Origin: Streptomyces africanus
GTDB lineage: Bacteria > Actinomycetota > Actinomycetes > Streptomycetales > Streptomycetaceae
Assembly (NCBI RefSeq): GCF_002150735.1
Contig: NZ_MUKA01000058.1
Span: 28,744 to 92,743 of the forward strand
Length of the DNA: 64,000 bases
Direction of reading: 5' to 3'
A program made the translations under genes and the position numbers. The notes beneath the pieces are model-generated. The model was not told the DNA's origin. It saw nothing but the letters and a program-made list of their open reading frames with translations, and did not search any database. Numbering within the stretch: position 1 is the first letter of the stretch; the number at the start of each line of letters is the position of its first letter. Below, in pieces: positions 1-64,000 of the stretch.

Positions 1-191
1 CGCCCGGCGTCCTTGTTGGCCCGCAGGCGCTGGGCAACGGCGTACTTCGTTCCCGAGGCCCGGCACTCCAGACGCCGCGCGCTGGCCAGGGCCCGCTCGT
101 TGCCCCGGTGCCGGTACAGCTTCCCCGTGGCGGTGAAGGAGACCGGGTTACGGCACAGGGGGCAGGTGCCCCCGCTGCTCGCCCTGCCCAT
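1..191 (-). CDS. Small zinc-binding-like protein, cut by left window edge
   Basis: The gene reads leftward and its stop lies outside the window; 63 codons are visible. The ATG at 191 overlaps the TAA of the upstream gene (TAATG), which fixes the start. Near the N-terminus is CPLCRNPV followed by GKLYRHRG, a CxxC-x8-G-x-x-x-R-H layout that recurs twice in the protein starting at 10860 (CSVC...IRHH and CRLC...RSHL). I infer a small zinc-binding module shared by several genes of this phage. No function is known to me. Confidence 0.7.
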   Translation of the reverse strand, partial: MGRASSGGTCPLCRNPVSFTATGKLYRHRGNERALASARRLECRASGTKYAVAQRLRANKDAG

Positions 192-373
192 TACTCCCGG
201 CCCCCTCGGTTGCGCAGGGCCTGAGCGATGTTCAGGATCTCGTCCGTGATGGCGTCCACGGCGTCCTGCCCGAGTCGCTTCACGAGGTCGTCGGGCCCCC
301 ACTCGCCCATGGCCGCTTCCAGGATCAGCCCCGCCCGGAAGTTGGCCTCTCGCCGGATCTCCCGCTTGTTCAT
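191..373 (-). CDS. Hypothetical 60-residue protein
   Basis: A short acidic-basic helical protein, with LVKRLGQDAVDAITDEIL in the middle. It lies in the leftward operon four bases downstream of the 219-residue gene and overlaps the next start by TAATG, so it is probably translationally coupled. I do not recognise a family. Confidence 0.65.
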   Translation of the reverse strand: MNKREIRREANFRAGLILEAAMGEWGPDDLVKRLGQDAVDAITDEILNIAQALRNRGGRE

Positions 374-376
374 CGC

Positions 377-1036
377 TCAGCCCTCCACCGGGTTGGCCGT
401 GATGACGGCGCGGATGGCCTTGATCGACGGGGTGTCGTGCAGGCGCCTGCGGTCCGGCGTGACGGACAGCCCGAACGGGGTCCGGCGTGCGACGCCCGGG
501 GCGACGAAGTACGACAGGTCGTACTTCCAGAGCCAGCCTTCGTCGGTGGCCCGGCTCACCCGGACGTCCAGGGCGTACCCGTCGTCACGCGACGCCCACG
601 CCTGCGCCGTGGTCCATCCGTTGGCCTCGGCGAGCGCGAACAGCTCCGCGACCGGCTTCGGCAAGGCGTAGCCGGCGGGCGCCCGGTCCACGATGCCTGC
701 CTTCAGGCGCCGCAGCGTGGTGTCCCGGGTGTACTTCTCCGCAGGAGTGAGCACGGCGTCGCGCTCCAGCGCGGCGGCCAGGGTGACCGTCCGGCCGCTG
801 TAGCGGCAGGTCCACCCGGTGCCGGTCGCATCGGCGATCACCGGCCGGCGCTTGCCGTCCCTGTCCCACGTCGACTTCGGCTCGTGGGTGGTCAGGACGC
901 CGTCCCGGACGCTCGTCGTGTTGCCGCACGGGCACAGCGCCTCCACGGTGCGCAGCAGGTCGTAGAAGGTGTTCGGCGGGATGATGCCCGGGTCGTGCTT
1001 CGCCCCAGTGGCCAGAGTCTCAGCGAGGGTCGTCAT
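377..1036 (-). CDS. Hypothetical protein with Cys-rich N-terminal module
   Basis: 219 residues from ATG at 1036 (MTTLAETLATG); the open frame extends further upstream but that part lies over the neighbouring gene and is low complexity. It overlaps the preceding gene by 4 bp. Residues about 33-77 carry LCPCGN, a His in TTHEPK and CRYSGRTV, a pattern that could hold a metal. The C-terminal half is mixed alpha/beta. No family recognised. Confidence 0.75.
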   Translation of the reverse strand: MTTLAETLATGAKHDPGIIPPNTFYDLLRTVEALCPCGNTTSVRDGVLTTHEPKSTWDRDGKRRPVIADATGTGWTCRYSGRTVTLAAALERDAVLTPAEKYTRDTTLRRLKAGIVDRAPAGYALPKPVAELFALAEANGWTTAQAWASRDDGYALDVRVSRATDEGWLWKYDLSYFVAPGVARRTPFGLSVTPDRRRLHDTPSIKAIRAVITANPVEG

Positions 1037-1563
1037 GCCGTCCCCTCCGTCTCCGGGATCGGGTCGACGTGGCGGAGGGAGATCCAGGCGCCGTGCCCGG
1101 TGACGAACACGACGGCGGTGTGCCCCTCCGCCACCCACGCCGCGCTGCGGGTGCGCCCCGTCTCGCCGGCGCCCTCACGCGCTCCGGTCCAGTAGCGGAC
1201 CGTCTGGCCCTCGGGGTACGTCAGGTTCCACGCCTCCGCGCGCTCGGCCGGCGTCGGGCCGTCGTTGGCCACGCGGGAGCCGTTGCGCAGGGCCGCGTCC
1301 AGCGACGCGAACTCCCGGCGGTAGAGGTGGTGGCCGTCGTAGGTGTAGCCGTTCACCTGGAAGCGGGCGCCGTCGTCGCTGTAGTCAAGCACGGCCTGCG
1401 CGGTGACGCCGACGACCTTCGGGTGCTCCATGCCCGGCTCCCCGGGCTTCCAGTCGGCGCCGACCTTGTCGGTGTGCCGGCGGCGGTCGATGATCTTCCG
1501 GGCCCGCTCGATGCGGTCGATGCCGCTCGCGATGTGTCCCAGGTCGTAGGTGTCGGTGCTCAT
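1033..1563 (-). CDS. Hypothetical protein, 176 aa
   Basis: Starts at ATG 1563 and overlaps both neighbours by 4 bp, so it is part of one coupled operon that begins at the promoter near 1956-1984. The N-terminal 35 residues are a charged helix; the rest alternates short strands typical of a small beta-rich domain. No motif that names a function. Confidence 0.75.
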   Translation of the reverse strand: MSTDTYDLGHIASGIDRIERARKIIDRRRHTDKVGADWKPGEPGMEHPKVVGVTAQAVLDYSDDGARFQVNGYTYDGHHLYRREFASLDAALRNGSRVANDGPTPAERAEAWNLTYPEGQTVRYWTGAREGAGETGRTRSAAWVAEGHTAVVFVTGHGAWISLRHVDPIPETEGTA

Positions 1564-1901
1564 CGTCCTGCCCTCCGCGCCCGGTCCTCTGCGATCTCGG
1601 CGTGCAGCATGTCGCGGTAGACCTCGTACGCCTCCGCGAAGGTGTCGGTGCGCTCAGTCCCCAAGTACCACTTGGCGAAGCCCTTGCCGACGAAGATGCC
1701 GCTGCGCTCGGCCCACCGCTCGATCCGGGCCGGGGACGCCAGCCACGCGGCGTACGCGTCGGTGTAGCGGTCCGCACGCCCGGTGTCCTCGTACCACTCA
1801 GGGAAGCCGTCTCGGGCTTCCTTGCCAGCGCACTCGGCCCACTGCCGGGCCGCCGCGATGCGCTTGCTGCGCTCCGCCGTTTCCTTATGCCGCCAGTCCA
1901 T
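1560..1901 (-). CDS. Hypothetical helical protein, first gene of leftward operon
   Basis: 113 residues, charged and rich in aromatic residues (FPEWYEDTG, FAKWYLGTERTD: two similar W/Y-rich helices, perhaps an internal duplication). A GACCAAGGAA leader precedes the ATG and the shared promoter/operator lies about 55 bp upstream. Function unknown. Confidence 0.75.
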   Translation of the reverse strand: MDWRHKETAERSKRIAAARQWAECAGKEARDGFPEWYEDTGRADRYTDAYAAWLASPARIERWAERSGIFVGKGFAKWYLGTERTDTFAEAYEVYRDMLHAEIAEDRARRAGR

Positions 1902-1955
1902 GAGGCCCTGCCTTCCTTGGTCGTGGTCCGGCCATCAGCCGAACCATTCGATTTA

Positions 1956-1984
1956 ATTAAACCATGGCCGGTGCGCCGGAACAA
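1956..1984 (-). promoter_or_regulatory. Promoter with A/T-rich operator (minus strand)
   Basis: On the minus strand TTGTTC (1984-1979), 17 bp, TTTAAT (1961-1956). The -10 lies inside the palindromic element GGTTTAATTAAATC. It is the same element as at more than a dozen plus-strand sites, here driving the 1901-to-1 operon. Confidence 0.75.
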
Positions 1985-1987
1985 CCC

Positions 1988-2179
1988 CTATGGGTGGGCC
2001 GCCAGTCGCAGCCGGTCCCCGCCCTCGGCCCGTATGAGCTGCACCGCCAGCGCGTCCTCGTAGGAGAGCACCGACGCCTCGCAGACCCGGCCCAGCCGGA
2101 CGGAGTGCACCGGGAGCGTGTCCCACATCTGCACCGGTTCACCGCACGCAGGGCACTCAGCCCACTCGCCTCGCAACAC
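1988..2179 (-). CDS. Small Cys-containing protein, 63 aa
   Basis: Starts at GTG 2179 about 30 bp after a GACCAAGGAACCAGGAAGAG leader. It carries CPACGE near residue 9 and a further Cys near residue 33, so one metal site is possible. It lies between the replication polypeptide and the leftward operon. No family recognised. Confidence 0.6.
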   Translation of the reverse strand: MLRGEWAECPACGEPVQMWDTLPVHSVRLGRVCEASVLSYEDALAVQLIRAEGGDRLRLAAHP

Positions 2180-2245
2180 GGCCCGCCTCCTGCTCTTCCT
2201 GGTTCCTTGGTCATTACGTCACTTGTCCGGCGAATCGCCGAACGC

Positions 2246-2277
2246 GCCGGGGCCGGACGGTGAGGCCCGGCCCCGGC
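2246..2277 (-). terminator. Hairpin terminator after replication gene
   Basis: Perfect 11-bp arms GCCGGGGCCGG and CCGGCCCCGGC with a 10-nt loop, just after the stop of the 1445-residue gene. There is no U-tract, as is usual for actinobacterial hairpins. Confidence 0.6.
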
Positions 2278-2281
2278 TCGG

Positions 2282-5200
2282 TCAGTCCTTCGCGTAGCAG
2301 GAGGCCCAGTCACGGGCCGCTTTGGAGGCCCCGGCCGTGATCGGCACGCCCTTGAACTCGAACGTGAACGCCTCCAGCACGGCCTCCTTGACGCCCTCGG
2401 CCATGTGTTCGGGGACGCACAGGACGACCTCGTCGTGCACGACGCAGCGCAGCCACTCCAGGGCCTCGGGGATCATGTCGACCAGGCGCAGCAGCGCCTC
2501 GCACATGATGTCCCGGGCGCCGCCCTGGCCCATGAGGGCCGGGGCCTGCGTCCAGGCACGGTCGGGGTTGCAGCGCATCTTGCGACCGAACCCGTTGTCC
2601 AGCATCTCGCCGGCCGCCGCCCGTTCCCGGACCTCGGTCCGCCAGGCGCACAGCCCGGGGTACTGCGCGTTCATCTGGTCGTCGAACTTCTGCGCCAGCT
2701 CCAGCTCCACACCGCTGTTGGCGATGCCCTTCACGGACATGCCGTAGTTCCAGCCGTGGCCGATGCGCTTGGAGTTGTCGCGCCACTCGCCATCGTGGCG
2801 GCCGAACACGGCATCGGCGATGCGCGAGTGGGCGTCTTCGCCGGGAGCGAAGTTCGCCATGTACGCCGGGTCCTGGCAGTGCCCGGCGATGGCGCGCATG
2901 TCGACCTGGTCCAGGTCGAAACAGATCAGGACGTGGCCGTCGTCGGCGATGAGGGGTCGCCTCTGCGTGACCTTGCCGCCGCGCTTGGCCATGTTGGTGA
3001 CCGAGGGGCGGACGTACGCCCACCGGCCGGCGCCCTGAAGGTCGCCGACCTGCGGGTGGATCCGGTCGCCGACGAGGTGGTCCATGATCTCGGCGTACTT
3101 CTGGACCGACGAGGTCACGGTGATGATGTGGCCGCACATCTCGCGCAGGGCGTCTACGTCGGCGCCGCGCTCGGCGAACATGCGCAAGACGTTCGGGTTG
3201 AGCATGGCGGGCACCTGCCGGGCCCCGGAGCCCTTGCCCACCATGTACGACGCCTCGCCCAGCGCGTCCTTGTTGAGGCTGATCAGCCCGGAGGCCGTCT
3301 TGGGGTAGTGCACCGCACCCCGGTCGGCGAAGGCCTTGATGATCGCCTCACGGCCTTCGTTGGTGGACAGCGGGGCCTTGACGGACTCGTCGGTGAAGAC
3401 GCGGTTCTTGCCCCGGCCCCTACCGACGGACTTGGTCAGGGGTACGCCGCAGTGCTCGTGCAGCCACTCCAGGGACTCCTGCCGCTTGGCCGCCTCCGCG
3501 TCGACCAGCTCGCGCAGGACGGGGACGTCGACCTTCCAGCCGGTCAGGGTGGGCCGGTGCTGGATGTGGGCGACCCGCATCTCCCGGCGGACGTAGTCCG
3601 AGGGCTCGCCCAGAGCGCGCCGCACGCCCCGGGTGGCCTGGAGATCGCCGCTGAAGTACACGCTCAGCTCGTTGACCGGGATGCGCCCGTACCCGAGGTC
3701 CGTGCGCTCGGCCTTGTCCAGTTTGCGGCCGCCGGCCTCCTCCGGACCGTACTTGAAGGCGAGCGCGGCCAGGTCGTCCGTCTTGCCGGGCAGGCCGTTG
3801 CGCTCGGCTACCTGGTCCAGGCCGTAGTAGCCCTTGGTCGCCCACGGCTTCTCGTGCGCGGCGCCGGGCGGGTCGATGGTCTGGACCCACCGCAGGGTGT
3901 CCATGGTCTTCGCGGCCAGCTTGTCGTAGTCGGCGCCGTGGTGACGGGCGAGCGCCATCAAGTCGAACCCGAGCAGGTTGTGGCCGTACAGCTCGTCGGC
4001 GTCCTCCAGCCGCTTGATCAACTCCTCCACGGAGTTGACGACGACCTCGGTGCCGTCCTCGGTGACGTAGCCGGCGAGGCGGACGTACGGGTCGCCTCCG
4101 AGATCCTTGTGGACGAACAGGCGCTTGGCGCTGTGGGTCTCCAGGTCGAACCCGATGACGCCGCCGGCGCGCGGCGGGGTGGCCGCGTCATCCGGAGCCG
4201 GGGACGGGGCGGGGACGGTGGCCGCGCGGGGAGCCTGATCAGCTTCCGCTTCCGCGAACGGATCACCCGCGAAAGGGTCCGCGTCCGGGTCGGTCAGAGG
4301 ACGTGTACCCGCTGTACCCTCTACCCCTGTTCCTCCTATGTGTGAGCCAATTTCTCGGTTATAGGGAGGAGAGGGTACAGGGGGTACACCATTGTCCTCG
4401 GTGGGGTTGACCTCGTCTTTTCCGTTCGGGTCCTGGAAGCGCACCCCGAGCCACGCCTGGTAGTTGACGCCCTTGGGCTCGTGACCGCCCAGAGTCGATC
4501 GCCCGTCCCGCGCCCGGATCTTCTTCCGCTGCACGCCGTTCCGCGCGCACTCGTCGTGGCTTCCGAATCGGGACACGAACGTGCGGTCCGTCCATTCCCG
4601 GTGACCTTTGTCCTCCAGGTACCGGTTGAAGACCTCGTGCAGCTCCCGGGCGAGGATGTGGGAGTTCCAGTCGAACGTCAGGCAGTCCCCGATGAACGAC
4701 AGAATCAGGTCCGACTCCTTGCGCCACTCCAGCGTGTCGTCCTCCACCCGCTTCGGCGGCGGCGGCATGATCTGTCCGGCCGCGTACCACTTGCGGGCGC
4801 CCTCCACGGCCCACGCCAGGACGGCCGCCGACACCCGCTCATCCGTCGCGAGGCGCTGCCGCAGGGTTCCGTCACCGGGCTTGTCATTCGGGCCCGTGCA
4901 CGGCTCCCCAGCCTTGCGGAAGGTGAACGGGAAGCACAGCAGCGCCAGACGCCGCCACGTACCGTGGTCGGTTTCGTCCACCAGAGGCCTGTGGTTCGTG
5001 TTGATGATCAACGTGTGCGACGTCGTGAAGGTGACCGGGTCCTGCCTCATCCGGCGGGCCTTGATGGCCTTCGTACCGGCGAGCTGCTTGGCCCGGTTGA
5101 CGTCCAGTCGCTTGGCCTCCGGGGTCTCCTCCAGTACCGCGAGCCGGGCCCCCATGAAATCCATCATCTCCGTGGGGTGGTTGTCGCTTGCGTTCCCGAG

Positions 5201-6619
5201 CAGGGCCCGGTGGGACACCACTGTGTGGTATCCGTCCTTCTCGCCGGCCGCGCGGGCGAGCGCGTCCATGACCGTGCTCTTGCCGTTGGAGCCGCCGCCC
5301 TGGAGCAGGAGGATGATGTCGTCTGGGGGGATGTGGCCGGTGAGCGCCTGCCCCATTCGGAGCTGGAACCAGTCGATCACGTCATCCGGCACGGCCTCCA
5401 GAGCCTTGTCCCAGTCAGGGTGCCGGGCGCCCGGGACATAGTCCGCCTCCGTGATCTTCGTCATGAGCCGGTCGGGGTCATGCGGCGTGAGCACGCCGGT
5501 GCGCAGGTCCAGGATGCCGTTCTGGCAGTTGAGCGCGTCAGGGTCGTAGTCGAAATCCGCCGCGTGAGCGACCAGACTGCCCTTGGACAGCTTCATCAGG
5601 TTGCCCAGCTTGGACGCGGACAGGGCCCCGCGCCAGCCGTCCATCTCCGCGCGGTAATCCTTGCTCGGCTCGGCGCGCTGCTTGTCCAGCACCCGCTGGA
5701 ACCCGGAGAGCGCCCATTGGCGGATCTCCTCCAACACCACCGGCTCGGGGCACTCGCCCCAGGTCTTGCCGTTCCAGCGCATCCACCCGAGGCCGTACGC
5801 CCAGCGGTACGTGCCGTCCAGAGCTTCGGAGCACACGGTGTCGGCGAGAACGGCGTCACTGAATGCCGCGTCGCGGGAGTTGTCGCTGGGGGTCTCCCGG
5901 GTGGCTGCGTCGCGCAGACCCTCAAGCGTTCCGCCGGCGTGGAAGTAGTCGTCCACGCCCTTGACGGCCTGGCCGTCGACTTCCTCTGGGACGATCAGAT
6001 ACCGGATGTCGGCAGCACCCTTGGACTCCAGCCACGCCCCCAGCCGCCGCATGGCCTTCAGAACGCTCATGTTGTGGCGCGCGTCGGAGTCGAAGCAGAT
6101 CACGACTGTGCGGTCCTTGAGGGGGATGTCCTCCCAGTCGCCGAGGGTGCCGTGTCGTGCACGCCAGTTGTAGACGCCCGAGATGGTGACGACTGGAAGT
6201 CCTTTGGACGCTAGGCAGTCCGCCTTTTTCACACCCTCGGTGATCCACAGAGGCGCCGAGACGGTACGGACAGCAGTCGCCATCAGCGGCGGTACGTCCA
6301 GGCGAGCTTTGCCGACCGCAGCCGCGTACTTCACAGGCTTCTCATCGCGCACCTGCGGCTGGCCGGGCTTGAACATTGCGCCGATCTGCTCACCGGTTAC
6401 TCGGTAGATCGGGATGAACAGGCCCGGGAACGCCGTGTCTTCGCGCCAGGCCCACACCGGAATGGACGCCTCGCGCAGCCGCGCGCGGTCCTCGTCGGTG
6501 CCGTACAGCGTCTCGTACCCGCGAGCGTCGCGGATCTCCGGGGCGATCTCGCTGGCGTCCAGTTCCGCCAGGTGGTGATCTGACAGCTGCCCCGCGTTCG
6601 CTTCCACGTACGTGGTCAT
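2282..6619 (-). CDS. Primase-helicase-family A DNA polymerase fusion, 1445 aa
   Basis: A single uninterrupted frame joins three replication activities. Residues about 120-220 look like a Toprim/DUF3854 primase region (ITEGVKKADC, ICFDSDA). Residues about 270-640 match D5/P4-type SF3 helicases, with Walker A GGGSNGKST near 443. A linker (about 730-810) is followed by a DnaQ/PolA-type exonuclease with GFDLETH, HNLLGFD and YFSGD (exo I-III), then a family A palm with FDLDQVDMRA (motif A), KRIGHGWNYG (motif B) and VHDEVVL (motif C). All catalytic acids I can identify are present, so polymerase and proofreading should be active. The start at 6619 follows two tandem GACCAAGGAAGCA leaders. These parts are usually separate phage proteins; here one chain would prime, unwind and copy DNA. 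The linker contains a palindromic element (see 4303). Confidence 0.92.
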   Translation of the reverse strand: MTTYVEANAGQLSDHHLAELDASEIAPEIRDARGYETLYGTDEDRARLREASIPVWAWREDTAFPGLFIPIYRVTGEQIGAMFKPGQPQVRDEKPVKYAAAVGKARLDVPPLMATAVRTVSAPLWITEGVKKADCLASKGLPVVTISGVYNWRARHGTLGDWEDIPLKDRTVVICFDSDARHNMSVLKAMRRLGAWLESKGAADIRYLIVPEEVDGQAVKGVDDYFHAGGTLEGLRDAATRETPSDNSRDAAFSDAVLADTVCSEALDGTYRWAYGLGWMRWNGKTWGECPEPVVLEEIRQWALSGFQRVLDKQRAEPSKDYRAEMDGWRGALSASKLGNLMKLSKGSLVAHAADFDYDPDALNCQNGILDLRTGVLTPHDPDRLMTKITEADYVPGARHPDWDKALEAVPDDVIDWFQLRMGQALTGHIPPDDIILLLQGGGSNGKSTVMDALARAAGEKDGYHTVVSHRALLGNASDNHPTEMMDFMGARLAVLEETPEAKRLDVNRAKQLAGTKAIKARRMRQDPVTFTTSHTLIINTNHRPLVDETDHGTWRRLALLCFPFTFRKAGEPCTGPNDKPGDGTLRQRLATDERVSAAVLAWAVEGARKWYAAGQIMPPPPKRVEDDTLEWRKESDLILSFIGDCLTFDWNSHILARELHEVFNRYLEDKGHREWTDRTFVSRFGSHDECARNGVQRKKIRARDGRSTLGGHEPKGVNYQAWLGVRFQDPNGKDEVNPTEDNGVPPVPSPPYNREIGSHIGGTGVEGTAGTRPLTDPDADPFAGDPFAEAEADQAPRAATVPAPSPAPDDAATPPRAGGVIGFDLETHSAKRLFVHKDLGGDPYVRLAGYVTEDGTEVVVNSVEELIKRLEDADELYGHNLLGFDLMALARHHGADYDKLAAKTMDTLRWVQTIDPPGAAHEKPWATKGYYGLDQVAERNGLPGKTDDLAALAFKYGPEEAGGRKLDKAERTDLGYGRIPVNELSVYFSGDLQATRGVRRALGEPSDYVRREMRVAHIQHRPTLTGWKVDVPVLRELVDAEAAKRQESLEWLHEHCGVPLTKSVGRGRGKNRVFTDESVKAPLSTNEGREAIIKAFADRGAVHYPKTASGLISLNKDALGEASYMVGKGSGARQVPAMLNPNVLRMFAERGADVDALREMCGHIITVTSSVQKYAEIMDHLVGDRIHPQVGDLQGAGRWAYVRPSVTNMAKRGGKVTQRRPLIADDGHVLICFDLDQVDMRAIAGHCQDPAYMANFAPGEDAHSRIADAVFGRHDGEWRDNSKRIGHGWNYGMSVKGIANSGVELELAQKFDDQMNAQYPGLCAWRTEVRERAAAGEMLDNGFGRKMRCNPDRAWTQAPALMGQGGARDIMCEALLRLVDMIPEALEWLRCVVHDEVVLCVPEHMAEGVKEAVLEAFTFEFKGVPITAGASKAARDWASCYAKD
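4303..4389. repeat. 87-bp inverted-repeat element inside the replication gene linker
   Basis: 20-bp arms (4303-4322 and 4370-4389) differ at one position and read GTGTACCCGCTGTACCCTCT; each arm holds two TGTACCC units. It lies in frame in the linker between helicase and polymerase. A second copy with the same arms, and a matching CTCCCTATAAC segment, is at 53014-53098 in the opposite orientation. It behaves like a small dispersed inverted-repeat (MITE-like) unit; no transposase is seen. Confidence 0.8.
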
Positions 6620-6675
6620 GAGGGGGATCCTGCTTCCTTGGTCAGTGCTTCCTTGGTCTGCGGGGGCTTGGGCAC

Positions 6676-7158
6676 TTACTCTCTCCTCCCCTTCCGGCCG
6701 GCCGGGCGCCGACGATCAAACCGCGCGGCAGACGCCGCGTCCCACGCTGTCCGGAACTCGGGGCCGGTCCACATGCGGTGGACGTCGGCGACCATGCCGC
6801 TCGGGTGCCAGACACGGACGGTGTGATCCCGCCCGCAGACGTCACCCCGGCGGTGCAGGCCGCGCACCGTGAACAGCATCAAGCCGGTCCCGGCGACGAG
6901 GCCCTTCCAGCGTGGGTCGTCAAAGGTATCCGCGTCGGGCTTTATCTCCATCCACGCCTGGTCAGCACCGTGATGGGGCCGGATGCGGAAGTCCGGCAGG
7001 TACCCTCGCGAGCCGACGCGGTAGGCCTGCGGCTCGTACTCCCACGGGATGCCCGCGCGTTCGAAAAACACGATCCACCGGGCCTCCAGCCGCGAGCGGG
7101 TGGTGACCCCGTGCACGGTGGTGGGTATCGGCTTGACGACCTGGTACAGGCTGTTCAC
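6676..7158 (-). CDS. PD-(D/E)XK-type endonuclease
   Basis: 160 residues from GTG 7158, which overlaps the TGA of the HTH gene (GTGA). The motif set is SRLEARW (Glu, about residue 25), YLPDFRI (Asp, about 57) and WMEIKPD (ExK, about 71-75), the layout of the restriction-endonuclease-like fold and of TnsA-like phage nucleases. The tail is basic (Arg/Lys rich), as expected for DNA binding. It sits between the HTH gene and the replication polypeptide, so a role in replication or recombination is likely; substrate unknown. Confidence 0.7.
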   Translation of the reverse strand: MNSLYQVVKPIPTTVHGVTTRSRLEARWIVFFERAGIPWEYEPQAYRVGSRGYLPDFRIRPHHGADQAWMEIKPDADTFDDPRWKGLVAGTGLMLFTVRGLHRRGDVCGRDHTVRVWHPSGMVADVHRMWTGPEFRTAWDAASAARFDRRRPAGRKGRRE

Positions 7159-7385
7159 GACGTGATGCCTGTGAGGGCCGGCGAGGCGGCCGAGACGTCG
7201 ACGACGACGGGCGTGTTGCGCAGCCGGGCCCACTCCTCGGCTTCCCTGCGCGGGATGCGCACGCGGCCGTTGGGCGTCTTGTGCTTGGTCAGCGGCACGT
7301 CCGGGTCGTCCAGCCAGCGGTAGACGGACCCGGGGTGGACCCCGGCGAGGTCCGCTACCTGGGCGACCGTCAGGAACTCTTCCAC
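7155..7385 (-). CDS. Excisionase/MerR-like helix-turn-helix protein
   Basis: 76 residues. The N-terminal part (FLTVAQVADLAGVHPGSVYRW) is a typical helix-turn-helix of the excisionase / HTH_17 class, followed by a wing with NGRVRIPRREAEEW. It is the first gene of the leftward replication operon and faces a divergent control region with repeated GTGTGTAA/TTACACAC half-sites, so it may regulate its own promoter. With no integrase in view, a true Xis role is uncertain. Confidence 0.75.
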   Translation of the reverse strand: MEEFLTVAQVADLAGVHPGSVYRWLDDPDVPLTKHKTPNGRVRIPRREAEEWARLRNTPVVVDVSAASPALTGITS

Positions 7386-7400
7386 TGCTCCTCCTTGATG

Positions 7401-7461
7401 GTGTGTAAGTACGCGTAGCGATGATACCCGCGTTTACACACGCTTATACACGGGGTACCAT
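7401..7461. promoter_or_regulatory. Divergent promoter and operator region
   Basis: Between the leftward HTH gene and the rightward replication genes. GTGTGTAA (7401-7408) and TTACACAC (7434-7441) form an inverted pair, with a related TTATACAC at 7444-7451. A plus-strand promoter reads TTTACA (7433-7438), 17 bp, TACCAT (7456-7461). It differs from the TTTAATTAA class seen elsewhere. Confidence 0.55.
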
Positions 7462-7612
7462 AACGGACATGAGGCCCGACGGAGCCTCGCCGACCCAGAC
7501 CAAGGAACTCCCGGGACGCCGGGCGCAGATGGGGCAACGTCACGGCCCCGCAGACCCCCTTGCGGCCTGCGGGTTCGGTGATTGTGCACCCCGCTGGGAG
7601 GATCACGGACTC

Positions 7613-7924
7613 ATGACCAAGGAAGAAACGGCTTACGCGGCTGCACTGAACCGTGTCGGCTCCGACGTTGAAGACGGCTTGCTGTTCTCCGAAGCGCTCG
7701 GCCGGATGCGGCGCGAGGCGCTGCACTCCACCGGCCCGCACGCCGACTGCCCGCACTGCTGGTGGACGGTCCCCTGCAACGGAGCGCTGGACGGGGACCA
7801 CTTCCTCGCCCTGTGGGAGCACCTGATCACGCGTCACGGGGTGGACGTCTGGCTCGCGACGGCCCCGGCCCGCGAAGTCTGGGACCGCGCCGTGGAAGAG
7901 TTCAAAGGAGCGATGGCCGCATGA
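7613..7924 (+). CDS. Hypothetical protein with CPHC motif
   Basis: 103 residues from ATG 7613, preceded by GGGAGG. The frame is open back to 7421 but that part is composition-biased and lies over the control region, so I prefer the internal start. The first codons (MTKE) are themselves written by the leader-like string ATGACCAAGGAA. DCPHCWWTVPC around residue 45 could bind zinc. It overlaps the next gene by ATGA. Function unknown. Confidence 0.7.
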   Translation: MTKEETAYAAALNRVGSDVEDGLLFSEALGRMRREALHSTGPHADCPHCWWTVPCNGALDGDHFLALWEHLITRHGVDVWLATAPAREVWDRAVEEFKGAMAA

Positions 7925-8289
7925 GCGCCGACGACGCCGACCGCAAGCTGCTGGGCCTGCTCGACTCGCTCAGCCCCGAGCACGTGGAGCGGCTCAAGGC
8001 ACCGCAGACGGACGGCCCGGAGACGTATCTGGGCGTGGACGTCCCCGCGTACATGAGGCCTCACTGGGACTCCCCGCAGGCGATGTGGTGGAGGGCCGGG
8101 GTGGAGGCCGCACGGCAGGCCCGCCGCTGCGCTCACTGCGGCGGGGTCATCGAGCCCACCGGCGGTCACGACTGGATCGGCCCCGTGTCGACCCCTGATG
8201 AGCCGCAGAAGCGGTACCACCTGCACCCCGACTTCCCGGACTGCCGTCGGGCGTCCGGCGCCTGCGGCACGGAAGGGAGCGAGCAGTGA
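7921..8289 (+). CDS. Small protein with CAHCGG motif, 122 aa
   Basis: Coupled to both neighbours by 4-bp overlaps. Residues about 70-110 contain CAHCGG, H-x-D, YHLHPDFPDC and CG, a possible Cys/His zinc site. First part helical (KLLGLLDSLSPEHVERL). Not recognised; position suggests a helper of the helicase operon. Confidence 0.7.
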   Translation: MSADDADRKLLGLLDSLSPEHVERLKAPQTDGPETYLGVDVPAYMRPHWDSPQAMWWRAGVEAARQARRCAHCGGVIEPTGGHDWIGPVSTPDEPQKRYHLHPDFPDCRRASGACGTEGSEQ

Positions 8290-8738
8290 GCACCAGCGAC
8301 GAGCAGTACCGGGTCCTGTACTTCAAGGACGGCGAGGACGCGTTCACCGAGCCGGAGTCACTGGACGACGCCAGGGCGACCGCGCAGCGGCTGGGGAGCG
8401 AGGGCTACGACGTCAGCGCAGTCATGGGTGACGTCGCCGCCCAGGGCTACATGCACGCCCGGCAGAACGGCCCGGAAGGGTCCGACCCGTTCGGACCCGG
8501 GCCGGACCTGATGATGTCCCGCGAGACCGCTGATCTCCTCCTGCGGGCAGTCACCGGCCTGCTGGACGAGGGCTACTGGCCGAAGGCGTACACCGGCTAC
8601 GGGCCGGACGACACCGACGAGAAGGACTACGACACCGCGCTGGTGCGCAGGGCAGCCGACATCGTCGGCCGCGACCGGATCAAGAACCGGGGACTGCTGG
8701 AGCACCTCGCCGAGCTGGACGCGGAGGTCGACGGATGA
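8286..8738 (+). CDS. Hypothetical protein, 150 aa
   Basis: GTG start overlapping the previous stop by 4 bp, and its own TGA overlaps the helicase ATG. Acidic, alpha/beta N-terminus (YRVLYFKDGEDAF) and helical C-terminus. Not recognised. Confidence 0.7.
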   Translation: MSTSDEQYRVLYFKDGEDAFTEPESLDDARATAQRLGSEGYDVSAVMGDVAAQGYMHARQNGPEGSDPFGPGPDLMMSRETADLLLRAVTGLLDEGYWPKAYTGYGPDDTDEKDYDTALVRRAADIVGRDRIKNRGLLEHLAELDAEVDG

Positions 8739-10372
8739 GCCAGACGCTCCAGCTCCGTCCATACCAGCGCGAGTGCATCGACGCGATTCAGGCGGCATGG
8801 GCCGACGGGATGCAGCGGCCGGCCGTCGTGCTCGCCACGGGCATGGGCAAGACCGTCGTGTTCTCCCGCATGGCGGCCGAGCACGTCGAGTCCGAGGGCA
8901 CGCGCGTCGTCATCCTCGTGCACCGTGACGAGCTGGCCGACCAGACGATGAACAAGCTGAAGCAGACTGAGCCCGGCCTGTTCGTCGGCAAGGTGAAGGC
9001 GGCGGCCGACAACATCGCGGCCAACGTCATGGTCTGTTCGGTGCAGACGCTCGCCCGGGAGAAGCGCCTGCACCGGCTGCTCGACTCGCAGGAGAAGTGC
9101 GGCAAGGTCGGCCTGGTCATCGTCGACGAGTGCCACCACGCGGCGGCCGAGAGCTACCGCAACATCCTCGCCGCGCTCGGCTGCTACAGCGGGATGCCGG
9201 GCACGAAGGCCGTGGGCTTCACCGCGACGCTCGCCCGGGGCGACGGCCAAGGCCTCGGCGACGTGTGGGAAGACGCGGTGTTCACCCGCTCCCCGCTGTG
9301 GGCCATGAGCCGGGGCTTCCTGGTCGACGTCAAGTCCAAGCTGATCGACGTGGACACCCTGCACCTCGGCGACGTGAAGAAGTCCCGGGGTGACTACACC
9401 GCATCCTCTCTGGGCGACGCGATGATGGAGGCCGGCGGCCCGCAGATCATCGCCAAGGTGCTTCAGGAGCACGCGGCCGACCGGCGCAGCCCGATCGTCT
9501 TCACCCCGACGGTGGAAGTCGCACGAGCGACGGCCGAGGCCCTGCCCGACGCGGCGTACGTGCACGGCGGTACGCCCCGCGAGGAGCGGCTGAACATCTA
9601 CCGCCGGTTCCGCACCGGCGAGGTCCGCACGCTGGTCAACTGCATGGTCTTGACCGAGGGCGCCGACTTCCCTTTCTCCGACTGCGCGGTGATCGCCCGG
9701 CCGACGAAGTCCGAGCCGCTGTTCATACAGATGGTCGGCCGGGTCCTGCGGCCCTCCCCCGCCACCGGCAAGGCGGACGCCCTGGTGCTCATCCTCGCCG
9801 GCGAGGGTGGGTCGCTGTGCACGCTGGTTGACCTGGAGCCCGGGTTCGAGGGCAAGGTGGCCGACGGCGAGACCCTCGCCGACGCCTACGTGCGCGAGGA
9901 GTCCCGCAAGGACGAGAAGGTCCCGGCGGGCTCGCTGCGGTTCGAACTGACGCACCGTGATGTGGATCTGTTCAGGGCCTCGGCCGCCTACTCGTGGCTG
10001 CGCACGAAGGGCGGGATCCAGTTCATCCCACTGGGCGACAACGGAGAGATCCTGCTCTGGCCGTCCCGGGGCGAGGCGGAAAAGTGGGACGTTGCCTACG
10101 CCCCGCCGCGTGGAACCTGGGAGCGGCTGCACGAGGGCCTGGACCTCGGCATGGCGATGGCTTGGGCGGAGACGGAAGCCACGGACCGCAGCGAGCTGAA
10201 CATGACCCGCACGGCGTCGTGGAGGAAGAAACCTGCGTCGGAGAAGCAGACCAGGATCCTGCGGTACGCCGGTCACACGGTGCCCGACGGGCTTCGGGCG
10301 GGCCTCGCCTCCGACCTCCTCGCGGTCACCATCGCGTCGCGCAAGCTGGACCGTTTCCTTCCCCGCTCGTAG
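8735..10372 (+). CDS. SF2 DEAD/DEAH-type helicase
   Basis: 545 residues. Motif order fits the SSL2/RecQ-like SF2 fold: LRPYQRECIDAI (Q-like region), ATGMGKT (Walker A), DECHH (motif II), FTATL (motif III), VHGGTPREERL, TEGADFP (motif V) and QMVGRVLRPS (motif VI). Such helicases remodel branched or duplex DNA using ATP. It ends the coupled operon begun at 7613 and lies next to the exonuclease and putative ssDNA-binding protein, which suggests a recombination or replication-restart role. Confidence 0.93.
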   Translation: MSQTLQLRPYQRECIDAIQAAWADGMQRPAVVLATGMGKTVVFSRMAAEHVESEGTRVVILVHRDELADQTMNKLKQTEPGLFVGKVKAAADNIAANVMVCSVQTLAREKRLHRLLDSQEKCGKVGLVIVDECHHAAAESYRNILAALGCYSGMPGTKAVGFTATLARGDGQGLGDVWEDAVFTRSPLWAMSRGFLVDVKSKLIDVDTLHLGDVKKSRGDYTASSLGDAMMEAGGPQIIAKVLQEHAADRRSPIVFTPTVEVARATAEALPDAAYVHGGTPREERLNIYRRFRTGEVRTLVNCMVLTEGADFPFSDCAVIARPTKSEPLFIQMVGRVLRPSPATGKADALVLILAGEGGSLCTLVDLEPGFEGKVADGETLADAYVREESRKDEKVPAGSLRFELTHRDVDLFRASAAYSWLRTKGGIQFIPLGDNGEILLWPSRGEAEKWDVAYAPPRGTWERLHEGLDLGMAMAWAETEATDRSELNMTRTASWRKKPASEKQTRILRYAGHTVPDGLRAGLASDLLAVTIASRKLDRFLPRS

Positions 10373-10393
10373 CGGGTATGATTTAGCTAAATC
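10354..10393 (+). promoter_or_regulatory. Promoter/operator, GATTTAGCTAAATC variant
   Basis: Perfect palindrome GATTTAGCTAAATC (10380-10393) overlapping a TATGAT -10 (10377-10382); the -35 (TTTCCT, 10354-10359) is weak. The same variant is at 34959-34972. It drives the HAD-type gene. Confidence 0.6.
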
Positions 10394-10410
10394 GACAGGG
10401 CGGAGGCCCC

Positions 10411-10782
10411 GTGACCAAGGAATACGTGAAGGCGATCGGCGTCGATTTCGATGGCGTGATCCACGACTACGCCCGAGGCTGGCAGGGCGGGCTCATCTAC
10501 GGGGAGATGCTCCCCGGGGCGGCCGAGAGCCTGCGGGCCCTGATGGAGACCTACGCGGTGTTCATCCACACCACGCGCGAACCGCACACGGTGGTGCCGT
10601 GGATGAAGGACCGTGGCTTCCACGCCGAGGCTGACAACGACCCCGGCCGCCGGTTCTGGGACACCACGGGCACGCTGCTGGTGACCCAGCGGAAGCTGGT
10701 GGCCATCGCGTTCATTGACGACCGGGCCATCCCACACCGCACATGGGACCAGACGATGCAGGCCGTCGCACAGCTCTACTGA
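10411..10782 (+). CDS. HAD-superfamily phosphatase-like protein
   Basis: 123 residues from GTG 10411, preceded by GGAGG. GVDFDGVIHDY is the HAD motif I (DxDGV), HTTRE is a motif II-like Thr, and FIDDRA supplies the acidic motif IV; a basic residue in the RKLVAIAF region could be motif III. Short HAD proteins of this kind in phages are thought to act on nucleotides or polynucleotide ends, but the substrate cannot be read from sequence. It has its own promoter and a hairpin terminator follows. Confidence 0.8.
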   Translation: MTKEYVKAIGVDFDGVIHDYARGWQGGLIYGEMLPGAAESLRALMETYAVFIHTTREPHTVVPWMKDRGFHAEADNDPGRRFWDTTGTLLVTQRKLVAIAFIDDRAIPHRTWDQTMQAVAQLY

Positions 10783-10789
10783 GTGACCC

Positions 10790-10814
10790 GGGGAGGGCTG
10801 CGGCGGCCCTCCCC
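10790..10814 (+). terminator. Hairpin terminator
   Basis: GGGGAGGGC and GCCCTCCCC, perfect 9-bp arms with a 7-nt loop directly after the HAD-type gene. Confidence 0.55.
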
Positions 10815-10859
10815 ACCTGGCCGTTAGGCCATTGACCAAGGAAGCAGGAAGGTACCGCA

Positions 10860-13601
10860 ATGACTCAGTCGACCCCTGAGCGCAAACGCTGCTCCGTGTG
10901 CCCCGGCGAGTACGCCGTCACGGCGAACGGGACGATCCGTCACCACTTCACCGACAACCCGGAGCTCCAGGCCGGGCCCGACTCCCGCAAGTGCCGGGGC
11001 GTCGGCGAGCTGCCCGCCGGCGAGCAGACGGCCGATGACCCGGCGAACGGCCCGCAGTGCCGCCTGTGCAAGCACCCGGTGGAGCTGACCGGCAACGGCC
11101 GGGCCCGCAGCCACCTCACCCCCGAGCAGACGCCCCGGCCCTGCCCCGGCGGCAGCGACTTCCCGCTGGGCACGTACCCGGACATCCTCGGCACGACGGA
11201 CGGCCTCGTGGCCACGCTCGCGGCCGACTGCGAACACGTGCCGGTCGGCCAGTGCTACGGCTGCCACGGCGCGGCCGGGAACCCCGTCAGCGACGCCGAG
11301 CTGGAGGTCATGGCCGAGGCGCAGGGCACCGGCGCGGCGCCGTGGGGCGTGAACCCGGACGCCGTGACGCAGCAGACCATGGCCGACCAGTTCAAGGGCG
11401 TCGGCGAGGCGGTGATCTGCAATTGCGGGGCCTCGTGGCCGACGAACGAGGAGATGCAGCGGGTCGGGCACGGCCTGGAGCAGTGCCCCCAGGACCGCGC
11501 CGCTGGGCCGACCATGGACGGCCCTTACCAGTTCCCCTCTGTCCGACCGATGGCGGCCGACGCCCTCAGCGATGCTGAGCGGTTCATGGGCGCGGCGCCG
11601 GCGACGCACACCGGCCGCCCGTCGATGCACAGCGGCGGCGGCCTCTCCGACGCGGAGCGAGAGCGCCTCGCGGCTGTCGTTGCCAAGGACCACCGCACCC
11701 CGGAGCAGAAGGCCCGGGACGCGCGGACGTCGGAGCTGACTCGGGAAGTCATCAAGGTGCTGGAACAGCGCAGCCCGGAAGAGAAGGCGGAGACGGCGGC
11801 TCGCATGGACCGCACCGCGTCGGCCGCCCTCGGGCTGCCGGTCGACCCGGCGCTGAACCGGCCCGAGGACGTGGAGGCGCACGTCGTCACTGACGACAGC
11901 GACGACCCGGAGCACGCGGACGACTGCCCCGGCTGTCCAGACGATGAGCCGCAGACGGGTCCGGTTCGCGTCGGCGACTTGGAGTACGGCGACGTCTTCG
12001 TCCGGCGCGGCACCGCTATGCGCGTGACGAGCGCGGGCTACGGCCTGGTGGAGGCCATCGTCGTGGACAACGGCCCGCACGCTGGGCGCACAGGTGAGCT
12101 GAAGAACCCCGACGAGGTGGTGGAGAGGATCGCCACCAGGACCAAGGAGCAGGAGACCAAGGAATGCACGGACGACAGGACGGCGACGTCGCCGCGTTCT
12201 TCGGCGGCATCGACGCCGACAACGACCAGCCGGCCGACGGTCCCGGCCCCTGGTTCGAGGCCGCCTACGAAGGCGAGTGCTCCGGCTGTTTCGCCGAAAT
12301 CGGAATCGGTGACATCATCCGCGCCGACGGTGCGGGCGGCTGGGAACTCCAGGGGTGCTGCGGTGACGACTGATCAGAGCGCAGCGGCAGCCGCATTCCT
12401 CGGCACTGACCGGCCGGCGGCCCCGGCGGGCGCGGCGCAGACACCCGGGCAGTTCCTCGCCGGTGCCGCCAGTTCGCGGGGCGAGGACGATACCAAGCGC
12501 GACCGGCACGGCCGGTACCTCATCCCGCACCCGGACACCGGCAAGGAGAAGGCGTGGACCAGGTCCACCACCTTCGCCAAGTCGATCAGCGACACTTACG
12601 CCCTGTCCCAGTGGGGGCTGCGCATGTGTCTGCTTGGTGCGACGAAGCGGCCGGACATCATCAAGCGGGCCCACGGCAAGCACGTCCGGGCGGACAAGGC
12701 CCTGCTGGACGAGCTGACGGCGGAGCTGAAGAACGCGGCGGGCGCCAAGGTGGCCGCCAACGACGGCACGGCGATGCACTCCTTCACGGAGCTGGCAGAC
12801 CGGGCGTGGCACTCCCCCGGCGGCCCGCGCAGCGTCCTGGACCAGGTGCCGGAGGACTGCCGCGAGATGGTCGAGACGTACATCCGGCTGCTGGAGGAGA
12901 CCGGCCTTGAGCCTGTGTCAGGGCTCATTGAGTTCACCGTGGTCGTCAAGCAGTACGGCGTCGCGGGCACCAGCGACAACTGCTACAAGGTCACCAAGCC
13001 GCTCACGCTGAAGATCGGCCGGGCTGAGGTCCGGCTGGAGCCCGGCCAGTACGTCATCGGCGACAAGAAGACCGGTAGGGATCTCGACTACGGATGGCAG
13101 GAGATCGCTATCCAGCTCGCGACCTATGCGCAGGGCATCAACACGTCCGGGGTCTGGGACAAGGCCCGCAAGGAGTGGACCCCCGACCCCCTCAACGGCT
13201 CCAAGGTACGGCTGGACGCGGGTGTCGTCATCCACCTGCCGGTGGACAAGGAGTCGGAGAAGACGCCGACGGTATACGGCATCGACCTGGAGTCCGGGTG
13301 GAACGCGGCCGTGCTGTGCGAGCGCGTCAGGGCCTGGCGCAACGTCCGCACCCTCGCCTCGCCGGTCATGGTCTCCGAGGCCGAGACGTTCGCCCCGGAA
13401 CGACCTGAGCCGACCGTCACCACGCGGACGACGGTACGGCCGCCGACGCTGATGGACCGGGCGCAGTCGGTCACGTCCAACGGCGAGGCCTCGGCCGTCT
13501 GGAAGGAGGCCATCACGGCCGGCCTGCCCAAGGACGAGGTGGATGAGCTGGTCGACGTCATGCAGTCGCGGCTGAAGAAACTCGCCGAACCCGGAGGCTA
13601 G
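10860..13601 (+). CDS. Zinc-finger protein fused in frame to Cas4/RecB-like exonuclease, 913 aa
   Basis: The open frame starts at ATG 10860 and has no stop until 13601. Residues 1-425 hold repeated Cys modules (CSVC...RHH, CRLC...SHL, CYGC, CNCG, CPGC) of the phage zinc type. Residues about 502-913 look like a PD-(D/E)XK exonuclease of the Cas4/RecB kind: TAMHSFTELAD, then YVIGDKKTGRDLDYGW (D...D-x-K) and a Gln-containing motif (QEIAIQLATYAQG). A separate GTG at 12363 would begin the exonuclease exactly where a different-frame gene (12164-12373) ends. The segment between, about residues 435-500, reads like out-of-frame sequence. I therefore think two genes plus the nested one are the ancestral state and that a stop was lost. 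The exonuclease may be made mainly from 12363. Confidence 0.8.
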   Translation: MTQSTPERKRCSVCPGEYAVTANGTIRHHFTDNPELQAGPDSRKCRGVGELPAGEQTADDPANGPQCRLCKHPVELTGNGRARSHLTPEQTPRPCPGGSDFPLGTYPDILGTTDGLVATLAADCEHVPVGQCYGCHGAAGNPVSDAELEVMAEAQGTGAAPWGVNPDAVTQQTMADQFKGVGEAVICNCGASWPTNEEMQRVGHGLEQCPQDRAAGPTMDGPYQFPSVRPMAADALSDAERFMGAAPATHTGRPSMHSGGGLSDAERERLAAVVAKDHRTPEQKARDARTSELTREVIKVLEQRSPEEKAETAARMDRTASAALGLPVDPALNRPEDVEAHVVTDDSDDPEHADDCPGCPDDEPQTGPVRVGDLEYGDVFVRRGTAMRVTSAGYGLVEAIVVDNGPHAGRTGELKNPDEVVERIATRTKEQETKECTDDRTATSPRSSAASTPTTTSRPTVPAPGSRPPTKASAPAVSPKSESVTSSAPTVRAAGNSRGAAVTTDQSAAAAAFLGTDRPAAPAGAAQTPGQFLAGAASSRGEDDTKRDRHGRYLIPHPDTGKEKAWTRSTTFAKSISDTYALSQWGLRMCLLGATKRPDIIKRAHGKHVRADKALLDELTAELKNAAGAKVAANDGTAMHSFTELADRAWHSPGGPRSVLDQVPEDCREMVETYIRLLEETGLEPVSGLIEFTVVVKQYGVAGTSDNCYKVTKPLTLKIGRAEVRLEPGQYVIGDKKTGRDLDYGWQEIAIQLATYAQGINTSGVWDKARKEWTPDPLNGSKVRLDAGVVIHLPVDKESEKTPTVYGIDLESGWNAAVLCERVRAWRNVRTLASPVMVSEAETFAPERPEPTVTTRTTVRPPTLMDRAQSVTSNGEASAVWKEAITAGLPKDEVDELVDVMQSRLKKLAEPGG
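12164..12373 (+). CDS. Nested small Cys-rich protein, 69 aa
   Basis: Lies wholly inside the 10860-13601 frame but in another phase. It has the standard GACCAAGGA leader right before ATG 12164, sensible composition (AAYEGECSGCFAEIGIGD, then CCGDD) and a stop that overlaps the GTG at 12363. The ECSGC...CC spacing suggests metal binding. I consider it a real gene. Confidence 0.7.
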   Translation: MHGRQDGDVAAFFGGIDADNDQPADGPGPWFEAAYEGECSGCFAEIGIGDIIRADGAGGWELQGCCGDD

Positions 13602-13602
13602 A

Positions 13603-13622
13603 GAGGGTTTAATTAAATCCTC
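13603..13622. promoter_or_regulatory. TTTAATTAA palindrome without a clear -35
   Basis: GAGGGTTTAATTAAATCCTC, a near-perfect palindrome just after the exonuclease stop. Neither strand shows a good -35 at 17 bp, unlike the other copies, so it could be an operator only, or a weak promoter for the tRNA-like gene downstream. Confidence 0.55.
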
Positions 13623-13859
13623 TTCCGGGGTATCATAAAAGCATACGGAGCGCACCAACTCCGGGCGGTTCAGACCTTCGTGACGTTCCGTCACAGACCC
13701 ACCCGGAACAACTCCACAGAGACCGCCCCGGGGCTAACCCCCTGGCTCCGGGGCCTCAGCGACCTACGACGCACCAGCCGTGAGGCGAGTAAGCCACTGG
13801 CGGAAACACCAACACCGTGCGGGCGGATCGGGGTCGGGCGGCGGCCGTAAAACGCTGGA
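13623..13859 (+). other. Gene-free leader with hairpins
   Basis: No credible ORF. Small inverted repeats are visible: GTGACG/CGTCAC at 13680-13694 and GCCCCGG/CCGGGGC within about 13725-13756. Together with the tRNA-like gene it fills the gap up to 14034. It may be the leader of an RNA transcript. Confidence 0.4.
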
Positions 13860-13954
13860 CGCGCGGTAGCTCAACTGGCTCAGAGCACAAGGACCCCGGC
13901 CCACCCCCGTGCCGGTAAGCCCTTGGAGATCCGGGTTCGAGACCCGGCCGCGCA
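13860..13954 (+). tRNA. tRNA-like gene with enlarged anticodon loop
   Basis: Acceptor CGCGCGG pairs with CCGCGCA except for C1-A72. U8-A9 is present. The D arm GCTC/GAGC encloses a loop with GG, the anticodon stem is CAAGG/CCTTG, the variable loop is GAGAT, and the T arm is CCGGG-TTCGAGA-CCCGG. Everything is canonical except that the anticodon loop is 28 nt instead of 7 and can form an inner hairpin, CCGGC/GCCGG. No usual anticodon can be assigned. The 3' end reads ACCG rather than CCA. Either a tRNA with an insertion, or a tRNA mimic. Confidence 0.6.
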
Positions 13955-14034
13955 CCGGAGCCACGTACCACCGGCTCCCCTCCCTCGCTACCGGCGGCGG
14001 AGGAACAGGGATCAAAGGAACAAGGGATCACAGC

Positions 14035-14616
14035 ATGACGACTGCGACGCAGGCCGACCCGTTCGCCCCCAACCAGGCGGCGTTCACCCCCGGCCGGGCC
14101 AAGACGGCCACCGACTTCCTCATGGGCGGTGGGACCCTGTCCTGCCAGTTCCCGGCGAGGGGGACGGAGTACGCGGGCACCATCTCCGAGATGACCGTGG
14201 AGGTCCAGCGCGACTACGACGACCCGTCCAAGGTGCTCACCTGGAACGACGGGACAGCCCGTCAGCAGCTCCGGGTCGTCTTGGAGGGCACCGGCTACAC
14301 GAGGAAGTTCGACGGCGACACCGAGGAGTGGGTGGACGTCGAGGACGACGACGGCTCCCGCGCCCTGTACGTGAAGGGCCAGATGGCCAAGGCGTTCCGC
14401 GACGCGGTCCGCAAGGCCGGATCCAAGGAGCCCGAGGTTGGCGGGTACCTGAAGGTCACCTACGTCCGGAACGGGCAGAAGAAGCCCGGCAGCAAGGGCA
14501 AGCCGCCGAAGGAGTACACGGTGGAGTACCTGCCCCCGGCCAAGAACCCGAACCCGGCCGCACAGTTCCTCGCCGGCGGCGAGGGCGGCGAAGCCCCGAA
14601 CCCGTTCGGTGACTGA
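14035..14616 (+). CDS. Putative single-stranded DNA-binding protein
   Basis: 193 residues from ATG 14035 with AAAGGAACAAGGGATC upstream. The central part is beta-rich, with paired aromatics and basics (GYTRKFDGDTEEWVDV, GYLKVTYVRNGQKK), as in OB-fold proteins. The C-terminus is a flexible Gly/Pro tail ending NPFGD, reminiscent of the acidic tips of phage SSB proteins. Its place beside the exonuclease, helicase and resolvase fits a recombination role. The family is inferred from layout, not from a clear motif. Confidence 0.5.
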   Translation: MTTATQADPFAPNQAAFTPGRAKTATDFLMGGGTLSCQFPARGTEYAGTISEMTVEVQRDYDDPSKVLTWNDGTARQQLRVVLEGTGYTRKFDGDTEEWVDVEDDDGSRALYVKGQMAKAFRDAVRKAGSKEPEVGGYLKVTYVRNGQKKPGSKGKPPKEYTVEYLPPAKNPNPAAQFLAGGEGGEAPNPFGD

Positions 14617-14636
14617 GCGGATCTAAGGCACCATAA

Positions 14637-14673
14637 GGAAGGCCCCCGGGATGGACGCTCCCGGGGGCCTTCC
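14637..14673. terminator. Bidirectional terminator between convergent genes
   Basis: GGAAGGCCCCCGGGA and TCCCGGGGGCCTTCC, 15 perfect base pairs with a 7-nt loop, placed between the converging genes ending at 14616 and 14689. Confidence 0.85.
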
Positions 14674-14688
14674 GCGTTCAGCATCATG

Positions 14689-15270
14689 TCAGGCCGCAAC
14701 CCTCCGCCGGCGGCGGGTCTGCTTCGCCGGTGGCGGCGCGAAGACCGGAGCCGGGGCCCCGGGGAGGGTCGGCCAGGCCACCTCGCGCAGGGCGTCCATG
14801 TTGGCCTTCGGCACCCGGACCACCGGCTCGCCGTAGGCGGCGTGACCGGCCGCCCGCAGCCACCACGCGTCGCACTGGTCGCCGCCCTTGTCGCCGGTGA
14901 ACTCCCGGCCCGCGTAGGTGAGCGCGGCCACGGCCATGGACGCCTTGTCGGCCCCGCCGTGGCCGGTGGCGTACAGCTTCAGCGTCTTCGTGTTGACCAG
15001 GACGAACGGGACGCCTGAACGCATGAGAACGAGTCGGACGGTGGCGTGGACCATCGGGATGACCTTGGCAGACGCTCCACGGAAGAGTCCGGGGTCATCC
15101 TCGATGACGGCGAGCTGTGGGCGGGCCACGCGCAGGGCCGCCGTCATGCGCTCCTCGATGCTCAGCAGGCGCCGGTCGCCGTCCCCGCGCGGTTTGATGA
15201 GCGCCGTGGAGTCGTCCGGGAAGCACACCCCCGTGCACTTCATCGACAGGTCCAGCCCCATGATGCGCAT
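14689..15270 (-). CDS. RuvC-like Holliday junction resolvase
   Basis: 193 residues from ATG 15270, which follows GGAGGACCAAGGA. The RNase H-fold acids are visible: MGLDLSMKCTG (Asp near residue 7), LAVIEDD (Glu, strand 4) and DQCDAWWL (Asp pair in the last helix). This matches RuvC/YqgF-type resolvases of phages, which cut branched recombination or replication intermediates. The C-terminus is an Arg-rich tail (KQTRRRRRVAA), likely for DNA contact. It is transcribed toward the recombination genes from its own operator-like site. Confidence 0.85.
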   Translation of the reverse strand: MRIMGLDLSMKCTGVCFPDDSTALIKPRGDGDRRLLSIEERMTAALRVARPQLAVIEDDPGLFRGASAKVIPMVHATVRLVLMRSGVPFVLVNTKTLKLYATGHGGADKASMAVAALTYAGREFTGDKGGDQCDAWWLRAAGHAAYGEPVVRVPKANMDALREVAWPTLPGAPAPVFAPPPAKQTRRRRRVAA

Positions 15271-15295
15271 TCCTTGGTCCTCCATCCTGGGCGCA

Positions 15296-15317
15296 CTCAT
15301 TTCGTTAAATCACACAT
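15296..15317 (-). promoter_or_regulatory. Degenerate operator/promoter of the resolvase gene
   Basis: Minus strand reads TATGTGTGATTTAACGAAAT, half of the palindromic element seen at other promoters. The -35 is unclear. Confidence 0.45.
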
Positions 15318-15427
15318 ACCCGATACGCTGGCCGGCCACGCTCCCGACGCGGCCTGGACTCGGCTACGCGCACGTTTACCCAGTGGGTACGCTCGGAGCA
15401 GGACCACGGACTGAGGAGAGCAGACCA

Positions 15428-15898
15428 ATGACGAGCCCTACACCCCTGCCCGGACTGGAGTCTGTCGGCAAGCCGGGGACCTGGACGATCACCAACCAGC
15501 ATGGCCAGTCGGTCACCATTACCGGGGAGCTGCTGGGCCTCGGCTCCAGCTACCGGCCCCGGCACCAGAACCACCCGGACAGCGAGTTCGCCCCGCCGCG
15601 CACGCACTGCTCCACCTGCCGCTGGACAGAGATCCGCGTCTTCGCTGTGGACGAGCAGGACGGCAATTCCAGCCCGCTGCCGTACATGGTCGTCAAGCGC
15701 GGCGCCTCCGTCGTTCCCGGGGAGAAGGACTTCGTGGAGTGGGAGGGCCTGGTCACCGGGGATGAAGTGCTGGAGCTGCTCACCACCCGTCGGGGCGGCC
15801 AGGCGACCCTCACCGCGCCGGCCTCCCGGGCACTCTCGCAAGCCGCCTCGTTCGACTCGGCGATGCGCGACGCATGGCAGAACCGCGCGGTGAAGTAG
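15428..15898 (+). CDS. Hypothetical protein, 156 aa
   Basis: Begins MTSPTPLPGLESVG after a GGAGAG leader. The N-terminal part is beta-rich (GTWTITNQHGQSVTITGELL) and has HCSTCRW in the middle, a possible half metal site; the C-terminus is helical. First gene rightward after the resolvase promoter. Not recognised. Confidence 0.65.
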   Translation: MTSPTPLPGLESVGKPGTWTITNQHGQSVTITGELLGLGSSYRPRHQNHPDSEFAPPRTHCSTCRWTEIRVFAVDEQDGNSSPLPYMVVKRGASVVPGEKDFVEWEGLVTGDEVLELLTTRRGGQATLTAPASRALSQAASFDSAMRDAWQNRAVK

Positions 15899-15970
15899 GC
15901 GTTCGGCGCCACCGCGACTCGCTGGTACCGTCCCCGGCTTTGACCGAGCCGTACGACAAGGACGGACTGC

Positions 15971-16258
15971 ATGGGCAAGCACAGCGCGGAACACATCCCC
16001 ACCCGGGACCTGCGCCGTTCGTACATCAGGCTGCGCGAGGCGTACGAGCGGCTGCTGCGAGATCATCTGGAACTGAAGAACGCAACCCACGGCCTGCCGG
16101 CCATCGCGTCCGGTGGGCCGTCGTCGTACGGGACTGAGGTAGTGCTGTGGAAGCCGGCTTCACACCTGGCCATGGGCCGGGAGCCGCTGGACGTAGACGC
16201 CGCCTGTGAGCTGGTGCGGTCCTCGGGCCTGCTGACGTCGCCGGGGCTTGAGGCGTGA
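15971..16258 (+). CDS. Hypothetical helical protein, 95 aa
   Basis: MGKHSAEHIPTRDLRRSYI followed by a long charged helix (REAYERLLRDHLELKN) that could be a short coiled coil. Preceded by AAGGAC. Unknown function. Confidence 0.6.
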   Translation: MGKHSAEHIPTRDLRRSYIRLREAYERLLRDHLELKNATHGLPAIASGGPSSYGTEVVLWKPASHLAMGREPLDVDAACELVRSSGLLTSPGLEA

Positions 16259-16267
16259 CAGCAGGGG

Positions 16268-16290
16268 GTATATCGATTAAGGTAAATCAT
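16268..16290 (+). promoter_or_regulatory. Operator-like element before winged-helix gene
   Basis: TATATCGATTAAGGTAAATC with ATC following, a relaxed copy of the palindrome (GATTAAGGTAAATC), 30 bp upstream of the gene at 16319. Confidence 0.45.
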
Positions 16291-16318
16291 CGACACCCTG
16301 ATCACCGAGGAAGGAACC

Positions 16319-16588
16319 ATGACCGTGACCGCGCCGCAGCGCCCCCCGCGTGGACGCCCGAGGCCCGCAGAGACCATCGAACGGGACCGCAAGATCCTGG
16401 ACCTGCTCAAGGCCAACCCGGACGGGATGGCCCGCAACGTCATCGCCCAGGAGATGGGTCTGAACAAGTCCGTCACCTACCTGTCCCTGGACCGCCTGCG
16501 CCGGCAGGGTCTGGCCGAGAAGATCAGCCCCGAAGGATCCCAGGCCGACAAGGACACCCTGTGGGTCGCCACCCCCGGGGAGTCATGA
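16319..16588 (+). CDS. Winged-helix DNA-binding protein
   Basis: 89 residues. An Arg/Pro-rich N-terminal tail is followed by a MarR/IclR-like winged helix: IERDRKILDLLKANPDGMA, then VIAQEMGLNKSVTYLSLDRL as recognition helix-turn-helix and GLAEKI as wing. Likely a small transcriptional regulator. The hairpin terminator at 16621 follows. Confidence 0.75.
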   Translation: MTVTAPQRPPRGRPRPAETIERDRKILDLLKANPDGMARNVIAQEMGLNKSVTYLSLDRLRRQGLAEKISPEGSQADKDTLWVATPGES

Positions 16589-16620
16589 TGCAGCAGCCCG
16601 GAGACACCGTCCGGGACGAC

Positions 16621-16649
16621 GAGCCCCCACGGAGCAGCCGTGGGGGCTC
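16621..16649 (+). terminator. Hairpin terminator
   Basis: GAGCCCCCACGG and CCGTGGGGGCTC, 12-bp perfect arms with a 5-nt loop, shortly after the winged-helix gene. Confidence 0.8.
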
Positions 16650-16871
16650 CGTGGTTTCCCGGGGCCTCATGCAGACGACCCCGCCGAGTTTCGATCAAGC
16701 ACGGCTGCGCGGATCCGTCCAGGACACTGCCGGGGGTCGTCGGATTGACTCTGCGACCTGGGTGGCCAGACTGTACGGTCTGCCGACGGATACGACATCC
16801 GGATCATCCACGCCGGGATCCGGAGACGCGATGCGCTGGTACCCGCTGGCCGAAGGAGAAGAGGTACCGTC

Positions 16872-17513
16872 ATGCCCCGCATGACCGTTGCCGTCGTCGT
16901 CCCCACCATCCCCGGGCGCGAGGCGATGCTGGAGCGCGCACTGGCGTCCGTACGCGCGCAGCGGCGCCGGCCGGACCAGGTCGTCGTCGAACGGGACTCC
17001 CTGCGCACCGGGGCGGACCAGGCGCGTAACCGGGCGCTGGAGCGGGTCACCACGGACGTGGTTGCCTGGCTGGACGATGACGACGAGCTGAAGCCGAACC
17101 ACCTCATGGCCTGCATGCGCGTGATGGAGCAGTCATCCGAGAAGCCGGACCTGGTGTACCCGGCGCCGGTGGTGCGCGGCGGCGAGGATCCCACGGCCGT
17201 GTCCGTTCAGGGCAGATGGGTGCTCCCGTGGGGCGTCCGCTTCGGACCGGAGCAGGAGACCCATCTGCGCCGGTTCGGGTCGTTCATCCCGATGACTCAC
17301 GTTGTGCGGACCGAGCGGGTCCGGGCCATCGGCGGATTCCGCCCTGGCGAAGAAGTGACGACAGAAGGCCTAGGCCGCCGCTACCGTGGCGAAGACGAGG
17401 ATTATCTGGTGCGTCTGCTTGACATAGGGGCCACATTCGAGCACTTGAGTGCTCGGACGTGGGTCTGGCACGTGCACCGTGGGAACACCGCCGGGCGAGC
17501 GCTCGCCAGGTAG
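16872..17513 (+). CDS. Family 2 (GT-A) glycosyltransferase
   Basis: 213 residues. MTVAVVVPTIPGREAMLERALAS is the nucleotide-sugar binding start of GT-A enzymes, WLDDDDEL is the DxD motif that binds the metal, and GEDEDYLVRL near the C-terminus is the ED-type catalytic motif. It would transfer a sugar from a nucleotide donor; in phages the acceptor can be a virion protein, host glycan or modified DNA base, and sequence cannot tell which. The ATG follows GAAGGAGAAGAGG. A possible 17-codon leader ORF (16831-16884) overlaps the start. Confidence 0.85.
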   Translation: MPRMTVAVVVPTIPGREAMLERALASVRAQRRRPDQVVVERDSLRTGADQARNRALERVTTDVVAWLDDDDELKPNHLMACMRVMEQSSEKPDLVYPAPVVRGGEDPTAVSVQGRWVLPWGVRFGPEQETHLRRFGSFIPMTHVVRTERVRAIGGFRPGEEVTTEGLGRRYRGEDEDYLVRLLDIGATFEHLSARTWVWHVHRGNTAGRALAR

Positions 17514-17540
17514 ACATCTGAACACGGAAGAGGAGGAGTC

Positions 17541-17801
17541 GTGCCGACCACCACAGCCACGACTGGACCACCCCCCACCCTCGCCGATGCGGTCCGGGGA
17601 CGCATCGGCGAACTCAGCGACCGCAACAAAAAGACGTTCACTGTCGCGGACTTCCCGGGCGTTGCTGGCCGCGCCGGCCGGCCGGACTCCTGGCTGGAGG
17701 ACCACCTGCTGGTCCTGGAAGGCATCGGGATCCTGAAGCGCGTCCGTCGCCCCGGGGCCCGCACGTGGACCGTCAGCCCGGGCTCGGAGTATCTGAGGTG
17801 A
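17541..17801 (+). CDS. Small winged-helix-like protein, 86 aa
   Basis: GTG start after GGAGGAG. Residues 30-86 (TFTVADFPGV, then SWLEDHLLVLEGIGILKRV) share the pattern V-x-D-F ... W-L/V-x3-L-x2-L-x2-x-G-x-L with the C-terminus of the TraB-like translocase and with the genes at 18231 and 23143. I infer a DNA-binding winged helix. Overlaps the next gene by GTGA. Confidence 0.65.
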   Translation: MPTTTATTGPPPTLADAVRGRIGELSDRNKKTFTVADFPGVAGRAGRPDSWLEDHLLVLEGIGILKRVRRPGARTWTVSPGSEYLR

Positions 17802-18103
17802 CGCGGCGAGTGGAGCAGTTCGGATACGTCTACGGCGGAACAGCCCTCATCAAAGGGAAGCCGCACGAGCTGGAGGGAACGGCCTGGTCCCTGGGCCGGT
17901 GCGACGAGGTGCGGCTGCGCGCGGCAGCCGTACGCGAACTGACTCAGTCGCAGAACGTCCCGCTTGAGGGAATCGAGATCACCGACTTCTGGTTCAGCGA
18001 GATCTTCACTGAGAGCGAAGTCAGGCAGAGTACGGAGAGCGCCGACCCTTTCCGTCCTCACGCCGGCCCTGACCCCTTCCGCCCGTGCGGCGGGGACATC
18101 TGA
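17798..18103 (+). CDS. Hypothetical protein with repeated DPFRP tail
   Basis: 101 residues from GTG 17798, overlapping the previous stop by 4 bp. The C-terminal tail repeats ADPFRPHAGPDPFRP, a short duplicated motif. Body is alpha/beta. Not recognised; coupled to the winged-helix gene. Confidence 0.65.
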   Translation: MTRRVEQFGYVYGGTALIKGKPHELEGTAWSLGRCDEVRLRAAAVRELTQSQNVPLEGIEITDFWFSEIFTESEVRQSTESADPFRPHAGPDPFRPCGGDI

Positions 18104-18123
18104 CGGAGGGACAGCGGACAGCG

Positions 18124-18149
18124 AGCCCCTGCGGGAGATCGCAGGGGCT
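18124..18149 (+). terminator. Hairpin terminator
   Basis: AGCCCCTGC and GCAGGGGCT, 9-bp arms, followed by TTTG. Confidence 0.7.
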
Positions 18150-18165
18150 TTGTCGTGCCCCGGGG

Positions 18166-18208
18166 TTGCGCCTCACGGGCCCGGGTAGGATGATTTAAGG
18201 AAATCATC
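18166..18208 (+). promoter_or_regulatory. Promoter with 20-bp operator
   Basis: TTGCGC (18166-18171), 17 bp, GATGAT (18189-18194). The -10 starts the palindrome GATGATTTAAGGAAATCATC (18189-18208, 8-bp perfect arms). Leader GACCAAGGAACGAGGAG follows. Confidence 0.65.
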
Positions 18209-18230
18209 GCGACCAAGGAACGAGGAGACC

Positions 18231-18695
18231 ATGACCGAGCTCAAGACTTCCACCGGCCCCGAGGACCACGCCCTGAGCGCCCTCAACGCGATCACCCGCG
18301 ACGACCCCGAGGCGGCCCGGGAGCACATCCGCGCCCTGTCCTTCCGGGACCGCGCCCTGATCACCGCGTGGGCCGGGGAGTTGTCCAGGCTTGTCCAGGA
18401 CGAACAGGACAACTACGAGATCTCCGAGCGACGGGCCGCTCGCGATCGACACGCGGCTGAAGATCGCGCGGCTACGAGCCGCAAAGTTCTGCGCACACGC
18501 ATCAGCCTCATGTTCGAGGAGTCCGGCGCTGACGCTCCCGCCGTGCGCGTGACCGACTTCGCCGACCTCCGGCAGAGCCGGCCCTGGATCGTCGGCGAAC
18601 TGAAGCAGCTCACCGACGAGGGCGTGCTGGAGCCGGTCCCCGACTACCCGGGGCGGTACGTCGTCCTCAAGGCGCCTGACGGGGACAGCGTCTGA
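18231..18695 (+). CDS. Winged-helix protein ahead of the transfer-like block
   Basis: 154 residues. The N-terminal 95 residues are helical and charged (a basic, coiled-coil-like stretch ERRAARDRHAAEDRAATSR). The C-terminus, VTDFADLRQSRPWIVGELKQ and onward to GVLEPV, matches the winged-helix pattern at the end of the TraB-like protein at 20906. It lies directly upstream of the GGGACA repeat field, which begins inside its last codons. I infer a sequence-specific DNA-binding protein, perhaps for that repeat or as regulator of the block. Confidence 0.7.
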   Translation: MTELKTSTGPEDHALSALNAITRDDPEAAREHIRALSFRDRALITAWAGELSRLVQDEQDNYEISERRAARDRHAAEDRAATSRKVLRTRISLMFEESGADAPAVRVTDFADLRQSRPWIVGELKQLTDEGVLEPVPDYPGRYVVLKAPDGDSV

Positions 18696-18904
18696 CGGGA
18701 CAGTGGGACAGGGACAAGAGACGCCGAGGGGCTCCGGGACACCGGGGCCCCTTCGTCGTGTCCCGGGACAACCGGCCGTCGGGACAGAGCGAGCGTGTCC
18801 CCGGAGGGACACGGGACAAGGGGACAGATCGGCCCGTGTCCCGCCGGGGACATGTCCCGGGACAAATGTTTGCCGGGGCACGGGACAAGGGGACAGATCA
18901 GGTG

Positions 18905-18925
18905 TACGATGATTTAAGAAAATCA
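18905..18925 (+). promoter_or_regulatory. Operator/promoter before the Spd-like gene
   Basis: TACGATGATTTAAGAAAATC with a TACGAT -10 (18905-18910); a relaxed copy of the palindrome. No good -35; GGGACA copies occupy that place. Confidence 0.5.
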
Positions 18926-18967
18926 GCACCGACCAAGGAATCGTGACCAAGGAAGAGAGGACAGACG

Positions 18968-20206
18968 ATGTCCCGCATGTCCCGTCAGACGGCCGCCACC
19001 GTCGGGCTCCTTGTCCCGGCCGCACTGGCCCTGACCATGTCCGCCGACACCTCGTACCGCTTCATGGAGACGGCGCTTCAGATCACCGACGAGAACGAGC
19101 GGATGGCCCTGTGCGGCGTCGCCGAGGCGGCCATCATCGCCCTCACGGTCTACTCCTGGGCTACCCGGACCAAGGGCCCTGCGTACCTCGCCTACGCCGC
19201 CGTCCTCGTGCAGGCCCTCCCTGCCTTCACGGTCTCCGGCAGCGTCGGCGGCCCGGTGCGTGTCGTCCTCGGCCCCGTGCTCCTGGCCGTCCTCCTGCAC
19301 CTGCTCCTGGGCCTTGAGCTGCGGATGTCCGGCGAGAAGTCGACCGGCATCCTGGCCTCCGCCCTGCGTGAGATGCGGGAACGTCTCGTCGCATTCCTCG
19401 GCATCGGCCGGCGCGGCGCCGACAGCGCGGCTATCGCCCGCAGCCGGGCCGCTGACCGTGCCGTAGACCTCGCGGACCGCCTGGAGGGCGCTGAGCCTGG
19501 CAAGCGCAGGCACACCCGCCTGACGGCCAAGCTGGCCGCCCAGATCGATGCGGCCCGCCACGGGCTGGACGCGGACGAGGCCGCAGCCGCCGAAGCAGCG
19601 ATCGTCGCGCGGGTGGTCCGGCGCAAGTCGGTCAAGTCCCTCGCCAACATCAAGTCGCGGCACGACTGGACGTTGTCCCTTGTCCCGGCTGAGGGCGGAG
19701 CCCGGGACAAGGGACACAGCGATGTCCCCGGGGACATGTCCCCAGCGCCGGTTGTCCCGGTGTCCCCTGTCCCCCAGGACGGTGTCCCAGCCGCCGTGTC
19801 CCCCGCGCCGGTTGTCCCCGCGCGTGTCCCGGCGGTCGTGTCCCGTCCTCGCTCGGCTGTCCCCGCCGTGTCCCCCTCGCGTCCCTCGGTCCACGTGTCC
19901 CTGGACAAGGTCTCCGAGTCTGTCCCGGCCGACCGGGACATGTCCCGGGACAGCGCGCGCTACGAGGTGAAGTCGTTCGGGGACATCACGGCCGAAGCGC
20001 GCGGCGAGTCCCCGGACACGGGACAGGCCGTGGTCGATGTCCCCGAGGACCGGCTGGGCAGCGTGGCCTCCGTCGTCCGGTTCCTGACCGAGACGGGACA
20101 CAGCCGGGACGAGATCCGGAGGATTGTCCCGACCCTGCCTCTGGAGAAGCCTGCGGGTGAGGAGGCCTTGAAGAAGGCGATCCAGCGGTGCGGGCCCAAG
20201 GCGTAG
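18968..20206 (+). CDS. Spd/DUF2637-like membrane protein with repeat-encoded linker
   Basis: 412 residues. Residues 1-125 contain about four membrane segments (TVGLLVPAALALTM, MALCGVAEAAIIALTVYSW, AYLAYAAVLVQALPAF, VVLGPVLLAVLLHLLLGL). A charged cytoplasmic helix region follows, then a Pro/Val/Ser linker (about 240-325) whose codons are largely TGTCCC repeats, and a helical end (SVVRFLTETGHSRDEIRRIV) that could be another small HTH. The topology and position, before TraA-like and TraB-like genes, resemble spread/transfer membrane proteins of Streptomyces plasmids and integrative elements. Family assignment is by architecture. Confidence 0.65.
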   Translation: MSRMSRQTAATVGLLVPAALALTMSADTSYRFMETALQITDENERMALCGVAEAAIIALTVYSWATRTKGPAYLAYAAVLVQALPAFTVSGSVGGPVRVVLGPVLLAVLLHLLLGLELRMSGEKSTGILASALREMRERLVAFLGIGRRGADSAAIARSRAADRAVDLADRLEGAEPGKRRHTRLTAKLAAQIDAARHGLDADEAAAAEAAIVARVVRRKSVKSLANIKSRHDWTLSLVPAEGGARDKGHSDVPGDMSPAPVVPVSPVPQDGVPAAVSPAPVVPARVPAVVSRPRSAVPAVSPSRPSVHVSLDKVSESVPADRDMSRDSARYEVKSFGDITAEARGESPDTGQAVVDVPEDRLGSVASVVRFLTETGHSRDEIRRIVPTLPLEKPAGEEALKKAIQRCGPKA

Positions 20207-20241
20207 AACGGCCTTGCGGTCGGCAGCCGACCGCGAGACGC

Positions 20242-20286
20242 TTGATTTAGGTAAAGCCCTACCGGGGACAACCTCGGTAGGGCTTT
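20242..20286 (+). promoter_or_regulatory. Operator half-site running into a hairpin (possible attenuator)
   Basis: TTGATTTAGGTAAA is followed at once by AAAGCCCTACCG ... CGGTAGGGCTTT (20253-20286, 12-bp perfect stem, 10-nt loop). It ends the upstream transcript and lies in the leader of the TraA-like gene. Confidence 0.6.
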
Positions 20287-20324
20287 CGCCCATCAGGAAC
20301 CAGGAATCAGGAAGAGAGGCGGCC

Positions 20325-20891
20325 ATGAGCCGTATCGGAGAGAACCACCCGGACAACCCGTTCAGCGCGGCCGGCCGCGCCAACGGACAGACCAACGACC
20401 AGCTCCGCAACCGGGGACTGGACGGCCAGGGCAACCCCCTGCCGAACAAGAACTTCGCAGGTCAGAAGTCGTTCCGGTCGGGCGGTTCGAGGAACCAGGG
20501 CATCGCCCAGCTCGCCCAATCCATCGGCGACATGGACCTGGCCAACCAGGAAGACCTCCACGCCTTCTGTGACGCGATCAGGAAGATCCTGAACTATTTC
20601 GCGATCTCCGTGGAATTGGCAAAGGGCCAGCTCAAGGCAGCTTCCCGGCAGATGGCGAAGGAGTCTGTTGACGGGCGGCTGACGATGACGCAGCGCGCCG
20701 AACTGGCCAGGGCGCTGTCCATGATGAGCCGCGACCTGGACGCGGTCTCGCGCGCGTGCATCGCCGGAGCGGTCGGCGCGGTCAAGGCCTGGCGCAGGTT
20801 CGACTCGTTCCTGGGCGACCTGGACAAGGGCAACGACTCCAAGTTCACCCGCCCCGGGGGCCGTGGTCGCGGCCCCTTCACCGTGGTGTAG
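20325..20891 (+). CDS. TraA-like plasmid-transfer accessory protein
   Basis: 188 residues. A Gly/Asn-rich N-terminus is followed by a helical core (EDLHAFCDAIRKILNYFAIS, RAELARALSMMSRDLDAVSR, AVGAVKAWRRFDSFLGDL) and a basic, Gly/Arg-rich tail. Short helical proteins of this design (..V/L-x-x-F-C-x-x-I/M-R ... R-A-x-x-V ... F) sit just upstream of traB in Streptomyces plasmids and are annotated TraA. The TraB-like gene begins 15 bp downstream, which agrees. Biochemical role unknown. Confidence 0.55.
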   Translation: MSRIGENHPDNPFSAAGRANGQTNDQLRNRGLDGQGNPLPNKNFAGQKSFRSGGSRNQGIAQLAQSIGDMDLANQEDLHAFCDAIRKILNYFAISVELAKGQLKAASRQMAKESVDGRLTMTQRAELARALSMMSRDLDAVSRACIAGAVGAVKAWRRFDSFLGDLDKGNDSKFTRPGGRGRGPFTVV

Positions 20892-20905
20892 GGGCGGTGG
20901 ACAAC

Positions 20906-22894
20906 GTGTCGAACAGTCACCGCGTGCGCGGATACGCCCTGTTCAGGGTGCCTGAGCGCATCGTCTCGTACGTCCTGCCGTGGGCCATCGTCGTGGCCGT
21001 GTGGCCGCTGACCCTGGTACTCCACCTCGCCATCGGCGACAGCCCGTTGTGGGTGGGCCTGCTCGCCGTCGGGTTCACCTACCTCGCGCATCAGACATGG
21101 AAGATCTGGACGGTGCGCCGCCAGGAGACCCGGAACATGGCGACGGTCTTCGTCGTTGCCGTCCTGACCTGGGCACTCTTCGCCGTGGCGATCCGTCCCT
21201 GGCAAGCCGACATCGTCAAGGCGTGGGCCATCGGCGGCCTCGTCATGTCGGTCGCCTGGTGCATCCGGCACGCGGCCCTGTCGGGCATCCGGGACACCGA
21301 CAAGTCCCCGGAGACCAGCGGAAACGACGGCCTGCTGAGCAAGATCCGGGCGTTCAAGGACGCCAAGGTTGGCAAGGTGACGGAGACCGCCGACGAGCTG
21401 CGCGTCCCGGTCCACCTGGACGCGCCGACCACGGCGAAGGAGGCGCAGGACGCCCGTGAGCAGATCGCGGCCGTCGCCGGTGTGGGCGCTGACCAGGTGA
21501 AAGTCCTCAAGGTCAAAGGCGACGAGAGCAAGGTCAACGTGGCGTTCACCCGGGACACCAGCGACGCCAAGCCGGTCATCTGGAAGGGCCCGAGGCACCT
21601 CGGCAAGTCCATCGCGGACGCGCCGATCTGGCTCGGCGGACGCACCGACGGCTCCGACATCAACTGGTGGATCGTCGGCTCTGAGGACGACGAAAACCCC
21701 AGGCCACTGGCTCACACGAAGTGCACAGGCATGACCGGCGCGGGCAAGACGGAGACCATCTGCACCGCCATCCTCCAGATGCGCGAGCGCACCGACGTCG
21801 TCCCGGTCGTGGGCGACCCTGCCAAGTTCCAGCAGTCGTTCGGCGACATCGAGGAGGTGCTGGGCCTGGCCGCGAAGACCCGGGAGGACACCGAGCAACT
21901 GGTGCGCAACCTCATCCCGCTCATCGAGTACCGAGCCGGCTTGTTCGGCACGCTGACCAGGGCAGACGGCGGCAAGGGCTACAAGCAGTGGGTGCCTGAG
22001 ATGTACACGCTGCACGGCATCCCGGCCATCTTCCTGGACATCGAGGAGGCCGCCGACGTGCTGATGGTCGTGGACGAGGAGGCCGACGAGGCTCTGCGCA
22101 AGCTGCGCTCCATCGGCGTGCACTTCTGCGCGTCGATGCAGACCATGCCGCACGACAACATCCCCCGGAAAACCCGAGGTCAGTTCGCCCAGAGCCTGGC
22201 CCACGGGCAGAAGGAGTTCCAGGACGCAAAGTACAGCCTGGAGGCCGAGACGCTGGAGGCAGGGGCCGACCCGACCAAGTGGGCCAACAACGCGCCCGGC
22301 AGCCTGTATGCCGAGGTCACGGGCACGGACAAGGCTCATTGGCCTGTCGACGGCCGGGCGCCGCGCGTGAAGGCGGCCGACCGTGAGGAGATGATCCGGG
22401 TCACCCGTCCGTACTGGGCGGAACTGGACGAGGGCAGCTACCGCATCCTCTCCCGGGGTATCGCGGACGAGCACGACGGGGCCGCGCCGGCGGCCGTGGA
22501 CCAGCCCTTGGAGGGCACCGTGGACGACGACTTCGCCGAGGTCAGCGGCCTGGATCTGACCAGCGACGGAATCGACACGAGCGAGCCGCTGGCCGCGCCG
22601 AGCGGCCCGGAGGTCACGTTCGCCGCGCCGCTGAACACGAGCCGGATGACCGACGAGGACGCTCGCGCGGAGCTGCTGAACCGCATCGGGATCCTGGCCG
22701 CCGGACCGAGGACCGAGGTCACGTTCGAGGCTCTGGAGGACATCCCGGAGCTGGTCGGCAGGCCCCGTGGATGGGTGTACGGCGAGCTGGAGCAGCTCGC
22801 TGATGACGGCGTGCTGCGCCGGCTCAACCCGCCCACCGAGAAGGCCGTCTACGAGATCACCGGCAGCCTGTACGCGGAGGCCGCCGCCGGGTGA
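20906..22894 (+). CDS. FtsK/TraB-like DNA translocase
   Basis: 662 residues from GTG 20906 (AGGGGCGG upstream; GTG 20897 is the alternative). Residues about 15-120 hold four membrane segments. The motor domain has GMTGAGKTETIC (Walker A, about residue 275), IFLDIEEAADV (Walker B, about 370) and a Gln-containing sensor region (CASMQTMPHD). The last 75 residues (VTFEALEDIPELVGRPRGWV to GVLRRL) form a winged helix like the FtsK gamma domain, which reads short oriented DNA repeats. Membrane anchor, motor and gamma-like domain are the plan of TraB, the single protein that moves double-stranded plasmid DNA between Streptomyces hyphae. The neighbouring GGGACA field is a candidate target. Confidence 0.85.
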   Translation: MSNSHRVRGYALFRVPERIVSYVLPWAIVVAVWPLTLVLHLAIGDSPLWVGLLAVGFTYLAHQTWKIWTVRRQETRNMATVFVVAVLTWALFAVAIRPWQADIVKAWAIGGLVMSVAWCIRHAALSGIRDTDKSPETSGNDGLLSKIRAFKDAKVGKVTETADELRVPVHLDAPTTAKEAQDAREQIAAVAGVGADQVKVLKVKGDESKVNVAFTRDTSDAKPVIWKGPRHLGKSIADAPIWLGGRTDGSDINWWIVGSEDDENPRPLAHTKCTGMTGAGKTETICTAILQMRERTDVVPVVGDPAKFQQSFGDIEEVLGLAAKTREDTEQLVRNLIPLIEYRAGLFGTLTRADGGKGYKQWVPEMYTLHGIPAIFLDIEEAADVLMVVDEEADEALRKLRSIGVHFCASMQTMPHDNIPRKTRGQFAQSLAHGQKEFQDAKYSLEAETLEAGADPTKWANNAPGSLYAEVTGTDKAHWPVDGRAPRVKAADREEMIRVTRPYWAELDEGSYRILSRGIADEHDGAAPAAVDQPLEGTVDDDFAEVSGLDLTSDGIDTSEPLAAPSGPEVTFAAPLNTSRMTDEDARAELLNRIGILAAGPRTEVTFEALEDIPELVGRPRGWVYGELEQLADDGVLRRLNPPTEKAVYEITGSLYAEAAAG

Positions 22895-22915
22895 GACCCA
22901 CGGTTCGCACCCCCT

Positions 22916-22953
22916 CAGGGCGGGCATCCCCAGTGTCAGGGGTGCCCGCCCTG
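22916..22953 (+). terminator. Strong hairpin terminator
   Basis: CAGGGCGGGCATCCCC pairs with GGGGTGCCCGCCCTG (one bulged T). It ends the transfer-like operon. A perfect GCTGACGCGTCAGC palindrome follows at 22983-22996. Confidence 0.8.
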
Positions 22954-23142
22954 ACACGTCTCTGACGGGCCGTGGTGGCACCGCTGACGCGTCAGCAGAC
23001 GCCGCCTGACTGTCCGTGACTCCAGCGATTACACGGGTCTGACAGGGGCCCTGACAGCCTCGGCAGCGCTGCGACCTAAGACTCTTCCCCGCCCGGCCCG
23101 GCCGGAGCGGACAACCACCGATGACGCAAGGACTGATGACAC

Positions 23143-23535
23143 ATGACCAAGGAACTCAACTGCACCGGATGCGGCCTCCAGGCGGTCCACACCCAGACGG
23201 TCCCGCTGTGCCCCCGGTGCGCCCTGGCCGTCGCCGAGGAAGCGTTGGGCGTCGTGTTCGCCGGGCTGCGCAGCGACGACGGGGTGATCAAGTTGCCCGC
23301 TGCGCCGGAGGACCGTATGAGCCCTGCGGAGGCGGACGACGTGACATACCAGCGGCTGTCCGCGCTGCGCCGGAAGGGCGTGAAGCGGGTGACCTACGAG
23401 GACTTCAAGGACTTGCGGGAGATCACAGGCCGGTCCCGGCCGTGGGTCTACCGCTGGCTGGACAGCCGGGTGAAGGACGGCGATCTGATCAAGGACACGT
23501 CGCAGGACCGGGTGGGCTACACCTTCGCGTACTGA
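23143..23535 (+). CDS. Zinc-ribbon plus winged-helix protein
   Basis: 130 residues. CTGCGLQAVHTQTVPLCPRC at residues 6-27 is a four-Cys ribbon. Residues 75-130 (VTYEDFKDLREITGRSRPWV, then YRWLDSRVKDGDLI) repeat the winged-helix pattern of the TraB-like C-terminus. The start codes MTKE through the string ATGACCAAGGAA. It follows the TraB-like gene after a terminator. Likely DNA-binding regulator or target-site partner. Confidence 0.7.
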   Translation: MTKELNCTGCGLQAVHTQTVPLCPRCALAVAEEALGVVFAGLRSDDGVIKLPAAPEDRMSPAEADDVTYQRLSALRRKGVKRVTYEDFKDLREITGRSRPWVYRWLDSRVKDGDLIKDTSQDRVGYTFAY

Positions 23536-23544
23536 TCGCCGGGG

Positions 23545-23581
23545 TTGTGCGGACCGCCGGACCTGTGGTTTAATTAATTCA
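23545..23581 (+). promoter_or_regulatory. Promoter with TTTAATTAA operator
   Basis: TTGTGC (23545-23550), 18 bp, TTTAAT (23569-23574) within TGGTTTAATTAATTCA. Confidence 0.75.
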
Positions 23582-23604
23582 TCGGGACCGACCGGGAGGC
23601 ATAC

Positions 23605-23841
23605 ATGAACCGCGATGACATCGTCTACTCCGTACCCAGCTACGAGAACGAGGCGGACCGCTACGCAATGGACGAGTCCCCGCTGCGTCTGGGCGAACTC
23701 GGCGCCGGCCTCGGCCTGGGCGAGCCGGTTGCGACGCCCAAGGCTCGCGACCTGACCAACCCTCGGTTCCCGAACGGCTGCCTCACCGCACAGACCGAAG
23801 GCACCCGGTGCGGCTACGGTCACGACTGCCGCCCCGCCTGA
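23605..23841 (+). CDS. Hypothetical protein, 78 aa
   Basis: MNRDDIVYSVPSYENEADRY at the N-terminus; Gly/Leu-rich middle and a C-terminal C-x(10)-C-x5-C cluster (GCLTAQTEGTRCGYGHDC) that may bind metal. GGGAGG lies upstream of the ATG. Monocistronic between promoter 23545 and terminator 23864. Confidence 0.65.
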   Translation: MNRDDIVYSVPSYENEADRYAMDESPLRLGELGAGLGLGEPVATPKARDLTNPRFPNGCLTAQTEGTRCGYGHDCRPA

Positions 23842-23863
23842 TCAACTGAGACGCCCCGCCGAC

Positions 23864-23891
23864 AGCCCCGGAGCCGCAACGGCCCGGGGCT
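23864..23891 (+). terminator. Hairpin terminator
   Basis: AGCCCCGG/CCGGGGCT with an inner GCCG/CGGC helix. Confidence 0.7.
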
Positions 23892-23989
23892 TCGTCGTTC
23901 CCGCAGGTGGTTGGCGGGGCCGCCGTCGTGGTACACCTAATTCAGGGTCGCAGCGGCGGCCAAGACCTAGGAATCAAGGAATCGTGACC

Positions 23990-24409
23990 ATGGAGATAGA
24001 GCGGAGGCATGCGCCGGTCACCGGCGAGCTGCTGGAGTACCTGCGGGCGAATCCGATGACGGCGGAGCCGGTCGGCGAGGGCGGCAAGCAGGAAGTCCAC
24101 GTCCACGTGCATCACCACTACGAGGCCCCGCCGGCCGTCCCCGCCGGGCACATCATGCACCAGGGCCCGGAGAAGACGGTGGCGGAGAAGGTGATCCCGT
24201 GGCTCTACACCGCGCTGGTCGCCTGCATCGTCCTGACCCTCTGTGCGGTGGCCCTCGCCACGGTGATGATCGTCGCCGTGGTGGTGCTGGCGGCGCTGGT
24301 GCTGCTCGGCCTGGTGGTCGCGCACATCATCAACTCCCACGCCGGCGCCGCAGAGGCGAAGGCCAAGGCCGAGGCGATGCTGGACAAGGGCAAGCACAAG
24401 AGGCGGTGA
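23990..24409 (+). CDS. Small membrane protein, Spd-like
   Basis: 139 residues from ATG 23990; GTG 23984 is possible but too close to AAGGA. A His-rich patch (EVHVHVHHHYEAPP) precedes two adjacent hydrophobic segments (WLYTALVACIVLTLCAVALA and VMIVAVVVLAALVLLGLVVA) and a charged C-terminal helix of Ala/Lys/Glu. Small two-helix membrane proteins with such leaders accompany spread genes in Streptomyces elements, so a link to the transfer-like block is plausible but unproven. Confidence 0.6.
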   Translation: MEIERRHAPVTGELLEYLRANPMTAEPVGEGGKQEVHVHVHHHYEAPPAVPAGHIMHQGPEKTVAEKVIPWLYTALVACIVLTLCAVALATVMIVAVVVLAALVLLGLVVAHIINSHAGAAEAKAKAEAMLDKGKHKRR

Positions 24410-24432
24410 GGCTCATGGCACCGCCGACCCGG

Positions 24433-24464
24433 AGAACCCCGGACCCGACGAGGGCCGGGGTTCT
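24433..24464 (+). terminator. Hairpin terminator with T-tract
   Basis: AGAACCCCGG and CCGGGGTTCT, 10-bp arms, followed by TTG. Confidence 0.75.
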
Positions 24465-24478
24465 TTGCGTTGCGGGGG

Positions 24479-24514
24479 TTGTGCTCCGTCCCGAGTGATG
24501 GTTTAATTAAATCA
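24479..24514 (+). promoter_or_regulatory. Promoter with TTTAATTAA operator
   Basis: TTGTGC (24479-24484), 17 bp, TTTAAT (24502-24507) inside TGGTTTAATTAAATCA (24499-24514). It points into the structured region at 24536. Confidence 0.8.
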
Positions 24515-24535
24515 GTCGGGGAGAACGAGCCCGGC

Positions 24536-24748
24536 GGACAACTCAACAGGGAGCGGCAACAACAAGGCGAGAACGACTCTGGTGGAGTCAAGAGGCGCAA
24601 AGCGTCGCAACGGCGAGCGGGTGAGAACCGGGCAGCCACGCGAACCCGTAGCCCATACGGTAGGGCAGGGTGTGGTTGGCGGGATGGATGCTCCAAACCA
24701 GGCTGAGGATATGAATCGCATGAGCACCGCCGCTCCCTGTTGAGGTCC
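24536..24748 (+). ncRNA. Structured RNA candidate closed by a 20-bp stem
   Basis: The arms 24542-24557 (CTCAACAGGGAGCGGC) and 24729-24744 are perfectly complementary over 16 bp. A two-base bulge and GGAC/GTCC (24536-24539, 24745-24748) add four more pairs. Inside are GACTC/GAGTC, CCGTA/TACGG, TGGTT/AACCA and TGCTC/GAGCA helices. No ORF of credible composition covers it. A strong promoter ends about 20 bp upstream and the next gene starts 27 bp downstream, so it is either a long structured 5' leader or a stand-alone RNA. It is not a tRNA or tmRNA (no T arm) and no riboswitch core is recognisable. Confidence 0.65.
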
Positions 24749-24774
24749 ACAGACCACGACGGAGGGAGCCGGGG

Positions 24775-25152
24775 ATGAGCCACCAGCGGACGCACCGCTA
24801 CTGCGGCGGTAAGGGTGAAGTCCCCCGCACGTCGGGTATGCCCGGCTACTGCTTCGGCTGCGAAGGCACCGGCAAGATCACCGTTTACACCGCTGCGGAG
24901 AAGGCGGCCCGGCAGGCCAAGCGTGAACGGTGGGAGTCCGCCCGCGCCCTGGTCGAGAAGCACGCCCGCACGGTTCAGGCCCCGGAGGGTGTGCGGGCTC
25001 TGGTGTTCCGGCACGAAGTCGTCGCAGGGTTCGACACGCTCGGAGAGCGCGAGCCCCAGCGGATGGAAAAGCTGTACGCCTCGCTGGACGCGGGCCGGAT
25101 CGACGACGTCGTGTATGCCCTGTACGAGTACCGGCAGTCCACCGCTGCCTGA
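24775..25152 (+). CDS. DnaJ-type zinc motif protein, 125 aa
   Basis: CGGKGEVPRTSGMPGYCFGC then EGTG at residues 10-33 is a CxGxG-like zinc motif, as in DnaJ Cys repeats (CxxCxGxG); the rest is helical (AEKAARQAKRERWESARALV). GGAGGGAG precedes the ATG. It is the first gene after the structured RNA region and could be controlled by it. Role unknown. Confidence 0.7.
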   Translation: MSHQRTHRYCGGKGEVPRTSGMPGYCFGCEGTGKITVYTAAEKAARQAKRERWESARALVEKHARTVQAPEGVRALVFRHEVVAGFDTLGEREPQRMEKLYASLDAGRIDDVVYALYEYRQSTAA

Positions 25153-25184
25153 CCCGCACCACCAACCAAGGAACGAGGAACCCT

Positions 25185-25326
25185 GTGAGCACCGACTACC
25201 CGAAGGATCCGCATCCTCGCCGTCGCCGGTGAACTGGCCTTACGGCTTCACCTGGACGGAGGCGAGGTGGCCGACCTCGCCGGGCTGCCGAACGGCACGC
25301 ACTCGGCCACCTGCGACTTCAACTGA
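25185..25326 (+). pseudogene. Frameshifted small gene
   Basis: A GACCAAGGAACGAGGAACCCT-type leader precedes GTG 25185, which opens VSTDYPKD and then runs into a stop at 25227-25229. From about 25208 another frame reads RILAVAGELALRLHLDGGEV and on to a stop at 25324-25326 with good coding character. A two-base loss near 25207-25209 would explain it. Either a recent disabling deletion or a sequence error. Confidence 0.55.
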
Positions 25327-25351
25327 CCGACCACGAAACGAGGAACCCGCC

Positions 25352-25447
25352 ATGGCCGTTATCGCCCTCATCGCCATCATGTCCCCGCTCATCGCCGCCA
25401 CACTGTGGCTCGTCTTCGCGCCCGTGACGAGCAGCACCGACGACTGA
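25352..25447 (+). CDS. Tiny single-span membrane protein, 31 aa
   Basis: One hydrophobic helix (VIALIAIMSPLIAATLWLVF) and an acidic tail. Standard ACGAGGAACCC leader ahead of ATG 25352. Small phage membrane peptides like this are common and of unknown role. Confidence 0.6.
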   Translation: MAVIALIAIMSPLIAATLWLVFAPVTSSTDD

Positions 25448-25494
25448 CCGGACCGACCCTCCGCAGCACCGACCAAGGAACGAGGAGACACGTC

Positions 25495-25776
25495 ATGGGC
25501 TGGAACCCATTCGCCCCGAAGCACCCGGCGTCCGACACCCCAGACGCCACGAGCGCTCCGCGCCCCAGGCAGTCCCGGCGCAGATCCCGCAACTCAGCCC
25601 CGGCCTCGTCGGGCCTGACGACGGAACAACTGCGCGGCCTGGCCGTGCACGAGGGCGGCACCGCCGACATTCGCGGGAACACCGCCATCGTCCGCGTGGA
25701 CCGCTGGGACGAGGAGGCCCGCATCGCCACCCAGCGGTACGTGCGGCGATCCGACGGCACTTGGGTCGCCGGCTGA
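25495..25776 (+). CDS. Hypothetical protein, 93 aa
   Basis: A disordered Pro/Arg/Ser N-terminus followed by about 50 ordered residues (LTTEQLRGLAVHEGGTADIR and a beta pair ending YVRRSDGTWV). Leader GACCAAGGAACGAGGAG. Not recognised. Confidence 0.65.
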   Translation: MGWNPFAPKHPASDTPDATSAPRPRQSRRRSRNSAPASSGLTTEQLRGLAVHEGGTADIRGNTAIVRVDRWDEEARIATQRYVRRSDGTWVAG

Positions 25777-25808
25777 CCGCCGCACCCTGACCACGGAACG
25801 AGGAAGCG

Positions 25809-26012
25809 ATGACCACGAAGCACAACCACGCCCCGCGCTTCGGCCAGAAGTTCGACGGCTGTCCGCGCTGCGACGAGCTGAAGGCGGGAGCCGCGCCGGT
25901 CACCTGGGGCAAGTCCCGAAAGCAGCAGGACGCGGAGCGCGCGGCCGAGATCCGGGCGCACGACTGCAATGCGGCCGGTTGTTCCATCGTCTGCACCTTC
26001 GGGGACTGGTGA
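25809..26012 (+). CDS. Small Cys protein, 67 aa
   Basis: CPRCDEL near residue 18 and DCNAAGCSIVC near the end suggest one zinc site. Leader GGAACGAGGAAGCG precedes the ATG. Overlaps or abuts the RapZ-C-like gene. Confidence 0.6.
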   Translation: MTTKHNHAPRFGQKFDGCPRCDELKAGAAPVTWGKSRKQQDAERAAEIRAHDCNAAGCSIVCTFGDW

Positions 26013-26014
26013 CC

Positions 26015-26410
26015 ATGACCGCAGCGAACCCCGCGCCCGTGCGGATCGTCTCCTTCGGCTACGGCCACGGCGACGCCCCGGCCGCCCACCTGACCCTGGA
26101 TCTGCGCCACCACTTCCGGGACCCGCACGTGCGCCCGGAGATGCGCGAGCTGACCGCTGTTCACCGCAAGGTGCGCCGCGCCGTCCTCGGCACCCCGGGC
26201 GTCAAGGCCCTGCTGACCGCCGCCGTGCGGATGGTCCAGGCGTACGACGCCGGGCCGTCTGCTCAGGGCACGGTCGTCGCGGTCGGCTGCGTCGGTGGCC
26301 GTCACCGCTCCGCAGTCGCGGCCGATGCCCTCGCGCGCCGACTGCGCCGGCGGGGCCATCGCGTGATCGTGGAGCACCGGGACCTGCACCGCCCCGTCAT
26401 CATCCGCTGA
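26015..26410 (+). CDS. Stand-alone RapZ C-terminal-domain protein
   Basis: 131 residues; GTG 26009 overlapping the previous stop is an alternative start. The signature of the RapZ/YvcJ C-terminal domain is clear: VSFGYGHG, a D-x-R-x-x-F-RDPHV region, PEMRELT, TPGVKALL, VAVGCVGGRHRS (phosphate-binding-like loop) and HRDLHRPV. In full RapZ this half binds the partner RNA or a signal ligand and lacks the kinase-like Walker domain; here the N-terminal ATPase half is absent. It may interfere with host RapZ or act on an RNA of its own. Confidence 0.8.
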   Translation: MTAANPAPVRIVSFGYGHGDAPAAHLTLDLRHHFRDPHVRPEMRELTAVHRKVRRAVLGTPGVKALLTAAVRMVQAYDAGPSAQGTVVAVGCVGGRHRSAVAADALARRLRRRGHRVIVEHRDLHRPVIIR

Positions 26411-26455
26411 CTCACCCAGGGCTTCGTCGACCAAGGAACGAGGAATCACAGGATC

Positions 26456-26932
26456 ATGACCGACGCCGCTGGCACGTTCGCTGCCGCCTTCGGCGCCCTG
26501 TTCGTCGCCCACTCCGTTGGGGACCACTGGGTGCAAACGTCTTGGCAGGCGGCCCGCAAGGGCGACCGTTCGCGCACCGGGCTCGTCGCCTGCGGGCGGC
26601 ACGTCCTCGGCCTGACCGCGACCAAGATCGTTCTGCTGCTCGTTGCCGTGGCCGTCCTCGGCCTGGACGTGAGTGTCACCGGCGTGGCAGTCGGCCTCGG
26701 CCTGGACGCGGCGACGCACTACTGGGCGGACCGCCGGCACACGCTCGCGGGCCTCTCCAAGGTCTGCCGCAAGACAGAGTTCCACGTCCTCGGCACCCCG
26801 GCGCACGAGCACCACCCGGTGGACGCCGGGGGCAAGTTCGCCCCGACGCTCGGCACGGGGGCCTACGCGCTGGACCAGTCGTTCCATCACCTCTGGTTGT
26901 TTGTCGCGGCGCTCATCATCGCCGCCGTCTGA
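26456..26932 (+). CDS. DUF3307-like membrane protein
   Basis: 158 residues with three or four hydrophobic segments (FAAAFGALFVAHSVGD, ATKIVLLLVAVAVLGLDV, LWLFVAALIIAAV) and conserved His/Asp positions (HSVGDHWVQT, DAATHYWADRR, FHVLGTPAHEHH). The H-x-x-x-D...Q and D-x-x-x-H-Y pattern recalls DUF3307 membrane proteins. Function unknown; the His residues could bind metal. The terminator at 26946 follows. Confidence 0.6.
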   Translation: MTDAAGTFAAAFGALFVAHSVGDHWVQTSWQAARKGDRSRTGLVACGRHVLGLTATKIVLLLVAVAVLGLDVSVTGVAVGLGLDAATHYWADRRHTLAGLSKVCRKTEFHVLGTPAHEHHPVDAGGKFAPTLGTGAYALDQSFHHLWLFVAALIIAAV

Positions 26933-26945
26933 CCGCAGGTCATCC

Positions 26946-26975
26946 AAGCCCCGGAGCCCCACGGTTCCGGGGCTT
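26946..26975 (+). terminator. Hairpin terminator
   Basis: AAGCCCCGGA and TCCGGGGCTT, 10-bp perfect arms. Confidence 0.8.
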
Positions 26976-27052
26976 CGTCATGCTCCGGTCGGTGATTCAG
27001 CGAATCGGCGCTACCGTTCCGGCGCTCGACTGGATCACGGAACGGAGGCACC

Positions 27053-27757
27053 GTGACAGCACCCCTGCTGGTCATCGTCCCGACGAGGGGCCGCCCGCAG
27101 AACGCGGCCCGGCTGGTGTACGCATTCGCGGAGACCGAGTCGCTCAACGCGGACCTGGTGTTCGTCGCCGACCACGACGACCCGGAACTCCCCGCCTACC
27201 ACGTCGCGGCGCCCCGGCTGCTGATCCACCGGGGCGAGACCGGGACGGGCATGGTCGCCGGCCTCAACTGGGCGGCCAGCCTCTACACCGACATCTACGA
27301 TCACATCGGGTTCATGGGCGACGACCATCTGCCGCGCACGCCCGGCTGGGACGCCCACGTGCTCGGCGCGCTGAATTCGCCGTGGCCGCAGGTGGTCTAC
27401 GGCAACGATCTGTTCCAGGGTGAGCGGCTGCCGACGGCCGCCTTCCTCCCGTCCCGGATCGTGCGGGCGCTGGGTTACATGGCGCCGCCGGTGCTGCGGC
27501 ACCTGTACGTGGACGACTTCTGGCTGGAGCTGGGCCGCCGGCTCGGCGGGCTCAAGTACCTGCCGGACGTCGTCATCGAGCATCTGCACCCGGCGGCCGG
27601 GAAAACGGTGATGGACGAACGGTACGCGGCCGTCAACGCTCCCGAGGCGGACGTGGCCGACCGGCTCGCCTGGCTGGAGTTCCGGGACGGCGAGGGGTTC
27701 GCGGCAGCCCTCCGTCGCGTGCGCGAGGAGTACAGCGTGAAGGGGCTGAGCCCGTGA
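27053..27757 (+). CDS. GT-A fold glycosyltransferase-like protein
   Basis: 234 residues from GTG 27053. LLVIVPTRGRPQNAARLVYA is a GT-A start, FMGDDH is a DxD-like metal motif and HLYVDDFWLELGRR carries a later acidic pair. Such proteins in actinophages transfer sugars. It overlaps by 4 bp the epimerase gene that could make its donor, so the two form a sugar cassette. Confidence 0.8.
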   Translation: MTAPLLVIVPTRGRPQNAARLVYAFAETESLNADLVFVADHDDPELPAYHVAAPRLLIHRGETGTGMVAGLNWAASLYTDIYDHIGFMGDDHLPRTPGWDAHVLGALNSPWPQVVYGNDLFQGERLPTAAFLPSRIVRALGYMAPPVLRHLYVDDFWLELGRRLGGLKYLPDVVIEHLHPAAGKTVMDERYAAVNAPEADVADRLAWLEFRDGEGFAAALRRVREEYSVKGLSP

Positions 27758-28653
27758 GGGCGTTGGTCACCGGGGACCGGGGCTTCCTCGGACGGCACTT
27801 CAAAGCGGAGCTGCTCCGGCGCGGGTACGACGTCACCGGCCTGGACGTGAAGGCCTCCCCAGCGCAGGACTGCCGGAACTACTTCCGCGAGTGCCTGAGC
27901 AAGGGTGCGGTGCCCGGCATGTGGGACCTCGTCGTGCACTGCGCGGCCGTGGTCGGCGGCCGGGCGACGATCGACGGTGACCCGCTCGCCACGGCGGAGT
28001 CGCTGAGCATCGACGCTGAGATGTTCCGCTGGGCGGCCGTCGCGCGGCCGGGCCGGGTGCTCTACTTCAGCTCCAGCGCGGCGTACCCGGTGACACACCA
28101 GACCGGTGACTTGCCCGCCCGGCTGTACGAGGAGTTGACGGACCCGGTCGCGTATTCGGTCGACCGGCCGGACCAGGTGTACGGCTGGAGCAAGGTCACG
28201 GGCGAACTCCTCGCGGCCCGGCTGCGCGAGACTGGCGTCCCCGTGACCGTGGTCCGGCCGTTCAGCGGGTACGGCGAGGACCAGGACGAGACGTACCCGT
28301 TCCGGGCGATCCTCGGTCGCGTCCAGCGCCGGGAAGACCCGCTGGAAGTCTGGGGGTCCGGTGAGCAGGTGCGCGACTGGATCCACGTGGACGACGTCGT
28401 CGCCGGGGCCCTGGCCGTCGCGGAGTCGGGCACCGAGGACCCGGTGAACCTCTGCACCGGTCGGCCGACGTCGTTCCTAGAGCTGGCCCGGATGATGGCG
28501 GCGGTCGCGGAGTACGAGCCGGAGATCAAGCCGTTGCCGGGCAAGCCGGCCGGCGTGGCGTACCGGGTCGGCGACCCGGCGCGGATGCGCCGCTTCTACG
28601 AGCCCCGGGTGGACTTGATGGACGGGGTCCTGCGGGCGTTGAACGTGATCTGA
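27754..28653 (+). CDS. NAD-dependent sugar epimerase/dehydratase (extended SDR)
   Basis: 299 residues. VTGDRGFLGRHF is the glycine-rich NAD-binding loop (GxxGFLG), HCAAVVGG lies at strand 4, FSSSAAYP supplies the catalytic Ser and YGWSK the Tyr-x3-Lys pair. RDWIHVDDVV is typical of GDP/UDP-sugar epimerases. It would convert a nucleotide sugar, presumably for the neighbouring glycosyltransferase. Confidence 0.92.
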   Translation: MRALVTGDRGFLGRHFKAELLRRGYDVTGLDVKASPAQDCRNYFRECLSKGAVPGMWDLVVHCAAVVGGRATIDGDPLATAESLSIDAEMFRWAAVARPGRVLYFSSSAAYPVTHQTGDLPARLYEELTDPVAYSVDRPDQVYGWSKVTGELLAARLRETGVPVTVVRPFSGYGEDQDETYPFRAILGRVQRREDPLEVWGSGEQVRDWIHVDDVVAGALAVAESGTEDPVNLCTGRPTSFLELARMMAAVAEYEPEIKPLPGKPAGVAYRVGDPARMRRFYEPRVDLMDGVLRALNVI

Positions 28654-28662
28654 GATCAGGGG

Positions 28663-28698
28663 TTGTCCCGTCACCAGACCTATGATTTAATTAAGTCA
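28663..28698 (+). promoter_or_regulatory. Promoter with TTTAATTAA operator
   Basis: TTGTCC (28663-28668), 17 bp, TTTAAT (28686-28691), within TGATTTAATTAAGTCA; TATGAT overlaps it. Confidence 0.8.
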
Positions 28699-28731
28699 TC
28701 GAGAGGGACCGACCAAGGAAAGCAGGCCACC

Positions 28732-29265
28732 ATGACCGACGTCATCATCAGCCGCCAGGGTTTCGGCGAGAACGATGAGCTGCCCGCCACGGTCACCGAG
28801 GCTGCGCCCGGTCAGGTTGTCGTCGTCCCGGACGGCCGGATGAAGCACGTTGTCTTCGTGGACGGCGAGCAGGCTGGCGTGGTGTTCGACGAGTCGGCCG
28901 CCAGGCTGGAGCGCGGCGCCTTCGCCGTGTGGGCCCCGAAGCAGAGCAAGCGCCGGGACGGCACAGCCGGCTTCTACCCCACTTTGGAGGACGCGGCCCT
29001 GGCCGCCGTTGGCCGCACCGCGAAGCCGGCCGAGACGGACAGCAAGGGCCGCCGGATCGTCACCGTCAAGGGCAAGCGGTACATCGTCAGCGCCGTCACC
29101 CCGGCCCGGCCCAAGACCGAAGGCGCCGTTAGCTGGATCCCCGAGGCGTACGCCTGCTACTGGTCCGAGCGGAACGGCGAGACCTTCGGCCCCATGCAGC
29201 GCGCCCTCGCGAGCCGGAGGCCGGGCACCGTCGGCCGCGCCATCTGGGACGCGATCAGCCAGTGA
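28732..29265 (+). CDS. Hypothetical protein, 177 aa
   Basis: Opens a five-gene cassette. Beta-rich N-terminus (QVVVVPDGRMKHVVFVDGEQ), then a Lys/Arg-rich middle (PKQSKRRDGTAGFYPTLEDA, GRRIVTVKGKRYIVSAVTP). Leader GACCAAGGAAAGCAGGCC. No family recognised. Confidence 0.7.
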   Translation: MTDVIISRQGFGENDELPATVTEAAPGQVVVVPDGRMKHVVFVDGEQAGVVFDESAARLERGAFAVWAPKQSKRRDGTAGFYPTLEDAALAAVGRTAKPAETDSKGRRIVTVKGKRYIVSAVTPARPKTEGAVSWIPEAYACYWSERNGETFGPMQRALASRRPGTVGRAIWDAISQ

Positions 29266-29320
29266 CCCGCCGGCCCGGGAGCCGTGCGGCTCCCGGGCCC
29301 GACCAAGGAACGAGGAACCC

Positions 29321-29647
29321 ATGACGGACACAAACCCCCGGCCGATGCTGGCGAACGCGCACGAGGCCGCCGAGGAGTACCTGATGCGCAAGGTGGCAGC
29401 CGGCGACATGGAGCCCGACGTCGCCAAGGCCCTGGCCACTACGGGCTTCACCGCCGCGACCCGGATCCTCTCCGAGCTGCGCAAGCAGGGTGTGGGCGAG
29501 CAGAGCATCACGGAGTCCTTCCAGCGGCAGCTCGACCGGGCCCGCGCCGACGGTGACGTCCAGCGCGTCATCGCGGCGGAGTTCACCCTGGCCGTCTGGG
29601 ACGGGATGCAGCGCGACCTCGCCGAGTACCTGAGCAACGCGGGCTGA
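29321..29647 (+). CDS. Helical hypothetical protein, 108 aa
   Basis: Predicted to be almost all helix (AHEAAEEYLMRKVAAGDMEP, FQRQLDRARADGDVQRV). Leader GACCAAGGAACGAGGAACCC right before ATG. Function unknown. Confidence 0.7.
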   Translation: MTDTNPRPMLANAHEAAEEYLMRKVAAGDMEPDVAKALATTGFTAATRILSELRKQGVGEQSITESFQRQLDRARADGDVQRVIAAEFTLAVWDGMQRDLAEYLSNAG

Positions 29648-29685
29648 CGGCCCGGCCACCCTTGCGACCACGGAACGAGGAACCG

Positions 29686-30264
29686 ATGAACGAACCGAGG
29701 GCAAGCGTCCGGGAGATCAGCCACCGGGTGTACGTCAACCTGCCGGACCGGCCCATCGTCAAGACGCTCAGCGGGAGCCGCCGGAAGGTGTACGGCCTGC
29801 GCCTCGAATACGGAATCCGCCGGGACATCTCCCGCGTGGACATCACCCTGGAGTTCCACAACGCGGCGGAGCACTTCCCGCCCGTCATGGAGATGCCCGA
29901 GTGGATGCGCCGGATCGTGGAGGCCAATCGGCCGGCCGACGTCGACAACCCCGACCCGAACCGCCGCACCGGCATGGGTGGCTGGCCGCTCCCGGCGCCG
30001 ACCCTGCCCGCACACCCGGATGCATACGCCAAGCACGACCCAGACGCGATGCACGCGGCCGTCATCCGGGGCCTGCGGGCCATCGGCCTGAACCCGGAGG
30101 AGGCGAGCGCATGGGCCACGGCTCATCAGCAGGACGTGCTGGACCGCGCTGGGGACGCCATCGACGATGAGGCGTGGCCGCACGAGAAGCCCGAGCACGA
30201 GAACGAGGAGCTGTACCGTCTGGCCGACAAGGTCCGGAAGCTGCTGGCCACTGAGACGCCGTGA
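29686..30264 (+). CDS. Hypothetical protein, 192 aa
   Basis: Beta-rich first half (HRVYVNLPDRPIV, RRDISRVDITLEFHNAAEHF), a Pro-rich linker, and a helical acidic C-terminus (DAMHAAVIRGLRAIGLNPEE). Leader GACCACGGAACGAGGAACCG. Not recognised. Confidence 0.7.
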   Translation: MNEPRASVREISHRVYVNLPDRPIVKTLSGSRRKVYGLRLEYGIRRDISRVDITLEFHNAAEHFPPVMEMPEWMRRIVEANRPADVDNPDPNRRTGMGGWPLPAPTLPAHPDAYAKHDPDAMHAAVIRGLRAIGLNPEEASAWATAHQQDVLDRAGDAIDDEAWPHEKPEHENEELYRLADKVRKLLATETP

Positions 30265-30308
30265 GGCGCTGCCGCCCCGATCCTCTGCGATCAAGGAATG
30301 AGGAACGC

Positions 30309-30632
30309 ATGACGTACACCCTGACCCGAACCCTGCCCGACGGCACGGTGAAGACCAGCCCGACCGCGATGGGCACCCTGCCCGACGGCACGGTGAAGAC
30401 CAGCCCGACCGCGATGGGCACCCTGCCCGACGGCACGGTGAAGACCAGCCCGACCGCGATGGGCACCCTGCGCGCGGTGGAGATTGCCATCGCGTACTGC
30501 CTGATGGACAACTCCAACGTGCCGCGCGGGGAGGCCCGCCGGTTCGCCGCCGACGTGGTCAGCCGGCCGATCGGCGCGGAGGTCGAGCACGAGTCGTCTG
30601 GCTACGCCTTCCGCGTGGAGCGTGCCCGGTGA
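30309..30632 (+). CDS. Protein with triplicated 15-residue unit
   Basis: 107 residues. The N-terminus holds three identical TLPDGTVKTSPTAMG units, followed by AVEIAIAYCLMDNSNVPRGE and a short C-terminal domain. One unit plus the rest would be a normal 77-residue protein, so the expansion is probably recent. Function unknown. It overlaps the next gene by GTGA. Confidence 0.7.
   Translation: MTYTLTRTLPDGTVKTSPTAMGTLPDGTVKTSPTAMGTLPDGTVKTSPTAMGTLRAVEIAIAYCLMDNSNVPRGEARRFAADVVSRPIGAEVEHESSGYAFRVERAR
30330..30464 (+). repeat. 45-bp perfect tandem repeat x3
   Basis: Units at 30330-30374, 30375-30419 and 30420-30464 look base-for-base identical, and a fourth starts with ACCCTG before diverging. 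Multiple of three, so the frame is kept. Confidence 0.95.
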
Positions 30633-30784
30633 GCCGCGCCCTGTTCCGGGCCCTGGCCCTGCCGATGATCGTCGCGGAGTGCGTCGCCCAGTTCGTCCTG
30701 CACGACCAGCAGTGGACGGTCCTGTTCGCGGTTCTGATCCTCGGCGTCTGCACCGTCGGAATGATCGTAAAGGTGCGCCCGTAG
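30629..30784 (+). CDS. Small two-span membrane protein, 51 aa
   Basis: Too short for ordinary gene callers. GTG 30629 overlaps the previous TGA. Two hydrophobic segments (ALALPMIVAECVAQFVL and WTVLFAVLILGVCTVGMIV) end in a basic KVRP. Likely a small inner-membrane protein. Confidence 0.6.
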   Translation: MSRALFRALALPMIVAECVAQFVLHDQQWTVLFAVLILGVCTVGMIVKVRP

Positions 30785-30790
30785 CGGACC

Positions 30791-30813
30791 GCGTGTCGAA
30801 AATTTTAGACATG
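30791..30813. promoter_or_regulatory. parS-like near-palindrome, copy 1
   Basis: The core TGTCGAAAATTTTAGACA (30794-30811) is an 18-bp near-palindrome, very A/T rich for this genome. The 23 bp around it are identical to 44623-44645, inside the ParB-like gene. It lies between the small membrane gene and its terminator. Confidence 0.55.
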
Positions 30814-30814
30814 G

Positions 30815-30842
30815 AACCCCGACGCCCTCTGGCCTCGGGGTT
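30815..30842 (+). terminator. Hairpin terminator with T-tract
   Basis: AACCCCGA and TCGGGGTT followed by TTG. Confidence 0.7.
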
Positions 30843-30857
30843 TTGTCGTGCCCGGGG

Positions 30858-30893
30858 TTGTCCCGTCGTCCGACCTATGATTTAATTAAGTCA
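30858..30893 (+). promoter_or_regulatory. Promoter with TTTAATTAA operator
   Basis: TTGTCC (30858-30863), 17 bp, TTTAAT (30881-30886), palindrome TGATTTAATTAAGTCA. Confidence 0.8.
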
Positions 30894-30934
30894 TCGGGTC
30901 GCCAGCCAGGCGGCTCTAGGGTCAAGGAGACGTA

Positions 30935-31018
30935 ATGATCGACTACGCCGCGCTGGTCGCCGACCTCTACGACGAGGACGTCGTGGACTACGACGAGATC
31001 CTTGAGCTGGACGCCTAG
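30935..31018 (+). CDS. Tiny acidic protein, 27 aa
   Basis: MIDYAALVADLYDEDVVDYD, then EILELDA. AAGGAGA lies seven bases before the ATG and a strong promoter just upstream, so it is probably expressed. Eleven of 27 residues are Asp or Glu; it might mimic nucleic acid or be a leader peptide. Function not readable. Confidence 0.5.
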   Translation: MIDYAALVADLYDEDVVDYDEILELDA

Positions 31019-31074
31019 GCCAGCGACTGACGCCTGCCCCACCCTGACCACGGAACTAAGGAAACGAGGACGAC

Positions 31075-31323
31075 ATGGCCCGCAGGAACCGTACCGGGAC
31101 CCGGTTGACGGCGCGTGAGGTCCGGAGCATGTACCCGACGCTGGACCCCGGATTCTTCGGGATCGTGTCCGACGAGGACGTCTACGACCACAACGAGATC
31201 GTGGCCCCGGAGTACACCAGTCGCTCGTGCGGTTGCGTCACCGCCGCGTGCCCGACGTGCAAGCCCTTCTGGTTCGACGCGGACGGCAACTTCACCGGAC
31301 AGCGGATGTCGCGCTTCTTGTGA
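31075..31323 (+). CDS. Hypothetical protein with Cys motif, 82 aa
   Basis: Basic N-terminus (MARRNRTGTRLTAREV), then SCGCVTAACPTCKPFWFD, which may bind zinc. Leader GACCACGGAACTAAGGAAACGAG. Not recognised. Confidence 0.65.
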   Translation: MARRNRTGTRLTAREVRSMYPTLDPGFFGIVSDEDVYDHNEIVAPEYTSRSCGCVTAACPTCKPFWFDADGNFTGQRMSRFL

Positions 31324-31403
31324 CCACCCCGGGCCCCGGCGCCAGTTGGCGATACCGGGGCCCTGCTCCACCCTGACCAAGGAACTGAGGAATCGAGGGC
31401 GTC

Positions 31404-31703
31404 ATGGACCGGATCATCATCGACCAGGCAAAGATCAAGGTGGACGAGAACCTGGTCCGCCGGGGCGCGCCGCCTTTCCCGCGTCCGCTGACCTGGTGGC
31501 AGCGCACAGTGCCGATCTGGGTTGATGTCTCTGAAGCCGAAGACGGCCGCATCGTCCTGACTCCCAACGGCAAGAGGGCTGACGGGTACCAGTACGAACT
31601 CACCCCGGCCGTTGTCCACCAGGAGATCAAGGCCATCGTGAAGTACCTCGGCGACCGCCGGTACCTGGACTTCTCCGACGCCTGCTCAATGACCAGGGGC
31701 TGA
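31404..31703 (+). CDS. Hypothetical protein, 99 aa
   Basis: Mixed alpha/beta, with RPLTWWQRTVPIWVDVSEAE in the middle. Leader GACCAAGGAACTGAGGAATC. Ends 6 bp before the next ATG. No family recognised. Confidence 0.65.
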   Translation: MDRIIIDQAKIKVDENLVRRGAPPFPRPLTWWQRTVPIWVDVSEAEDGRIVLTPNGKRADGYQYELTPAVVHQEIKAIVKYLGDRRYLDFSDACSMTRG

Positions 31704-31709
31704 GAGACC

Positions 31710-32315
31710 ATGGACCGGATCTGGCGGGACGCGCGCAGCATCGGGGACCTCGGCGGCGCGATGGCCGGGTGGCTGGAGGGCCGCATCGCCTCGCAGCCGG
31801 GTTGCCCGGCCGGGCCGGACGACGAGACGCTGCCGCTCGTGCCGGTGCTCGCGCGGCTGAACCGGCGGGGCTGGGTCACCACGTGCTCGCAGCCCGGCGA
31901 GACCGGCACGGCGTACGACGGCCGTCGGTGGGAGCAGCGCGCGGCCGTGGAGGGATGGATCTCCTGCCGGAATCCCCTGCTCGGCACGCTCATCCGCCAG
32001 GCGCGAGCGACCGGGCTCATCGTCTCCGCGTACGGCCCGGGACGCGCTGTGGGCCCGTCTCGCGGCCTCGTGGTGACCCGATGGGGCGACGAGCCGCACA
32101 CCGGCTTCGGAGGGCGCCCCAGGCGCTTCCAGCGCCGCGCGGAGCTGCCGGGCATCGGTCGCCAGGCCCGGCAGGAACTCGCCCGCCACGGCGTCGCCCT
32201 CGCCGTCATCGACCCCGTCTGGGGCCGGGACTCCGTGCTCTGGGACGCCCTGGACCAGGCCATCGGGCACCGCGCGGACGACACCGCACCGACCAAGGAA
32301 ATGAGGACCCTGTGA
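31710..32315 (+). CDS. Conserved actinobacterial-type protein, 201 aa
   Basis: WRDARSIGDLGGAMAGWLEG ... PLVPVLARLNRRGWVTTCSQ resembles a Streptomyces protein family of unknown function (possibly DUF6919; recalled, not checked). SQPG and the paired aromatics could be an active site but nothing is certain. Overlaps the next gene by GTGA. Confidence 0.6.
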   Translation: MDRIWRDARSIGDLGGAMAGWLEGRIASQPGCPAGPDDETLPLVPVLARLNRRGWVTTCSQPGETGTAYDGRRWEQRAAVEGWISCRNPLLGTLIRQARATGLIVSAYGPGRAVGPSRGLVVTRWGDEPHTGFGGRPRRFQRRAELPGIGRQARQELARHGVALAVIDPVWGRDSVLWDALDQAIGHRADDTAPTKEMRTL

Positions 32316-32713
32316 CCACTGCCGCACAGCACCCCGCCAACCTCCGTCGCCGGGTGCACGACAGGATCTCCGCTGCCCGGTACGCCGGCGACCGCGACGC
32401 CTGCGAGGCCGCTCAGGCCGACCTGGTGAGGGTGAATCTGTACGAGGCTGACTACCTCGGCATCCCGCCGCAGTACGTCGACCAGGAGACGGGCCGGTGG
32501 GGGATCCCGGAGAACGTCTGCCGCGCCTGCTGGCAGGAGATCGGGGGGCCCGTGTTCGCCGTCGGGGTGGACGGCTCGTGCATGCATTACCACCCCGACT
32601 GCCGCCCCCAGTACGCCGATCTGCCGCCGCGTCCGCTGGACCTGCTGTACCCGGCCGGCTGGCAGCACCCTCGGCGGTCGTGCCGGTCGCAACTCCCCTA
32701 CTACCTCGGCTGA
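32312..32713 (+). CDS. Cys/His-containing protein, 133 aa
   Basis: GTG 32312 overlaps the previous stop. Helical start, then VCRACWQEI ... CMHYHPDC, a C-x2-C...C-x2-H-x2-H/D-C arrangement likely to bind zinc. The long perfect terminator at 32722 follows. Confidence 0.65.
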   Translation: MTTAAQHPANLRRRVHDRISAARYAGDRDACEAAQADLVRVNLYEADYLGIPPQYVDQETGRWGIPENVCRACWQEIGGPVFAVGVDGSCMHYHPDCRPQYADLPPRPLDLLYPAGWQHPRRSCRSQLPYYLG

Positions 32714-32721
32714 CCCACCGC

Positions 32722-32753
32722 AGAGCCCCGAACCCTCACCGGTTCGGGGCTCT
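32722..32753 (+). terminator. Strong hairpin terminator
   Basis: AGAGCCCCGAACC and GGTTCGGGGCTCT, 13-bp perfect arms, then TT. Confidence 0.85.
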
Positions 32754-32767
32754 TTCGCGTTTGGGGG

Positions 32768-32803
32768 TTGTGTCCTCAGCCCAACTATGGTTTAATTAAA
32801 TCA
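32768..32803 (+). promoter_or_regulatory. Promoter with TTTAATTAA operator
   Basis: TTGTGT (32768-32773), 17 bp, TTTAAT (32791-32796), palindrome TGGTTTAATTAAATCA. Confidence 0.8.
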
Positions 32804-32831
32804 TCGACAGGGCGGGATAAGGGAGACGGCG

Positions 32832-33104
32832 ATGATGACGACTCAGAAGACCAAGGCCAGCACTTGGGTTCGCGTCTTCGCCGGCTTCTACGAGCGCATC
32901 GGCAGCGACGGCGTCACCGTCCTGGCGGAGATCAGTCGGGACGAGGACGGCACCTGGAGCTACATGGTGAAGCCCTTCGGCAAGGCAGGGCTGGCCTGGC
33001 AGGTGACCGGCAAGGCGACCCTGGCCGATGCCAAGCGCGGCGCTGAGGCCGCGTACCGCCGGTACATGCAACAGCACTGCGCCATGAACGCCCGCAGCAA
33101 CTGA
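32832..33104 (+). CDS. Hypothetical protein, 90 aa
   Basis: Compact alpha/beta protein (STWVRVFAGFYERIGSDGVT ... RYMQQHCAMNARSN). GGGAGACGGCG precedes the ATG. First of a two-gene cassette. Not recognised. Confidence 0.65.
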   Translation: MMTTQKTKASTWVRVFAGFYERIGSDGVTVLAEISRDEDGTWSYMVKPFGKAGLAWQVTGKATLADAKRGAEAAYRRYMQQHCAMNARSN

Positions 33105-33123
33105 CCAAAGAAGGGGGCCCGAC

Positions 33124-33408
33124 ATGGCCGTCAACTACTCCACCGTGCGGAACTACCTCGGCAAGGAGTTCAAGCTGAGCCGGACGTCCACCGGCCGCCG
33201 GTCCGGGCAGCGCTGGTCCGAGGGCGTCCAGGTCCGCACCTCGCACACCCTCGGCGTGGTCGTGGACTACGTCGAATCACACGCCGCGTGGGGCTCCGAC
33301 GGATCCCTGCGGAGGGCCGAGCTGCGCGCGGTTCGGGAGTACCTGGAGCAGCGCTTCACCGTGGAGGACCACCCGGCCCGCGATGGCCGCATGGTCGTCT
33401 CCGACTGA
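33124..33408 (+). CDS. Hypothetical protein, 94 aa
   Basis: Basic N-terminus (TVRNYLGKEFKLSRTSTGRR) and helical middle (LRRAELRAVREYLEQRF). AAAGAAGGGGG is upstream. Possibly nucleic-acid binding from charge alone; unproven. Confidence 0.65.
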   Translation: MAVNYSTVRNYLGKEFKLSRTSTGRRSGQRWSEGVQVRTSHTLGVVVDYVESHAAWGSDGSLRRAELRAVREYLEQRFTVEDHPARDGRMVVSD

Positions 33409-33493
33409 CGAGGACTGAGGAGCGCATCGGGTTCTGCCGTGTTCGTTGGGTCGTCGAGGCGACTCACTAGACCGGGCGGCCTGAACACCACTG

Positions 33494-33521
33494 AGCCCCG
33501 GAGCCACCGCGCTCTGGGGCT
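33494..33521 (+). terminator. Hairpin terminator
   Basis: AGCCCCGGAGC pairs with GCTCTGGGGCT with one G-T pair; TTCTTCGTTT follows. Confidence 0.7.
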
Positions 33522-33536
33522 TCTTCGTTTCCGGGG

Positions 33537-33572
33537 TTGTGTCCGTCGGGCAGTCATGGTTTAATTAATTCA
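33537..33572 (+). promoter_or_regulatory. Promoter with TTTAATTAA operator
   Basis: TTGTGT (33537-33542), 17 bp, TTTAAT (33560-33565), TGGTTTAATTAATTCA. Confidence 0.8.
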
Positions 33573-33617
33573 TCGGGGCCGGTAGGGCCCGACAGACCAA
33601 GGAAAGAGGAACCGACC

Positions 33618-34043
33618 ATGATCAAGGCCTCCCGCCTCCGCCGCCGGATCGTCCGTGAGCGCGCCGCCGCCCGCCGCTTCGTCCGCTCCCTGTACCGGGG
33701 CCGCTCCCTCGCGACGCACCTGGCCTTCGCCGGTGTGGAGGACGCCGAGGTCATCAAGGGCGCCGCGAGCGGCCTGCGCTCGGCGGCCAAGCGGATCGGA
33801 GTGGGGCCTGCCAAGGTCGCCCGTACGCACCGCACCGCCGACGGCCGCTCGCCCCGGCTGCGCAAGGTGAACCACTACACCCCGGCGCAGATCGCCCGGA
33901 TCGCCGCCGCATACAAGCCCCGCAAGGCGGAATACAAGGCAGCCCTGGTCCTGCTCGTCCTGGCCTACGGCGCCCCGGTGACGGTCCGCCAGACGGCCCG
34001 TCCCGTCCAGGCCCCGGCCACCCGCGAACTGGTCAGCGCCTGA
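33618..34043 (+). CDS. Very basic protein, 141 aa
   Basis: RLRRRIVRERAAARRFVRSL and many more Arg/Lys throughout, ending in a hydrophobic stretch (AALVLLVLAYGAPVTV). The charge suggests binding to nucleic acid or to a membrane surface. Leader GACCAAGGAAAGAGGAACCG. No family recognised. Confidence 0.65.
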   Translation: MIKASRLRRRIVRERAAARRFVRSLYRGRSLATHLAFAGVEDAEVIKGAASGLRSAAKRIGVGPAKVARTHRTADGRSPRLRKVNHYTPAQIARIAAAYKPRKAEYKAALVLLVLAYGAPVTVRQTARPVQAPATRELVSA

Positions 34044-34105
34044 CCGACAGACTTCCGGGGCCGTCGACCGGCGGCCCCGGCCCACCGCAGAGAGGAACCG
34101 ACACG

Positions 34106-34360
34106 ATGGCTACCGGACCCGAGCACTACCGCGAGGCCGAGCGACTCATCGAGCAGTCCAAGACGTGGGCGAACGCGGACACAGGGTGGAAGGCTCATCT
34201 GTCCCCCGAGGTGCGCCGGGCCTACCGCATGGCCGACCTCGCCGAGGCGCAGGTGCACGCGGACCTCGCGAAGGCCGCCGCCACGGCGATGGGCGCTCTG
34301 TCGGGCGGCATGGCCGGCGAGGACTACTCGGCATGGGACAAGGTCGCCGGCGAGCACTGA
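34106..34360 (+). CDS. Helical hypothetical protein, 84 aa
   Basis: Ala-rich helices (EHYREAERLIEQSKTW, DLAEAQVHADLAKAAATAMG). AGAGAGGAACCG leader. Similar small helical proteins are common in actinophages; unknown role. Confidence 0.65.
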   Translation: MATGPEHYREAERLIEQSKTWANADTGWKAHLSPEVRRAYRMADLAEAQVHADLAKAAATAMGALSGGMAGEDYSAWDKVAGEH

Positions 34361-34444
34361 GCCCTACGTGGACGTCATCGGCCCCGCGCCGGTGGCGCCC
34401 GCGAGGCGGCTCAGCCTCACCGACCAAGGAATGAGGAACCGATC

Positions 34445-34600
34445 ATGGCAGTTGTGTTCTCGGTCCCGGATGCCGGTCTTCTGCGCAACCTCAAGCGGGC
34501 CGACGAGGTGGCCGCCGAGTACGGCGGGGACGCCACCGTGAAGCAGGACCCCGCCACCGACACCTGGAACGTGCACGTCCCGGACGGGGACGACCGCTGA
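34445..34600 (+). CDS. Small hypothetical protein, 51 aa
   Basis: MAVVFSVPDAGLLRNLKRAD, then AAEYGGDATVKQDPATDTWN and an acidic end. The full GACCAAGGAATGAGGAACCG leader precedes ATG 34445, and a terminator follows 9 bp after the stop, so I consider it real despite its size. Confidence 0.6.
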   Translation: MAVVFSVPDAGLLRNLKRADEVAAEYGGDATVKQDPATDTWNVHVPDGDDR

Positions 34601-34608
34601 CACACTGA

Positions 34609-34630
34609 GGCCCCGCCACCCGGCGGGGTC
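34609..34630 (+). terminator. Hairpin terminator with T-rich tail
   Basis: CCCCGCC/GGCGGGG followed by TCTTTCTCTTT. Confidence 0.8.
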
Positions 34631-34659
34631 TTTCTCTTTGACCACGGAAGGAACTGACC

Positions 34660-34887
34660 GTGACGAGCACCGGAGGCTCGGTCGTACCGACCAACGACCA
34701 CGGCCCGGACGGCCTGACGTCTTGTGGTGGCGGGTGCTGCGACGGATTCGGACCGGCCGGCACACGACCGGGCGACGAGATGCGTTGCCCCTGCGGCCAC
34801 GCAGCCCGCACGGTGAGGATCTGCCGAGAGTGCGGCCACAAGGGGCACCGTGCGGCTGCGTGCCGCGAGACCGTAATCCGAGACTAG
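34660..34887 (+). CDS. Small zinc-knuckle protein, 75 aa
   Basis: GTG start after GGAAGGAACTG. Cys-rich: CGGGCC, CPCGHAARTVRIC and CRECGHKGHRAAAC, the last being a CCHC knuckle (C-x2-C-x4-H-x4-C) as in RNA/ssDNA-binding proteins. Likely binds nucleic acid. Confidence 0.65.
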   Translation: MTSTGGSVVPTNDHGPDGLTSCGGGCCDGFGPAGTRPGDEMRCPCGHAARTVRICRECGHKGHRAAACRETVIRD

Positions 34888-34932
34888 TGGGAGGGCTGAC
34901 CCGCCGTCACCGCTGAATCTGTGCCCCGGGGG

Positions 34933-34972
34933 TTGTCCTAGCCCCGTGGCACAGGTATGATTTAGCTAAATC
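34933..34972 (+). promoter_or_regulatory. Promoter, GATTTAGCTAAATC operator variant
   Basis: TTGTCC (34933-34938), 17 bp, TATGAT (34956-34961), overlapping the palindrome GATTTAGCTAAATC (34959-34972). It drives the methyltransferase operon. Confidence 0.8.
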
Positions 34973-35016
34973 GACCTGTTAGGTCGTAGACCAAGGAACC
35001 AGGAAAGTGGTGCCCC

Positions 35017-35481
35017 ATGACCAGCTACTCGGTGGAGAGGCCGGCGCGCTCGCGCGGCTCCCGTCCGTCCAGCGTCAGTCCCGGACTGGTCCACCTGCGC
35101 CCCGGCCAGGCGACCATCGGCCAGCCGGTGACCGTCCGCACGTTCGACGAGGGCGGCGACGAGATCGAATTCCCGGCCGTCTACGTACGCATGGACCGCA
35201 ACGGTCTGCACCTGCGCTGCGCCCGCGAGGACGAGACCCGGACCCACAAGTACCGGCCGTCGCAGGTCTTCCCGCGCCGCGTGGAGTACCGCCGGTGGAC
35301 CGTCACGCTCAAGCACAAGGACGTGGCCCCCGACGGCAGCGGAGACGAACTGCTGCCGGTGTTCGTCAACGCCCGTACGGAACTGGAGGCGCGGTATCAG
35401 GCCCTTCAGCAGGTGCGCGCCGAGAGCGGCCCGCGCGCCAACTGGTCGTTCACGCTTCACTCCGTCAAGCGGGACCGGTGA
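35017..35481 (+). CDS. Hypothetical protein, 154 aa
   Basis: A Ser/Arg-rich start, then a beta-rich body (VTVRTFDEGGDEIEFPAVYV, RWTVTLKHKDVAPDG). Leader GACCAAGGAACCAGGAAAG. First gene of the methyltransferase operon; unknown role. Confidence 0.7.
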   Translation: MTSYSVERPARSRGSRPSSVSPGLVHLRPGQATIGQPVTVRTFDEGGDEIEFPAVYVRMDRNGLHLRCAREDETRTHKYRPSQVFPRRVEYRRWTVTLKHKDVAPDGSGDELLPVFVNARTELEARYQALQQVRAESGPRANWSFTLHSVKRDR

Positions 35482-35484
35482 GTC

Positions 35485-35994
35485 GTGGCCGTCGACACAC
35501 TCTCGCGCCGGGCCCTGCTGGAGGCGAAGCGGGACAACGACTACGCGCCCCGGGTGAAGGTCTGGCCGCCGGACGGCTACGCCCCACCGACGGAGGACGA
35601 GTTCGCGGAGCTGCGGCGGGCCGCCCGCCGGTACTTCGGTCAGCACGCGTATCCGCCGAAGCACTGGGACTTCATGAACGACGGCCAGGTGCTGCGCCAT
35701 GTGCAGCTCGCCGAGCTGGCCGGCTCGATGCACGGTCACGCGGAAGCCGAGCTGTACGCATACACCCGGGCCCTGCGCGATGAGCTGCACCGCCGGGGCG
35801 TGACGTTCCAGTCCCTCGCCGTCCTGCGGTGTGAAGCCTGTTCGCATGCTTCTGAGCGGCTGTTCGAGGTGACGCAGGATACCCACCCTGGGCTGAGGAG
35901 CCAGCGCGGCCCGGTGACGTCCGGCTGGTACTGCGCGCGGTGCTGGAGCGGTGATGACGTCGCCGACGAAGACGAGCTGGAGGACGCGGGATGA
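35485..35994 (+). CDS. Zinc-ribbon protein, 169 aa
   Basis: GTG 35485 right after the previous stop. Helical N-terminal two thirds; RCEACSHASERL ... WYCARCW near the C-terminus is a two-CxxC ribbon. ATGA overlap with the methyltransferase means translational coupling, so it may assist or regulate that enzyme. Confidence 0.7.
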   Translation: MAVDTLSRRALLEAKRDNDYAPRVKVWPPDGYAPPTEDEFAELRRAARRYFGQHAYPPKHWDFMNDGQVLRHVQLAELAGSMHGHAEAELYAYTRALRDELHRRGVTFQSLAVLRCEACSHASERLFEVTQDTHPGLRSQRGPVTSGWYCARCWSGDDVADEDELEDAG

Positions 35995-37271
35995 GCGCTT
36001 CCACGGGCGGACACACATCGGTCCACTTCTTCAACGGCGGGTGCGGGAGCCTGCGCGGCTTCACCGGTGCGGGCCTGACCCCGCTGTTCGGCGCCAACCA
36101 CCACCCGGCATCCGTGAAGACGGCCCGGCTCAACTGGCCCGGACTGTACGTGCGAGAGGCCGAGGTGCAGAACCTCGACATGAACTCGGTACCGGCGGCC
36201 GACGTCCTGGAGGCATCCCCCATCTGCACTGAAGCCGCACCGTCTGGGGGCAAGTCGGCTCCCCGCAAACCCGTACAACTGGACGCCTTCGGGCGGGTGG
36301 TGGGGATGACCGAGTGGCCGATGACTCGCGTCACCATGTTCGAGCCCATCCGCTACGCCTCGGTCCACCGGCCGATGGTATACGCCGGGGAGAACGTCCC
36401 CGAGTTCGGGTTCTCCCCGCTGTTCCGTCCGTGGGTCAAGTTCTGGGAGGGGATCGACTACACCGCAGTCGTCGCGTCGGTCAACGCGGCCCACCTCCGG
36501 GTCAACGGGGTGGAGCCGCTCCCTCAGTCCCGGAACCGGATGGTGTGGGCGTTCGTGCGCAACGACGTCGTTGCGGAGAACGGGCTGCCCGACCTCAACC
36601 CGACCTGTGCGGCCGTTTGCCAGGGGTGCGGGCCCGTGCAGGGCATCCAGTTCTGGAAGGAAGAACCTGAGTTCCGGATCGGCTCCTACGGTCGCCGCCG
36701 TCAGTACATCTACGTGTGTCCCGCATGCGGGGACGAGGTCGATCCTGTCACTCGGGGCATCGACAGCGTCATCGAATCCGACGTGCGCGGCGAGCCGTTC
36801 GGGCTCGGGTACCTCCGCTCACCGAACGGCAAGAAGCGCACGCCTTACCGGCAGGGCACCCGTGACCGTGTGGCCGCCGGGCTGGAGCGGTACCGGGGCG
36901 AGCCGTTCATCGTGACCCTACGGAACCACTGCGACGCCTCGCCGCTGAGTGAGCCGATCGGGACCCTGTCGGCGCAGGGCGGCGGGCACCACTACCTGGC
37001 CCGGCCCACGGAGGAGATGACGGTGGACTCCGTGGAGTACCGGCCGTTGACCAACCTGGAGAAGGCCCGGTGCCAGGGGTTCCCGGATGAGCACGTGTTC
37101 GCCGGGACCCCTGCGGACCGGCGTCTCCAGATCGGCAACGCGGTGCCGGTGAACGTGGCCACCTGGCAGGCCGGAAGCATCCGGAGCGTGCTGCCACCGC
37201 ACCGGGCGAGCCTCGGTGCGGTGGACCTCCGCGTCCTGCGGCCGGTGCCCGACAGCGAGGCAGCGGCCTGA
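35991..37271 (+). CDS. C5-cytosine DNA methyltransferase with altered motif IV
   Basis: 426 residues. FFNGGCGSLRGFTGAG is motif I, ASPICTEAAPSGG motif IV, GENVPEFGF motif VI (ENV), QSRNRMVWAF motif VIII, NLEKARCQGFPDEH motif IX and QIGNAVPVNVA motif X. In motif IV the usual Pro-Pro-Cys-Gln is Pro-Ile-Cys-Thr; the catalytic Cys remains. An extra four-Cys ribbon (CAAVCQGCG ... CPACGD) sits between VIII and IX in the target-recognition region. It should act on cytosine in DNA; the unusual motif could mean altered substrate or chemistry. It may protect phage DNA from host enzymes. Confidence 0.88.
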   Translation: MSASTGGHTSVHFFNGGCGSLRGFTGAGLTPLFGANHHPASVKTARLNWPGLYVREAEVQNLDMNSVPAADVLEASPICTEAAPSGGKSAPRKPVQLDAFGRVVGMTEWPMTRVTMFEPIRYASVHRPMVYAGENVPEFGFSPLFRPWVKFWEGIDYTAVVASVNAAHLRVNGVEPLPQSRNRMVWAFVRNDVVAENGLPDLNPTCAAVCQGCGPVQGIQFWKEEPEFRIGSYGRRRQYIYVCPACGDEVDPVTRGIDSVIESDVRGEPFGLGYLRSPNGKKRTPYRQGTRDRVAAGLERYRGEPFIVTLRNHCDASPLSEPIGTLSAQGGGHHYLARPTEEMTVDSVEYRPLTNLEKARCQGFPDEHVFAGTPADRRLQIGNAVPVNVATWQAGSIRSVLPPHRASLGAVDLRVLRPVPDSEAAA

Positions 37272-37285
37272 CCCATCTTCACCCG

Positions 37286-37312
37286 AGCCCCGGAGTCCCA
37301 GACTCCGGGGCT
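37286..37312 (+). terminator. Hairpin terminator
   Basis: AGCCCCGGAGT and ACTCCGGGGCT, 11-bp perfect arms. An almost identical hairpin is at 38944. Confidence 0.8.
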
Positions 37313-37327
37313 TCGTCGTGTCCTGGG

Positions 37328-37459
37328 GCCGGCGGCATTCGGTTACGGAGCGCCGGCTAATTCGCCGCCGGCGGGCGTGAATAGGCGGTTTTCGTAACGC
37401 TGCGCCGGCCATTTGGGGCCGATGAATTCGCCGGCTATCTTGCCCGCACCGCAGCCGGC
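37328..37459. other. Non-coding region with six GCCGGC sites
   Basis: No credible ORF between the methyltransferase genes. GCCGGC occurs at 37328, 37352, 37367, 37404, 37430 and 37454, six times in 132 bp, with repeated TTCGCCG contexts and a distant GTTACG/CGTAAC pair (37342, 37393). Might be a regulatory or methylation-target cluster. Confidence 0.5.
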
Positions 37460-37487
37460 TGACCAGCGACTTTATCCATCTGAGGGG

Positions 37488-37523
37488 TTGTCCGCTCGTG
37501 AAATCCTTGGTTTAATTAAATCA
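37488..37523 (+). promoter_or_regulatory. Promoter with TTTAATTAA operator
   Basis: TTGTCC (37488-37493), 17 bp, TTTAAT (37511-37516), TGGTTTAATTAAATCA. Confidence 0.8.
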
Positions 37524-37573
37524 GTCCGGGGTGCTTCCGGACTGACCAAGGAATCAGGAACGAGGAACCGACC

Positions 37574-38632
37574 GTGATTGAAAACGAGGAAGCGACCGAC
37601 CTATTCGGCGGTCCCGGCGGCTGGGATCTCCCCGCCAGGAAGCGGGGCCTGATCGTCACGGGCATAGAGAAGAGCCGTCCCGCGTGCGAGACGCGCCGGG
37701 CGGCCGGGCTGGGCACCGTTGAGGGCGACGTCCGGGACTTCGGCCCGGCGGACTTCCCCAAGGCGCGACACCTGATCGGCTCTCCCCCGTGCCAGCCGTT
37801 CGCGGTGAACGGACTGGGCAAGGGACGCCGGGCCCTGGACGCGGTGCTCACCTTCGCCGACCGGCTCGCCGCCCGCCAGGACATCCGCCGGGACCTGGCG
37901 ACGCTGGACGACGAACGCACGGGCCTTGTACTGGAGCCGCTGCGCTGGGCCCTGGAGGCGATCGACCTCGGACGGCCGTACGAGACGGTGATGCTGGAGC
38001 AGGTCTCGCCCGTGCTGCCCGTATGGGAGGCAGTCGCGCGCATCCTCCGGGCCGAGGGCTACGGCGTGGCCACGGGGCGGCTGTCCTCGGAGCGCTACGG
38101 CGTTCCGCAGACCCGCGTGCGGGCCATCCTCGCGGCCCGGCTGGGCGGCGAGGCGGCGCTGCCGGAGCCGACCCACCGCAAGTACCGCAAGAACGTTCCG
38201 CAGGACGAGGGCGAGCCGGAGCTGCTGCCGTGGCTGTCCATGGCGGAGGGCTGCGGCTGGGGCATGACCCACCGGCCCGCGCTGACCATCACCGTGGGCA
38301 CGGCGGCGGGCGGTGCGGACCCGTCCTGCGTCGGCGGCTCAGGGGCCAGGAAAACTCTGTACGGCGAGCGGGACGAGGGGCGTTGGATCGCGGACACCCG
38401 GCTGACTCCGGCGGACGAGCTGCCTGCGTACCGGGGTGGGCGCCGGGACACCATCCGGGTCCGCGTGGAGGACGCGGCCCGGCTCCAGTCCTTCCCCGAG
38501 GGCCATCCGTTCCAGGGCAGCCGGACCCAGCAGTACCAGCAGGTCGGTGACGCGTTCCCACCGAAGATGGCAGACGCGATCATCCGGAGGATGATGCAGG
38601 CCGAACTCGGTTCCCTGGCCGAGGCCGCCTGA
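37574..38632 (+). CDS. C5-cytosine DNA methyltransferase, canonical
   Basis: 352 residues from GTG 37574 after GGAACGAGGAACCG. DLFGGPGGWDLPA is motif I, GSPPCQPFAVNG motif IV with the catalytic Cys, MLEQVSPVL a variant ENV, QTRVRAILAAR motif VIII, DAARLQSFPEGHPF motif IX and QQVGDAFPPKMA motif X. It should methylate cytosine C5. No partner endonuclease is next to it, so it is an orphan enzyme, probably for protection from host restriction. The recognition site cannot be read from sequence. Confidence 0.92.
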   Translation: MIENEEATDLFGGPGGWDLPARKRGLIVTGIEKSRPACETRRAAGLGTVEGDVRDFGPADFPKARHLIGSPPCQPFAVNGLGKGRRALDAVLTFADRLAARQDIRRDLATLDDERTGLVLEPLRWALEAIDLGRPYETVMLEQVSPVLPVWEAVARILRAEGYGVATGRLSSERYGVPQTRVRAILAARLGGEAALPEPTHRKYRKNVPQDEGEPELLPWLSMAEGCGWGMTHRPALTITVGTAAGGADPSCVGGSGARKTLYGERDEGRWIADTRLTPADELPAYRGGRRDTIRVRVEDAARLQSFPEGHPFQGSRTQQYQQVGDAFPPKMADAIIRRMMQAELGSLAEAA

Positions 38633-38638
38633 CCGCGC

Positions 38639-38687
38639 GAGGCCCTGGGGTTGTCCGACCCCAGGGCCTCATGATTTAATTAAGTCA
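38639..38687 (+). promoter_or_regulatory. Overlapping terminator-promoter unit
   Basis: GAGGCCCTGGGGT / ACCCCAGGGCCTC (38639-38670) is a 13-bp hairpin whose loop begins the -35 TTGTCC (38651-38656); 18 bp further is TTTAAT (38675-38680) in TGATTTAATTAAGTCA. Confidence 0.75.
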
Positions 38688-38718
38688 GCAACACCGACCA
38701 AGGAACGAGGAGATCAGC

Positions 38719-38928
38719 ATGGCGGATTGGACCGAAGCAACGGCGGACGACCTGCGGGCGGGCGATGTGTTCCGCTTCGTCGGGGAGCCTGAGAGGAAGC
38801 GCAGCGTCGTCACCGCCCGTTGGGACGAGGGTGGCGAGGTGAAGCTGTTCAGTCGGAACGCGGTCAGCGACCGCGCCGACGGCCCCTCCGCCCTGCCGCC
38901 TGACCACTCGGTGCTGATCCTGAAGTGA
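38719..38928 (+). CDS. Hypothetical protein, 69 aa
   Basis: MADWTEATADDLRAGDVFRF looks like a small beta-barrel start and the rest (KRSVVTARWDEGGEVKLFSR) continues the strands. Leader GACCAAGGAACGAGGAG. Monocistronic. Not recognised. Confidence 0.65.
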   Translation: MADWTEATADDLRAGDVFRFVGEPERKRSVVTARWDEGGEVKLFSRNAVSDRADGPSALPPDHSVLILK

Positions 38929-38943
38929 CCCATCTTCCACCCG

Positions 38944-38970
38944 AGCCCCGGAGTCCAGGACTCCGGGGCT
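38944..38970 (+). terminator. Hairpin terminator
   Basis: AGCCCCGGAGT and ACTCCGGGGCT, same arms as at 37286; the two regions probably arose by duplication. Confidence 0.8.
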
Positions 38971-38986
38971 TCGTCGTGTCTGGGGG

Positions 38987-39022
38987 TTGACCCGTAGCCG
39001 GATCCATGGTTTAATTAATTCA
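38987..39022 (+). promoter_or_regulatory. Promoter with TTTAATTAA operator, best -35
   Basis: TTGACC (38987-38992), 17 bp, TTTAAT (39010-39015), TGGTTTAATTAATTCA. Confidence 0.8.
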
Positions 39023-39024
39023 TC

Positions 39025-39093
39025 GGGACACCGGCCGGGTGAACCGGGCCGCGACCGCCGCCGAGGCGGGGAAGCCCACCCGGCCGGTGTCCC
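39025..39093 (+). other. Long leader hairpin
   Basis: GGGACACCGGCCGGGTG (39025-39041) and its perfect complement (39077-39093) enclose a 35-nt loop. It lies in the transcript leader between the promoter and the gene at 39134, so it could control that gene or stabilise the mRNA. Confidence 0.6.
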
Positions 39094-39133
39094 GGACAGA
39101 CGGACCGCAGACCAGGGGAACGAGGAACCGACC

Positions 39134-39376
39134 ATGGCCGAGCACTTCACCGCCACCGGCTCACCCATGAACAACGCTGCTGAGGTCACGAGTCTGGCCC
39201 GCTGCAGCCGGTGCGGGGACGACAGGCTTGCCTGGAAGAAGTCGGCTCGCACCGGCAAGTGGTACCTCTGCGACGTCCAAGCCTGTGGCCGCTACGCGAC
39301 CCGCGAGAACCCGACGTTCCGTCGCTACTACGTCCTCGCGCGGCTGCCGCACAAGTGCCCGGCCCGCAACGCCTGA
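39134..39376 (+). CDS. Zinc-ribbon protein, 80 aa
   Basis: LARCSRCGDDRLAWKKSART ... YLCDVQACGRY is a four-Cys ribbon resembling small rubredoxin-like or RNA-binding zinc proteins. GGGGAACGAGGAACCG leader. Unknown partner. Confidence 0.65.
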   Translation: MAEHFTATGSPMNNAAEVTSLARCSRCGDDRLAWKKSARTGKWYLCDVQACGRYATRENPTFRRYYVLARLPHKCPARNA

Positions 39377-39501
39377 CTCACCTGGCCCCCGGCCACCGCG
39401 CCGGGGCCCTGCACCGCTGACCAAGGAATCAAGGAACGCGATTCGCCGCTGCGGCCGTATGATCCGGCCCGGCGCGCGGGGCGCCAAGGGGAGGACCGAC
39501 C

Positions 39502-39711
39502 GTGACGACTGCACAGGACCGTATCAGCGACCCCGGTTTCACCAGCGCGATGAGCGCGACCGACGCCGCGATAGCCGAGCTGATCGGCGAGGGTGTGTCG
39601 GTGGACCGCGCCGTCGTCATCGTGCAGCGGGTCTACAGCGCCGGCCGCGACCGGGGCCTGCACCTCGGCCTGCGGCGCCTCACCGCCGACGAGCCGGCCG
39701 TCACGTCCTGA
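39502..39711 (+). CDS. Helical hypothetical protein, 69 aa
   Basis: GTG start after GGGGAGGACCGACC. AIAELIGEGVSVDRAVVIVQ is a compact helical hairpin. A TATGAT hexamer at 39459-39464 lies upstream. No family recognised. Confidence 0.6.
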   Translation: MTTAQDRISDPGFTSAMSATDAAIAELIGEGVSVDRAVVIVQRVYSAGRDRGLHLGLRRLTADEPAVTS

Positions 39712-39744
39712 CCCGTACGACGATCAAGGAACGAGGAACCGACC

Positions 39745-40434
39745 GTGAGCAACCTGGACATCCACTCTGAGAAGCGCGGGGAGTGGCACGTCGTCACCGT
39801 GCCCGCCGGCATCCGCGTCACCGTCTACTCACTGCCCAACAAGAAGGCGGCGGTCGCTGCCCGGGACGCCATCGCGGCCGGGGTGCCGGACTTCCCGTGG
39901 GGCGTCGACAAGGACGGCCTCAAGGCCGCCGTGGGCGCCTTCGTGGAGTCCCAGGGCATGCCGCTGGGCGAGGCCGTGACGCGGGCCCTGGCGGCTGTGC
40001 CCGCCGCCGACCCGGGCGGCTGGAACCGGATCAGCATCGAGTCCATGGACGCCTCGCGGGCGGCCCACCGGGCGTTCATCGAACGGGAGAACGCCGACGG
40101 GTACACCGAGCTGGTGAAGGTCAGCGACATCGAGACCGGCGACGAGATCAGTTTCAAGTACACCGTCACCCGGACCCGGTACGGCTTCACCGGCATGGCC
40201 CCGCTCGGCAAGGGCCCCGGGTCCGCCCGTACGGTCGTCGTGCGTGCCACCGTGACCGGCGAGGGCCGGGTGATGACCCGGTCCGGCAACAACTACGACG
40301 AGGGCGTGTCCGGCCTGCGCTTCCCGCTCACAGACGCGACGTGGACCGACGAGAACGGCAGCTCCGGCCCGCTGGAGGCGGCGGTCACTGTGGACTGGCT
40401 GGCCGGGGTCCGGCGCCGGCCGCGCAAGGGGTGA
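39745..40434 (+). CDS. Hypothetical protein, 229 aa
   Basis: Two-domain look: residues 1-95 alpha/beta (EWHVVTVPAGIRVTVYSLPN), the rest beta-rich with conserved Gly/Tyr (DEISFKYTVTRTRYGFTGMA). Leader GATCAAGGAACGAGGAACCG. The beta-rich part might be an OB or SH3 fold; not recognised. Confidence 0.7.
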   Translation: MSNLDIHSEKRGEWHVVTVPAGIRVTVYSLPNKKAAVAARDAIAAGVPDFPWGVDKDGLKAAVGAFVESQGMPLGEAVTRALAAVPAADPGGWNRISIESMDASRAAHRAFIERENADGYTELVKVSDIETGDEISFKYTVTRTRYGFTGMAPLGKGPGSARTVVVRATVTGEGRVMTRSGNNYDEGVSGLRFPLTDATWTDENGSSGPLEAAVTVDWLAGVRRRPRKG

Positions 40435-40445
40435 CGGAGAATCCG

Positions 40446-40492
40446 AGCCCCGGGGTTGTGCTCCCCGGGGCTTTCTGATTTAATTAAATCAG
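40446..40492 (+). promoter_or_regulatory. Overlapping terminator-promoter unit
   Basis: AGCCCCGGGG/CCCCGGGGCT hairpin (40446-40472) holds the -35 TTGTGC (40456-40461); 17 bp later TTTAAT (40479-40484) sits in the perfect 18-bp palindrome CTGATTTAATTAAATCAG (40475-40492). Confidence 0.8.
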
Positions 40493-40528
40493 TGGCCGGA
40501 CGGACCGGCCGGAAACGAGGAACCGACC

Positions 40529-40771
40529 ATGACTCAGTACCGCGTCAACTTCGCCCGCATCGGCCAGGACTTCAACGTGGCGCCGTTCGTCACCGAGGCG
40601 GAGGACCGGACGGAGCTGGAGCTGAACATCGGCGAGTACGTCAACAGCAGCCGCACCGCCCAGCTCAACCGCGAAGTCATCGGCGGAGGTCTGGACGACA
40701 ACGGACTCGGCGGGCGCCTGTTTGGCGAGTCGGGCGAGGACTACGGCACCTTCACCGTCATCAGCCTCTGA
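40529..40771 (+). CDS. Hypothetical protein, 80 aa
   Basis: MTQYRVNFARIGQDFNVAPF, a small alpha/beta protein with an acidic middle. GAAACGAGGAACCG leader. Not recognised. Confidence 0.65.
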   Translation: MTQYRVNFARIGQDFNVAPFVTEAEDRTELELNIGEYVNSSRTAQLNREVIGGGLDDNGLGGRLFGESGEDYGTFTVISL

Positions 40772-40864
40772 CCTGAGCACCGCTCGGGTCTACGGTCCGG
40801 ACACTCCGGCCCGCAGACCCTGTGAGACAGCTCAGCCCAGGATCACAGAAACGAGGAACCGACC

Positions 40865-41485
40865 ATGAGCAAAGGCGGAGGCCACAGCAAGGGCCAGACG
40901 ATGCCGTACGCCGTGGTGTACGCGTGGGACGGCGGCAAGCCGGCCCGGAACGCGAAGTGGAGCCTCGGCGCGGCCGAGGCAGCCATGCTCGACACGCTGC
41001 GCGCCTCGAACGCACGCGGCGGAAAGCTGGAGATCCGGATCATTGACCGGGCGACCGACGAGACCGTGGCCGAGCCGCAGCGCTGCGCCGTGTGCGGCGA
41101 CAACTGGGCCACCGAGGCGCGTGACTCCGGCCAGCCGACCGTGTGCCGCGACTGCGAGCACGACGTGGAGGACGGCCCGCAGCTCGACGCGAGCGACCGC
41201 GCTGCCTTCCGCAGCCTGGCCGCGCGAGCCGGCCTGGTCAAAGCCCCGGCTGAGTCGGCGCCGCTCGTCGCGGCCCTCCAGGCTAGGAAGCTGCACCCCG
41301 TCGCGCAGCCGAACGGCACGGTGACCGTCACGGTGAACGGCATCGAATGGACGCTGGAGCCGGTCCCGCACGCGGTCACGGGCGAGCCGTGCGGCGTGTG
41401 GTCGGCCGTCGGTCCCGCCGGCTCGCGCGGCCAGTTCGTGGCGCTCAACGCGGCCGAGTTCGTCGCCCAGCGCCGCGTCCCGTAG
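40865..41485 (+). CDS. Hypothetical protein with zinc ribbon, 206 aa
   Basis: An alpha/beta start (PYAVVYAWDGGKPARNAKWS), CAVCGDNW ... CRDCEHDV at residues 77-100 as a zinc ribbon, then a beta-rich end. GAAACGAGGAACCG leader. No family recognised. Confidence 0.65.
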   Translation: MSKGGGHSKGQTMPYAVVYAWDGGKPARNAKWSLGAAEAAMLDTLRASNARGGKLEIRIIDRATDETVAEPQRCAVCGDNWATEARDSGQPTVCRDCEHDVEDGPQLDASDRAAFRSLAARAGLVKAPAESAPLVAALQARKLHPVAQPNGTVTVTVNGIEWTLEPVPHAVTGEPCGVWSAVGPAGSRGQFVALNAAEFVAQRRVP

Positions 41486-41524
41486 AACCCGTACATCCGA
41501 GACTGAGGAAACGAGGAACCGACC

Positions 41525-42109
41525 ATGACCCGGCAGACCGCCGCCCCGCTGGAACACACCAGCCTGAACCCGGCGTACCGCGAAGCATGGGGCCAGGTCC
41601 AGAACATCAAGGACGGGTCCCTGCTGCTGGACCCGTCGTACCAGCGCGGCAGCGTGTGGACGCTGGACCAGCGCATCGCGCTCGTGGAATCGTGGCTGCG
41701 CGGCCTGCCCGCCGGCGTCGTCATCCTCTCCAACCGGGGTACCAACCTCTGGCGCAGCGGCGACCCGTACGAGACTGGCCTGGGCATCTGGGCCGTGGTC
41801 GACGGCAAGCAGCGCCTGACCACCGCCATTCAGTGGTTCGCCGGCGAGTTCGCCGTCCCCGCCTCGTGGATGCCCGACGACTACGTGGCTGAGACCGAGG
41901 ACACCGACGACGGCCCGTACGTCCGGTTCACAGGCCTGACCCGGAAGGGCTCGATCTTCGTGAAGCGCCGGTGTGGGTTCATGGTTGCCGAGATCAGCGA
42001 CTGCGCGACCGAGGCTGATGAAGCCCGGTTCTACCTGCTCGTCAACGGCGGCGGCACGCAGCAGACCGAGGACGACATGGTCAACGCGGCCCGCGTCGCC
42101 GGGGCGTGA
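41525..42109 (+). CDS. DUF262-domain protein (GmrSD/ParB-like fold)
   Basis: 194 residues. LDPSYQRGSVWTLDQRIALV, GLPAGVVILS and AVVDGKQRLTTAIQWF are the DUF262 hallmarks; the DGxQR motif binds or hydrolyses nucleotide in related enzymes such as the GmrS part of type IV restriction systems. No HNH (DUF1524) nuclease half is seen. In a phage it may act in superinfection exclusion, or interact with modified DNA. Overlaps the next gene by GTGA. Confidence 0.85.
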   Translation: MTRQTAAPLEHTSLNPAYREAWGQVQNIKDGSLLLDPSYQRGSVWTLDQRIALVESWLRGLPAGVVILSNRGTNLWRSGDPYETGLGIWAVVDGKQRLTTAIQWFAGEFAVPASWMPDDYVAETEDTDDGPYVRFTGLTRKGSIFVKRRCGFMVAEISDCATEADEARFYLLVNGGGTQQTEDDMVNAARVAGA

Positions 42110-42288
42110 CCGCGATGGACGACGGCTGGCACTACGGCCCCGACGGCGAACCGGTGCGGGGCTTCCTGGAGGGCACGGCCTTCCAGCCGGACGACACCCG
42201 CGACCACATGGACGCGTGGGGCAGCGTGCACCCGGAGAACCTCAAGGACTGCGGCCCGTGCCGCAGCTCCGCAGCACTGACCGACTGA
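42106..42288 (+). CDS. Hypothetical protein, 60 aa
   Basis: GTG 42106 overlaps the DUF262 stop (ATG 42115 is possible). DDGWHYGPDGEPVRGFLEGT and a C-x2-C near the end. Coupled to DUF262; may be its partner. Confidence 0.55.
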   Translation: MTAMDDGWHYGPDGEPVRGFLEGTAFQPDDTRDHMDAWGSVHPENLKDCGPCRSSAALTD

Positions 42289-42310
42289 CCACGGAAGCGA
42301 GGAAGAGACG

Positions 42311-42559
42311 ATGAACCGAGCGACGCTCAAGGCCCTGGCCGAGATGGGGCCGGGCGACGACCGGCCCGGCGTCAAGGCCATCACGCGAGGTGACATCCGC
42401 GAGTGGGCCGAGGGCGACGGCGGCCTCCCGGCCGTGAGCGCCCGCCCGTTCGCCGCCTGGCTGGACGAGGAGGCGTTCTACGACTTCAACGAGGACGGCG
42501 ACAAGACCAACGAGGAAGTGCTGAAGGGCGCGCGGGCCCACTGGGTCGGCGGAGCGTGA
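42311..42559 (+). CDS. Hypothetical protein, 82 aa
   Basis: Mixed helix, acidic C-terminus (EEAFYDFNEDGDKTNEEVLK). Leader GACCACGGAAGCGAGGAAGAG. It precedes the second tRNA-like gene. Not recognised. Confidence 0.6.
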   Translation: MNRATLKALAEMGPGDDRPGVKAITRGDIREWAEGDGGLPAVSARPFAAWLDEEAFYDFNEDGDKTNEEVLKGARAHWVGGA

Positions 42560-42591
42560 CGGCCGGCCGGGAGCCGTGATCCCGGCAACGA

Positions 42592-42692
42592 GGGCCTATA
42601 GCTCAGTCAGGCAGAGCACCCGTAGAGCGCGAGCCTTGGTCGGTTCCCACGCGCTCCGGGAGACCCCGGTTCGAATCCGGGCGGGCCCGCCA
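42592..42692 (+). tRNA. tRNA-like gene with extended anticodon arm and encoded CCA
   Basis: Acceptor GGGCCTA/CGGGCCC (five Watson-Crick pairs, one G-U, one mismatch), U8-A9, D arm GCTC/GAGC, T arm CCCGG-TTCGAAT-CCGGG, discriminator G and encoded CCA (42690-42692). Between D and T arms are 47 nt. They fold as CCCG/CGGG, a TA bulge, and GAGCGCG/CGCGCTC with an 18-nt loop (42632-42649) that contains CCTTGGTC. A normal anticodon loop cannot be drawn. The loop is complementary to the GACCAAGG leader found before most genes here. Confidence 0.6.
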
Positions 42693-42728
42693 CCAACAGA
42701 CGACCGACGACCACGGAAGCGAGGAAGC

Positions 42729-43307
42729 GTGACCATCGACTTTCTGCCCGACGAGTACAGCCGGGTGACACAGACCACGGTGGTTGTCCCGGTGTCCGGC
42801 TGGGAGCCGCTCACCGACCCGTCCAACGGCTACGTCGTTCTCCCGTCCCGCGTGGAGATCACACTGCGGCTCGACGTGGGCACCCCGCGCGGGGACCGCA
42901 CTTCGGCGCACGTCGCCGTGGTCGGACCGCGACGGCTGAAGTCCGGGGCGGCTGGCCAGCCCATCATCGCCACCGGGTGGGAGAAGGCGCGCAACAAGGG
43001 CCCGCGTGGCTACGTCGCCCGGCCGGATCAGCTCACGGACCTGCTCGCCGAGAACCTGCCGGACGGCTGGGATCCGGCTCTGCTGGAGCTGCCGAAGCCC
43101 GTGCGGTACGGCGACACCGGCCACCGGATCCGCGCGCACGTCGTGAACGAGGAATGGGTAGCGCCGTACGCCGCCGAGGGCGTGGCCCTGTGCGGGGTCA
43201 CGCTCTACAAAATCCTGGGTCCGACGCCGGACGGTATCGCCGTCTGTGAGGAGTGCCTGGCCGTGCAGGCCGGACAGACCGACGACCACGGAAGCGAGGA
43301 ATCGTGA
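42729..43307 (+). CDS. Hypothetical protein, 192 aa
   Basis: GTG start after GGAAGCGAGGAAGC. A beta-rich N-terminus (TQTTVVVPVSGWEPLTD), a PDQLTDLLAENLPDGWDP helix and CGVTLYKI ... CEECLAV, two half metal sites. Overlaps the next gene by GTGA. Not recognised. Confidence 0.65.
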   Translation: MTIDFLPDEYSRVTQTTVVVPVSGWEPLTDPSNGYVVLPSRVEITLRLDVGTPRGDRTSAHVAVVGPRRLKSGAAGQPIIATGWEKARNKGPRGYVARPDQLTDLLAENLPDGWDPALLELPKPVRYGDTGHRIRAHVVNEEWVAPYAAEGVALCGVTLYKILGPTPDGIAVCEECLAVQAGQTDDHGSEES

Positions 43308-43897
43308 GCAACACACTGCCGGAGTGGTTAGTGGACTACGTGCTGAAGCGAGACCAGCAGCGGGCCGACGAGGTGAACGCCGTGCTCGCCGCCATGAGCG
43401 AGCGGGAGCGGCGACTGGTCCGTGAGGCCTCCGTCATGGGTTACGTCCACGGCCGCCAGCACCCGAAAGGTGCCGACCATCCGAAGGACAGCACCGTCGT
43501 GGCCAACGTGATCGGGGCGTGCCTGGCGAACGCTGATCTCTACCCGGTGACCAACGCCATCGCCGAGGCCGGCCCGCCCATCGCCTTGACGCCGTGCGTG
43601 CACGTGAAGTCTCTGCACGACACGGAGCACACCGGGCTGATCGTGGAGGGGTGCTCGTGGTGCGCCGGCCGCGAGCAGCTCAGGACGCCAGAGGACAGCA
43701 AGCCGCTGGTCCGTGTGACGTCCGGCGGGGTCCGGCCCATCGAGCTGAACTCCGCTGAGCGAGCGATGCTGCGCTACGCCCTGGAGCTGGTGGACGACCG
43801 GATCGCTTCCGAGGGTGACGAGTTCGCCGCCGTGGACCGTGCGGCCGTGGAGTCCCTGCGGCGCCTGGCCGGGACGGATGAGGGATCCGAGCGATGA
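43304..43897 (+). CDS. Hypothetical protein, 197 aa
   Basis: Helical N-terminus (QQRADEVNAVLAAMSERERR), a middle with CVHVKSLHDTEHTG and CSWCAG, and a helical C-terminus (ERAMLRYALELVDDRIASEG). Coupled by overlaps to both neighbours. Unknown function. Confidence 0.65.
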   Translation: MSNTLPEWLVDYVLKRDQQRADEVNAVLAAMSERERRLVREASVMGYVHGRQHPKGADHPKDSTVVANVIGACLANADLYPVTNAIAEAGPPIALTPCVHVKSLHDTEHTGLIVEGCSWCAGREQLRTPEDSKPLVRVTSGGVRPIELNSAERAMLRYALELVDDRIASEGDEFAAVDRAAVESLRRLAGTDEGSER

Positions 43898-44175
43898 CGG
43901 CCGCCCGGACCAAGTGGGCCGCTGCCGGGCACCTTCAGCAGGCAGCCGATCAGTTGCGGGAGCCCGACCCCAACCTGGACCCCGATCGGAAGTTCTACAC
44001 CGAGCCCCTCGGGGACTGGCTCGACAAGGCGGCCAACGAGCTGGCGTGGCTCGCCCCGTACCGCGAGCACGAGGGTGGTTACCACCCCTGGCGCACGGCT
44101 ACGCGGACCGCACACGGCGTTCTCGGCCTGCCTGACGCGGACGAGTGCGCCGTGTGTCACCCACCTCGTCGTTGA
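43894..44175 (+). CDS. Hypothetical protein, 93 aa
   Basis: Helical, rich in Trp/Tyr (FYTEPLGDWLDKAANELAWL), ends CAVCHPPRR. ATGA overlap with the previous gene; last gene of its cassette before the bidirectional terminator. Confidence 0.65.
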   Translation: MTAARTKWAAAGHLQQAADQLREPDPNLDPDRKFYTEPLGDWLDKAANELAWLAPYREHEGGYHPWRTATRTAHGVLGLPDADECAVCHPPRR

Positions 44176-44188
44176 CCCCGCCCAACGC

Positions 44189-44221
44189 GAGGCCCCGGAG
44201 CCCTCACGGCTCCGGGGCCTC
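44189..44221. terminator. Bidirectional terminator
   Basis: GAGGCCCCGGAGCC and GGCTCCGGGGCCTC, 14-bp perfect arms with a 5-nt loop, between converging genes. Confidence 0.85.
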
Positions 44222-44230
44222 GTCGTGCCG

Positions 44231-45043
44231 TCACGGCGTGAGGCGGCCGATCTTCGCGGCGATGGAGGCCACCTGCCGGGCCAGCTCCAGGCCGCGCTCC
44301 CGGTCGGCGGCCAGAGCGTCGGTGACGACCGTGCCGCGCAGGGCCTTGTGCGCGACGCGCAGCGCGGCCAGGCCCTGCTCCAGCCGGACGATGGCACGGG
44401 CCTGCTCGGGCGTGTGCTCCGTCGGCGGGTCGGTCGGTTCGTCCTCGGGCTCGCCGTCCGACTGGCTGGGGATGTAGCGCAGGCGCAAGGCCGCCGCCTT
44501 GAGCGTGGCCGCCGTGACCTTCGGCCCGGCCTGCTTCGCCGCGACGACGACCTCCCGCACGGCCTCCTCGCCGTGGGCGTCCAGGACCGGGCCGAGCATG
44601 CGGGCCTGTGACTCCACCGGCGGCGTGTCGAAAATTTTAGACATGACGAGCATGGCCGGGGCCGCGTCGATGAGCTGATAGGCCCGGCTACGGTCCATAT
44701 CCCACCGGCCGGCGATGTACTCGTCGAACGTCTCGTGGGACAGCTTGAACAGCCCCTCGTCGCGGATTGCGCGCAGAGCCGTCCCCGCCTCCACGACGAA
44801 CCGCGCACGCGCTGCCTTCAGCGACCGGCCAGCGGTCTCCTGAGCCTGGTCGATGGCCTGCTCGAACGCGGCCAGGCGTTCCTCGGCCGTGCCGGTGACG
44901 GCGGCCGGGTCGAGCGGCTTCGGGGCGAATGGGTCATCCCGCTCCACGGGCAGCAGGGGATTGATCGCGTCGTCATCTTCGGCTTTCGCCCGGTCACCCA
45001 GAAGCAGGCTGGTTCGGCTGACACGCTGAGCGGTAGGGCTCAC
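44231..45043 (-). CDS. parB: ParB-like partition protein
   Basis: 270 residues from GTG 45043. A helical stretch (QAIDQAQETAGRSLKAAR) is followed by a DNA-binding HTH (FDEYIAGRWDMDRSRAYQLI) and a conserved region (ESQARMLGPVLDAHGEEAVR) seen in plasmid and phage ParB-like proteins with this HTH. The 5' end overlaps parA by 4 bp. Codons for MSKIFDT carry the 23-bp near-palindrome found also at 30791. It should bind a centromere site and work with ParA to keep a low-copy replicon. The classic chromosomal ParB CTPase motifs are not evident, so it is a plasmid-type version. Confidence 0.75.
   Translation of the reverse strand: MSPTAQRVSRTSLLLGDRAKAEDDDAINPLLPVERDDPFAPKPLDPAAVTGTAEERLAAFEQAIDQAQETAGRSLKAARARFVVEAGTALRAIRDEGLFKLSHETFDEYIAGRWDMDRSRAYQLIDAAPAMLVMSKIFDTPPVESQARMLGPVLDAHGEEAVREVVVAAKQAGPKVTAATLKAAALRLRYIPSQSDGEPEDEPTDPPTEHTPEQARAIVRLEQGLAALRVAHKALRGTVVTDALAADRERGLELARQVASIAAKIGRLTP
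44623..44645. promoter_or_regulatory. parS-like near-palindrome, copy 2, inside parB
   Basis: Identical over 23 bp to 30791-30813; core TGTCGAAAATTTTAGACA at 44626-44643. It is kept in a coding region, which limits synonymous drift and suggests function. Confidence 0.55.
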
Positions 45044-45711
45044 CGGGTCACCTCCCGCAGGAGTTCGTCACCGAGCCGGGCCATGGGGCTGCCAGGCCGC
45101 ACGTCTGGCTTGGTACCGAAGGATTGGGCGTAGCTGCCTCGGCCGTCCTTGCGGGGGATCGTGGTGGTCAGTACCTGGAAGTTGTCGGCCACCAGGTCGT
45201 CCCGGGTCTCTTTGGTCGATGCCGTGTTGGGGTTCGGGTTGACCAGGGTGAGCAGGAACACCGTGCGCGGCGGGGTGAGGCCGAAGTCCCGCATCTGCTT
45301 GTACGCCCGCAGTACAGAACCTGCGCGCTCCATCTCCATCGGCGTCGGCGGCAGGGCGAATACGCACAGATCGATGTTGGCCAGGACAGCGAAGTGGGTG
45401 TTACCGCTGCGGCGGTCCCACGCCCCGGTGTCGATGAGGCAGAGTCCGTGTGGCGGGGTCAGCCGCCGTGCCTCCTCGCCGATCCTCGGTGCGGCCGGAG
45501 CGCGGTAGACCGGTGCGCCGATGTCCACCTTTTCGCTCCAGGTTAGAAGGCTCCCCTTCTCCTTCTCGCCGGGCTCGTCGGCGTCCTGGCCAATGGCCGG
45601 TACGCCGATGGACGCGTAGTAGGCGAGCACGTGCGCCCACGCTGTGGACTTGCCGCTGCCGCCCTTGCCGATGATGCCGATGCGCTTGCCCTCGGCCGGT
45701 AGTCGCGCCAT
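45040..45711 (-). CDS. parA: ParA-type partition ATPase
   Basis: 223 residues. KGGSGKSTAWAHVLAYY near residue 16 is the deviant Walker A (KGGxGKST), CLIDTGAWD near 93 is the Walker A'/B Asp region, and VFLLTLVNPNPNT is the Asn-containing base-binding part. ParA proteins form DNA-bound gradients that pull ParB-parS complexes apart. GGAACAGGGAG precedes the ATG. Together with the ParB-like gene it forms a two-gene operon transcribed against the surrounding accessory genes, as expected if it is expressed in the prophage state. Confidence 0.85.
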   Translation of the reverse strand: MARLPAEGKRIGIIGKGGSGKSTAWAHVLAYYASIGVPAIGQDADEPGEKEKGSLLTWSEKVDIGAPVYRAPAAPRIGEEARRLTPPHGLCLIDTGAWDRRSGNTHFAVLANIDLCVFALPPTPMEMERAGSVLRAYKQMRDFGLTPPRTVFLLTLVNPNPNTASTKETRDDLVADNFQVLTTTIPRKDGRGSYAQSFGTKPDVRPGSPMARLGDELLREVTR

Positions 45712-45795
45712 GCCGTATCTCCCTGTTCCTCGGTCGGTGGTCCGAGCCAGAGCGTAGCGACCGCCGGCCGGGCTGTGCCCGAAGGGTCGCGGGTA

Positions 45796-45831
45796 TTGCC
45801 CCGACCGGGGACCTATGATTTAATTAAGTCA
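45796..45831 (+). promoter_or_regulatory. Promoter with TTTAATTAA operator
   Basis: TTGCCC (45796-45801), 17 bp, TTTAAT (45819-45824), TGATTTAATTAAGTCA. Confidence 0.75.
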
Positions 45832-45871
45832 TCCCCGGCTGATCGGGGTCTGACCAAGGAATCGAGGAGCC

Positions 45872-46144
45872 ATGCGGACCACGTGGGCGAGCTGGACCCC
45901 AGGCGACATGCAGGAAGCCGCCGAGCTGGAGGGCTGGGTGGGCCTGACCGCGTTGAAGGTCCCCGAGCAGAAGTTGGTGGAGACGTTGCCGTACTACGGC
46001 GGACTCACGGACTACCAGGCCCACGTCACCGCCTGCGCCGACTGCCGCCGCGACGACCGTCCGGACTGCGCCGAGGGCGAGATGCTGCTGACCGTCTCCC
46101 GCATCGGCGTGGAGGAGCAGCACCGCCTCGCCGCATCCAACTGA
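45872..46144 (+). CDS. Hypothetical protein with Cys cluster, 90 aa
   Basis: Helical start (DMQEAAELEGWVGLTALK), then TACADCRRDDRPDC, a C-x2-C-x7-C group, and a helical end. Leader GACCAAGGAATCGAGGAG. Unknown. Confidence 0.65.
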   Translation: MRTTWASWTPGDMQEAAELEGWVGLTALKVPEQKLVETLPYYGGLTDYQAHVTACADCRRDDRPDCAEGEMLLTVSRIGVEEQHRLAASN

Positions 46145-46291
46145 CCGCACCGCCCCGGGGCCGTTCGGCCCCAACCCGCTCCCGTGGGATAACGGATGTC
46201 CGTCGGGCCCTCAACCCGGAAGTGCCGGATCGTGACCGGCCGGGAGCACGCCACCCCTCACCCGCATCGCTGACCAAGGAAAGCAGGGCAC

Positions 46292-46732
46292 ATGGACGCA
46301 CTCACGACACCTGGCAACGTCCGGGAGACCGCGTTGAGGATCACCCCGGCGGACGGCAAGCTGCTCATGACCGTGGTGGGCCCCTTCGCCGGTGGACACA
46401 GCGGCGTGCTGCTGTCGCCCGACTGGGTGCTCCCGCTCGCGGCGTGGTTCGCCGGCGAGGCGCAGCCGGTCGCTCTCGGGGACAGGCCGGGGACGCTGTA
46501 CAGCCGCCGCCTGGACGTGTCCGGCGATGAGTACTCCGTCGTCTGGAACACGCACACATGGGCCCGCCTGGACTGCCTGCTGCCGTTCGGTACCGCCCGC
46601 GTGCAGACCGGCCCACGCGGCAAGGCGTACGGCTCCACGGTGATGCTCTCGCCCGAGGCGCGGCAGGACGTCGCCGCGTGGCTGCGCCGGGCCGACGCCG
46701 AGGGCTGGACGCGGCGCGAACTGACGGCCTGA
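46292..46732 (+). CDS. Hypothetical protein, 146 aa
   Basis: Beta-rich (KLLMTVVGPFAGGHSGVLLS, EYSVVWNTHTWARLDCLLPF) with a helical end. Leader GACCAAGGAAAGCAGGGC. Not recognised. Confidence 0.65.
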   Translation: MDALTTPGNVRETALRITPADGKLLMTVVGPFAGGHSGVLLSPDWVLPLAAWFAGEAQPVALGDRPGTLYSRRLDVSGDEYSVVWNTHTWARLDCLLPFGTARVQTGPRGKAYGSTVMLSPEARQDVAAWLRRADAEGWTRRELTA

Positions 46733-46881
46733 GCTGGCCGTTCGGCGATCGCAGTACTCACTGGCACACTCCGTGCCCACGCCGTGGCTCACCCCCTGCC
46801 GGGTCACGGCCCTGGTGCCCCGTCCACCCCATGGGCGGGGCACCCGCAACTGGACCAAGGAACAAGGGGAGGCGGCCCGCC

Positions 46882-47394
46882 ATGGGCATAGATCACTCCG
46901 AGACGTACACGCCCCGGCAACCTGCTGGCGGACTCCTTCAGGACCCCGTCGCGGCCCTGCGCCGTATCGAGAAGCTGGAGACCGAGCGGCGCCGCGTGCG
47001 GCGCTCCCGGGACCGGTGCCGCGAGGGCTCGGACTACGCCCGAGAGCTGGACCAGCAACTCGTGGAGCTGGAGGAGCGGATAGAGCACTGGGGCAAGCTG
47101 CTCGCCCGCGCCGAGGCCGAGGGCTTCAAGGTCTGGACCCCTGCGGACTTCGCCAAGGGCGACTTCGTCCGGTACAGGGGCACGTGGTACGAGGTGCTGC
47201 GGGTCAACGCCAAGAGCCTGACCATCCCGCACGCTCCCGCTGTGGGACGGGACGTCGTTCTCGGGGGCGACGGCGGCCGGCTGGGCGGCGGGACGTGGAC
47301 GGCGCCGTACAGCGACGGCGTGACAGGACGGATGGGCCCCGAGGAGATGCACGCGTATCTGGCCGCCCGGGACGGCGGAGAGAACCGAGAGTGA
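46882..47394 (+). CDS. Coiled-coil protein with C-terminal SH3-like region
   Basis: 170 residues from ATG 46882; the frame is open upstream but lacks coding character. Residues 25-80 form a charged coiled coil (AALRRIEKLETERRRVRRSR, ELDQQLVELEERIEHWGKLL). Residues 85-160 (DFAKGDFVRYRGTWYEVLRV) resemble a small beta-barrel found after DUF3560-like regions in Streptomyces proteins. Function unknown. Confidence 0.65.
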   Translation: MGIDHSETYTPRQPAGGLLQDPVAALRRIEKLETERRRVRRSRDRCREGSDYARELDQQLVELEERIEHWGKLLARAEAEGFKVWTPADFAKGDFVRYRGTWYEVLRVNAKSLTIPHAPAVGRDVVLGGDGGRLGGGTWTAPYSDGVTGRMGPEEMHAYLAARDGGENRE

Positions 47395-47423
47395 AAGCGC
47401 TCCCCAGAGCTTAGGTGAGCTTT

Positions 47424-47484
47424 ATACCGGGTGACTGACCGGTATAGCGAGGGCCCTTCTCCGAACGCCCGGAGTGGGGCCCTC
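47424..47484 (+). terminator. Two successive hairpins
   Basis: ATACCGG/CCGGTAT (47424-47445) followed by GAGGGCCCTTCTCC / GGAGTGGGGCCCTC (47449-47484). Confidence 0.65.
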
Positions 47485-47538
47485 CGCGTTGCCCGCCGCA
47501 ACTCCGTTGTGAATATGCCGAGTTGGTACGTAGGCTCG

Positions 47539-47556
47539 CCAATCGTGGACGATTGG
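47539..47556. promoter_or_regulatory. Operator-like palindrome in A/T-richer control region
   Basis: CCAATCGTGGACGATTGG, 8-bp perfect arms. The region 47485-47714 has no ORF, is clearly less GC-rich than the rest and also has an imperfect TGTGCGCCG/CGGTGCACA pair at about 47640-47669. It is the leader of the WhiB-like gene. Confidence 0.6.
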
Positions 47557-47714
47557 TGAAAGCGACCGCTCCTGAGCTGGGGTAACTCACAATCGGAAAC
47601 GTGTCTCTTACTTAGAGCGAGGATCGTATTTATGCACGTGTGCGCCGTTCCAAACGTCGGTGCACACAGCAATGATGCGGTCTGAAGGTGTCACTGCGTC
47701 CGAGGAGTCGATAA

Positions 47715-48116
47715 GTGATACAGCGACAGGGCAGCGGCTACGCTGCTTCTGAGGTTCGTTGGCAAGACGACGCACTGTGCAACGGTCTCCCGTTGGAAGC
47801 GTTCGTCCCCGACAAGGAGGACGAAGCGGGTCTGGAAGAGGCCCGTACGCACTGCAACCCGTGCTCCGTTCGAGGGACATGCCTGCGGTACGCGCTTACC
47901 TACGGGCTGCGCGGGTATTGGGGCGGGACCGACACGGCAGAGCGTCGGCGTCTCAAGGCGAAGAAGGACAGAGCCAAGTGCCCGAGCTGCTTGTCAGCTC
48001 GTGTCGTCGACATGGAGAACTGCGACGACGCGCTGTGCCTGGCCTGCGGTCTGTCATGGCTGAGGGAGTCGGCCGCGCAGCCGCGTACCCGTACCACGGT
48101 GCGCGCCATAGCCTGA
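47715..48116 (+). CDS. WhiB-like iron-sulfur regulator with extra zinc ribbon
   Basis: 133 residues from GTG 47715. Four Cys fit the Wbl 4Fe-4S cluster (ALCNG, HCNPCSVRGTC: C...C-x2-C-x5-C) and GLRGYWGGT is the family's G[VI/Y]WGG turn, followed by a basic helix (AERRRLKAKKDR). A second module, CPSCLSARV ... CLACGLSW, is a zinc ribbon not usual for Wbl proteins. Wbl proteins bind the sigma factor and alter transcription; phage versions can shut down host Wbl genes or affect superinfection. It stands alone next to the late operon's end, with a special control region. Confidence 0.88.
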   Translation: MIQRQGSGYAASEVRWQDDALCNGLPLEAFVPDKEDEAGLEEARTHCNPCSVRGTCLRYALTYGLRGYWGGTDTAERRRLKAKKDRAKCPSCLSARVVDMENCDDALCLACGLSWLRESAAQPRTRTTVRAIA

Positions 48117-48149
48117 CGGCCCTCCCCGATGTCAGCGGGGAGGGCCGTC
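48115..48149. terminator. Terminator after WhiB-like gene
   Basis: GACGGCCCTCCCC and GGGGAGGGCCGTC, 13-bp perfect arms overlapping the stop. Confidence 0.8.
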
Positions 48150-48168
48150 AGTAAGGAACAACGTAGCG

Positions 48169-48201
48169 GCCGGGACGCCCCTCAGTGAGAGGCGTCCCGG
48201 C
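48169..48201. terminator. Terminator of the late leftward operon
   Basis: GCCGGGACGCC and GGCGTCCCGGC with an 11-nt loop; converges with the hairpin at 48115. Confidence 0.8.
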
Positions 48202-48240
48202 CCTCTTTGGTTCAGATATTGCTCTCCCTGACGGGCTGTA

Positions 48241-49335
48241 TCACGCTGCGCACGCCTTGTGCCCGTTCTGCACCTCGCGCGCCCTCTCCCACGCCTCCCA
48301 CCACCGCCACACGTTGTCGGACAGCCGCAGGCCCTCGGCCACGGCCCGGCCCGCCTCCGCCCGCTCCGCGCGCAGGGACGGTGAGTCAACCAGGCGCTTC
48401 ATCTCGCGGTACCAGCGCCGGGGGCTGTCGGCGAGAGCGCCCGCGACACCGGCGCCGAGCTTGTGCAGCCGGACGTACTCCTCACGGGGCGAGGCCACCC
48501 ATGGGACCCCGAGCGCGCTCATCTCCAGCGGCTTGAGCCACGACTTGGCCCGGTTGAACGCGGTGTCCGCCAGTGGCGCGATCCCTACGCCGACGTCCCC
48601 CGCCACGGCCGCCGGCCAGCCGGCCACGTCCACCCCGGTACGCCCCTGCGGGTCACGGAAGAGCCCGAACGCCCGCCCCACGCCGGTCGGATCCCCGACG
48701 ACACGGAAGTCCGCACCCTCGGAGACCAGGCGTGCGACGGCGCCGCCGAGCACCGCTGGGTCGTCCGGGTGTGACGCGAGCGCGGCAGGCCAGCCGATGA
48801 CGTCCCGGTCCACGCGCGGGACGTCGTAGTAGGTGTCGGGCAGGTGGTTGTAGAGGACGTGGCCGCGCCCGTGCCGGGCGTAGCGCTCCAGCAGCGCCGG
48901 CGTGGACACTGTCACCAGCGTGGCGTCCCGGCACGCGGCGGCGAGGTGCTGCCAGGAGTGCCGGTGGACCGTACCGCCCCGGCCCGTCTTGCCGGCGCCG
49001 CGCGGGTGCATCGACTCGTAGGCCGGGTTACGCGGGTGGACGGTGGACAGGTCGTCGTCCACGTCCACGACGACGGCTATGCCCTTGGCCCGCAGCAGCG
49101 GCACGGCCTCGGCCATCCACTGGTGGGTGAGGCGCTGGAAGACGAAAACGTCCACGCCGTCCACGTCCAGGACGTCCTCCACGTGGTCGTCGGCGCCGAT
49201 CTGAAGCCGCAGTCCCCGGTTGGCGGGCGGCCGGATCTCCACGTCGTGCCCGGCCGCCGCGAGCAGCTCCGCAGCCCAGATGATCCGGAAGTATCCACAC
49301 CCGCCGGTGTCGGCCGGGTAGGTGACGACTCGCAC
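48241..49335 (-). CDS. GT-B fold (family 4-like) glycosyltransferase
   Basis: 364 residues. MRVVTYPADTGGCGYFRIIW is a typical GT-B start with Gly loop, VDVDDDLSTV an acidic turn, ATLVTVSTPALLERYARHG the usual 'watch the name' helix before the second domain, and PLEMSALGVPWVAS the donor-sugar site (ExxxxGxP). It is the last gene of the late operon; actinophages often place such enzymes here and they can glycosylate virion proteins. Acceptor unproven. Confidence 0.85.
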   Translation of the reverse strand: MRVVTYPADTGGCGYFRIIWAAELLAAAGHDVEIRPPANRGLRLQIGADDHVEDVLDVDGVDVFVFQRLTHQWMAEAVPLLRAKGIAVVVDVDDDLSTVHPRNPAYESMHPRGAGKTGRGGTVHRHSWQHLAAACRDATLVTVSTPALLERYARHGRGHVLYNHLPDTYYDVPRVDRDVIGWPAALASHPDDPAVLGGAVARLVSEGADFRVVGDPTGVGRAFGLFRDPQGRTGVDVAGWPAAVAGDVGVGIAPLADTAFNRAKSWLKPLEMSALGVPWVASPREEYVRLHKLGAGVAGALADSPRRWYREMKRLVDSPSLRAERAEAGRAVAEGLRLSDNVWRWWEAWERAREVQNGHKACAA

Positions 49336-49368
49336 TCCCTGGTCTCCGTTCCCTGGTCGCCCGCCGGC

Positions 49369-49602
49369 CTAGCGGCCGGCCGTAGCGGCTTCGCCGGCCT
49401 TACCCTCCGACGGCCCTCTGCCCCTGGCTGTACGGCCCGCAGACGGCCGCTTCGGCGGCTCGGCAGGCGACGGACCGCCGGACTCCTCCACGGCCCGCAG
49501 ACGGCTCTCCAGCTCCTCCACACGGTCCTTCAGCGGCGCGACGGCCTGCTCCACCGCGTCGTCGATGACCGCGCGCATCCTCGCGTCCTGGGACATCCTC
49601 AC
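49369..49602 (-). CDS. Short coiled-coil protein, 77 aa
   Basis: GTG 49602 overlaps the endolysin stop by 4 bp; ATG 49596 is the alternative. VIDDAVEQAVAPLKDRVEEL is a coiled coil and the rest is a Pro/Arg/Gly-rich disordered tail. Possibly a lysis or virion accessory protein. Confidence 0.6.
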   Translation of the reverse strand: MRMSQDARMRAVIDDAVEQAVAPLKDRVEELESRLRAVEESGGPSPAEPPKRPSAGRTARGRGPSEGKAGEAATAGR

Positions 49603-50570
49603 GCCCCCAGCTTGGACTTGATCGCGTCCACGGCCTGCTTCAGCTCGGTGATCTGCTCGCCGTTGGAGCGAACCTGCGCCCGCACCTCGCGCACCGCCGT
49701 GGTGGTGGACTGCACGTGCGTGGCGAACGTCCAGTGCTTGTTCGTCGCGTAGTCCGAGGAGTCGGCGGGAGCGGTGAGGATCTCGTCCGTGGTGAAGAAC
49801 CGCCGGATGTCACCACCCTCCAGCGCACCGCCGCCGGCGAGCAGCTTGGCCACCACCCGGTCGGCGATCTTGTCTATGTCCGTGCTGCTCAGTGCCATGT
49901 CCTCGTCCTCTCCGGGGCCCCAGCCGGGCTCGTGGCGCAGACGCTCGGCGACGTCCGCGCGGAACTGCTTCGGGGTGTACTCGAACCGGCCGCGCGAGCC
50001 GTAGCCCTCCACCGGGCCGCGCGGGTCGACTTTGCCCTCTACGCTCGTCTCCTTGTGGCAGGCGACCGACTCGGCCGACCAGCCGTAGTGACGGCAGACG
50101 GCGGCGTTGATGCGCACCCACGCGTCGTACTGAACGCGCGGGTAGACGTCCGTTCCGTTGCCCAGGTTCTCCGTCTCGACGCCGTAGGAGACGTCGTTGC
50201 CGTCGATGGTGCCCGAGGCGCGGGACGGCGCCGGGTGCGTGGACGACTCGTCGCGGAACGACTGGTAGGCGTTGACGCCCATCGGCCCGGCGTGGTTCGC
50301 GCGGCCCGCGCTGCACATCGTGGCCAGACCCGACTTCGCGAGGTGGATGTGAGCGAGCGGCGCGGGCAGCCCGGGGACGCCGTTCTTGGCGACGATGTCC
50401 CGGCTGTTCGAGCCGGCGGTGTGGTGGTTGAGGATCATCCGCACCGGGCCGAAGGTCAGGCCCGTAGCCGCGTCGCGCGAGCGGGTGCGCCAGCCCGGGT
50501 ATTCGGAGACCTTCACGCCCTCCTCGCGGAGGATGCGTATGAACGTGTCAGGTGTCATCGGCGACGCCAC
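49599..50570 (-). CDS. Endolysin, N-acetylmuramoyl-L-alanine amidase
   Basis: 323 residues from GTG 50570, with AAGGGAG six bases upstream. The amidase_2/PGRP zinc site can be seen: ILNHHTAGS (first His), SYGVETENLG (Glu), and CHKETSVEGKVDPRG (second His and the Asp-containing third position). It would cut the bond between muramic acid and the peptide stem. The C-terminal third (ALSSTDIDKIADRVVAKLLA and a helical tail) has no recognised wall-binding repeat and may oligomerise. It overlaps the membrane gene before it by 23 bp, in a lysis cassette. Confidence 0.92.
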   Translation of the reverse strand: MASPMTPDTFIRILREEGVKVSEYPGWRTRSRDAATGLTFGPVRMILNHHTAGSNSRDIVAKNGVPGLPAPLAHIHLAKSGLATMCSAGRANHAGPMGVNAYQSFRDESSTHPAPSRASGTIDGNDVSYGVETENLGNGTDVYPRVQYDAWVRINAAVCRHYGWSAESVACHKETSVEGKVDPRGPVEGYGSRGRFEYTPKQFRADVAERLRHEPGWGPGEDEDMALSSTDIDKIADRVVAKLLAGGGALEGGDIRRFFTTDEILTAPADSSDYATNKHWTFATHVQSTTTAVREVRAQVRSNGEQITELKQAVDAIKSKLGA

Positions 50571-50868
50571 GGCGCGCTCCCTTGATCTGCGTGTGGCCCA
50601 CGAGCCACGCCTGATAGATCATCAGCGCCCCGAACAGGGCCGCGAGGATGCCGCGCACGAAGCGCAGCACCGCGACGTCGGCTCCGAGCGCGGTGACGCA
50701 GATGGAGATGGCCATGAAGGCGGCGATGGCAAGAGCCTTGATGACGAGCAGCCGGCCGACCGGGTCCCGCCACCACCGGGCGAGCAGGCTGTAGACGGCG
50801 ACGAAGGAGAGGCAGCCGACCAGAGCGATCGCACTGCCCCACAGGTTCACCGTCTCCCCTGACGTCAT
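50548..50868 (-). CDS. Three-span membrane protein, holin-like
   Basis: 106 residues. Segments ALVGCLSFVAVYSLLARWW, LLVIKALAIAAFMAISICV and FVRGILAALFGALMIYQAWL, ending in a basic tail. Between coiled-coil gene and endolysin, so one of the two holin candidates of this cassette. Confidence 0.7.
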   Translation of the reverse strand: MTSGETVNLWGSAIALVGCLSFVAVYSLLARWWRDPVGRLLVIKALAIAAFMAISICVTALGADVAVLRFVRGILAALFGALMIYQAWLVGHTQIKGARRGVADDT

Positions 50869-51095
50869 CGGAACTTGCCCCCAAGTGCGTCCTTGATCAA
50901 CGGGGCGAAGTGGTTGCGCTCGCCCAGCCGCCGCAGGGTACGTGAAATCTCCGAAATCACCGCCGTACGGGCACGGGCCTGGGCAAGATCCCGCTCCAGC
51001 GATTGCAGCGCCTCCTGGACGGCCTGTACCTCGTCGGCTGCCTGCTCGTGGGCCGTCTCACCCTTCCTGCGCCTGATCCAGGGCACGGCCGCCAC
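50865..51095 (-). CDS. Small coiled-coil protein of the lysis cassette
   Basis: 76 residues: RRRKGETAHEQAADEVQAVQ, a heptad-like helix, and a conserved ERNHFAPLIKDAL end. Actinophages commonly have such a gene between holin candidates. It overlaps the upstream gene by 38 bp in another frame and the next by 4 bp. Possibly a holin regulator. Confidence 0.65.
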   Translation of the reverse strand: MAAVPWIRRRKGETAHEQAADEVQAVQEALQSLERDLAQARARTAVISEISRTLRRLGERNHFAPLIKDALGGKFR

Positions 51096-51378
51096 CTCCC
51101 CGGTTGAGCCGGGCCGCTTCGCCGACGGCGTCCAGAACGCGGTTGGTGGTCTGTGCGGTGCCCATCAGCATGTCGAGTTGGGCCTGCTGAATGTCGATCA
51201 TCTCCTGGCGGCCGTCGGCGAGGGCCTGCAACATCTCTATCTGCCGGTCCTTCGCCTGCACCACCATGTCGACAGTGGGCCGGGGTACGAGCGCGCCGCG
51301 CAGCACCATGAGCACGACGAGGATGATGACGCCCCCGGCGCCGAGGGTAGGGGTGAGGAACGCGGTGAAGCCGTCCAT
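51058..51378 (-). CDS. Single-span membrane protein, holin candidate
   Basis: 106 residues. LGAGGVIILVVLMVLRGALV is the only membrane helix, followed by a cytoplasmic coiled coil (VDMVVQAKDRQIEMLQALAD). Design and position are those of the r1t/actinophage-type holin or spanin-like partner. Second holin candidate. Confidence 0.7.
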   Translation of the reverse strand: MDGFTAFLTPTLGAGGVIILVVLMVLRGALVPRPTVDMVVQAKDRQIEMLQALADGRQEMIDIQQAQLDMLMGTAQTTNRVLDAVGEAARLNRGGGGRALDQAQEG

Positions 51379-51384
51379 GGCGCC

Positions 51385-51864
51385 CTACAGTCCGCTCAGC
51401 CAGGAGAAGTCGGCGGCCTGGACGGCGCTGCACGCGGCGGCTATGTCGTCGTCCGTCAGGGAGCCCTCGTCCACCAGGGTGCGCACCAGCCCGACGAGCA
51501 TCACGTCCTGGCTGAAGAGCAGAGCGCGCTGGGCGGCGGGCAGGGCGGGAACGTTGACGCCCAGCTTGCCGAGCAGCTCCCGGTGGGTGGTCCAGAACAG
51601 GGCGAGGACGGACTTGACGGCGTCGCTGGACCCGGCGCGGGCGAACACGGCGCGGCTGCCGCTCTCGTCGTCACCCATGTAGGTCCACGAGCCGACGGGG
51701 CTCAGCCCCAGCGCGGCCAGCTTCGTGGCTGCCTCGGTCTCGGCCGCCGCGCGGCTGGAGGCCGTCAGCGGCCGGGCGCGGACCTCGGAACGGTCGCCGG
51801 AGGCGTACCAGGCGTCCGTGTCGTGCTCGTAGTAGACCCGGACGGTGACGTATCCAGCGGGCAC
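51385..51864 (-). CDS. Hypothetical tail-associated protein, 159 aa
   Basis: Start GTG 51864 directly follows AGGAGG. VTVRVYYEHDTDAWYASGDR and a helical rest (ALFWTTHRELLGKLGVNVPA). It lies between tail genes and lysis genes and is probably a tail or virion accessory protein. Not recognised. Confidence 0.65.
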   Translation of the reverse strand: MPAGYVTVRVYYEHDTDAWYASGDRSEVRARPLTASSRAAAETEAATKLAALGLSPVGSWTYMGDDESGSRAVFARAGSSDAVKSVLALFWTTHRELLGKLGVNVPALPAAQRALLFSQDVMLVGLVRTLVDEGSLTDDDIAAACSAVQAADFSWLSGL

Positions 51865-51872
51865 GGCGCCTC

Positions 51873-52409
51873 CTAGAGCGGCAGGACGGTGATACGACGA
51901 GAGGTGAAGCTGCCCGTTCCGCCGGCCACGCGGTACTTCGCGGTGAACGTGTTGCTGCCCGCCGTCAGGTCGTTGTGGAAGAGCACGTTCGCGGCGACGA
52001 TGCCCACGCCGGCCACCCCGAACGTGGCCACGCCCCGGTTGTCCGCCGGGGCGATGGCTGACGCCCCGCTCACCTCGTACGCCATGCGCGCGGACACGTT
52101 CGCTGTGTTGCTTATCGAGGCGGAGATGATGACCACGGCGCAGTTGCTGGTGGCCACGGTGAGGGACGGGCCGGTGGTGGTGTCCAGGTCGGTGTAGGAC
52201 GTGGACGTCGTGCTGTCGTTGGTGAGCTGAGTAGCGATCGCACCGGAGCGCTCGGCGATCTGGTTCGTGGCCGTGGTGACGAAGTAGCCGCCGGGCGTGG
52301 TCGCCTTGGCGGGCGCGGTCTCGGCGAGGTTGTCGCGGACGAACTGGTTGAACTGGGCCGCCGTGAAGACGGAGCCCGCGATGGCGGTCATGGGTGCTGT
52401 CCATGCCAT
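51873..52409 (-). CDS. Tail-tip/structural protein, paralogue B
   Basis: 178 residues. Shares with the upstream gene the start MAW-(T/S)-APMTA and FTAAQFNQFVRDNLAETAPA, and the end FTAKYRV ... SRRITVLPL, whereas the middle differs. A helical attachment part plus variable beta-rich body is typical of actinophage tail proteins that contact the host. Role inferred from position. Confidence 0.65.
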   Translation of the reverse strand: MAWTAPMTAIAGSVFTAAQFNQFVRDNLAETAPAKATTPGGYFVTTATNQIAERSGAIATQLTNDSTTSTSYTDLDTTTGPSLTVATSNCAVVIISASISNTANVSARMAYEVSGASAIAPADNRGVATFGVAGVGIVAANVLFHNDLTAGSNTFTAKYRVAGGTGSFTSRRITVLPL

Positions 52410-52424
52410 GGCCAGTCTCCTCCC

Positions 52425-52967
52425 CTACAGCGGCAGGACCGCGATCTCGCGGTCCCGGAACGATGCCGTGCCTGTTGCCCCGACGCGGTACTTCATGGTG
52501 AAGGTGTTGCTGCCGACGGCGAGGCCGGTGAAGACGTGGAAGCTGCCGCCGCGCACGAAGTTCGTCGCTGTGATGCCGTCGACACTGTGCTGCCACGCGT
52601 TGCTCGCCGCCACGGTGGAGGCGCCGGACACGGCGACGGAGCAGGCCGTTTCGTTGTTGTCCATGCTGTGGGCGTGGCTGGCGGCGAACCAGACCAGCGC
52701 GATGGTGCCGGTGTCGACGGTGACCCGGGGGCCCACGGTGGTGAGGTCCACGAAGCTGGACGAGGTCGTGGACTGGAGGGTGGCGACGGACGCCGTTGAC
52801 GGGACCCGGGTGGTGATCGCGTTCGGACCCGTGGAGACGAAGAGCTGGGACGCGGCGGTCGCCTTGGCCGGCGCCGTCTCGGCGAGGTTGTCGCGGACGA
52901 ACTGGTTGAACTGAGCCGCCGTGAAGGTCGCCCCGGCGACGGCGGTCATAGGTGCGCTCCAGGCCAT
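52425..52967 (-). CDS. Tail-tip/structural protein, paralogue A
   Basis: 180 residues, paralogue of the next gene (FTAAQFNQFVRDNLAETAPA is identical). The middle is Thr/Ser/Val-rich beta structure with HAHSMDNNETAC. Tandem duplication with divergence suggests two versions of a host-contact protein. GAGGAGA lies between them. Confidence 0.65.
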   Translation of the reverse strand: MAWSAPMTAVAGATFTAAQFNQFVRDNLAETAPAKATAASQLFVSTGPNAITTRVPSTASVATLQSTTSSSFVDLTTVGPRVTVDTGTIALVWFAASHAHSMDNNETACSVAVSGASTVAASNAWQHSVDGITATNFVRGGSFHVFTGLAVGSNTFTMKYRVGATGTASFRDREIAVLPL

Positions 52968-53013
52968 CGTTCAGGCCACCTCCGAAGCCCGGTTATCGAA
53001 ACGAATCAGTTTC

Positions 53014-53098
53014 TGTACCCGCTGTACCCTCTGCTCCCTATAACGCTTACGTGAGGCCATTCTTAGCGTTAACAGACGGAGAGGGTACAGCGGGTACA
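53014..53098. repeat. 85-bp inverted-repeat element, intergenic copy
   Basis: 19-bp perfect arms TGTACCCGCTGTACCCTCT (53014-53032) and complement (53080-53098), plus inner TAACGCT/AGCGTTA arms. Same family as 4303-4389: both share arms, the CTCCCTATAAC segment and the flank ACACGT. It lies between tail genes where nothing is coded. Confidence 0.85.
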
Positions 53099-53193
53099 CG
53101 TTCATGGTGCAGGGTCTGACCTGCATACTTTCAGCCTTAACCCTTACTGTGCCTAACGTTTCCGCGTGGTCCCCACGGCGCCTTGACGCCTCA

Positions 53194-53580
53194 TCAACGC
53201 ACACCGTGGGCCTCGTTCTCGTCCTCCAGATCGCGCACGCTCTGCCCATGCGGGAGGCTGAATCGGACCGCCACGGGGTGGTCGCTCGGGTACCAGTTGC
53301 GCGTCCCCGGCACCGGCCGCCGGCCGAGCACCGCGAGGATGGCGTGCTGGTTGTCCGGCCACACCACGGGCGCCTGCATCCCGCAGTGCGAGCACATGAA
53401 GAACTCCACCGGCCGGTCCCTCGGGCCGCCCATGCGCGAAGGCCGGTACAGGAACTCCGCGTTGCCGCATCCCGCCCGACCCGGCTCCGGGCCCGGCCTC
53501 GGGCAGTCGGCCACCCACTCCCCGCCGTAGACGTACGCGCGAGCCACCGGCGTTCGCTCGTGCGGTACTTCCATCCCCAT
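53194..53580 (-). CDS. Zinc-containing hypothetical protein, 128 aa
   Basis: Start ATG 53580 follows GAGGAGACAGCG. CPRPGPEPGRAGCG and FFMCSHCGMQAP could form a zinc site. Between tail genes; unknown role. Confidence 0.65.
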   Translation of the reverse strand: MGMEVPHERTPVARAYVYGGEWVADCPRPGPEPGRAGCGNAEFLYRPSRMGGPRDRPVEFFMCSHCGMQAPVVWPDNQHAILAVLGRRPVPGTRNWYPSDHPVAVRFSLPHGQSVRDLEDENEAHGVR

Positions 53581-53593
53581 CGCTGTCTCCTCA

Positions 53594-56500
53594 TCACGTA
53601 CCGAGCCGGCCACGGTCGAACTGGCCCTGGACCGGGTCGTCGAACACGAACACCTCGCCAGGGGCATCGGCCACCGTCAGGTCGAACACGCCCTGGTCGA
53701 ACCCGGCGCCGCGCACGTCGAACGTGAACACATTCGACGGCGTCACCAGGTCCCGCTCACACCCGAGGACCACCGAATGCACCGGGGCCCGGCCCGGCTG
53801 GCCGGTGCGCTGGATCGTGTGCGTCACCCGCTCCACGAAGAAGTCGCTGTCCAGCCCCATCTCCTCGTTGACGATGCGGATGCGGTCGCTCACGGTGCGC
53901 TGGAGCACCTGCATGAAGTGCGCGGGATCCTGGCTGGTGACACGGAGCTGGACGGTGGGCCGCCGGTGCCCGTAGTGCAGCAGGATCATGTTGGCGATGG
54001 CCTCGGCGTCCTCCGGGCCCGCCCACGGCGCACTGTCCGGGTAGGACCGCTCCCCGTGCCGGGTGACAGAGCCGGGGTCGGTCAGCGACACCTTCACCGT
54101 GCGCTGCACGGCCAGTGGCCGGGCCCGGAGCTGGACGGCGGTGACCGTCACCGGGCCGCCCACGGCCCGCAGCGTCAGCGTGGCCGATGCCCCCGACCTC
54201 CGGCTCAGCAGCGCCCACACCCACGCCGCGCCGGACGCGCTGTAGGTGATGTCCGTCCCGCTCAGCGGGATGACGGCGTCCACGAACGGGTCGGAAGAGG
54301 TGACCTCTATCTGCACGGACTGCCCGGCCGCCAGGGCGTAGGTGGACTCGTCCGTCCACACCGCCTCCAGCGACGCCGCCGGGGTGCGCTCCTCCACATC
54401 GAACGTCACCGCGTTGACGATGTCGCGCCAGCCGTGGGAGTAGGTGAACGGCTTGGTGAAGTCGTAGCCCGTCGCGGCCGGAGCCCCGGCCGTGCAGTCC
54501 TCCAGCCGGCCGCCGGTGAACGTCGCGCGGGTCTCCCGGGACTGCGTGCGCAGCAGCCGGTGGTGCCGGTCACGGAAGGTGAACGTGCCGTCCGGCGCGA
54601 CGTAGGCGACCGCCGGCGGGCCCTCGCTCTTCACCAGGTCGTTGATGGCGCTCAGGGCGTCGGCGCCCTCCGCCCACCAGTACCGCACCACCGTGGCGCC
54701 CTGGTCGATGTCCCTCCCGGCCGTCCACCCGGCCAGATCCAGGATCGTGTTGACCAGCTCGCCGGTGCGCATGGACGCGTAGACGCCGGTGGACAGCTTG
54801 ATGCCGGACAGGTCGTTCAACGCGTCGAGGAAGGTGAACTCCGCAGTCCTGTCGGCGTAGTCGGCGTGCACGTTGTAGTCGTCGATGCGGCCGTTGAACA
54901 GGTCGGTGGTCTGGCCGTTGAAGTCCACGCTCGTGCGCATCAGCCTCGCCGGGTCCAGATCCCCGTACAACGGACTCGCCGTGTTCTCCGGGCTGTACTT
55001 CCGGGTCGAGTTGTTCAGCGTGAGAGCGGCCGAGCCGACGGCCGCCGGGCTGAGCTGGCGTTCCTGGTCCCGCCCGTAGGTGATGGAGATCTCGCTGATG
55101 ATGTCCTCGGTGACGTCCTCGGGGTCGGCCGGGTCGGACGCCCGGAAGTTGTCGAACGAGAACGTCACCGGGAGCGCGCTGGACGATGTGTAGGAGATCA
55201 CCCCGACACGCCCCGCGTCTGTGAGCAGTGACCCGGAGGAGGCTGTGGCGGTCGCCTGCCAGTCGGGCTCGGCTCCCGAGGGGTTCCAGACCTTGGCGCG
55301 CAGGGTCTGGCCGGTGAGCCGGAAGCGGAACCGGTACGACGTCCCCGGGGACAGCGTCATCGGGTACGCGGTCGCCAGCGCCGGCTCGTTCCCACCGGCG
55401 ACGATCTTGCGCAGGCTGAGGCTGGTCAGGTCCTCGCCGGAAGGGATCTGGAGACGGGCGTAGTAGAAACTGCCGGATGCCTCGCGGGCGAACAGGAACA
55501 CGTAATGGACCTGGCCTGCGGCAGCCGGCCGCTGGTCCATGGAGAAGTCGACGGCCAGGTCCACGTCCTCCCGGTCGGACGGCAGCAGGGTGTAGCGGGT
55601 GACGTTGTTGGTGGCATGCAGGTGCCGGCCGGTCCCCGAGGAGACCGCGTAGTCCGACACCAGCCCGCCGTCGGTCGCCCATGCCTGCCCGCTGTCAGCA
55701 GTGCCCCAGCCGTCCGTCGCCGTGCGGCTGAAGGAGTCCGTGGCCCACGTGTCCGCCAGTTCCTCGACGCCCTCAGGGATGCCGTCCGCGTTCCAGTCGA
55801 TGCCGACCCGGTAGCGCGGCAGGCCCTGCTCCCCGCACAGCTCCCACCCGCCCGGAGCGGTAGCCACTGCCGGGTTGTAGGCCGTGGCCGTCACGGACGC
55901 GGTGCCTGGAAGGGCGACGGTGGCGGCAGCGGCTGTGACCGGCTTGAGCGCCAGGGACCACATCGTCGAGCCGCCCTGGCACACGGCGTCCCCGCCGGCC
56001 GAGGTCGTGGAGCGCTGCGTCTGCGCGCCCGGGTTGAGCGCTGCCCCGGAGTCGTACAGTGCGGCGAACAGTTCTCCGAAGCCGTCGGTGTCGTCGACCC
56101 GCTCAGTGTTCGTGCCACCCGTGACGGTGACGGTCCGGGCCTGCCAGGCGGAGCCCGTGCGCAGAGTCAGCAGCCAGTCCCCGCTCACCACGGTGGTGAG
56201 CTGAGGATGGACCTGCGTCGCGGCCGTGTTCGCGGTGCCGACGGCACCCCACTTCTCGATGGGGCCCGCAGTGTCCACGCCGGTGTACGCGGCGATGAAG
56301 GCCAGTACGTACGGCGAGCCGGCGGGCCAGGGGCTGGTGTTGAAGTCCACCGTGACGTATGACCCGAGAGCGCCCGTGTCGCGCCGGTAATACACACGGG
56401 TCTGCACCTTGGCCAGGGTCGACGTGGATGACCCCGCATCCGCCTTGCCGAGGTACAGCCAGTTCGACGACAACGACGGCGCGGCGTCATCGTCGGTGAC

Positions 56501-56623
56501 AACCACCATCAGCAGGAAGTCGTCGGTCGTGTGACCGGGAGGCAGCGGCACCCGTTGGGATGCACCCGATACGGCTACATCAGCCTTGAGCCGGGTACCG
56601 ACGGAGCGGAAGGCGATAGGCAT
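53594..56623 (-). CDS. Large minor tail protein, 1009 aa
   Basis: Directly downstream of the tape measure gene, where distal-tail and tail-hub proteins are encoded. The N-terminal ~230 residues are beta-rich, with RVPLPPGHTTDDFLLMVVVT as in phage tail carbohydrate-binding modules. Residues 290-480 look like a LamG/jelly-roll region (FSRTATDGWGTADSGQAWAT, YVFLFAREASGSFYYARLQI). Residues 500-1009 carry hub-like sections (SISITYGRDQERQLSPAAVG, ILDLAGWTAGRDIDQG, VERVTHTIQRTGQPGRAPVH). Likely forms the tail tip and binds the host surface. Confidence 0.8.
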   Translation of the reverse strand: MPIAFRSVGTRLKADVAVSGASQRVPLPPGHTTDDFLLMVVVTDDDAAPSLSSNWLYLGKADAGSSTSTLAKVQTRVYYRRDTGALGSYVTVDFNTSPWPAGSPYVLAFIAAYTGVDTAGPIEKWGAVGTANTAATQVHPQLTTVVSGDWLLTLRTGSAWQARTVTVTGGTNTERVDDTDGFGELFAALYDSGAALNPGAQTQRSTTSAGGDAVCQGGSTMWSLALKPVTAAAATVALPGTASVTATAYNPAVATAPGGWELCGEQGLPRYRVGIDWNADGIPEGVEELADTWATDSFSRTATDGWGTADSGQAWATDGGLVSDYAVSSGTGRHLHATNNVTRYTLLPSDREDVDLAVDFSMDQRPAAAGQVHYVFLFAREASGSFYYARLQIPSGEDLTSLSLRKIVAGGNEPALATAYPMTLSPGTSYRFRFRLTGQTLRAKVWNPSGAEPDWQATATASSGSLLTDAGRVGVISYTSSSALPVTFSFDNFRASDPADPEDVTEDIISEISITYGRDQERQLSPAAVGSAALTLNNSTRKYSPENTASPLYGDLDPARLMRTSVDFNGQTTDLFNGRIDDYNVHADYADRTAEFTFLDALNDLSGIKLSTGVYASMRTGELVNTILDLAGWTAGRDIDQGATVVRYWWAEGADALSAINDLVKSEGPPAVAYVAPDGTFTFRDRHHRLLRTQSRETRATFTGGRLEDCTAGAPAATGYDFTKPFTYSHGWRDIVNAVTFDVEERTPAASLEAVWTDESTYALAAGQSVQIEVTSSDPFVDAVIPLSGTDITYSASGAAWVWALLSRRSGASATLTLRAVGGPVTVTAVQLRARPLAVQRTVKVSLTDPGSVTRHGERSYPDSAPWAGPEDAEAIANMILLHYGHRRPTVQLRVTSQDPAHFMQVLQRTVSDRIRIVNEEMGLDSDFFVERVTHTIQRTGQPGRAPVHSVVLGCERDLVTPSNVFTFDVRGAGFDQGVFDLTVADAPGEVFVFDDPVQGQFDRGRLGT

Positions 56624-59600
56624 CTACGCGGTCCCCCTCAGTCCTCGGGGCAGCCGGTTGCGGCGGCTGAGCTGATCCAGGGAGGCCACCAGCCAGTTCA
56701 GCACTTCCTGCTGAGAGCCGATCACCCCGTGGTTCTCCACGGTCAGGTGGACCACGGCGGGGGCGACGGATGTAGCGGCCTGGCGCACGGAGGCGCGGTG
56801 ACTGCGCACGCGGGCCCCGGCGGGAAGCTTCAGCAACTCGGGGCCCGTCTCGCCGACCCAGTGCCATCCGGTCGACGCACCGTCGGTGCCGGTCGCGTAG
56901 CCGCCGGGCCGGTTGTAGGCACGTGAGAGGTTGCCGTAGGCCGACAACGCGTAGCGCATCGAGGCGTACACGTTGGCGAGCGGGTTGATAGACGTGCCGT
57001 ACATGAACGGCCCGGTCTTCCGGAACCGGCCGGCGTGGGCCTGGAAGGTGGGCCGGATGACCTGCATGAGACCGACCGACGGATAGCCGCGCTTGGCGTT
57101 GATGTCCCGGAGGTTGACGGCGCGCGGATTGCCGCCCGACTCCTGGTTCATACGGCGCAGCGTGGTGTTCGTCAGGGACAGCGGCTGGCCGACGAGCCCG
57201 AGCGCCTGCCGCACGACGCCCGTCCAGCGCTTCACACCGGAACCGCCGATGTCGACCGGGCCACCGCCGCCGAGGCCGAGAAGGTCCGAACCAACCGACT
57301 TCACGGCCCGGATGAGGCCGTCCACGGCCATGCGCGGCAGCCTGGCCGCCATCTTCGCCCACGCGCTGGAACCGATGGCCCTGGTCATGCCCTTCAGCGG
57401 GCCCATCAGCATGTCCTTGGCCTTGTCCACCGGGTCGGACAGGAAGGACAGGGCTACCTTGCTGAGGGACTTACCGGTGTCGAACACGCTGCCGATGGCG
57501 CCCTTGATGGTGCCGAGGATGCCGCCCTCCGCGTAGAAGTGCGCGCCAGCCGCCTCCCACAGACCGCGCGCCCGCGTGGCGTACCGGGGATCGGTGGGGA
57601 TCACGAATTCCGGATACCGGGGGTTGCCCTCGCCGACAATCGCCGTCGGCTTGCTGAACACCCCCGGCTCGGCCCGACGGGGGCCGACTGTGCCGCCGGC
57701 CGCCAGCATCTTGACCTTCTTCAGGCTGTTCTTCAGCCCGACCCACCCGGCGATCTTGCCCCAGACGCTGACCAGGCCACGGTTCCACACATGATCCAAA
57801 ACCCAGTTGATGGGCGATTTCGTCTTGGACTTGATCCCGTTCCAGATGGTGCCGATGCCGTCGCGCATGGACCGGAAGAAGCCGTGCACCTTGTCCCGCA
57901 AGGTCTTCGCCCAGCCCGGGATGGTCCGTGTGAAGAAGTTGCCGATGGGGGTGAAGACCCTGGACTTGATGGAGCCGTAGACACCGACGAGGCTGTTACG
58001 CAGCCCGTTCCAGGTTCCGGACACCCGGTTGCGCACCGTGCCCGCCCAGCCGGGGATGGTCCGGGTGAAGAAGTTGCCGATGGGGGTGAAGACCTTGGAG
58101 CGGACGGAGCTGTAGACGCCGGCGAGCCGGTCGCGCAGTCCGTTCCAGGCGCCCACCACCCGATCGCGTACGGTGCCCGCCCAGCCGGGGACCACCTTGG
58201 TGAAGAAGTTGCCGATGGGCGTGAAGAACCTGTTCTTCAGCCCCTGGTACACGGTACTGAGCCGCTCCAGGATGACGTTCCAGGTGTGCACGACGAAGTC
58301 CCGCACGTACGCGGCCCAGCTCGGGATGGTCTTAGTGAAGAAGTTCCCGATGGGGTTGAGGACGTTGGAGCGGATCGCGCCCCAGACGGCGGACATTCCG
58401 GCCCGCAGGATCTCCCACCGGTCCAGGATGTACCGCACGCCCATCTGCACCGGCAGAGACATCAGGCTGACGAGGGCGGTCCACTTGGTCTGCACCCAGT
58501 TGAGCAGGGCCTGGAAGGCGCCGGGGATCTTCTCCGTGAAGAACCGGACGAACGGTCCGGCGAACCAGCCGCCGACCGCGATGCCGACGTCCTTGGCCCC
58601 GTTGAGGACGGCCTTTACGCCGTCGCGGAACGCCTCCGACTTCTTCCACGCGATGAAGAACGCGGCGCCGAGCGCGATCAGGGCGGTGATGATGATGCCG
58701 ACAGGGTTGGTCAGCATGGCGATCGCGAGGGCGCGCATGGCGCCCGCCGTCAGCAGCACAGCCACGCGGGCGACACGCAGCACGCCGGTGAGCAGCCGCA
58801 GGCCCAGCGCCGCTGCTCGGGAGGCCATGTTGGCGGTCCAGGTGGCTGCGGCCCATACGCGGGTGGCCACCGTGGAGGCCGTGGTGGCGATGCGGTTGCC
58901 GATCAGGGCGAGCCGGTGGCCGACGAGGGCCAGGCGGTTGGCGTAGACGGCGCCGGTAGACGTGGTGACCGAGGTGGTGAAGAGCCACGATGCCGTCGCT
59001 GCCGCTGCCTGGTAGATCCGGTACAGCTTCATGCCCGCGTTGACGGCGAGGATCGCCGGGACGAGCAGCTTCAGCGCCGGCGTGGGGATGGCCGACACGA
59101 GCTGTGAGAAGACCTGGAGCATGAGCAGGCCGAAGCCGCTCATCGGCCCGGCGGCGGAGACGACGTCGGCGATGGCCGAACCGATGTCCTTCAGGGCCGG
59201 GACGGCCCCGCGCGCCCGCTCCAGAAACGTCGCGAACCCCTCGCTCTGCCCGAGGTTCGCGCCGAAGGTAGCGAACCTGTCCGTCAGCTCGACCAGCCCG
59301 CCGGACATGTCCGACTGCACCGGCATGAAGGCATTGATCATGCCGACGACGCCCACCGTCACGTTCCGGATGGTGTCGAGGAGGTTGCCCAGGGCGCTGC
59401 CCGCGTTGCCCTGGAGGTTCCGGCCGAACTCGGAGAAGACGCGGCCCGCCTGGCCGAAGCTGAACGACGAAACGAATTCCTTGATCTCCCGGGAGGCGAT
59501 CTTCACGAACGGGGTCAGCTTGGGCAACAGCTCCCGAACCTTGTTGATCCCGGCGGTGAAGATCGGCATCGTGGTCGACGACAGGCTGTCCGACCACTTG

Positions 59601-60142
59601 TCTATGTCGTCCTTCAGGTTCTGGAACGCCTTGGCCGTGTCTCTGGTGGCCGGCGTCATCGCCTTCATCTTCTCGTCGTAGATGGCCTGCGACTTGCGGG
59701 CGACGTTGGTAGCGGTGGCGACCTCGCGCACCGCTTTGTTGTACTCCTGCGCCTTGGCCTTGGACTCCTCCGACATCTTGGAGGTGATCTTGATCTGCTG
59801 GCCGTACTTGACGCCCATCTCCTTGGCCAGCCGTTGGGCGTGGGCCTTGGCGATGGTGGCTTTCTCGTTGTTCTCCTCAGCCGTTTCCAGCTTCTCGCTG
59901 GCCTCGGTGATCTTCTTGAACTGAGGAGCGACGGCCGCCGCGAAGGCGCCGCCAGCCGCGCCGGCGGAAGCCAGGGATGCGGTCATGGCGCCGACGCCAG
60001 CCGTCACGGCTGCCGTCATGGGCAGGAGCGACGTGGACAGGGCGCTCGCCGCGATGGAGCCCAGCCCCTTGACCGCCTTCATGGCCGGGGACGTGTCGGC
60101 GTCGATGCGGACGAAGCCGGTCCCGATCAGCACTCCGGCCAT
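56624..60142 (-). CDS. Tape measure protein with C-terminal lysozyme-like domain, 1172 aa
   Basis: N-terminal coiled coil and Ala/Gly hydrophobic segments (SIAASALSTSLLPMTAAVTA), two strongly hydrophobic central regions (residues 330-530), then a 45-residue repeat (TPIGNFFTRTIPGWAGTVRD) four times at about 57.9-58.4 kb. The C-terminal 230 residues include NQESGGNPRAVNL and SVGLMQVIRPTFQAHAG, the Glu and GLMQ features of a soluble lytic transglycosylase. It sets tail length, and the enzyme domain probably opens peptidoglycan during DNA entry. ATG 60142 follows the chaperone gene at once. Confidence 0.92.
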   Translation of the reverse strand: MAGVLIGTGFVRIDADTSPAMKAVKGLGSIAASALSTSLLPMTAAVTAGVGAMTASLASAGAAGGAFAAAVAPQFKKITEASEKLETAEENNEKATIAKAHAQRLAKEMGVKYGQQIKITSKMSEESKAKAQEYNKAVREVATATNVARKSQAIYDEKMKAMTPATRDTAKAFQNLKDDIDKWSDSLSSTTMPIFTAGINKVRELLPKLTPFVKIASREIKEFVSSFSFGQAGRVFSEFGRNLQGNAGSALGNLLDTIRNVTVGVVGMINAFMPVQSDMSGGLVELTDRFATFGANLGQSEGFATFLERARGAVPALKDIGSAIADVVSAAGPMSGFGLLMLQVFSQLVSAIPTPALKLLVPAILAVNAGMKLYRIYQAAAATASWLFTTSVTTSTGAVYANRLALVGHRLALIGNRIATTASTVATRVWAAATWTANMASRAAALGLRLLTGVLRVARVAVLLTAGAMRALAIAMLTNPVGIIITALIALGAAFFIAWKKSEAFRDGVKAVLNGAKDVGIAVGGWFAGPFVRFFTEKIPGAFQALLNWVQTKWTALVSLMSLPVQMGVRYILDRWEILRAGMSAVWGAIRSNVLNPIGNFFTKTIPSWAAYVRDFVVHTWNVILERLSTVYQGLKNRFFTPIGNFFTKVVPGWAGTVRDRVVGAWNGLRDRLAGVYSSVRSKVFTPIGNFFTRTIPGWAGTVRNRVSGTWNGLRNSLVGVYGSIKSRVFTPIGNFFTRTIPGWAKTLRDKVHGFFRSMRDGIGTIWNGIKSKTKSPINWVLDHVWNRGLVSVWGKIAGWVGLKNSLKKVKMLAAGGTVGPRRAEPGVFSKPTAIVGEGNPRYPEFVIPTDPRYATRARGLWEAAGAHFYAEGGILGTIKGAIGSVFDTGKSLSKVALSFLSDPVDKAKDMLMGPLKGMTRAIGSSAWAKMAARLPRMAVDGLIRAVKSVGSDLLGLGGGGPVDIGGSGVKRWTGVVRQALGLVGQPLSLTNTTLRRMNQESGGNPRAVNLRDINAKRGYPSVGLMQVIRPTFQAHAGRFRKTGPFMYGTSINPLANVYASMRYALSAYGNLSRAYNRPGGYATGTDGASTGWHWVGETGPELLKLPAGARVRSHRASVRQAATSVAPAVVHLTVENHGVIGSQQEVLNWLVASLDQLSRRNRLPRGLRGTA
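57931..58360 (-). repeat. 135-bp periodic repeat in tape measure gene
   Basis: Starts of GAAGAAGTTGCCGATGGG at about 57931, 58066, 58201 and (diverged) 58337, period 135-136 bp (45 codons), matching the FFT(R/K)(T/V)(I/V)PGWA protein repeats. Such repeats may set tail length. Confidence 0.8.
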
Positions 60143-60490
60143 CTACAACACCACCCCTTGAGCTGCGAGGAACTGCTGCGAGGCGTCCTCCTCGCCGTTC
60201 CACCACCAGGGAGCGCCTTCCTCGATCTCCACCGGCTTGGGCGCTTCCTGCCCCGGGACGCGCCACAGGTGGACACTCAGCTCGGAGTCGAGCCGCTTCT
60301 GCGCGGCCTCCTCGGGCTCCCCCTCGCGCGGCTCGGTTCGCTGGCTCATCTCGTAGTAGACGAGGTTCAGGAAGCGATCGACGGGGAGCTGGCGGAGATC
60401 GATACCTCGGCCGGTGTACTGGCCATCGAGGTAATGCCAGGTACCGGGTCGGGCGGCCCATCCTGCGAGGAGGAGGGCAGTTCGGTAGGG
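60143..60490 (-). CDS. Tail assembly chaperone, frameshift extension (T part)
   Basis: The -1 frame relative to the first chaperone reads ALLLAGWAARPGTWHYLDGQ, then GRGIDLRQLPVDRFLNLVYY and ends at 60143 next to the tape measure ATG. There is no good start codon in the first part. This is the classic G/GT arrangement. The slip point is probably within about 60440-60490 but I cannot identify a standard slippery heptamer. Confidence 0.7.
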   Translation of the reverse strand, partial: PYRTALLLAGWAARPGTWHYLDGQYTGRGIDLRQLPVDRFLNLVYYEMSQRTEPREGEPEEAAQKRLDSELSVHLWRVPGQEAPKPVEIEEGAPWWWNGEEDASQQFLAAQGVVL

Positions 60491-60798
60491 CGGAGCCCGT
60501 ACTGCTCCATCAGCCAGGTGACGATGTCCTCCACCTGGTCGATCTCGATAGGGTTTGCCCGGTCGCGCATCCTCTCGTTGAACCGCGCGAGCGAATCGGG
60601 CAGCAGCACGACGTCCAGCATCGAGCGGAACGCCTCAAGCTGCTGGTCCACGGTGGCGTTCGTGTCCATGCTGGAGAACTTGGAGGCGAACGCCATCAGC
60701 ACCTCGGCCGGAATGCCCCGCGCGGCGTGGAACACGTCCTCATCGACGCGGAAGGAGATGTCCTTCCGCTGCTTGCTGAAGTCCCGGATCTCGGTCAT
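60367..60798 (-). CDS. Tail assembly chaperone (G part)
   Basis: 143 residues from ATG 60798 (MTEIRDFSKQRKDISFRVDE). The first ~115 residues look well folded (EVLMAFASKFSSMDTNATVD, ANPIEIDQVEDIVTWLMEQY); the last ~25 are low complexity, as expected after the slip point. Position just before the tape measure gene and the overlapping -1 frame support the assignment. Confidence 0.75.
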   Translation of the reverse strand: MTEIRDFSKQRKDISFRVDEDVFHAARGIPAEVLMAFASKFSSMDTNATVDQQLEAFRSMLDVVLLPDSLARFNERMRDRANPIEIDQVEDIVTWLMEQYGLRPTELPSSSQDGPPDPVPGITSMASTPAEVSISASSPSIAS

Positions 60799-60845
60799 GG
60801 CGCGCACGGTAAGCCCACAGCACACCATGATCGTTCCGGAGTCTC

Positions 60846-60874
60846 TTGGACCGGTGAACGGCTGCGCCGATACG
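60846..60874 (+). promoter_or_regulatory. Promoter for a leaderless plus-strand gene
   Basis: TTGGAC (60846-60851), 17 bp, GATACG (60869-60874); the ATG at 60883 is 9 bases further, so the transcript would begin at or next to the start codon. No TTTAATTAA operator. Confidence 0.5.
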
Positions 60875-60882
60875 CTCGTGCC

Positions 60883-61257
60883 ATGACCAAGGAATCCGCC
60901 CCGGCGCCCGTTGTCCAGGCCACCGACGAGCGGGGCATCGTCCTCGCGGCCCCTCTGTCGTACGCAGCCCTCCTCGGAGCTGTGCAGTGCCTCAGCCTCG
61001 CCCGGAACACACGCGGCGAAGCCGAGCCCCTGCGGGCACGCCTGTGGCCGTACATGAACGCGGCTGGAATCGCGGATCCGCAAGAGGCCCGAGTTCCCTG
61101 CGACGTGCTCCGGGCTGTCACCCACTGCTTGCGCAAGTGGAGAGTCGCGACCGGCACCACGCTGTGGGACGACACCGACGACGCGGAGCTGACCGCCGCG
61201 TGGCGGGACGGATTGAACGCCGTCAGACCTAGCCCATCCGCAGAGCCTTTGTCATAA
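60883..61257 (+). CDS. Plus-strand moron gene inside the late operon, 124 aa
   Basis: Runs against all surrounding structural genes. MTKESAPAPVVQATDERGIV starts at ATG 60883 with no Shine-Dalgarno upstream but a promoter placed for leaderless translation. It is helical with SYAALLGAVQCLSLARNTRG and CLRKWRVATGTTLWDD. The 3' end overlaps the convergent gene by 29 bp. The isolated opposite gene with its own promoter is typical of lysogenically expressed morons. Function unknown. Confidence 0.65.
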   Translation: MTKESAPAPVVQATDERGIVLAAPLSYAALLGAVQCLSLARNTRGEAEPLRARLWPYMNAAGIADPQEARVPCDVLRAVTHCLRKWRVATGTTLWDDTDDAELTAAWRDGLNAVRPSPSAEPLS

Positions 61258-61594
61258 AATCATTCGGTTTATTTCCCGGGTGGTTGACCACGCGGGCGAA
61301 CACCGTGCCTCGCTTCGTCGTGAACTTCAGCACCTGCCGGGTGCGCGGGCGGATCTGGTGCGGCCTCGTGCCCTTGATGACGTACATCGTGGCGGGGTGG
61401 TTGGACTCCACGCGCACGTGGCGGCCGACGACCACCGCCTTCACCCGGCGGCCCATCTTCCCCGGAGCCATGCGCCGGGCGTTGCGCTGTACCCGGCGGG
61501 CCTTGCGGACCAGCTCCTTCATCACCGGCGAGTCCGGCGCCAGCAGCAGCTCGTTGACACCGCCGGCCCGGATCTCGATGCGCGCGGCCGGCAT
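61229..61594 (-). CDS. HK97 gp10-like neck/tail completion protein
   Basis: 121 residues from ATG 61594. Basic: PVMKELVRKARRVQRNARRM, KAVVVGRHVRVESNHPATMY, NHPGNKPNDFMTKAL. The pattern (Ala/Arg helix, ..P.....G.L..S, H....) and place after the tail-terminator-like gene fit gp10-type proteins at the head-tail joint. The TGATG overlap sets the start. Confidence 0.65.
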   Translation of the reverse strand: MPAARIEIRAGGVNELLLAPDSPVMKELVRKARRVQRNARRMAPGKMGRRVKAVVVGRHVRVESNHPATMYVIKGTRPHQIRPRTRQVLKFTTKRGTVFARVVNHPGNKPNDFMTKALRMG

Positions 61595-62091
61595 CAGAGC
61601 GCCAGACCGATGCGCACGGTCATGTTGACCCCGACGCACCCGCCCTCGGGGCCGACCGGCTCCACCGGTGTCACCAGGTAGTCCAGCACCTCGTCGTCCT
61701 CCTTCAGGCGACACAGCGCGGCGGACACGGCGCCCAGCATCTCGGTGGCGTCCTGGAGCAGCAGCCCCGCCGCCGTGTCCAGCTCGTCGGCCGGCGGGGC
61801 GGCCTCCACGCCGTCCGGGTTCGGTGCGCAGCGCACCACCGCCACGGTGAACTGCCCGACCTCGTACGGCGGCTGGCAGGCGCCGTTCACCGCCTCGGAC
61901 TCCTCGGGGAACGTCTCAGAGAGGTACAGCCTGGACAGGGATACGGCGAGCATCCCGCCACAGTCGCAGGAGTCCCAGGCGATCTCGCCGGGGACCTGCC
62001 CCGAGCGATTCGGCTTGGACGACAGGCCGTCGCGGACAGCGGTCACCAGGTAAGTGCCCAGGGTGTACCAGCGCGCAGGGCCGTCGATCAC
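61594..62091 (-). CDS. Tail terminator-like protein, 165 aa
   Basis: GTG 62091 overlaps the previous stop by 4 bp. Alpha/beta: RWYTLGTYLVTAVRDGLSS, FTVAVVRCAPNPDGVEAAP, EDDEVLDYLVTPVEPVGPEG and a final beta hairpin. Actinophage proteins of this size and place usually end the tail tube. Assignment by position and fold impression. Confidence 0.55.
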   Translation of the reverse strand: MIDGPARWYTLGTYLVTAVRDGLSSKPNRSGQVPGEIAWDSCDCGGMLAVSLSRLYLSETFPEESEAVNGACQPPYEVGQFTVAVVRCAPNPDGVEAAPPADELDTAAGLLLQDATEMLGAVSAALCRLKEDDEVLDYLVTPVEPVGPEGGCVGVNMTVRIGLAL

Positions 62092-62858
62092 AGTCGCCTC
62101 CTCAGCATCCGGTCCACGTCGTAGACACGGGCCCGGCGGCGTAGGCCGTCCGGGTTCTCGGAGGCCAGGAACAGGTCCACGAGGTACAAGCCGGTACGGC
62201 CGTCCTTGAGAAGCTGACCCATGTCCGGGTACTGGATCGTGACGCCCTGGCGGACGAGCTGCGTCACGCCCGGGGGCAGACGGCAGTCGACGCCGGAGCC
62301 GGCCTTGAGGATCTCGCAGGCGAGTTCGCCCATCGCGAGGCGGCCGGAGTCCGGCACATCCTCGCCGAACACAGCCGTCACCGACCAGGTGCCCGGTTGA
62401 CTGTCGTCCAGGGCGAGATTGTTGCAGCGCGGCCACGGCTCGCCATCGGTCCGCATCAACGCCGCGCCGTCCAGCCGGTAAGAGCCAGTCACCATCGGCG
62501 CGCCGTCCAGCCGCACTTCCACGACGCGGCTCACACTGTCGGGCAGCCGGACGGTAGGGATGTGCCTGCACGAGCAGCCGGACGAACAACCGCCGGCGCA
62601 GTACGGCGTGCGGTAGAAGTCCCACGGAGGCATCGAGTAGCCGGCCCGCCAGTCCCACAGCGGGATGGACGTCCAGTCGCCGCAGTCGTCCGCGCACGGC
62701 CGCAGAGTCGCCTCACACTGCCCGAAACGGCGCCCGGACAACGCCCACAGCACCCGCGTGGCAGCGGACACCGCGTACCCGGTCAGCTCAGGTGAGTAGG
62801 CCGAGACGTCGCACGTCCAGTAGATCGGCCACGCCTCGCACGGCCCGAGTTCAGCCAC
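62088..62858 (-). CDS. Head-to-tail adaptor-like protein, 256 aa
   Basis: GTG 62858 after GAGGGCACC (upstream codons l ook out of frame). WALSGRRFGQCEATLRPCAD and a Cys-rich loop (CAGGCSSGCSCRH) match actinophage head-tail connector proteins, where the start helix binds the portal and the Cys loop is surface exposed. Place: beginning of the visible connector series. Confidence 0.65.
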   Translation of the reverse strand: MAELGPCEAWPIYWTCDVSAYSPELTGYAVSAATRVLWALSGRRFGQCEATLRPCADDCGDWTSIPLWDWRAGYSMPPWDFYRTPYCAGGCSSGCSCRHIPTVRLPDSVSRVVEVRLDGAPMVTGSYRLDGAALMRTDGEPWPRCNNLALDDSQPGTWSVTAVFGEDVPDSGRLAMGELACEILKAGSGVDCRLPPGVTQLVRQGVTIQYPDMGQLLKDGRTGLYLVDLFLASENPDGLRRRARVYDVDRMLRRRL

Positions 62859-62871
62859 GGTGCCCTCCCTG

Positions 62872-63354
62872 TCAGGCTGCGAACCGCGCGATGCCGTTGC
62901 TCGACCAGACCACAGTGAACGAGCCCGAGACAACCGGCTGCGGGCCGCCGAAGTAGAGGTAGGCCACGCCCTGATCGGCGACCGTGCCGCCAACGATGGA
63001 GTCGTCGTAGATGAGGCAGCCGTACGCGTCGGACAGGGTGACGGTGCCTGCGGCGGGGAGGTCGGCCGCGTCGAACATCACCACCCCCGCCTCTGGGGTG
63101 GTGAAGGTCTTGGAGGTCAGGGCCCGGCCGCCGGCGGGCCAGTTGGTACCGCCGGAGATCTCGCGCGCCGTCGTCCAGGTGCCCGTGCCGTACCCGGTCT
63201 CGGCGGTCACCGCGTCCCGGTCCGGGGTGACGGTGTTGTCGAACAGGGCGACCTTGACGGTGTCGGAGTCTAGGCCCGTGTAGCCGGTCCCGGAGGCCTG
63301 CATCATCGGGCCCTGGACCCACGACCGGAAGGCCCTGCTGTCCGTCCACGCCAT
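62872..63354 (-). CDS. Structural protein, 160 aa
   Basis: MAWTDSRAFRSWVQGPMMQA, then a beta-rich body (GLDSDTVKVALFDNTVTPDR, GVAYLYFGGPQPVVSGSFTV). A typical minor virion protein of this phage type; could decorate the head. Not further assigned. Confidence 0.65.
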   Translation of the reverse strand: MAWTDSRAFRSWVQGPMMQASGTGYTGLDSDTVKVALFDNTVTPDRDAVTAETGYGTGTWTTAREISGGTNWPAGGRALTSKTFTTPEAGVVMFDAADLPAAGTVTLSDAYGCLIYDDSIVGGTVADQGVAYLYFGGPQPVVSGSFTVVWSSNGIARFAA

Positions 63355-63357
63355 CGC

Positions 63358-63651
63358 TCAGACCTTCCTCACGTGCGCGGTGGGGGCGAAGGCCACGCAG
63401 TCCCGTCCGTCGTCCCGCTCCGTGACCACGGACATCACCGGCCGCCCTTCGTCGTCGTACCGCACGTCCTCGCCGCCGACGTAGTCCTCCCGAACCACGG
63501 CCCGCACGCGGGCCCGCACCCCCTCCAGGACCATCGGGGCGAGCAGGCCGGCGAGGCCGGGACATGTGTGGAAACGGTTGTCTGCCCCGACTGTCACGGC
63601 TGTGGCCGGGCAGTTGGGGCAGACCCAGTGCTGCTCGCTGGTCAGGATCAC
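63358..63651 (-). CDS. Small zinc-ribbon structural-region protein, 97 aa
   Basis: GTG 63651 overlaps the upstream TGA by 4 bp; a longer start at 63708 would lie deep in the neighbour. CPNCPATAVTVGADNRFHTC is a C-x2-C...H-x-C site. Helper protein in the head/tail region; function unknown. Confidence 0.6.
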   Translation of the reverse strand: MILTSEQHWVCPNCPATAVTVGADNRFHTCPGLAGLLAPMVLEGVRARVRAVVREDYVGGEDVRYDDEGRPVMSVVTERDDGRDCVAFAPTAHVRKV

Positions 63652-64000
63652 GTCAGCGTCAGCGGGTTGACCTGCGGCGCCGGTGGCGGAGTAGTCGTGA
63701 TGTTCCACAGCCAGTGCTCGCCGGCTCGGGCCGACTCCCCCACCGGGAGCCAGGACGTGGACCCCGGCCCGTCACCCCACCCGATGGTCGGTGTCGTGGA
63801 AACCGCCTGTGTCTCGGACTGGATCTGGAGGGTGGACCGTCCGTTCTCCACGGTGTACGTGCCGATGCGGGAGGCGCCGACGTTGGGCCACGCGTTGTAG
63901 ATGTAGCGCTGCGCTCCGGACGGGTCGCACGAGCCGGACCCGGCGACGCGCTGCCAGACCTCCAGCGAGTACCGGTTGGACGGCGAACCCTCTGCGAATG
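63648..64000 (-). CDS. C-terminal part of a virion protein, cut by right edge
   Basis: The frame enters from beyond 64000 and ends at 63648 (117 codons). SLEVWQRVAGSGSCDPSGAQ, YIYNAWPNVGASRIGTYTVE and IGWGDGPGSTSWLPVG look like a tail tube or other structural beta-protein of an actinophage. The N-terminus is outside the window. Confidence 0.7.
   Translation of the reverse strand, partial: FAEGSPSNRYSLEVWQRVAGSGSCDPSGAQRYIYNAWPNVGASRIGTYTVENGRSTLQIQSETQAVSTTPTIGWGDGPGSTSWLPVGESARAGEHWLWNITTTPPPAPQVNPLTLT

Follow-up and report, generated by a model that had tools for sequence, protein, structure and literature searches.

Which protein reads a dense array of a six-base word that lies in and around a transfer-like gene module in a Streptomyces phage contig? 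Within the window (the whole stretch of DNA analyzed, 64,000 nucleotides of a 92.7-kb Streptomyces africanus contig), GGGACA/TGTCCC occurs 91 times, compared to 50.9 ± 6.3 (maximum, 65) in 100 dinucleotide shuffles. A majority of these copies (51 of 91) fall within positions 18090–20271 (23.4 per kb), with 40 in the remaining 61.8 kb (0.65 per kb), in agreement with the sequence-only reading, which had noted about 50 copies in the block, and against the possibility that the word is equally dense elsewhere in the window. That reading had also called the block saturated, which holds for the density of the array but not for its spread, as the array stops before the TraA-like gene. Likewise, its 18 copies in non-coding DNA (array part 1; Table 1) were recovered in number, but 17 are intergenic because the copy at 18682 lies inside the upstream ORF, at its end (18695). 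Two copies (18093 and 18108) precede that ORF, 30 lie within the ORF at 18968–20206 (24 of them at 19668–20030, in linker codons), and the last (20265) lies ahead of the TraA-like gene, which has none; the TraB-like gene has copies at 21291 and 21552. Neither protein sequence nor codon use explains the copies in ORF 18968–20206 (30, compared to a mean of 5.4 and a maximum of 12 in 1000 synonymous shuffles), and the hexamer excess in the same gene also exceeded a best-of-all-hexamers null (z = 9.7, compared to ≤3.9 in 300 shuffles).

Table 1. Features of the transfer-like module and its array, numbered from the first letter of the window.
Feature	Position	Strand	Basis
WH3, small ORF	17541..17801	+	weak likeness to TraB C-terminal winged helix
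WH1, free-standing winged helix like TraB C-terminus	18231..18695	+	NF041214, E 1.1e-4
Array part 1	18682..18899	.	18 GGGACA/TGTCCC copies, 17 intergenic
Spd-like protein, membrane and helical part (residues 1–228)	18968..19651	+	hydrophobic peaks, AlphaFold2
Spd-like protein, predicted disordered linker (residues 230–352), array part 2	19655..20023	+	pLDDT mostly <50
Spd-like protein, C-terminal three-helix domain (residues 353–412), putative array reader	20024..20206	+	prediction, covariation with hexamer
TraA-like gene	20325..20891	+	NF041213, E 9.7e-4
TraB/FtsK-like motor, 662 aa, C-terminal winged helix	20906..22894	+	NF041214, E 5.3e-91
Winged-helix region of TraB-like motor	22598..22816	+	alignment
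WH2, free-standing winged helix like TraB C-terminus	23143..23535	+	NF041214, E 4.4e-8, profile 557–627

The phage context proposed from the sequence was confirmed by homologues of the terminase, portal, and major capsid genes on the contig (81, 72, and 81% identical to genes of pS1D4-14.2, respectively) and by a tape-measure homologue (55% identical to that of pS1D4-14.2 over part of its length), which PHROGs also recognized. One gene is divided between the two contig ends, pointing to a molecule that is circular or permuted, and the element also encodes a ParB homologue, a ParA-like gene, and an integrase. The plasmid-type transfer module thus belongs to viral contigs, a group whose members reach 99 kb. 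Repeats that sit in a phage genome could be a packaging (pac) signal or replication iterons, and packaging had been offered as one use of the motor. The terminase gene is ~28 kb from the array on the contig, however, and the primase gene is at 2282–6619; further, packaging is unlikely because two small plasmids, with no annotated phage gene in the stretch examined, share the same gene-plus-array arrangement. A pac or iteron role is therefore considered extremely improbable. A small plasmid in NZ_CP108819 also carries the module. Similar arrays also occur in chromosomes of the same genus, one of them with the word GGGGACC. Amongst 27 further loci (those besides the window's own and without L143 and L144, from locus DNA for 30 matches), none of 200 shuffles reached the observed value in 17 under the best-of-all-hexamers null, narrowly so for L136 and L145, and the other 10 had no clear array under this null.

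The module follows the order membrane (Spd-like) gene, TraA-like gene, and TraB-like gene. The earlier assignment of the last to TraB/FtsK-like motors with a C-terminal winged helix stood, with residues 17–651 aligned to positions 4–632 of the 639-position NF041214 profile, full length including the winged helix. At 306 bits the score is under the equivalog cut-off of 800 bits, and the motor is therefore a TraB-like relative, not an equivalog. FtsK chains match it weakly by sequence (best E, 0.0027), and the TraB profile match argues against membership of packaging-type families only. A TraA-like gene was also supported, by a weak match under the NF041213 curated cut-off (19.2 compared to 80 bits), and it lies directly ahead of the traB-like gene, as in the TraA family. 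Likeness to the TraB winged helix recurs outside the motor: residues 75–147 of WH1 align to NF041214 positions 562–634, with clear matches near full length in L011, L012, and L013 and a weak match in L035 (11 relatives searched), and WH3 (E, 0.011; profile 572–634) was matched in six of the nine relatives searched.

The Spd-like gene, 0.7 kb before the TraB-like gene, encodes a predicted membrane protein. Its earlier naming as Spd-like held for the predicted membrane crossings, but profile searches tied it to no named Spd family in Pfam or NCBIfam, and Pfam, NCBIfam, and PHROGs gave no convincing family match (best E, 0.017 in Pfam, under the cut-off). Four hydrophobic peaks (residues 8–26, 46–64, 72–90, and 99–117) coincide with helices 6–37, 42–66, 69–83, and 94–121 of an AlphaFold2 model (mean pLDDT, 66), in which more helices follow up to residue 227. 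The predicted disordered stretch beyond them contains 24 of the 30 in-gene hexamers in its codons, and the protein ends in a tail of three predicted helices (block pLDDT 76–88 in the core of the domain folded alone, 89–94 in the whole model). At least four hydrophobic peaks at ≥1.3 were present for 27 of 31 membrane genes, with two or three in L013, L014, L036, and L038; a stricter count gave 0–3. Pfam gave no DUF2637 (PF10935) match for the window protein, though its relatives in L015 and L033 have one. Neither the tail domain nor the whole protein gave a significant result in fold comparison, and where the tail profile matched designed helical proteins by sequence, the matches were judged to be chance. 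In the L036 protein, the tail is recognized by helix-turn-helix models for DNA binding (HTH_24, 22.6 bits; cut-off, 21.9).

Relatives of the module were drawn from 42 TraB loci, from which L025 (almost no upstream sequence) was left out and L041–L052 (12 distant TraBs) were not used. A hexamer scan of L041–L052 gave no consistent array except AGACCA in L044 and L045 and TGGGAT in L047; a membrane gene was sought in L044 and L047 only. In 28 loci, including the window, the membrane gene contains or adjoins an array, whose word varies amongst NGGACA, GAGAC, GARAGC, and TGAGCC. For each of 31 genes, in-gene hexamers were more numerous than in any of 1000 synonymous shuffles, with words chosen from those very loci and the best-of-all-hexamers null run on part of the genes. 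Across 28 TraB-bearing loci (L027, a near copy of L024, removed), similarity of hexamer profiles tracked similarity of the membrane protein's C-terminal domain (Mantel r = 0.57), both as a partial correlation (r = 0.43, 0/5000 permutations) and once the domain's own DNA was excluded (partial r = 0.39, 0/5000), compared to partial correlations of −0.02 for the membrane domain and 0.10 (732/5000) for the TraB body. The C-terminal domain identified a nearest neighbor of matching array class for 27 of 27 loci, compared to 23 for the membrane domain, 23 for the TraB body, and 22 for the winged helix; L036 forms its own array class outside this count, and the classes were named from the same loci as the Mantel test, with held-out loci as a separate check.

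Individual pairs of loci behave as if tails had been exchanged. Between the window and L014, the TraB winged helices (0.76) and the membrane domains (0.75) are alike, but the C-terminal domains (0.07) and motifs (0.00) are not. Conversely, L037 differs from L029 and L040 in membrane domain (0.04) but resembles them in C-terminal domain (0.44–0.48) and motif (0.63–0.75), as does the window compared to L015 (membrane domain, DUF2637 in L015, 0.04; C-terminal domain, 0.52; motif, 0.92) and to L035 (0.04, 0.30, and 0.86, respectively). For held-out loci, chosen by membrane-domain match only, the tail yielded an array prediction in 12 of 21 cases (six cores compared; similarity threshold of 0.2 set by hand), and 10 of the 12 were correct, though 12 exceeds the number of independent events because several held-out GAGAC loci resemble each other. 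In seven of the 10 correct loci (L093, L095, L097, L098, L100, L104, and L109), seven TraB queries (E, 1e-8) found no TraB in up to 5 kb on each side of the membrane gene, with some loci ending 1–2 kb from it. The TraB of L083 is 65% identical to that of L018, yet the C-terminal domain and array differ.

These results bear on the classical explanation, adopted by the sequence-only reading, that the array is a clt read by the winged helix of the TraB-like motor, in the way that pSVH1 TraB recognizes 8-bp repeats. Such a motor is encoded downstream, excerpts of the published accounts describe this biology for TraB and clt (PMC4170104, PMC12857230), and hexamer and winged helix are correlated in a simple Mantel test (r = 0.41, 2/5000 permutations). 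However, the correlation falls to a partial r of 0.04 (1535/5000) after controlling for Spd tail, membrane domain, and TraB body, L014 carries a different array word with its similar winged helix, arrays occur where no TraB was found in flanks of up to 5 kb, and the array lies in and ahead of the membrane gene while the TraB-like gene has only two copies. Reading of this array by the motor's winged helix is thus improbable, though the motor may have another clt. WH1 was rejected as the reader: amongst 11 relatives searched, L016 gave no match, and those in L015 and L017 fell only within the TraB gene, yet all three loci have GGGACA arrays. The TraA-like protein was also rejected: L019, L034, and L039 have arrays, and their membrane genes end 12–69 bases before the TraB match, which therefore leaves no room for an intervening TraA-like gene.

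Since the word changes together with the tail amongst the relatives, the tail likely reads the array. Overall, it is probable that the predicted Spd-like membrane protein (18968–20206), and not the TraB-like motor, reads the 51-copy array by its C-terminal domain, by which it would keep the phage DNA membrane-bound for the motor, with covariation of domain and word making hexamer binding by the domain likely. The Spd-like tail would bind the GGGACA array in and around its own gene, so that the element's DNA would be anchored in a focus of many sites at the membranes of septa or tips; the tethered phage or plasmid DNA would be handed to the TraB-like double-strand translocase, and the prophage-plasmid could spread through the mycelium without lysis.

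Two further explanations share parts of this evidence. The array may instead be a centromere-like stability site that lets the membrane protein tether copies or space them so that they are inherited, with transfer secondary. Many clustered sites and the arrays of chromosomal relatives would suit this function, and excerpted accounts report that SpdA2 of pIJ101 binds a site within its own gene and affects stability (PMC4170104) and that Spd1 and ParABS are likely redundant in SLP2 (PMC13245405). However, the element has its ParB homologue and ParA-like gene elsewhere, and the membrane gene lies 0–1.3 kb ahead of the TraB match in 29 loci (picked by TraB, with the gene sought upstream), leaving stability a possible but somewhat unlikely primary role. 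Alternatively, the tail domain or WH1 may control the operon by using the array as an operator region, consistent with 18 copies directly 5′ of the membrane gene and a winged helix (WH1) encoded just upstream. Against autoregulation, 30 of the 51 copies lie within coding sequence, the array of L014 has a large non-coding part 3′ of the gene, and L015, L016, and L017 have GGGACA arrays although a free-standing WH1 match is absent; it is considered improbable.

The preferred reading, with the membrane protein as array reader, places the locus beside several known systems, compared here from excerpts of the cited sources. Streptomyces TraB/clt conjugation (pSVH1, pJV1, and pIJ101) shares the FtsK-like membrane motor with its C-terminal winged helix, the TraA-like neighbor, and short clustered cis repeats (PMC4170104), but here tens of copies lie inside or beside a membrane-protein gene and covary with its tail, not with the winged helix, and the element that carries them is a phage. 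Spd proteins are described as membrane proteins needed for intramycelial transfer of double-stranded DNA, with spd genes frequently sharing a unit with traB, and for SpdB2 of pSVH1 both DNA binding and an interaction with TraB are reported (PMC12857230, PMC4170104). That binding is reported as non-specific (PMC4170104, PMC12857230), in contrast to the exchangeable C-terminal domain and matching array found here. SpdA2 and sps of pIJ101 also pair a DNA-binding protein with a site within its own gene, though with one palindromic site and a role in stability rather than spread (PMC4170104), compared to tens of hexamers and a membrane anchor here. pZL12 (NC_013420), a conjugative plasmid-phage of Streptomyces, is likewise a phage living as a plasmid (PMC3583192, PMC4487206), with an annotated FtsK-like gene 71 and a membrane protein, encoded by gene 73, that looks by eye like the window protein, but the window TraB has no tblastn match in a phage collection that includes pZL12, and genes 71–73 have no clear hexamer array. 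Amongst titles and abstract openings in the literature, none describes a membrane protein paired with a cognate array (which does not establish absence from print), none links GGGACA to Streptomyces, none joins phage-plasmids, Actinobacteria, FtsK, and conjugative, and one paper concerns DUF2637.

More tentatively, at a little short of even confidence, a DNA-addressing system of this type may be general in Streptomyces: membrane readers with exchangeable tails, for which each gene and its flank are their own address, such that phages, plasmids, and chromosomes carrying different words would each have their DNA claimed by their own anchor and kept apart from that of their neighbors. The job of the highly diverse Spd proteins in mycelial transfer is, in the excerpted accounts, an old question (PMC4170104, PMC12857230), for which sequence-specific capture of the element's own DNA is a specific candidate. 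A correspondence between tail domain and hexamer from which arrays in new loci can be predicted, selection on DNA words that seems to set the amino acids of a protein segment, and the presence of a transfer module of plasmid type amongst viral contigs are the wider implications of this locus.

Just over half of the GGGACA copies in the window (51 of 91) fall within 18090-20271, in both orientations and at irregular spacing, and the 40 in the remainder do not exceed the expectation from shuffled sequence. Thirty copies lie inside a single gene (18968-20206; hereafter the membrane gene), for which family profile searches returned no convincing family match, compared to a mean of 5.4 after synonymous shuffling. 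Using a shuffle null based on the best of all hexamers, the excess in the membrane gene was far above its null; the TraB-like gene, the TraA-like gene, the free-standing winged helix WH1, and four other window genes were not above theirs, though one of the latter, at 8735-10372, came close (3/300 shuffles). The first 117 residues of the membrane protein contain four hydrophobic peaks, at which AlphaFold2 (mean pLDDT, 66) predicted four N-terminal helices, with helical structure up to residue 227. Residues 230-352 had pLDDT mostly <50, and the codons of this predicted disordered stretch (19668-20030) hold 24 of the 30 in-gene copies. The C-terminal domain, or tail (residues 353-412), consists of three predicted helices in the whole-protein model (pLDDT 89–94) and also when modeled in isolation (mean pLDDT, 79).

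The window spans bases 28744-92743 of a 92,743-base contig from a 9.1-Mb assembly. This contig carries homologues of genes from pS1D4-14.2 (locus L013), a 98.8-kb Streptomyces record with annotated phage genes, and an IMG/VR virus entry of equal length has a TraB-like gene identical to that of the window. Named relatives suggest Streptomyces as the host genus. Both contig ends share one split gene (C551:3-290 and 92442-92741), suggesting a circular or permuted molecule, and the contig is probably the whole of such a phage genome. Based on the phage-gene homologues, the split end gene, and the ParB and ParA-like genes, the element is a phage genome and probably a phage-plasmid. The TraB-like gene scored 306 bits compared to a model cut-off of 800. 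Around the tra block, three small ORFs (one of them only weakly) resemble the motor's winged helix on its own, as separately encoded paralogues of this DNA-binding domain.

Genes of the phage element and its tra block
Feature	Coordinates	Evidence
Terminase homologue		81% identity to pS1D4-14.2 gene
Portal homologue		72% identity to pS1D4-14.2 gene
Major capsid homologue		81% identity to pS1D4-14.2 gene
Tape-measure homologue		55% identity over part, to pS1D4-14.2 gene
Integrase homologue		87% identity to pS1D4-14.2 gene
ParB homologue		68% identity to pS1D4-14.2 gene
P4-type primase homologue		82% identity to pS1D4-14.2 gene
ParA-like gene	45040-45711
TraB-like gene	20906-22894	Plasmid TraB model over whole length, E 5.3e-91
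TraA-like gene	20325-20891	Weak TraA match, E 9.7e-4
Small ORF (WH1)	18231-18695	Resembles TraB winged helix alone
Small ORF	23143-23535	Resembles TraB winged helix alone
Small ORF	17541-17801	Weakly resembles TraB winged helix alone, E 0.011

Using a protein-alignment search, TraB relatives were found in 42 viral loci (window included), of which 29 had an array-bearing membrane gene near the TraB-like gene, counting L033, for which one hexamer scan gave only a weak array. Most of the closest relatives shared the window's word, GGGACA, but L013 and a second relative, L014, whose TraB proteins have 79% and 78% identity to that of the window, had GARAGC; further words included AGGACA, CGGACA, TGGACA, TGAGAC/GAGACG, and TGAGCC. 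An ORF in L013 (8545-9303), between the membrane and TraA-like genes, fuses an endonuclease-VII-like stretch (identified by eye) to a domain weakly resembling the window's tail.

Across 28 loci, partial Mantel tests related hexamer-profile similarity to similarity in each of four protein parts, with the other three controlled. The membrane-protein C-terminal domain alone retained signal (partial r = 0.43, 0/5000 permutations; 0.39 with its own coding DNA excluded), compared to the membrane domain (−0.02), TraB body (0.10), and TraB winged helix (0.04). Array class matched the nearest neighbor by C-terminal domain in 27/27 loci, with lower agreement by membrane domain (23/27), TraB body (23/27), and TraB winged helix (22/27). 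L013 and L014 are a counter-example, with tails alike and hexamer profiles that do not overlap once tail DNA is excluded. Because relatedness among sequences inflates the certainty of a Mantel test, natural swaps matter. Such swaps occurred between the window and L014 and between L037 and both L029 and L040, with L015 and L035 as further swaps in which the membrane domains are unlike. Two small plasmids supply two more. The S. canus plasmid NZ_CP108819 (79% identity over residues 1-145) has the word GCGACA, whereas the array of the S. goshikiensis plasmid NZ_CP108772 (74% identity over residues 3-145) is CGGAAC/AGGTTC. In the latter, a DUF87 protein is annotated beside the membrane gene, and a search of 15.6 kb of its 18.5 kb yielded no TraB. 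The tail of the L036 protein matches Pfam helix-turn-helix models.

Among 21 held-out loci, selected by membrane domain only, 12 had a tail similar to a known tail, and the tail-predicted core was the best of six cores in 10 of these. In seven of these 10 loci, a search of up to 5 kb on each side (less at contig ends) yielded no TraB. Held-out L083 has an L040-like tail, although its TraB shares 65% identity with the L018 TraB; the L083 array is not GGGACA, and its top hexamer, GCAACG, is also enriched in L040. Six loci (L096, L102, L106, L107, L108, L111) possess a separate tail family (DPRC..IRPLYD.. and similar); three of them show modest CCCGTC enrichment, and the other three lack a clear array.

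Membrane-domain relatives occurred in 42 of 150 same-genus genomes, including the window's own. By shuffle test, 17 of 27 readable fetched loci had a gene-internal array (two narrowly) and 10 had no clear one. For one particular tail, GGGGAC or GGGACC was in the top two hexamers of 10/11 loci, the exception (L127) having GACCGA; an S. canus-type tail co-occurred with GCGACA in two genus loci. Three membrane-family genes on 7.5–8.3 Mb contigs had 52–74 GGGACC plus GGGGAC sites (each GGGGACC counted twice) in one kilobase bin, compared to ≤5 in every other bin of 15 kb, and host chromosomal copies may be domesticated. Dense GGGGACC arrays lie in the chromosome-borne genes of L147 (7224-8975), L148 (6055-7839), and L149 (7306-8934), with a WhiB-like ORF (by eye) immediately upstream in L147 and L148. 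The classical plasmid pSN22 (L069; 5361-6116, about 5600-6400) has 9 GTGAGC in a probable spdB ORF compared to 2.2 expected (0/300 shuffles), with additional copies directly behind it; pIJ101 spdB has no such in-gene array.

TraB, clt, and Spd are already known, as is the conjugative plasmid-phage pZL12 (portions of PMC3583192, PMC4487206). Spd proteins are described as membrane-located and required for intramycelial transfer (excerpts of PMC12857230), and SpdB2 as binding DNA and interacting with TraB (excerpts of PMC4170104). Titles and abstract openings from a literature search contained no membrane-anchored sequence-specific reader with exchangeable tails and its own gene as array. The strongest rival explanation is that the array and membrane protein serve stability, a role that may be the same phenomenon viewed from another side. 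For transfer, we infer from the covariation of tail and word that the tail would bind the array hexamers, and that tens of sites within about 2 kb would give the element's own DNA a dense focus bound to the membrane. The TraB-like motor of the neighboring gene would then transport double-stranded DNA through septa or pass it to a neighbor.
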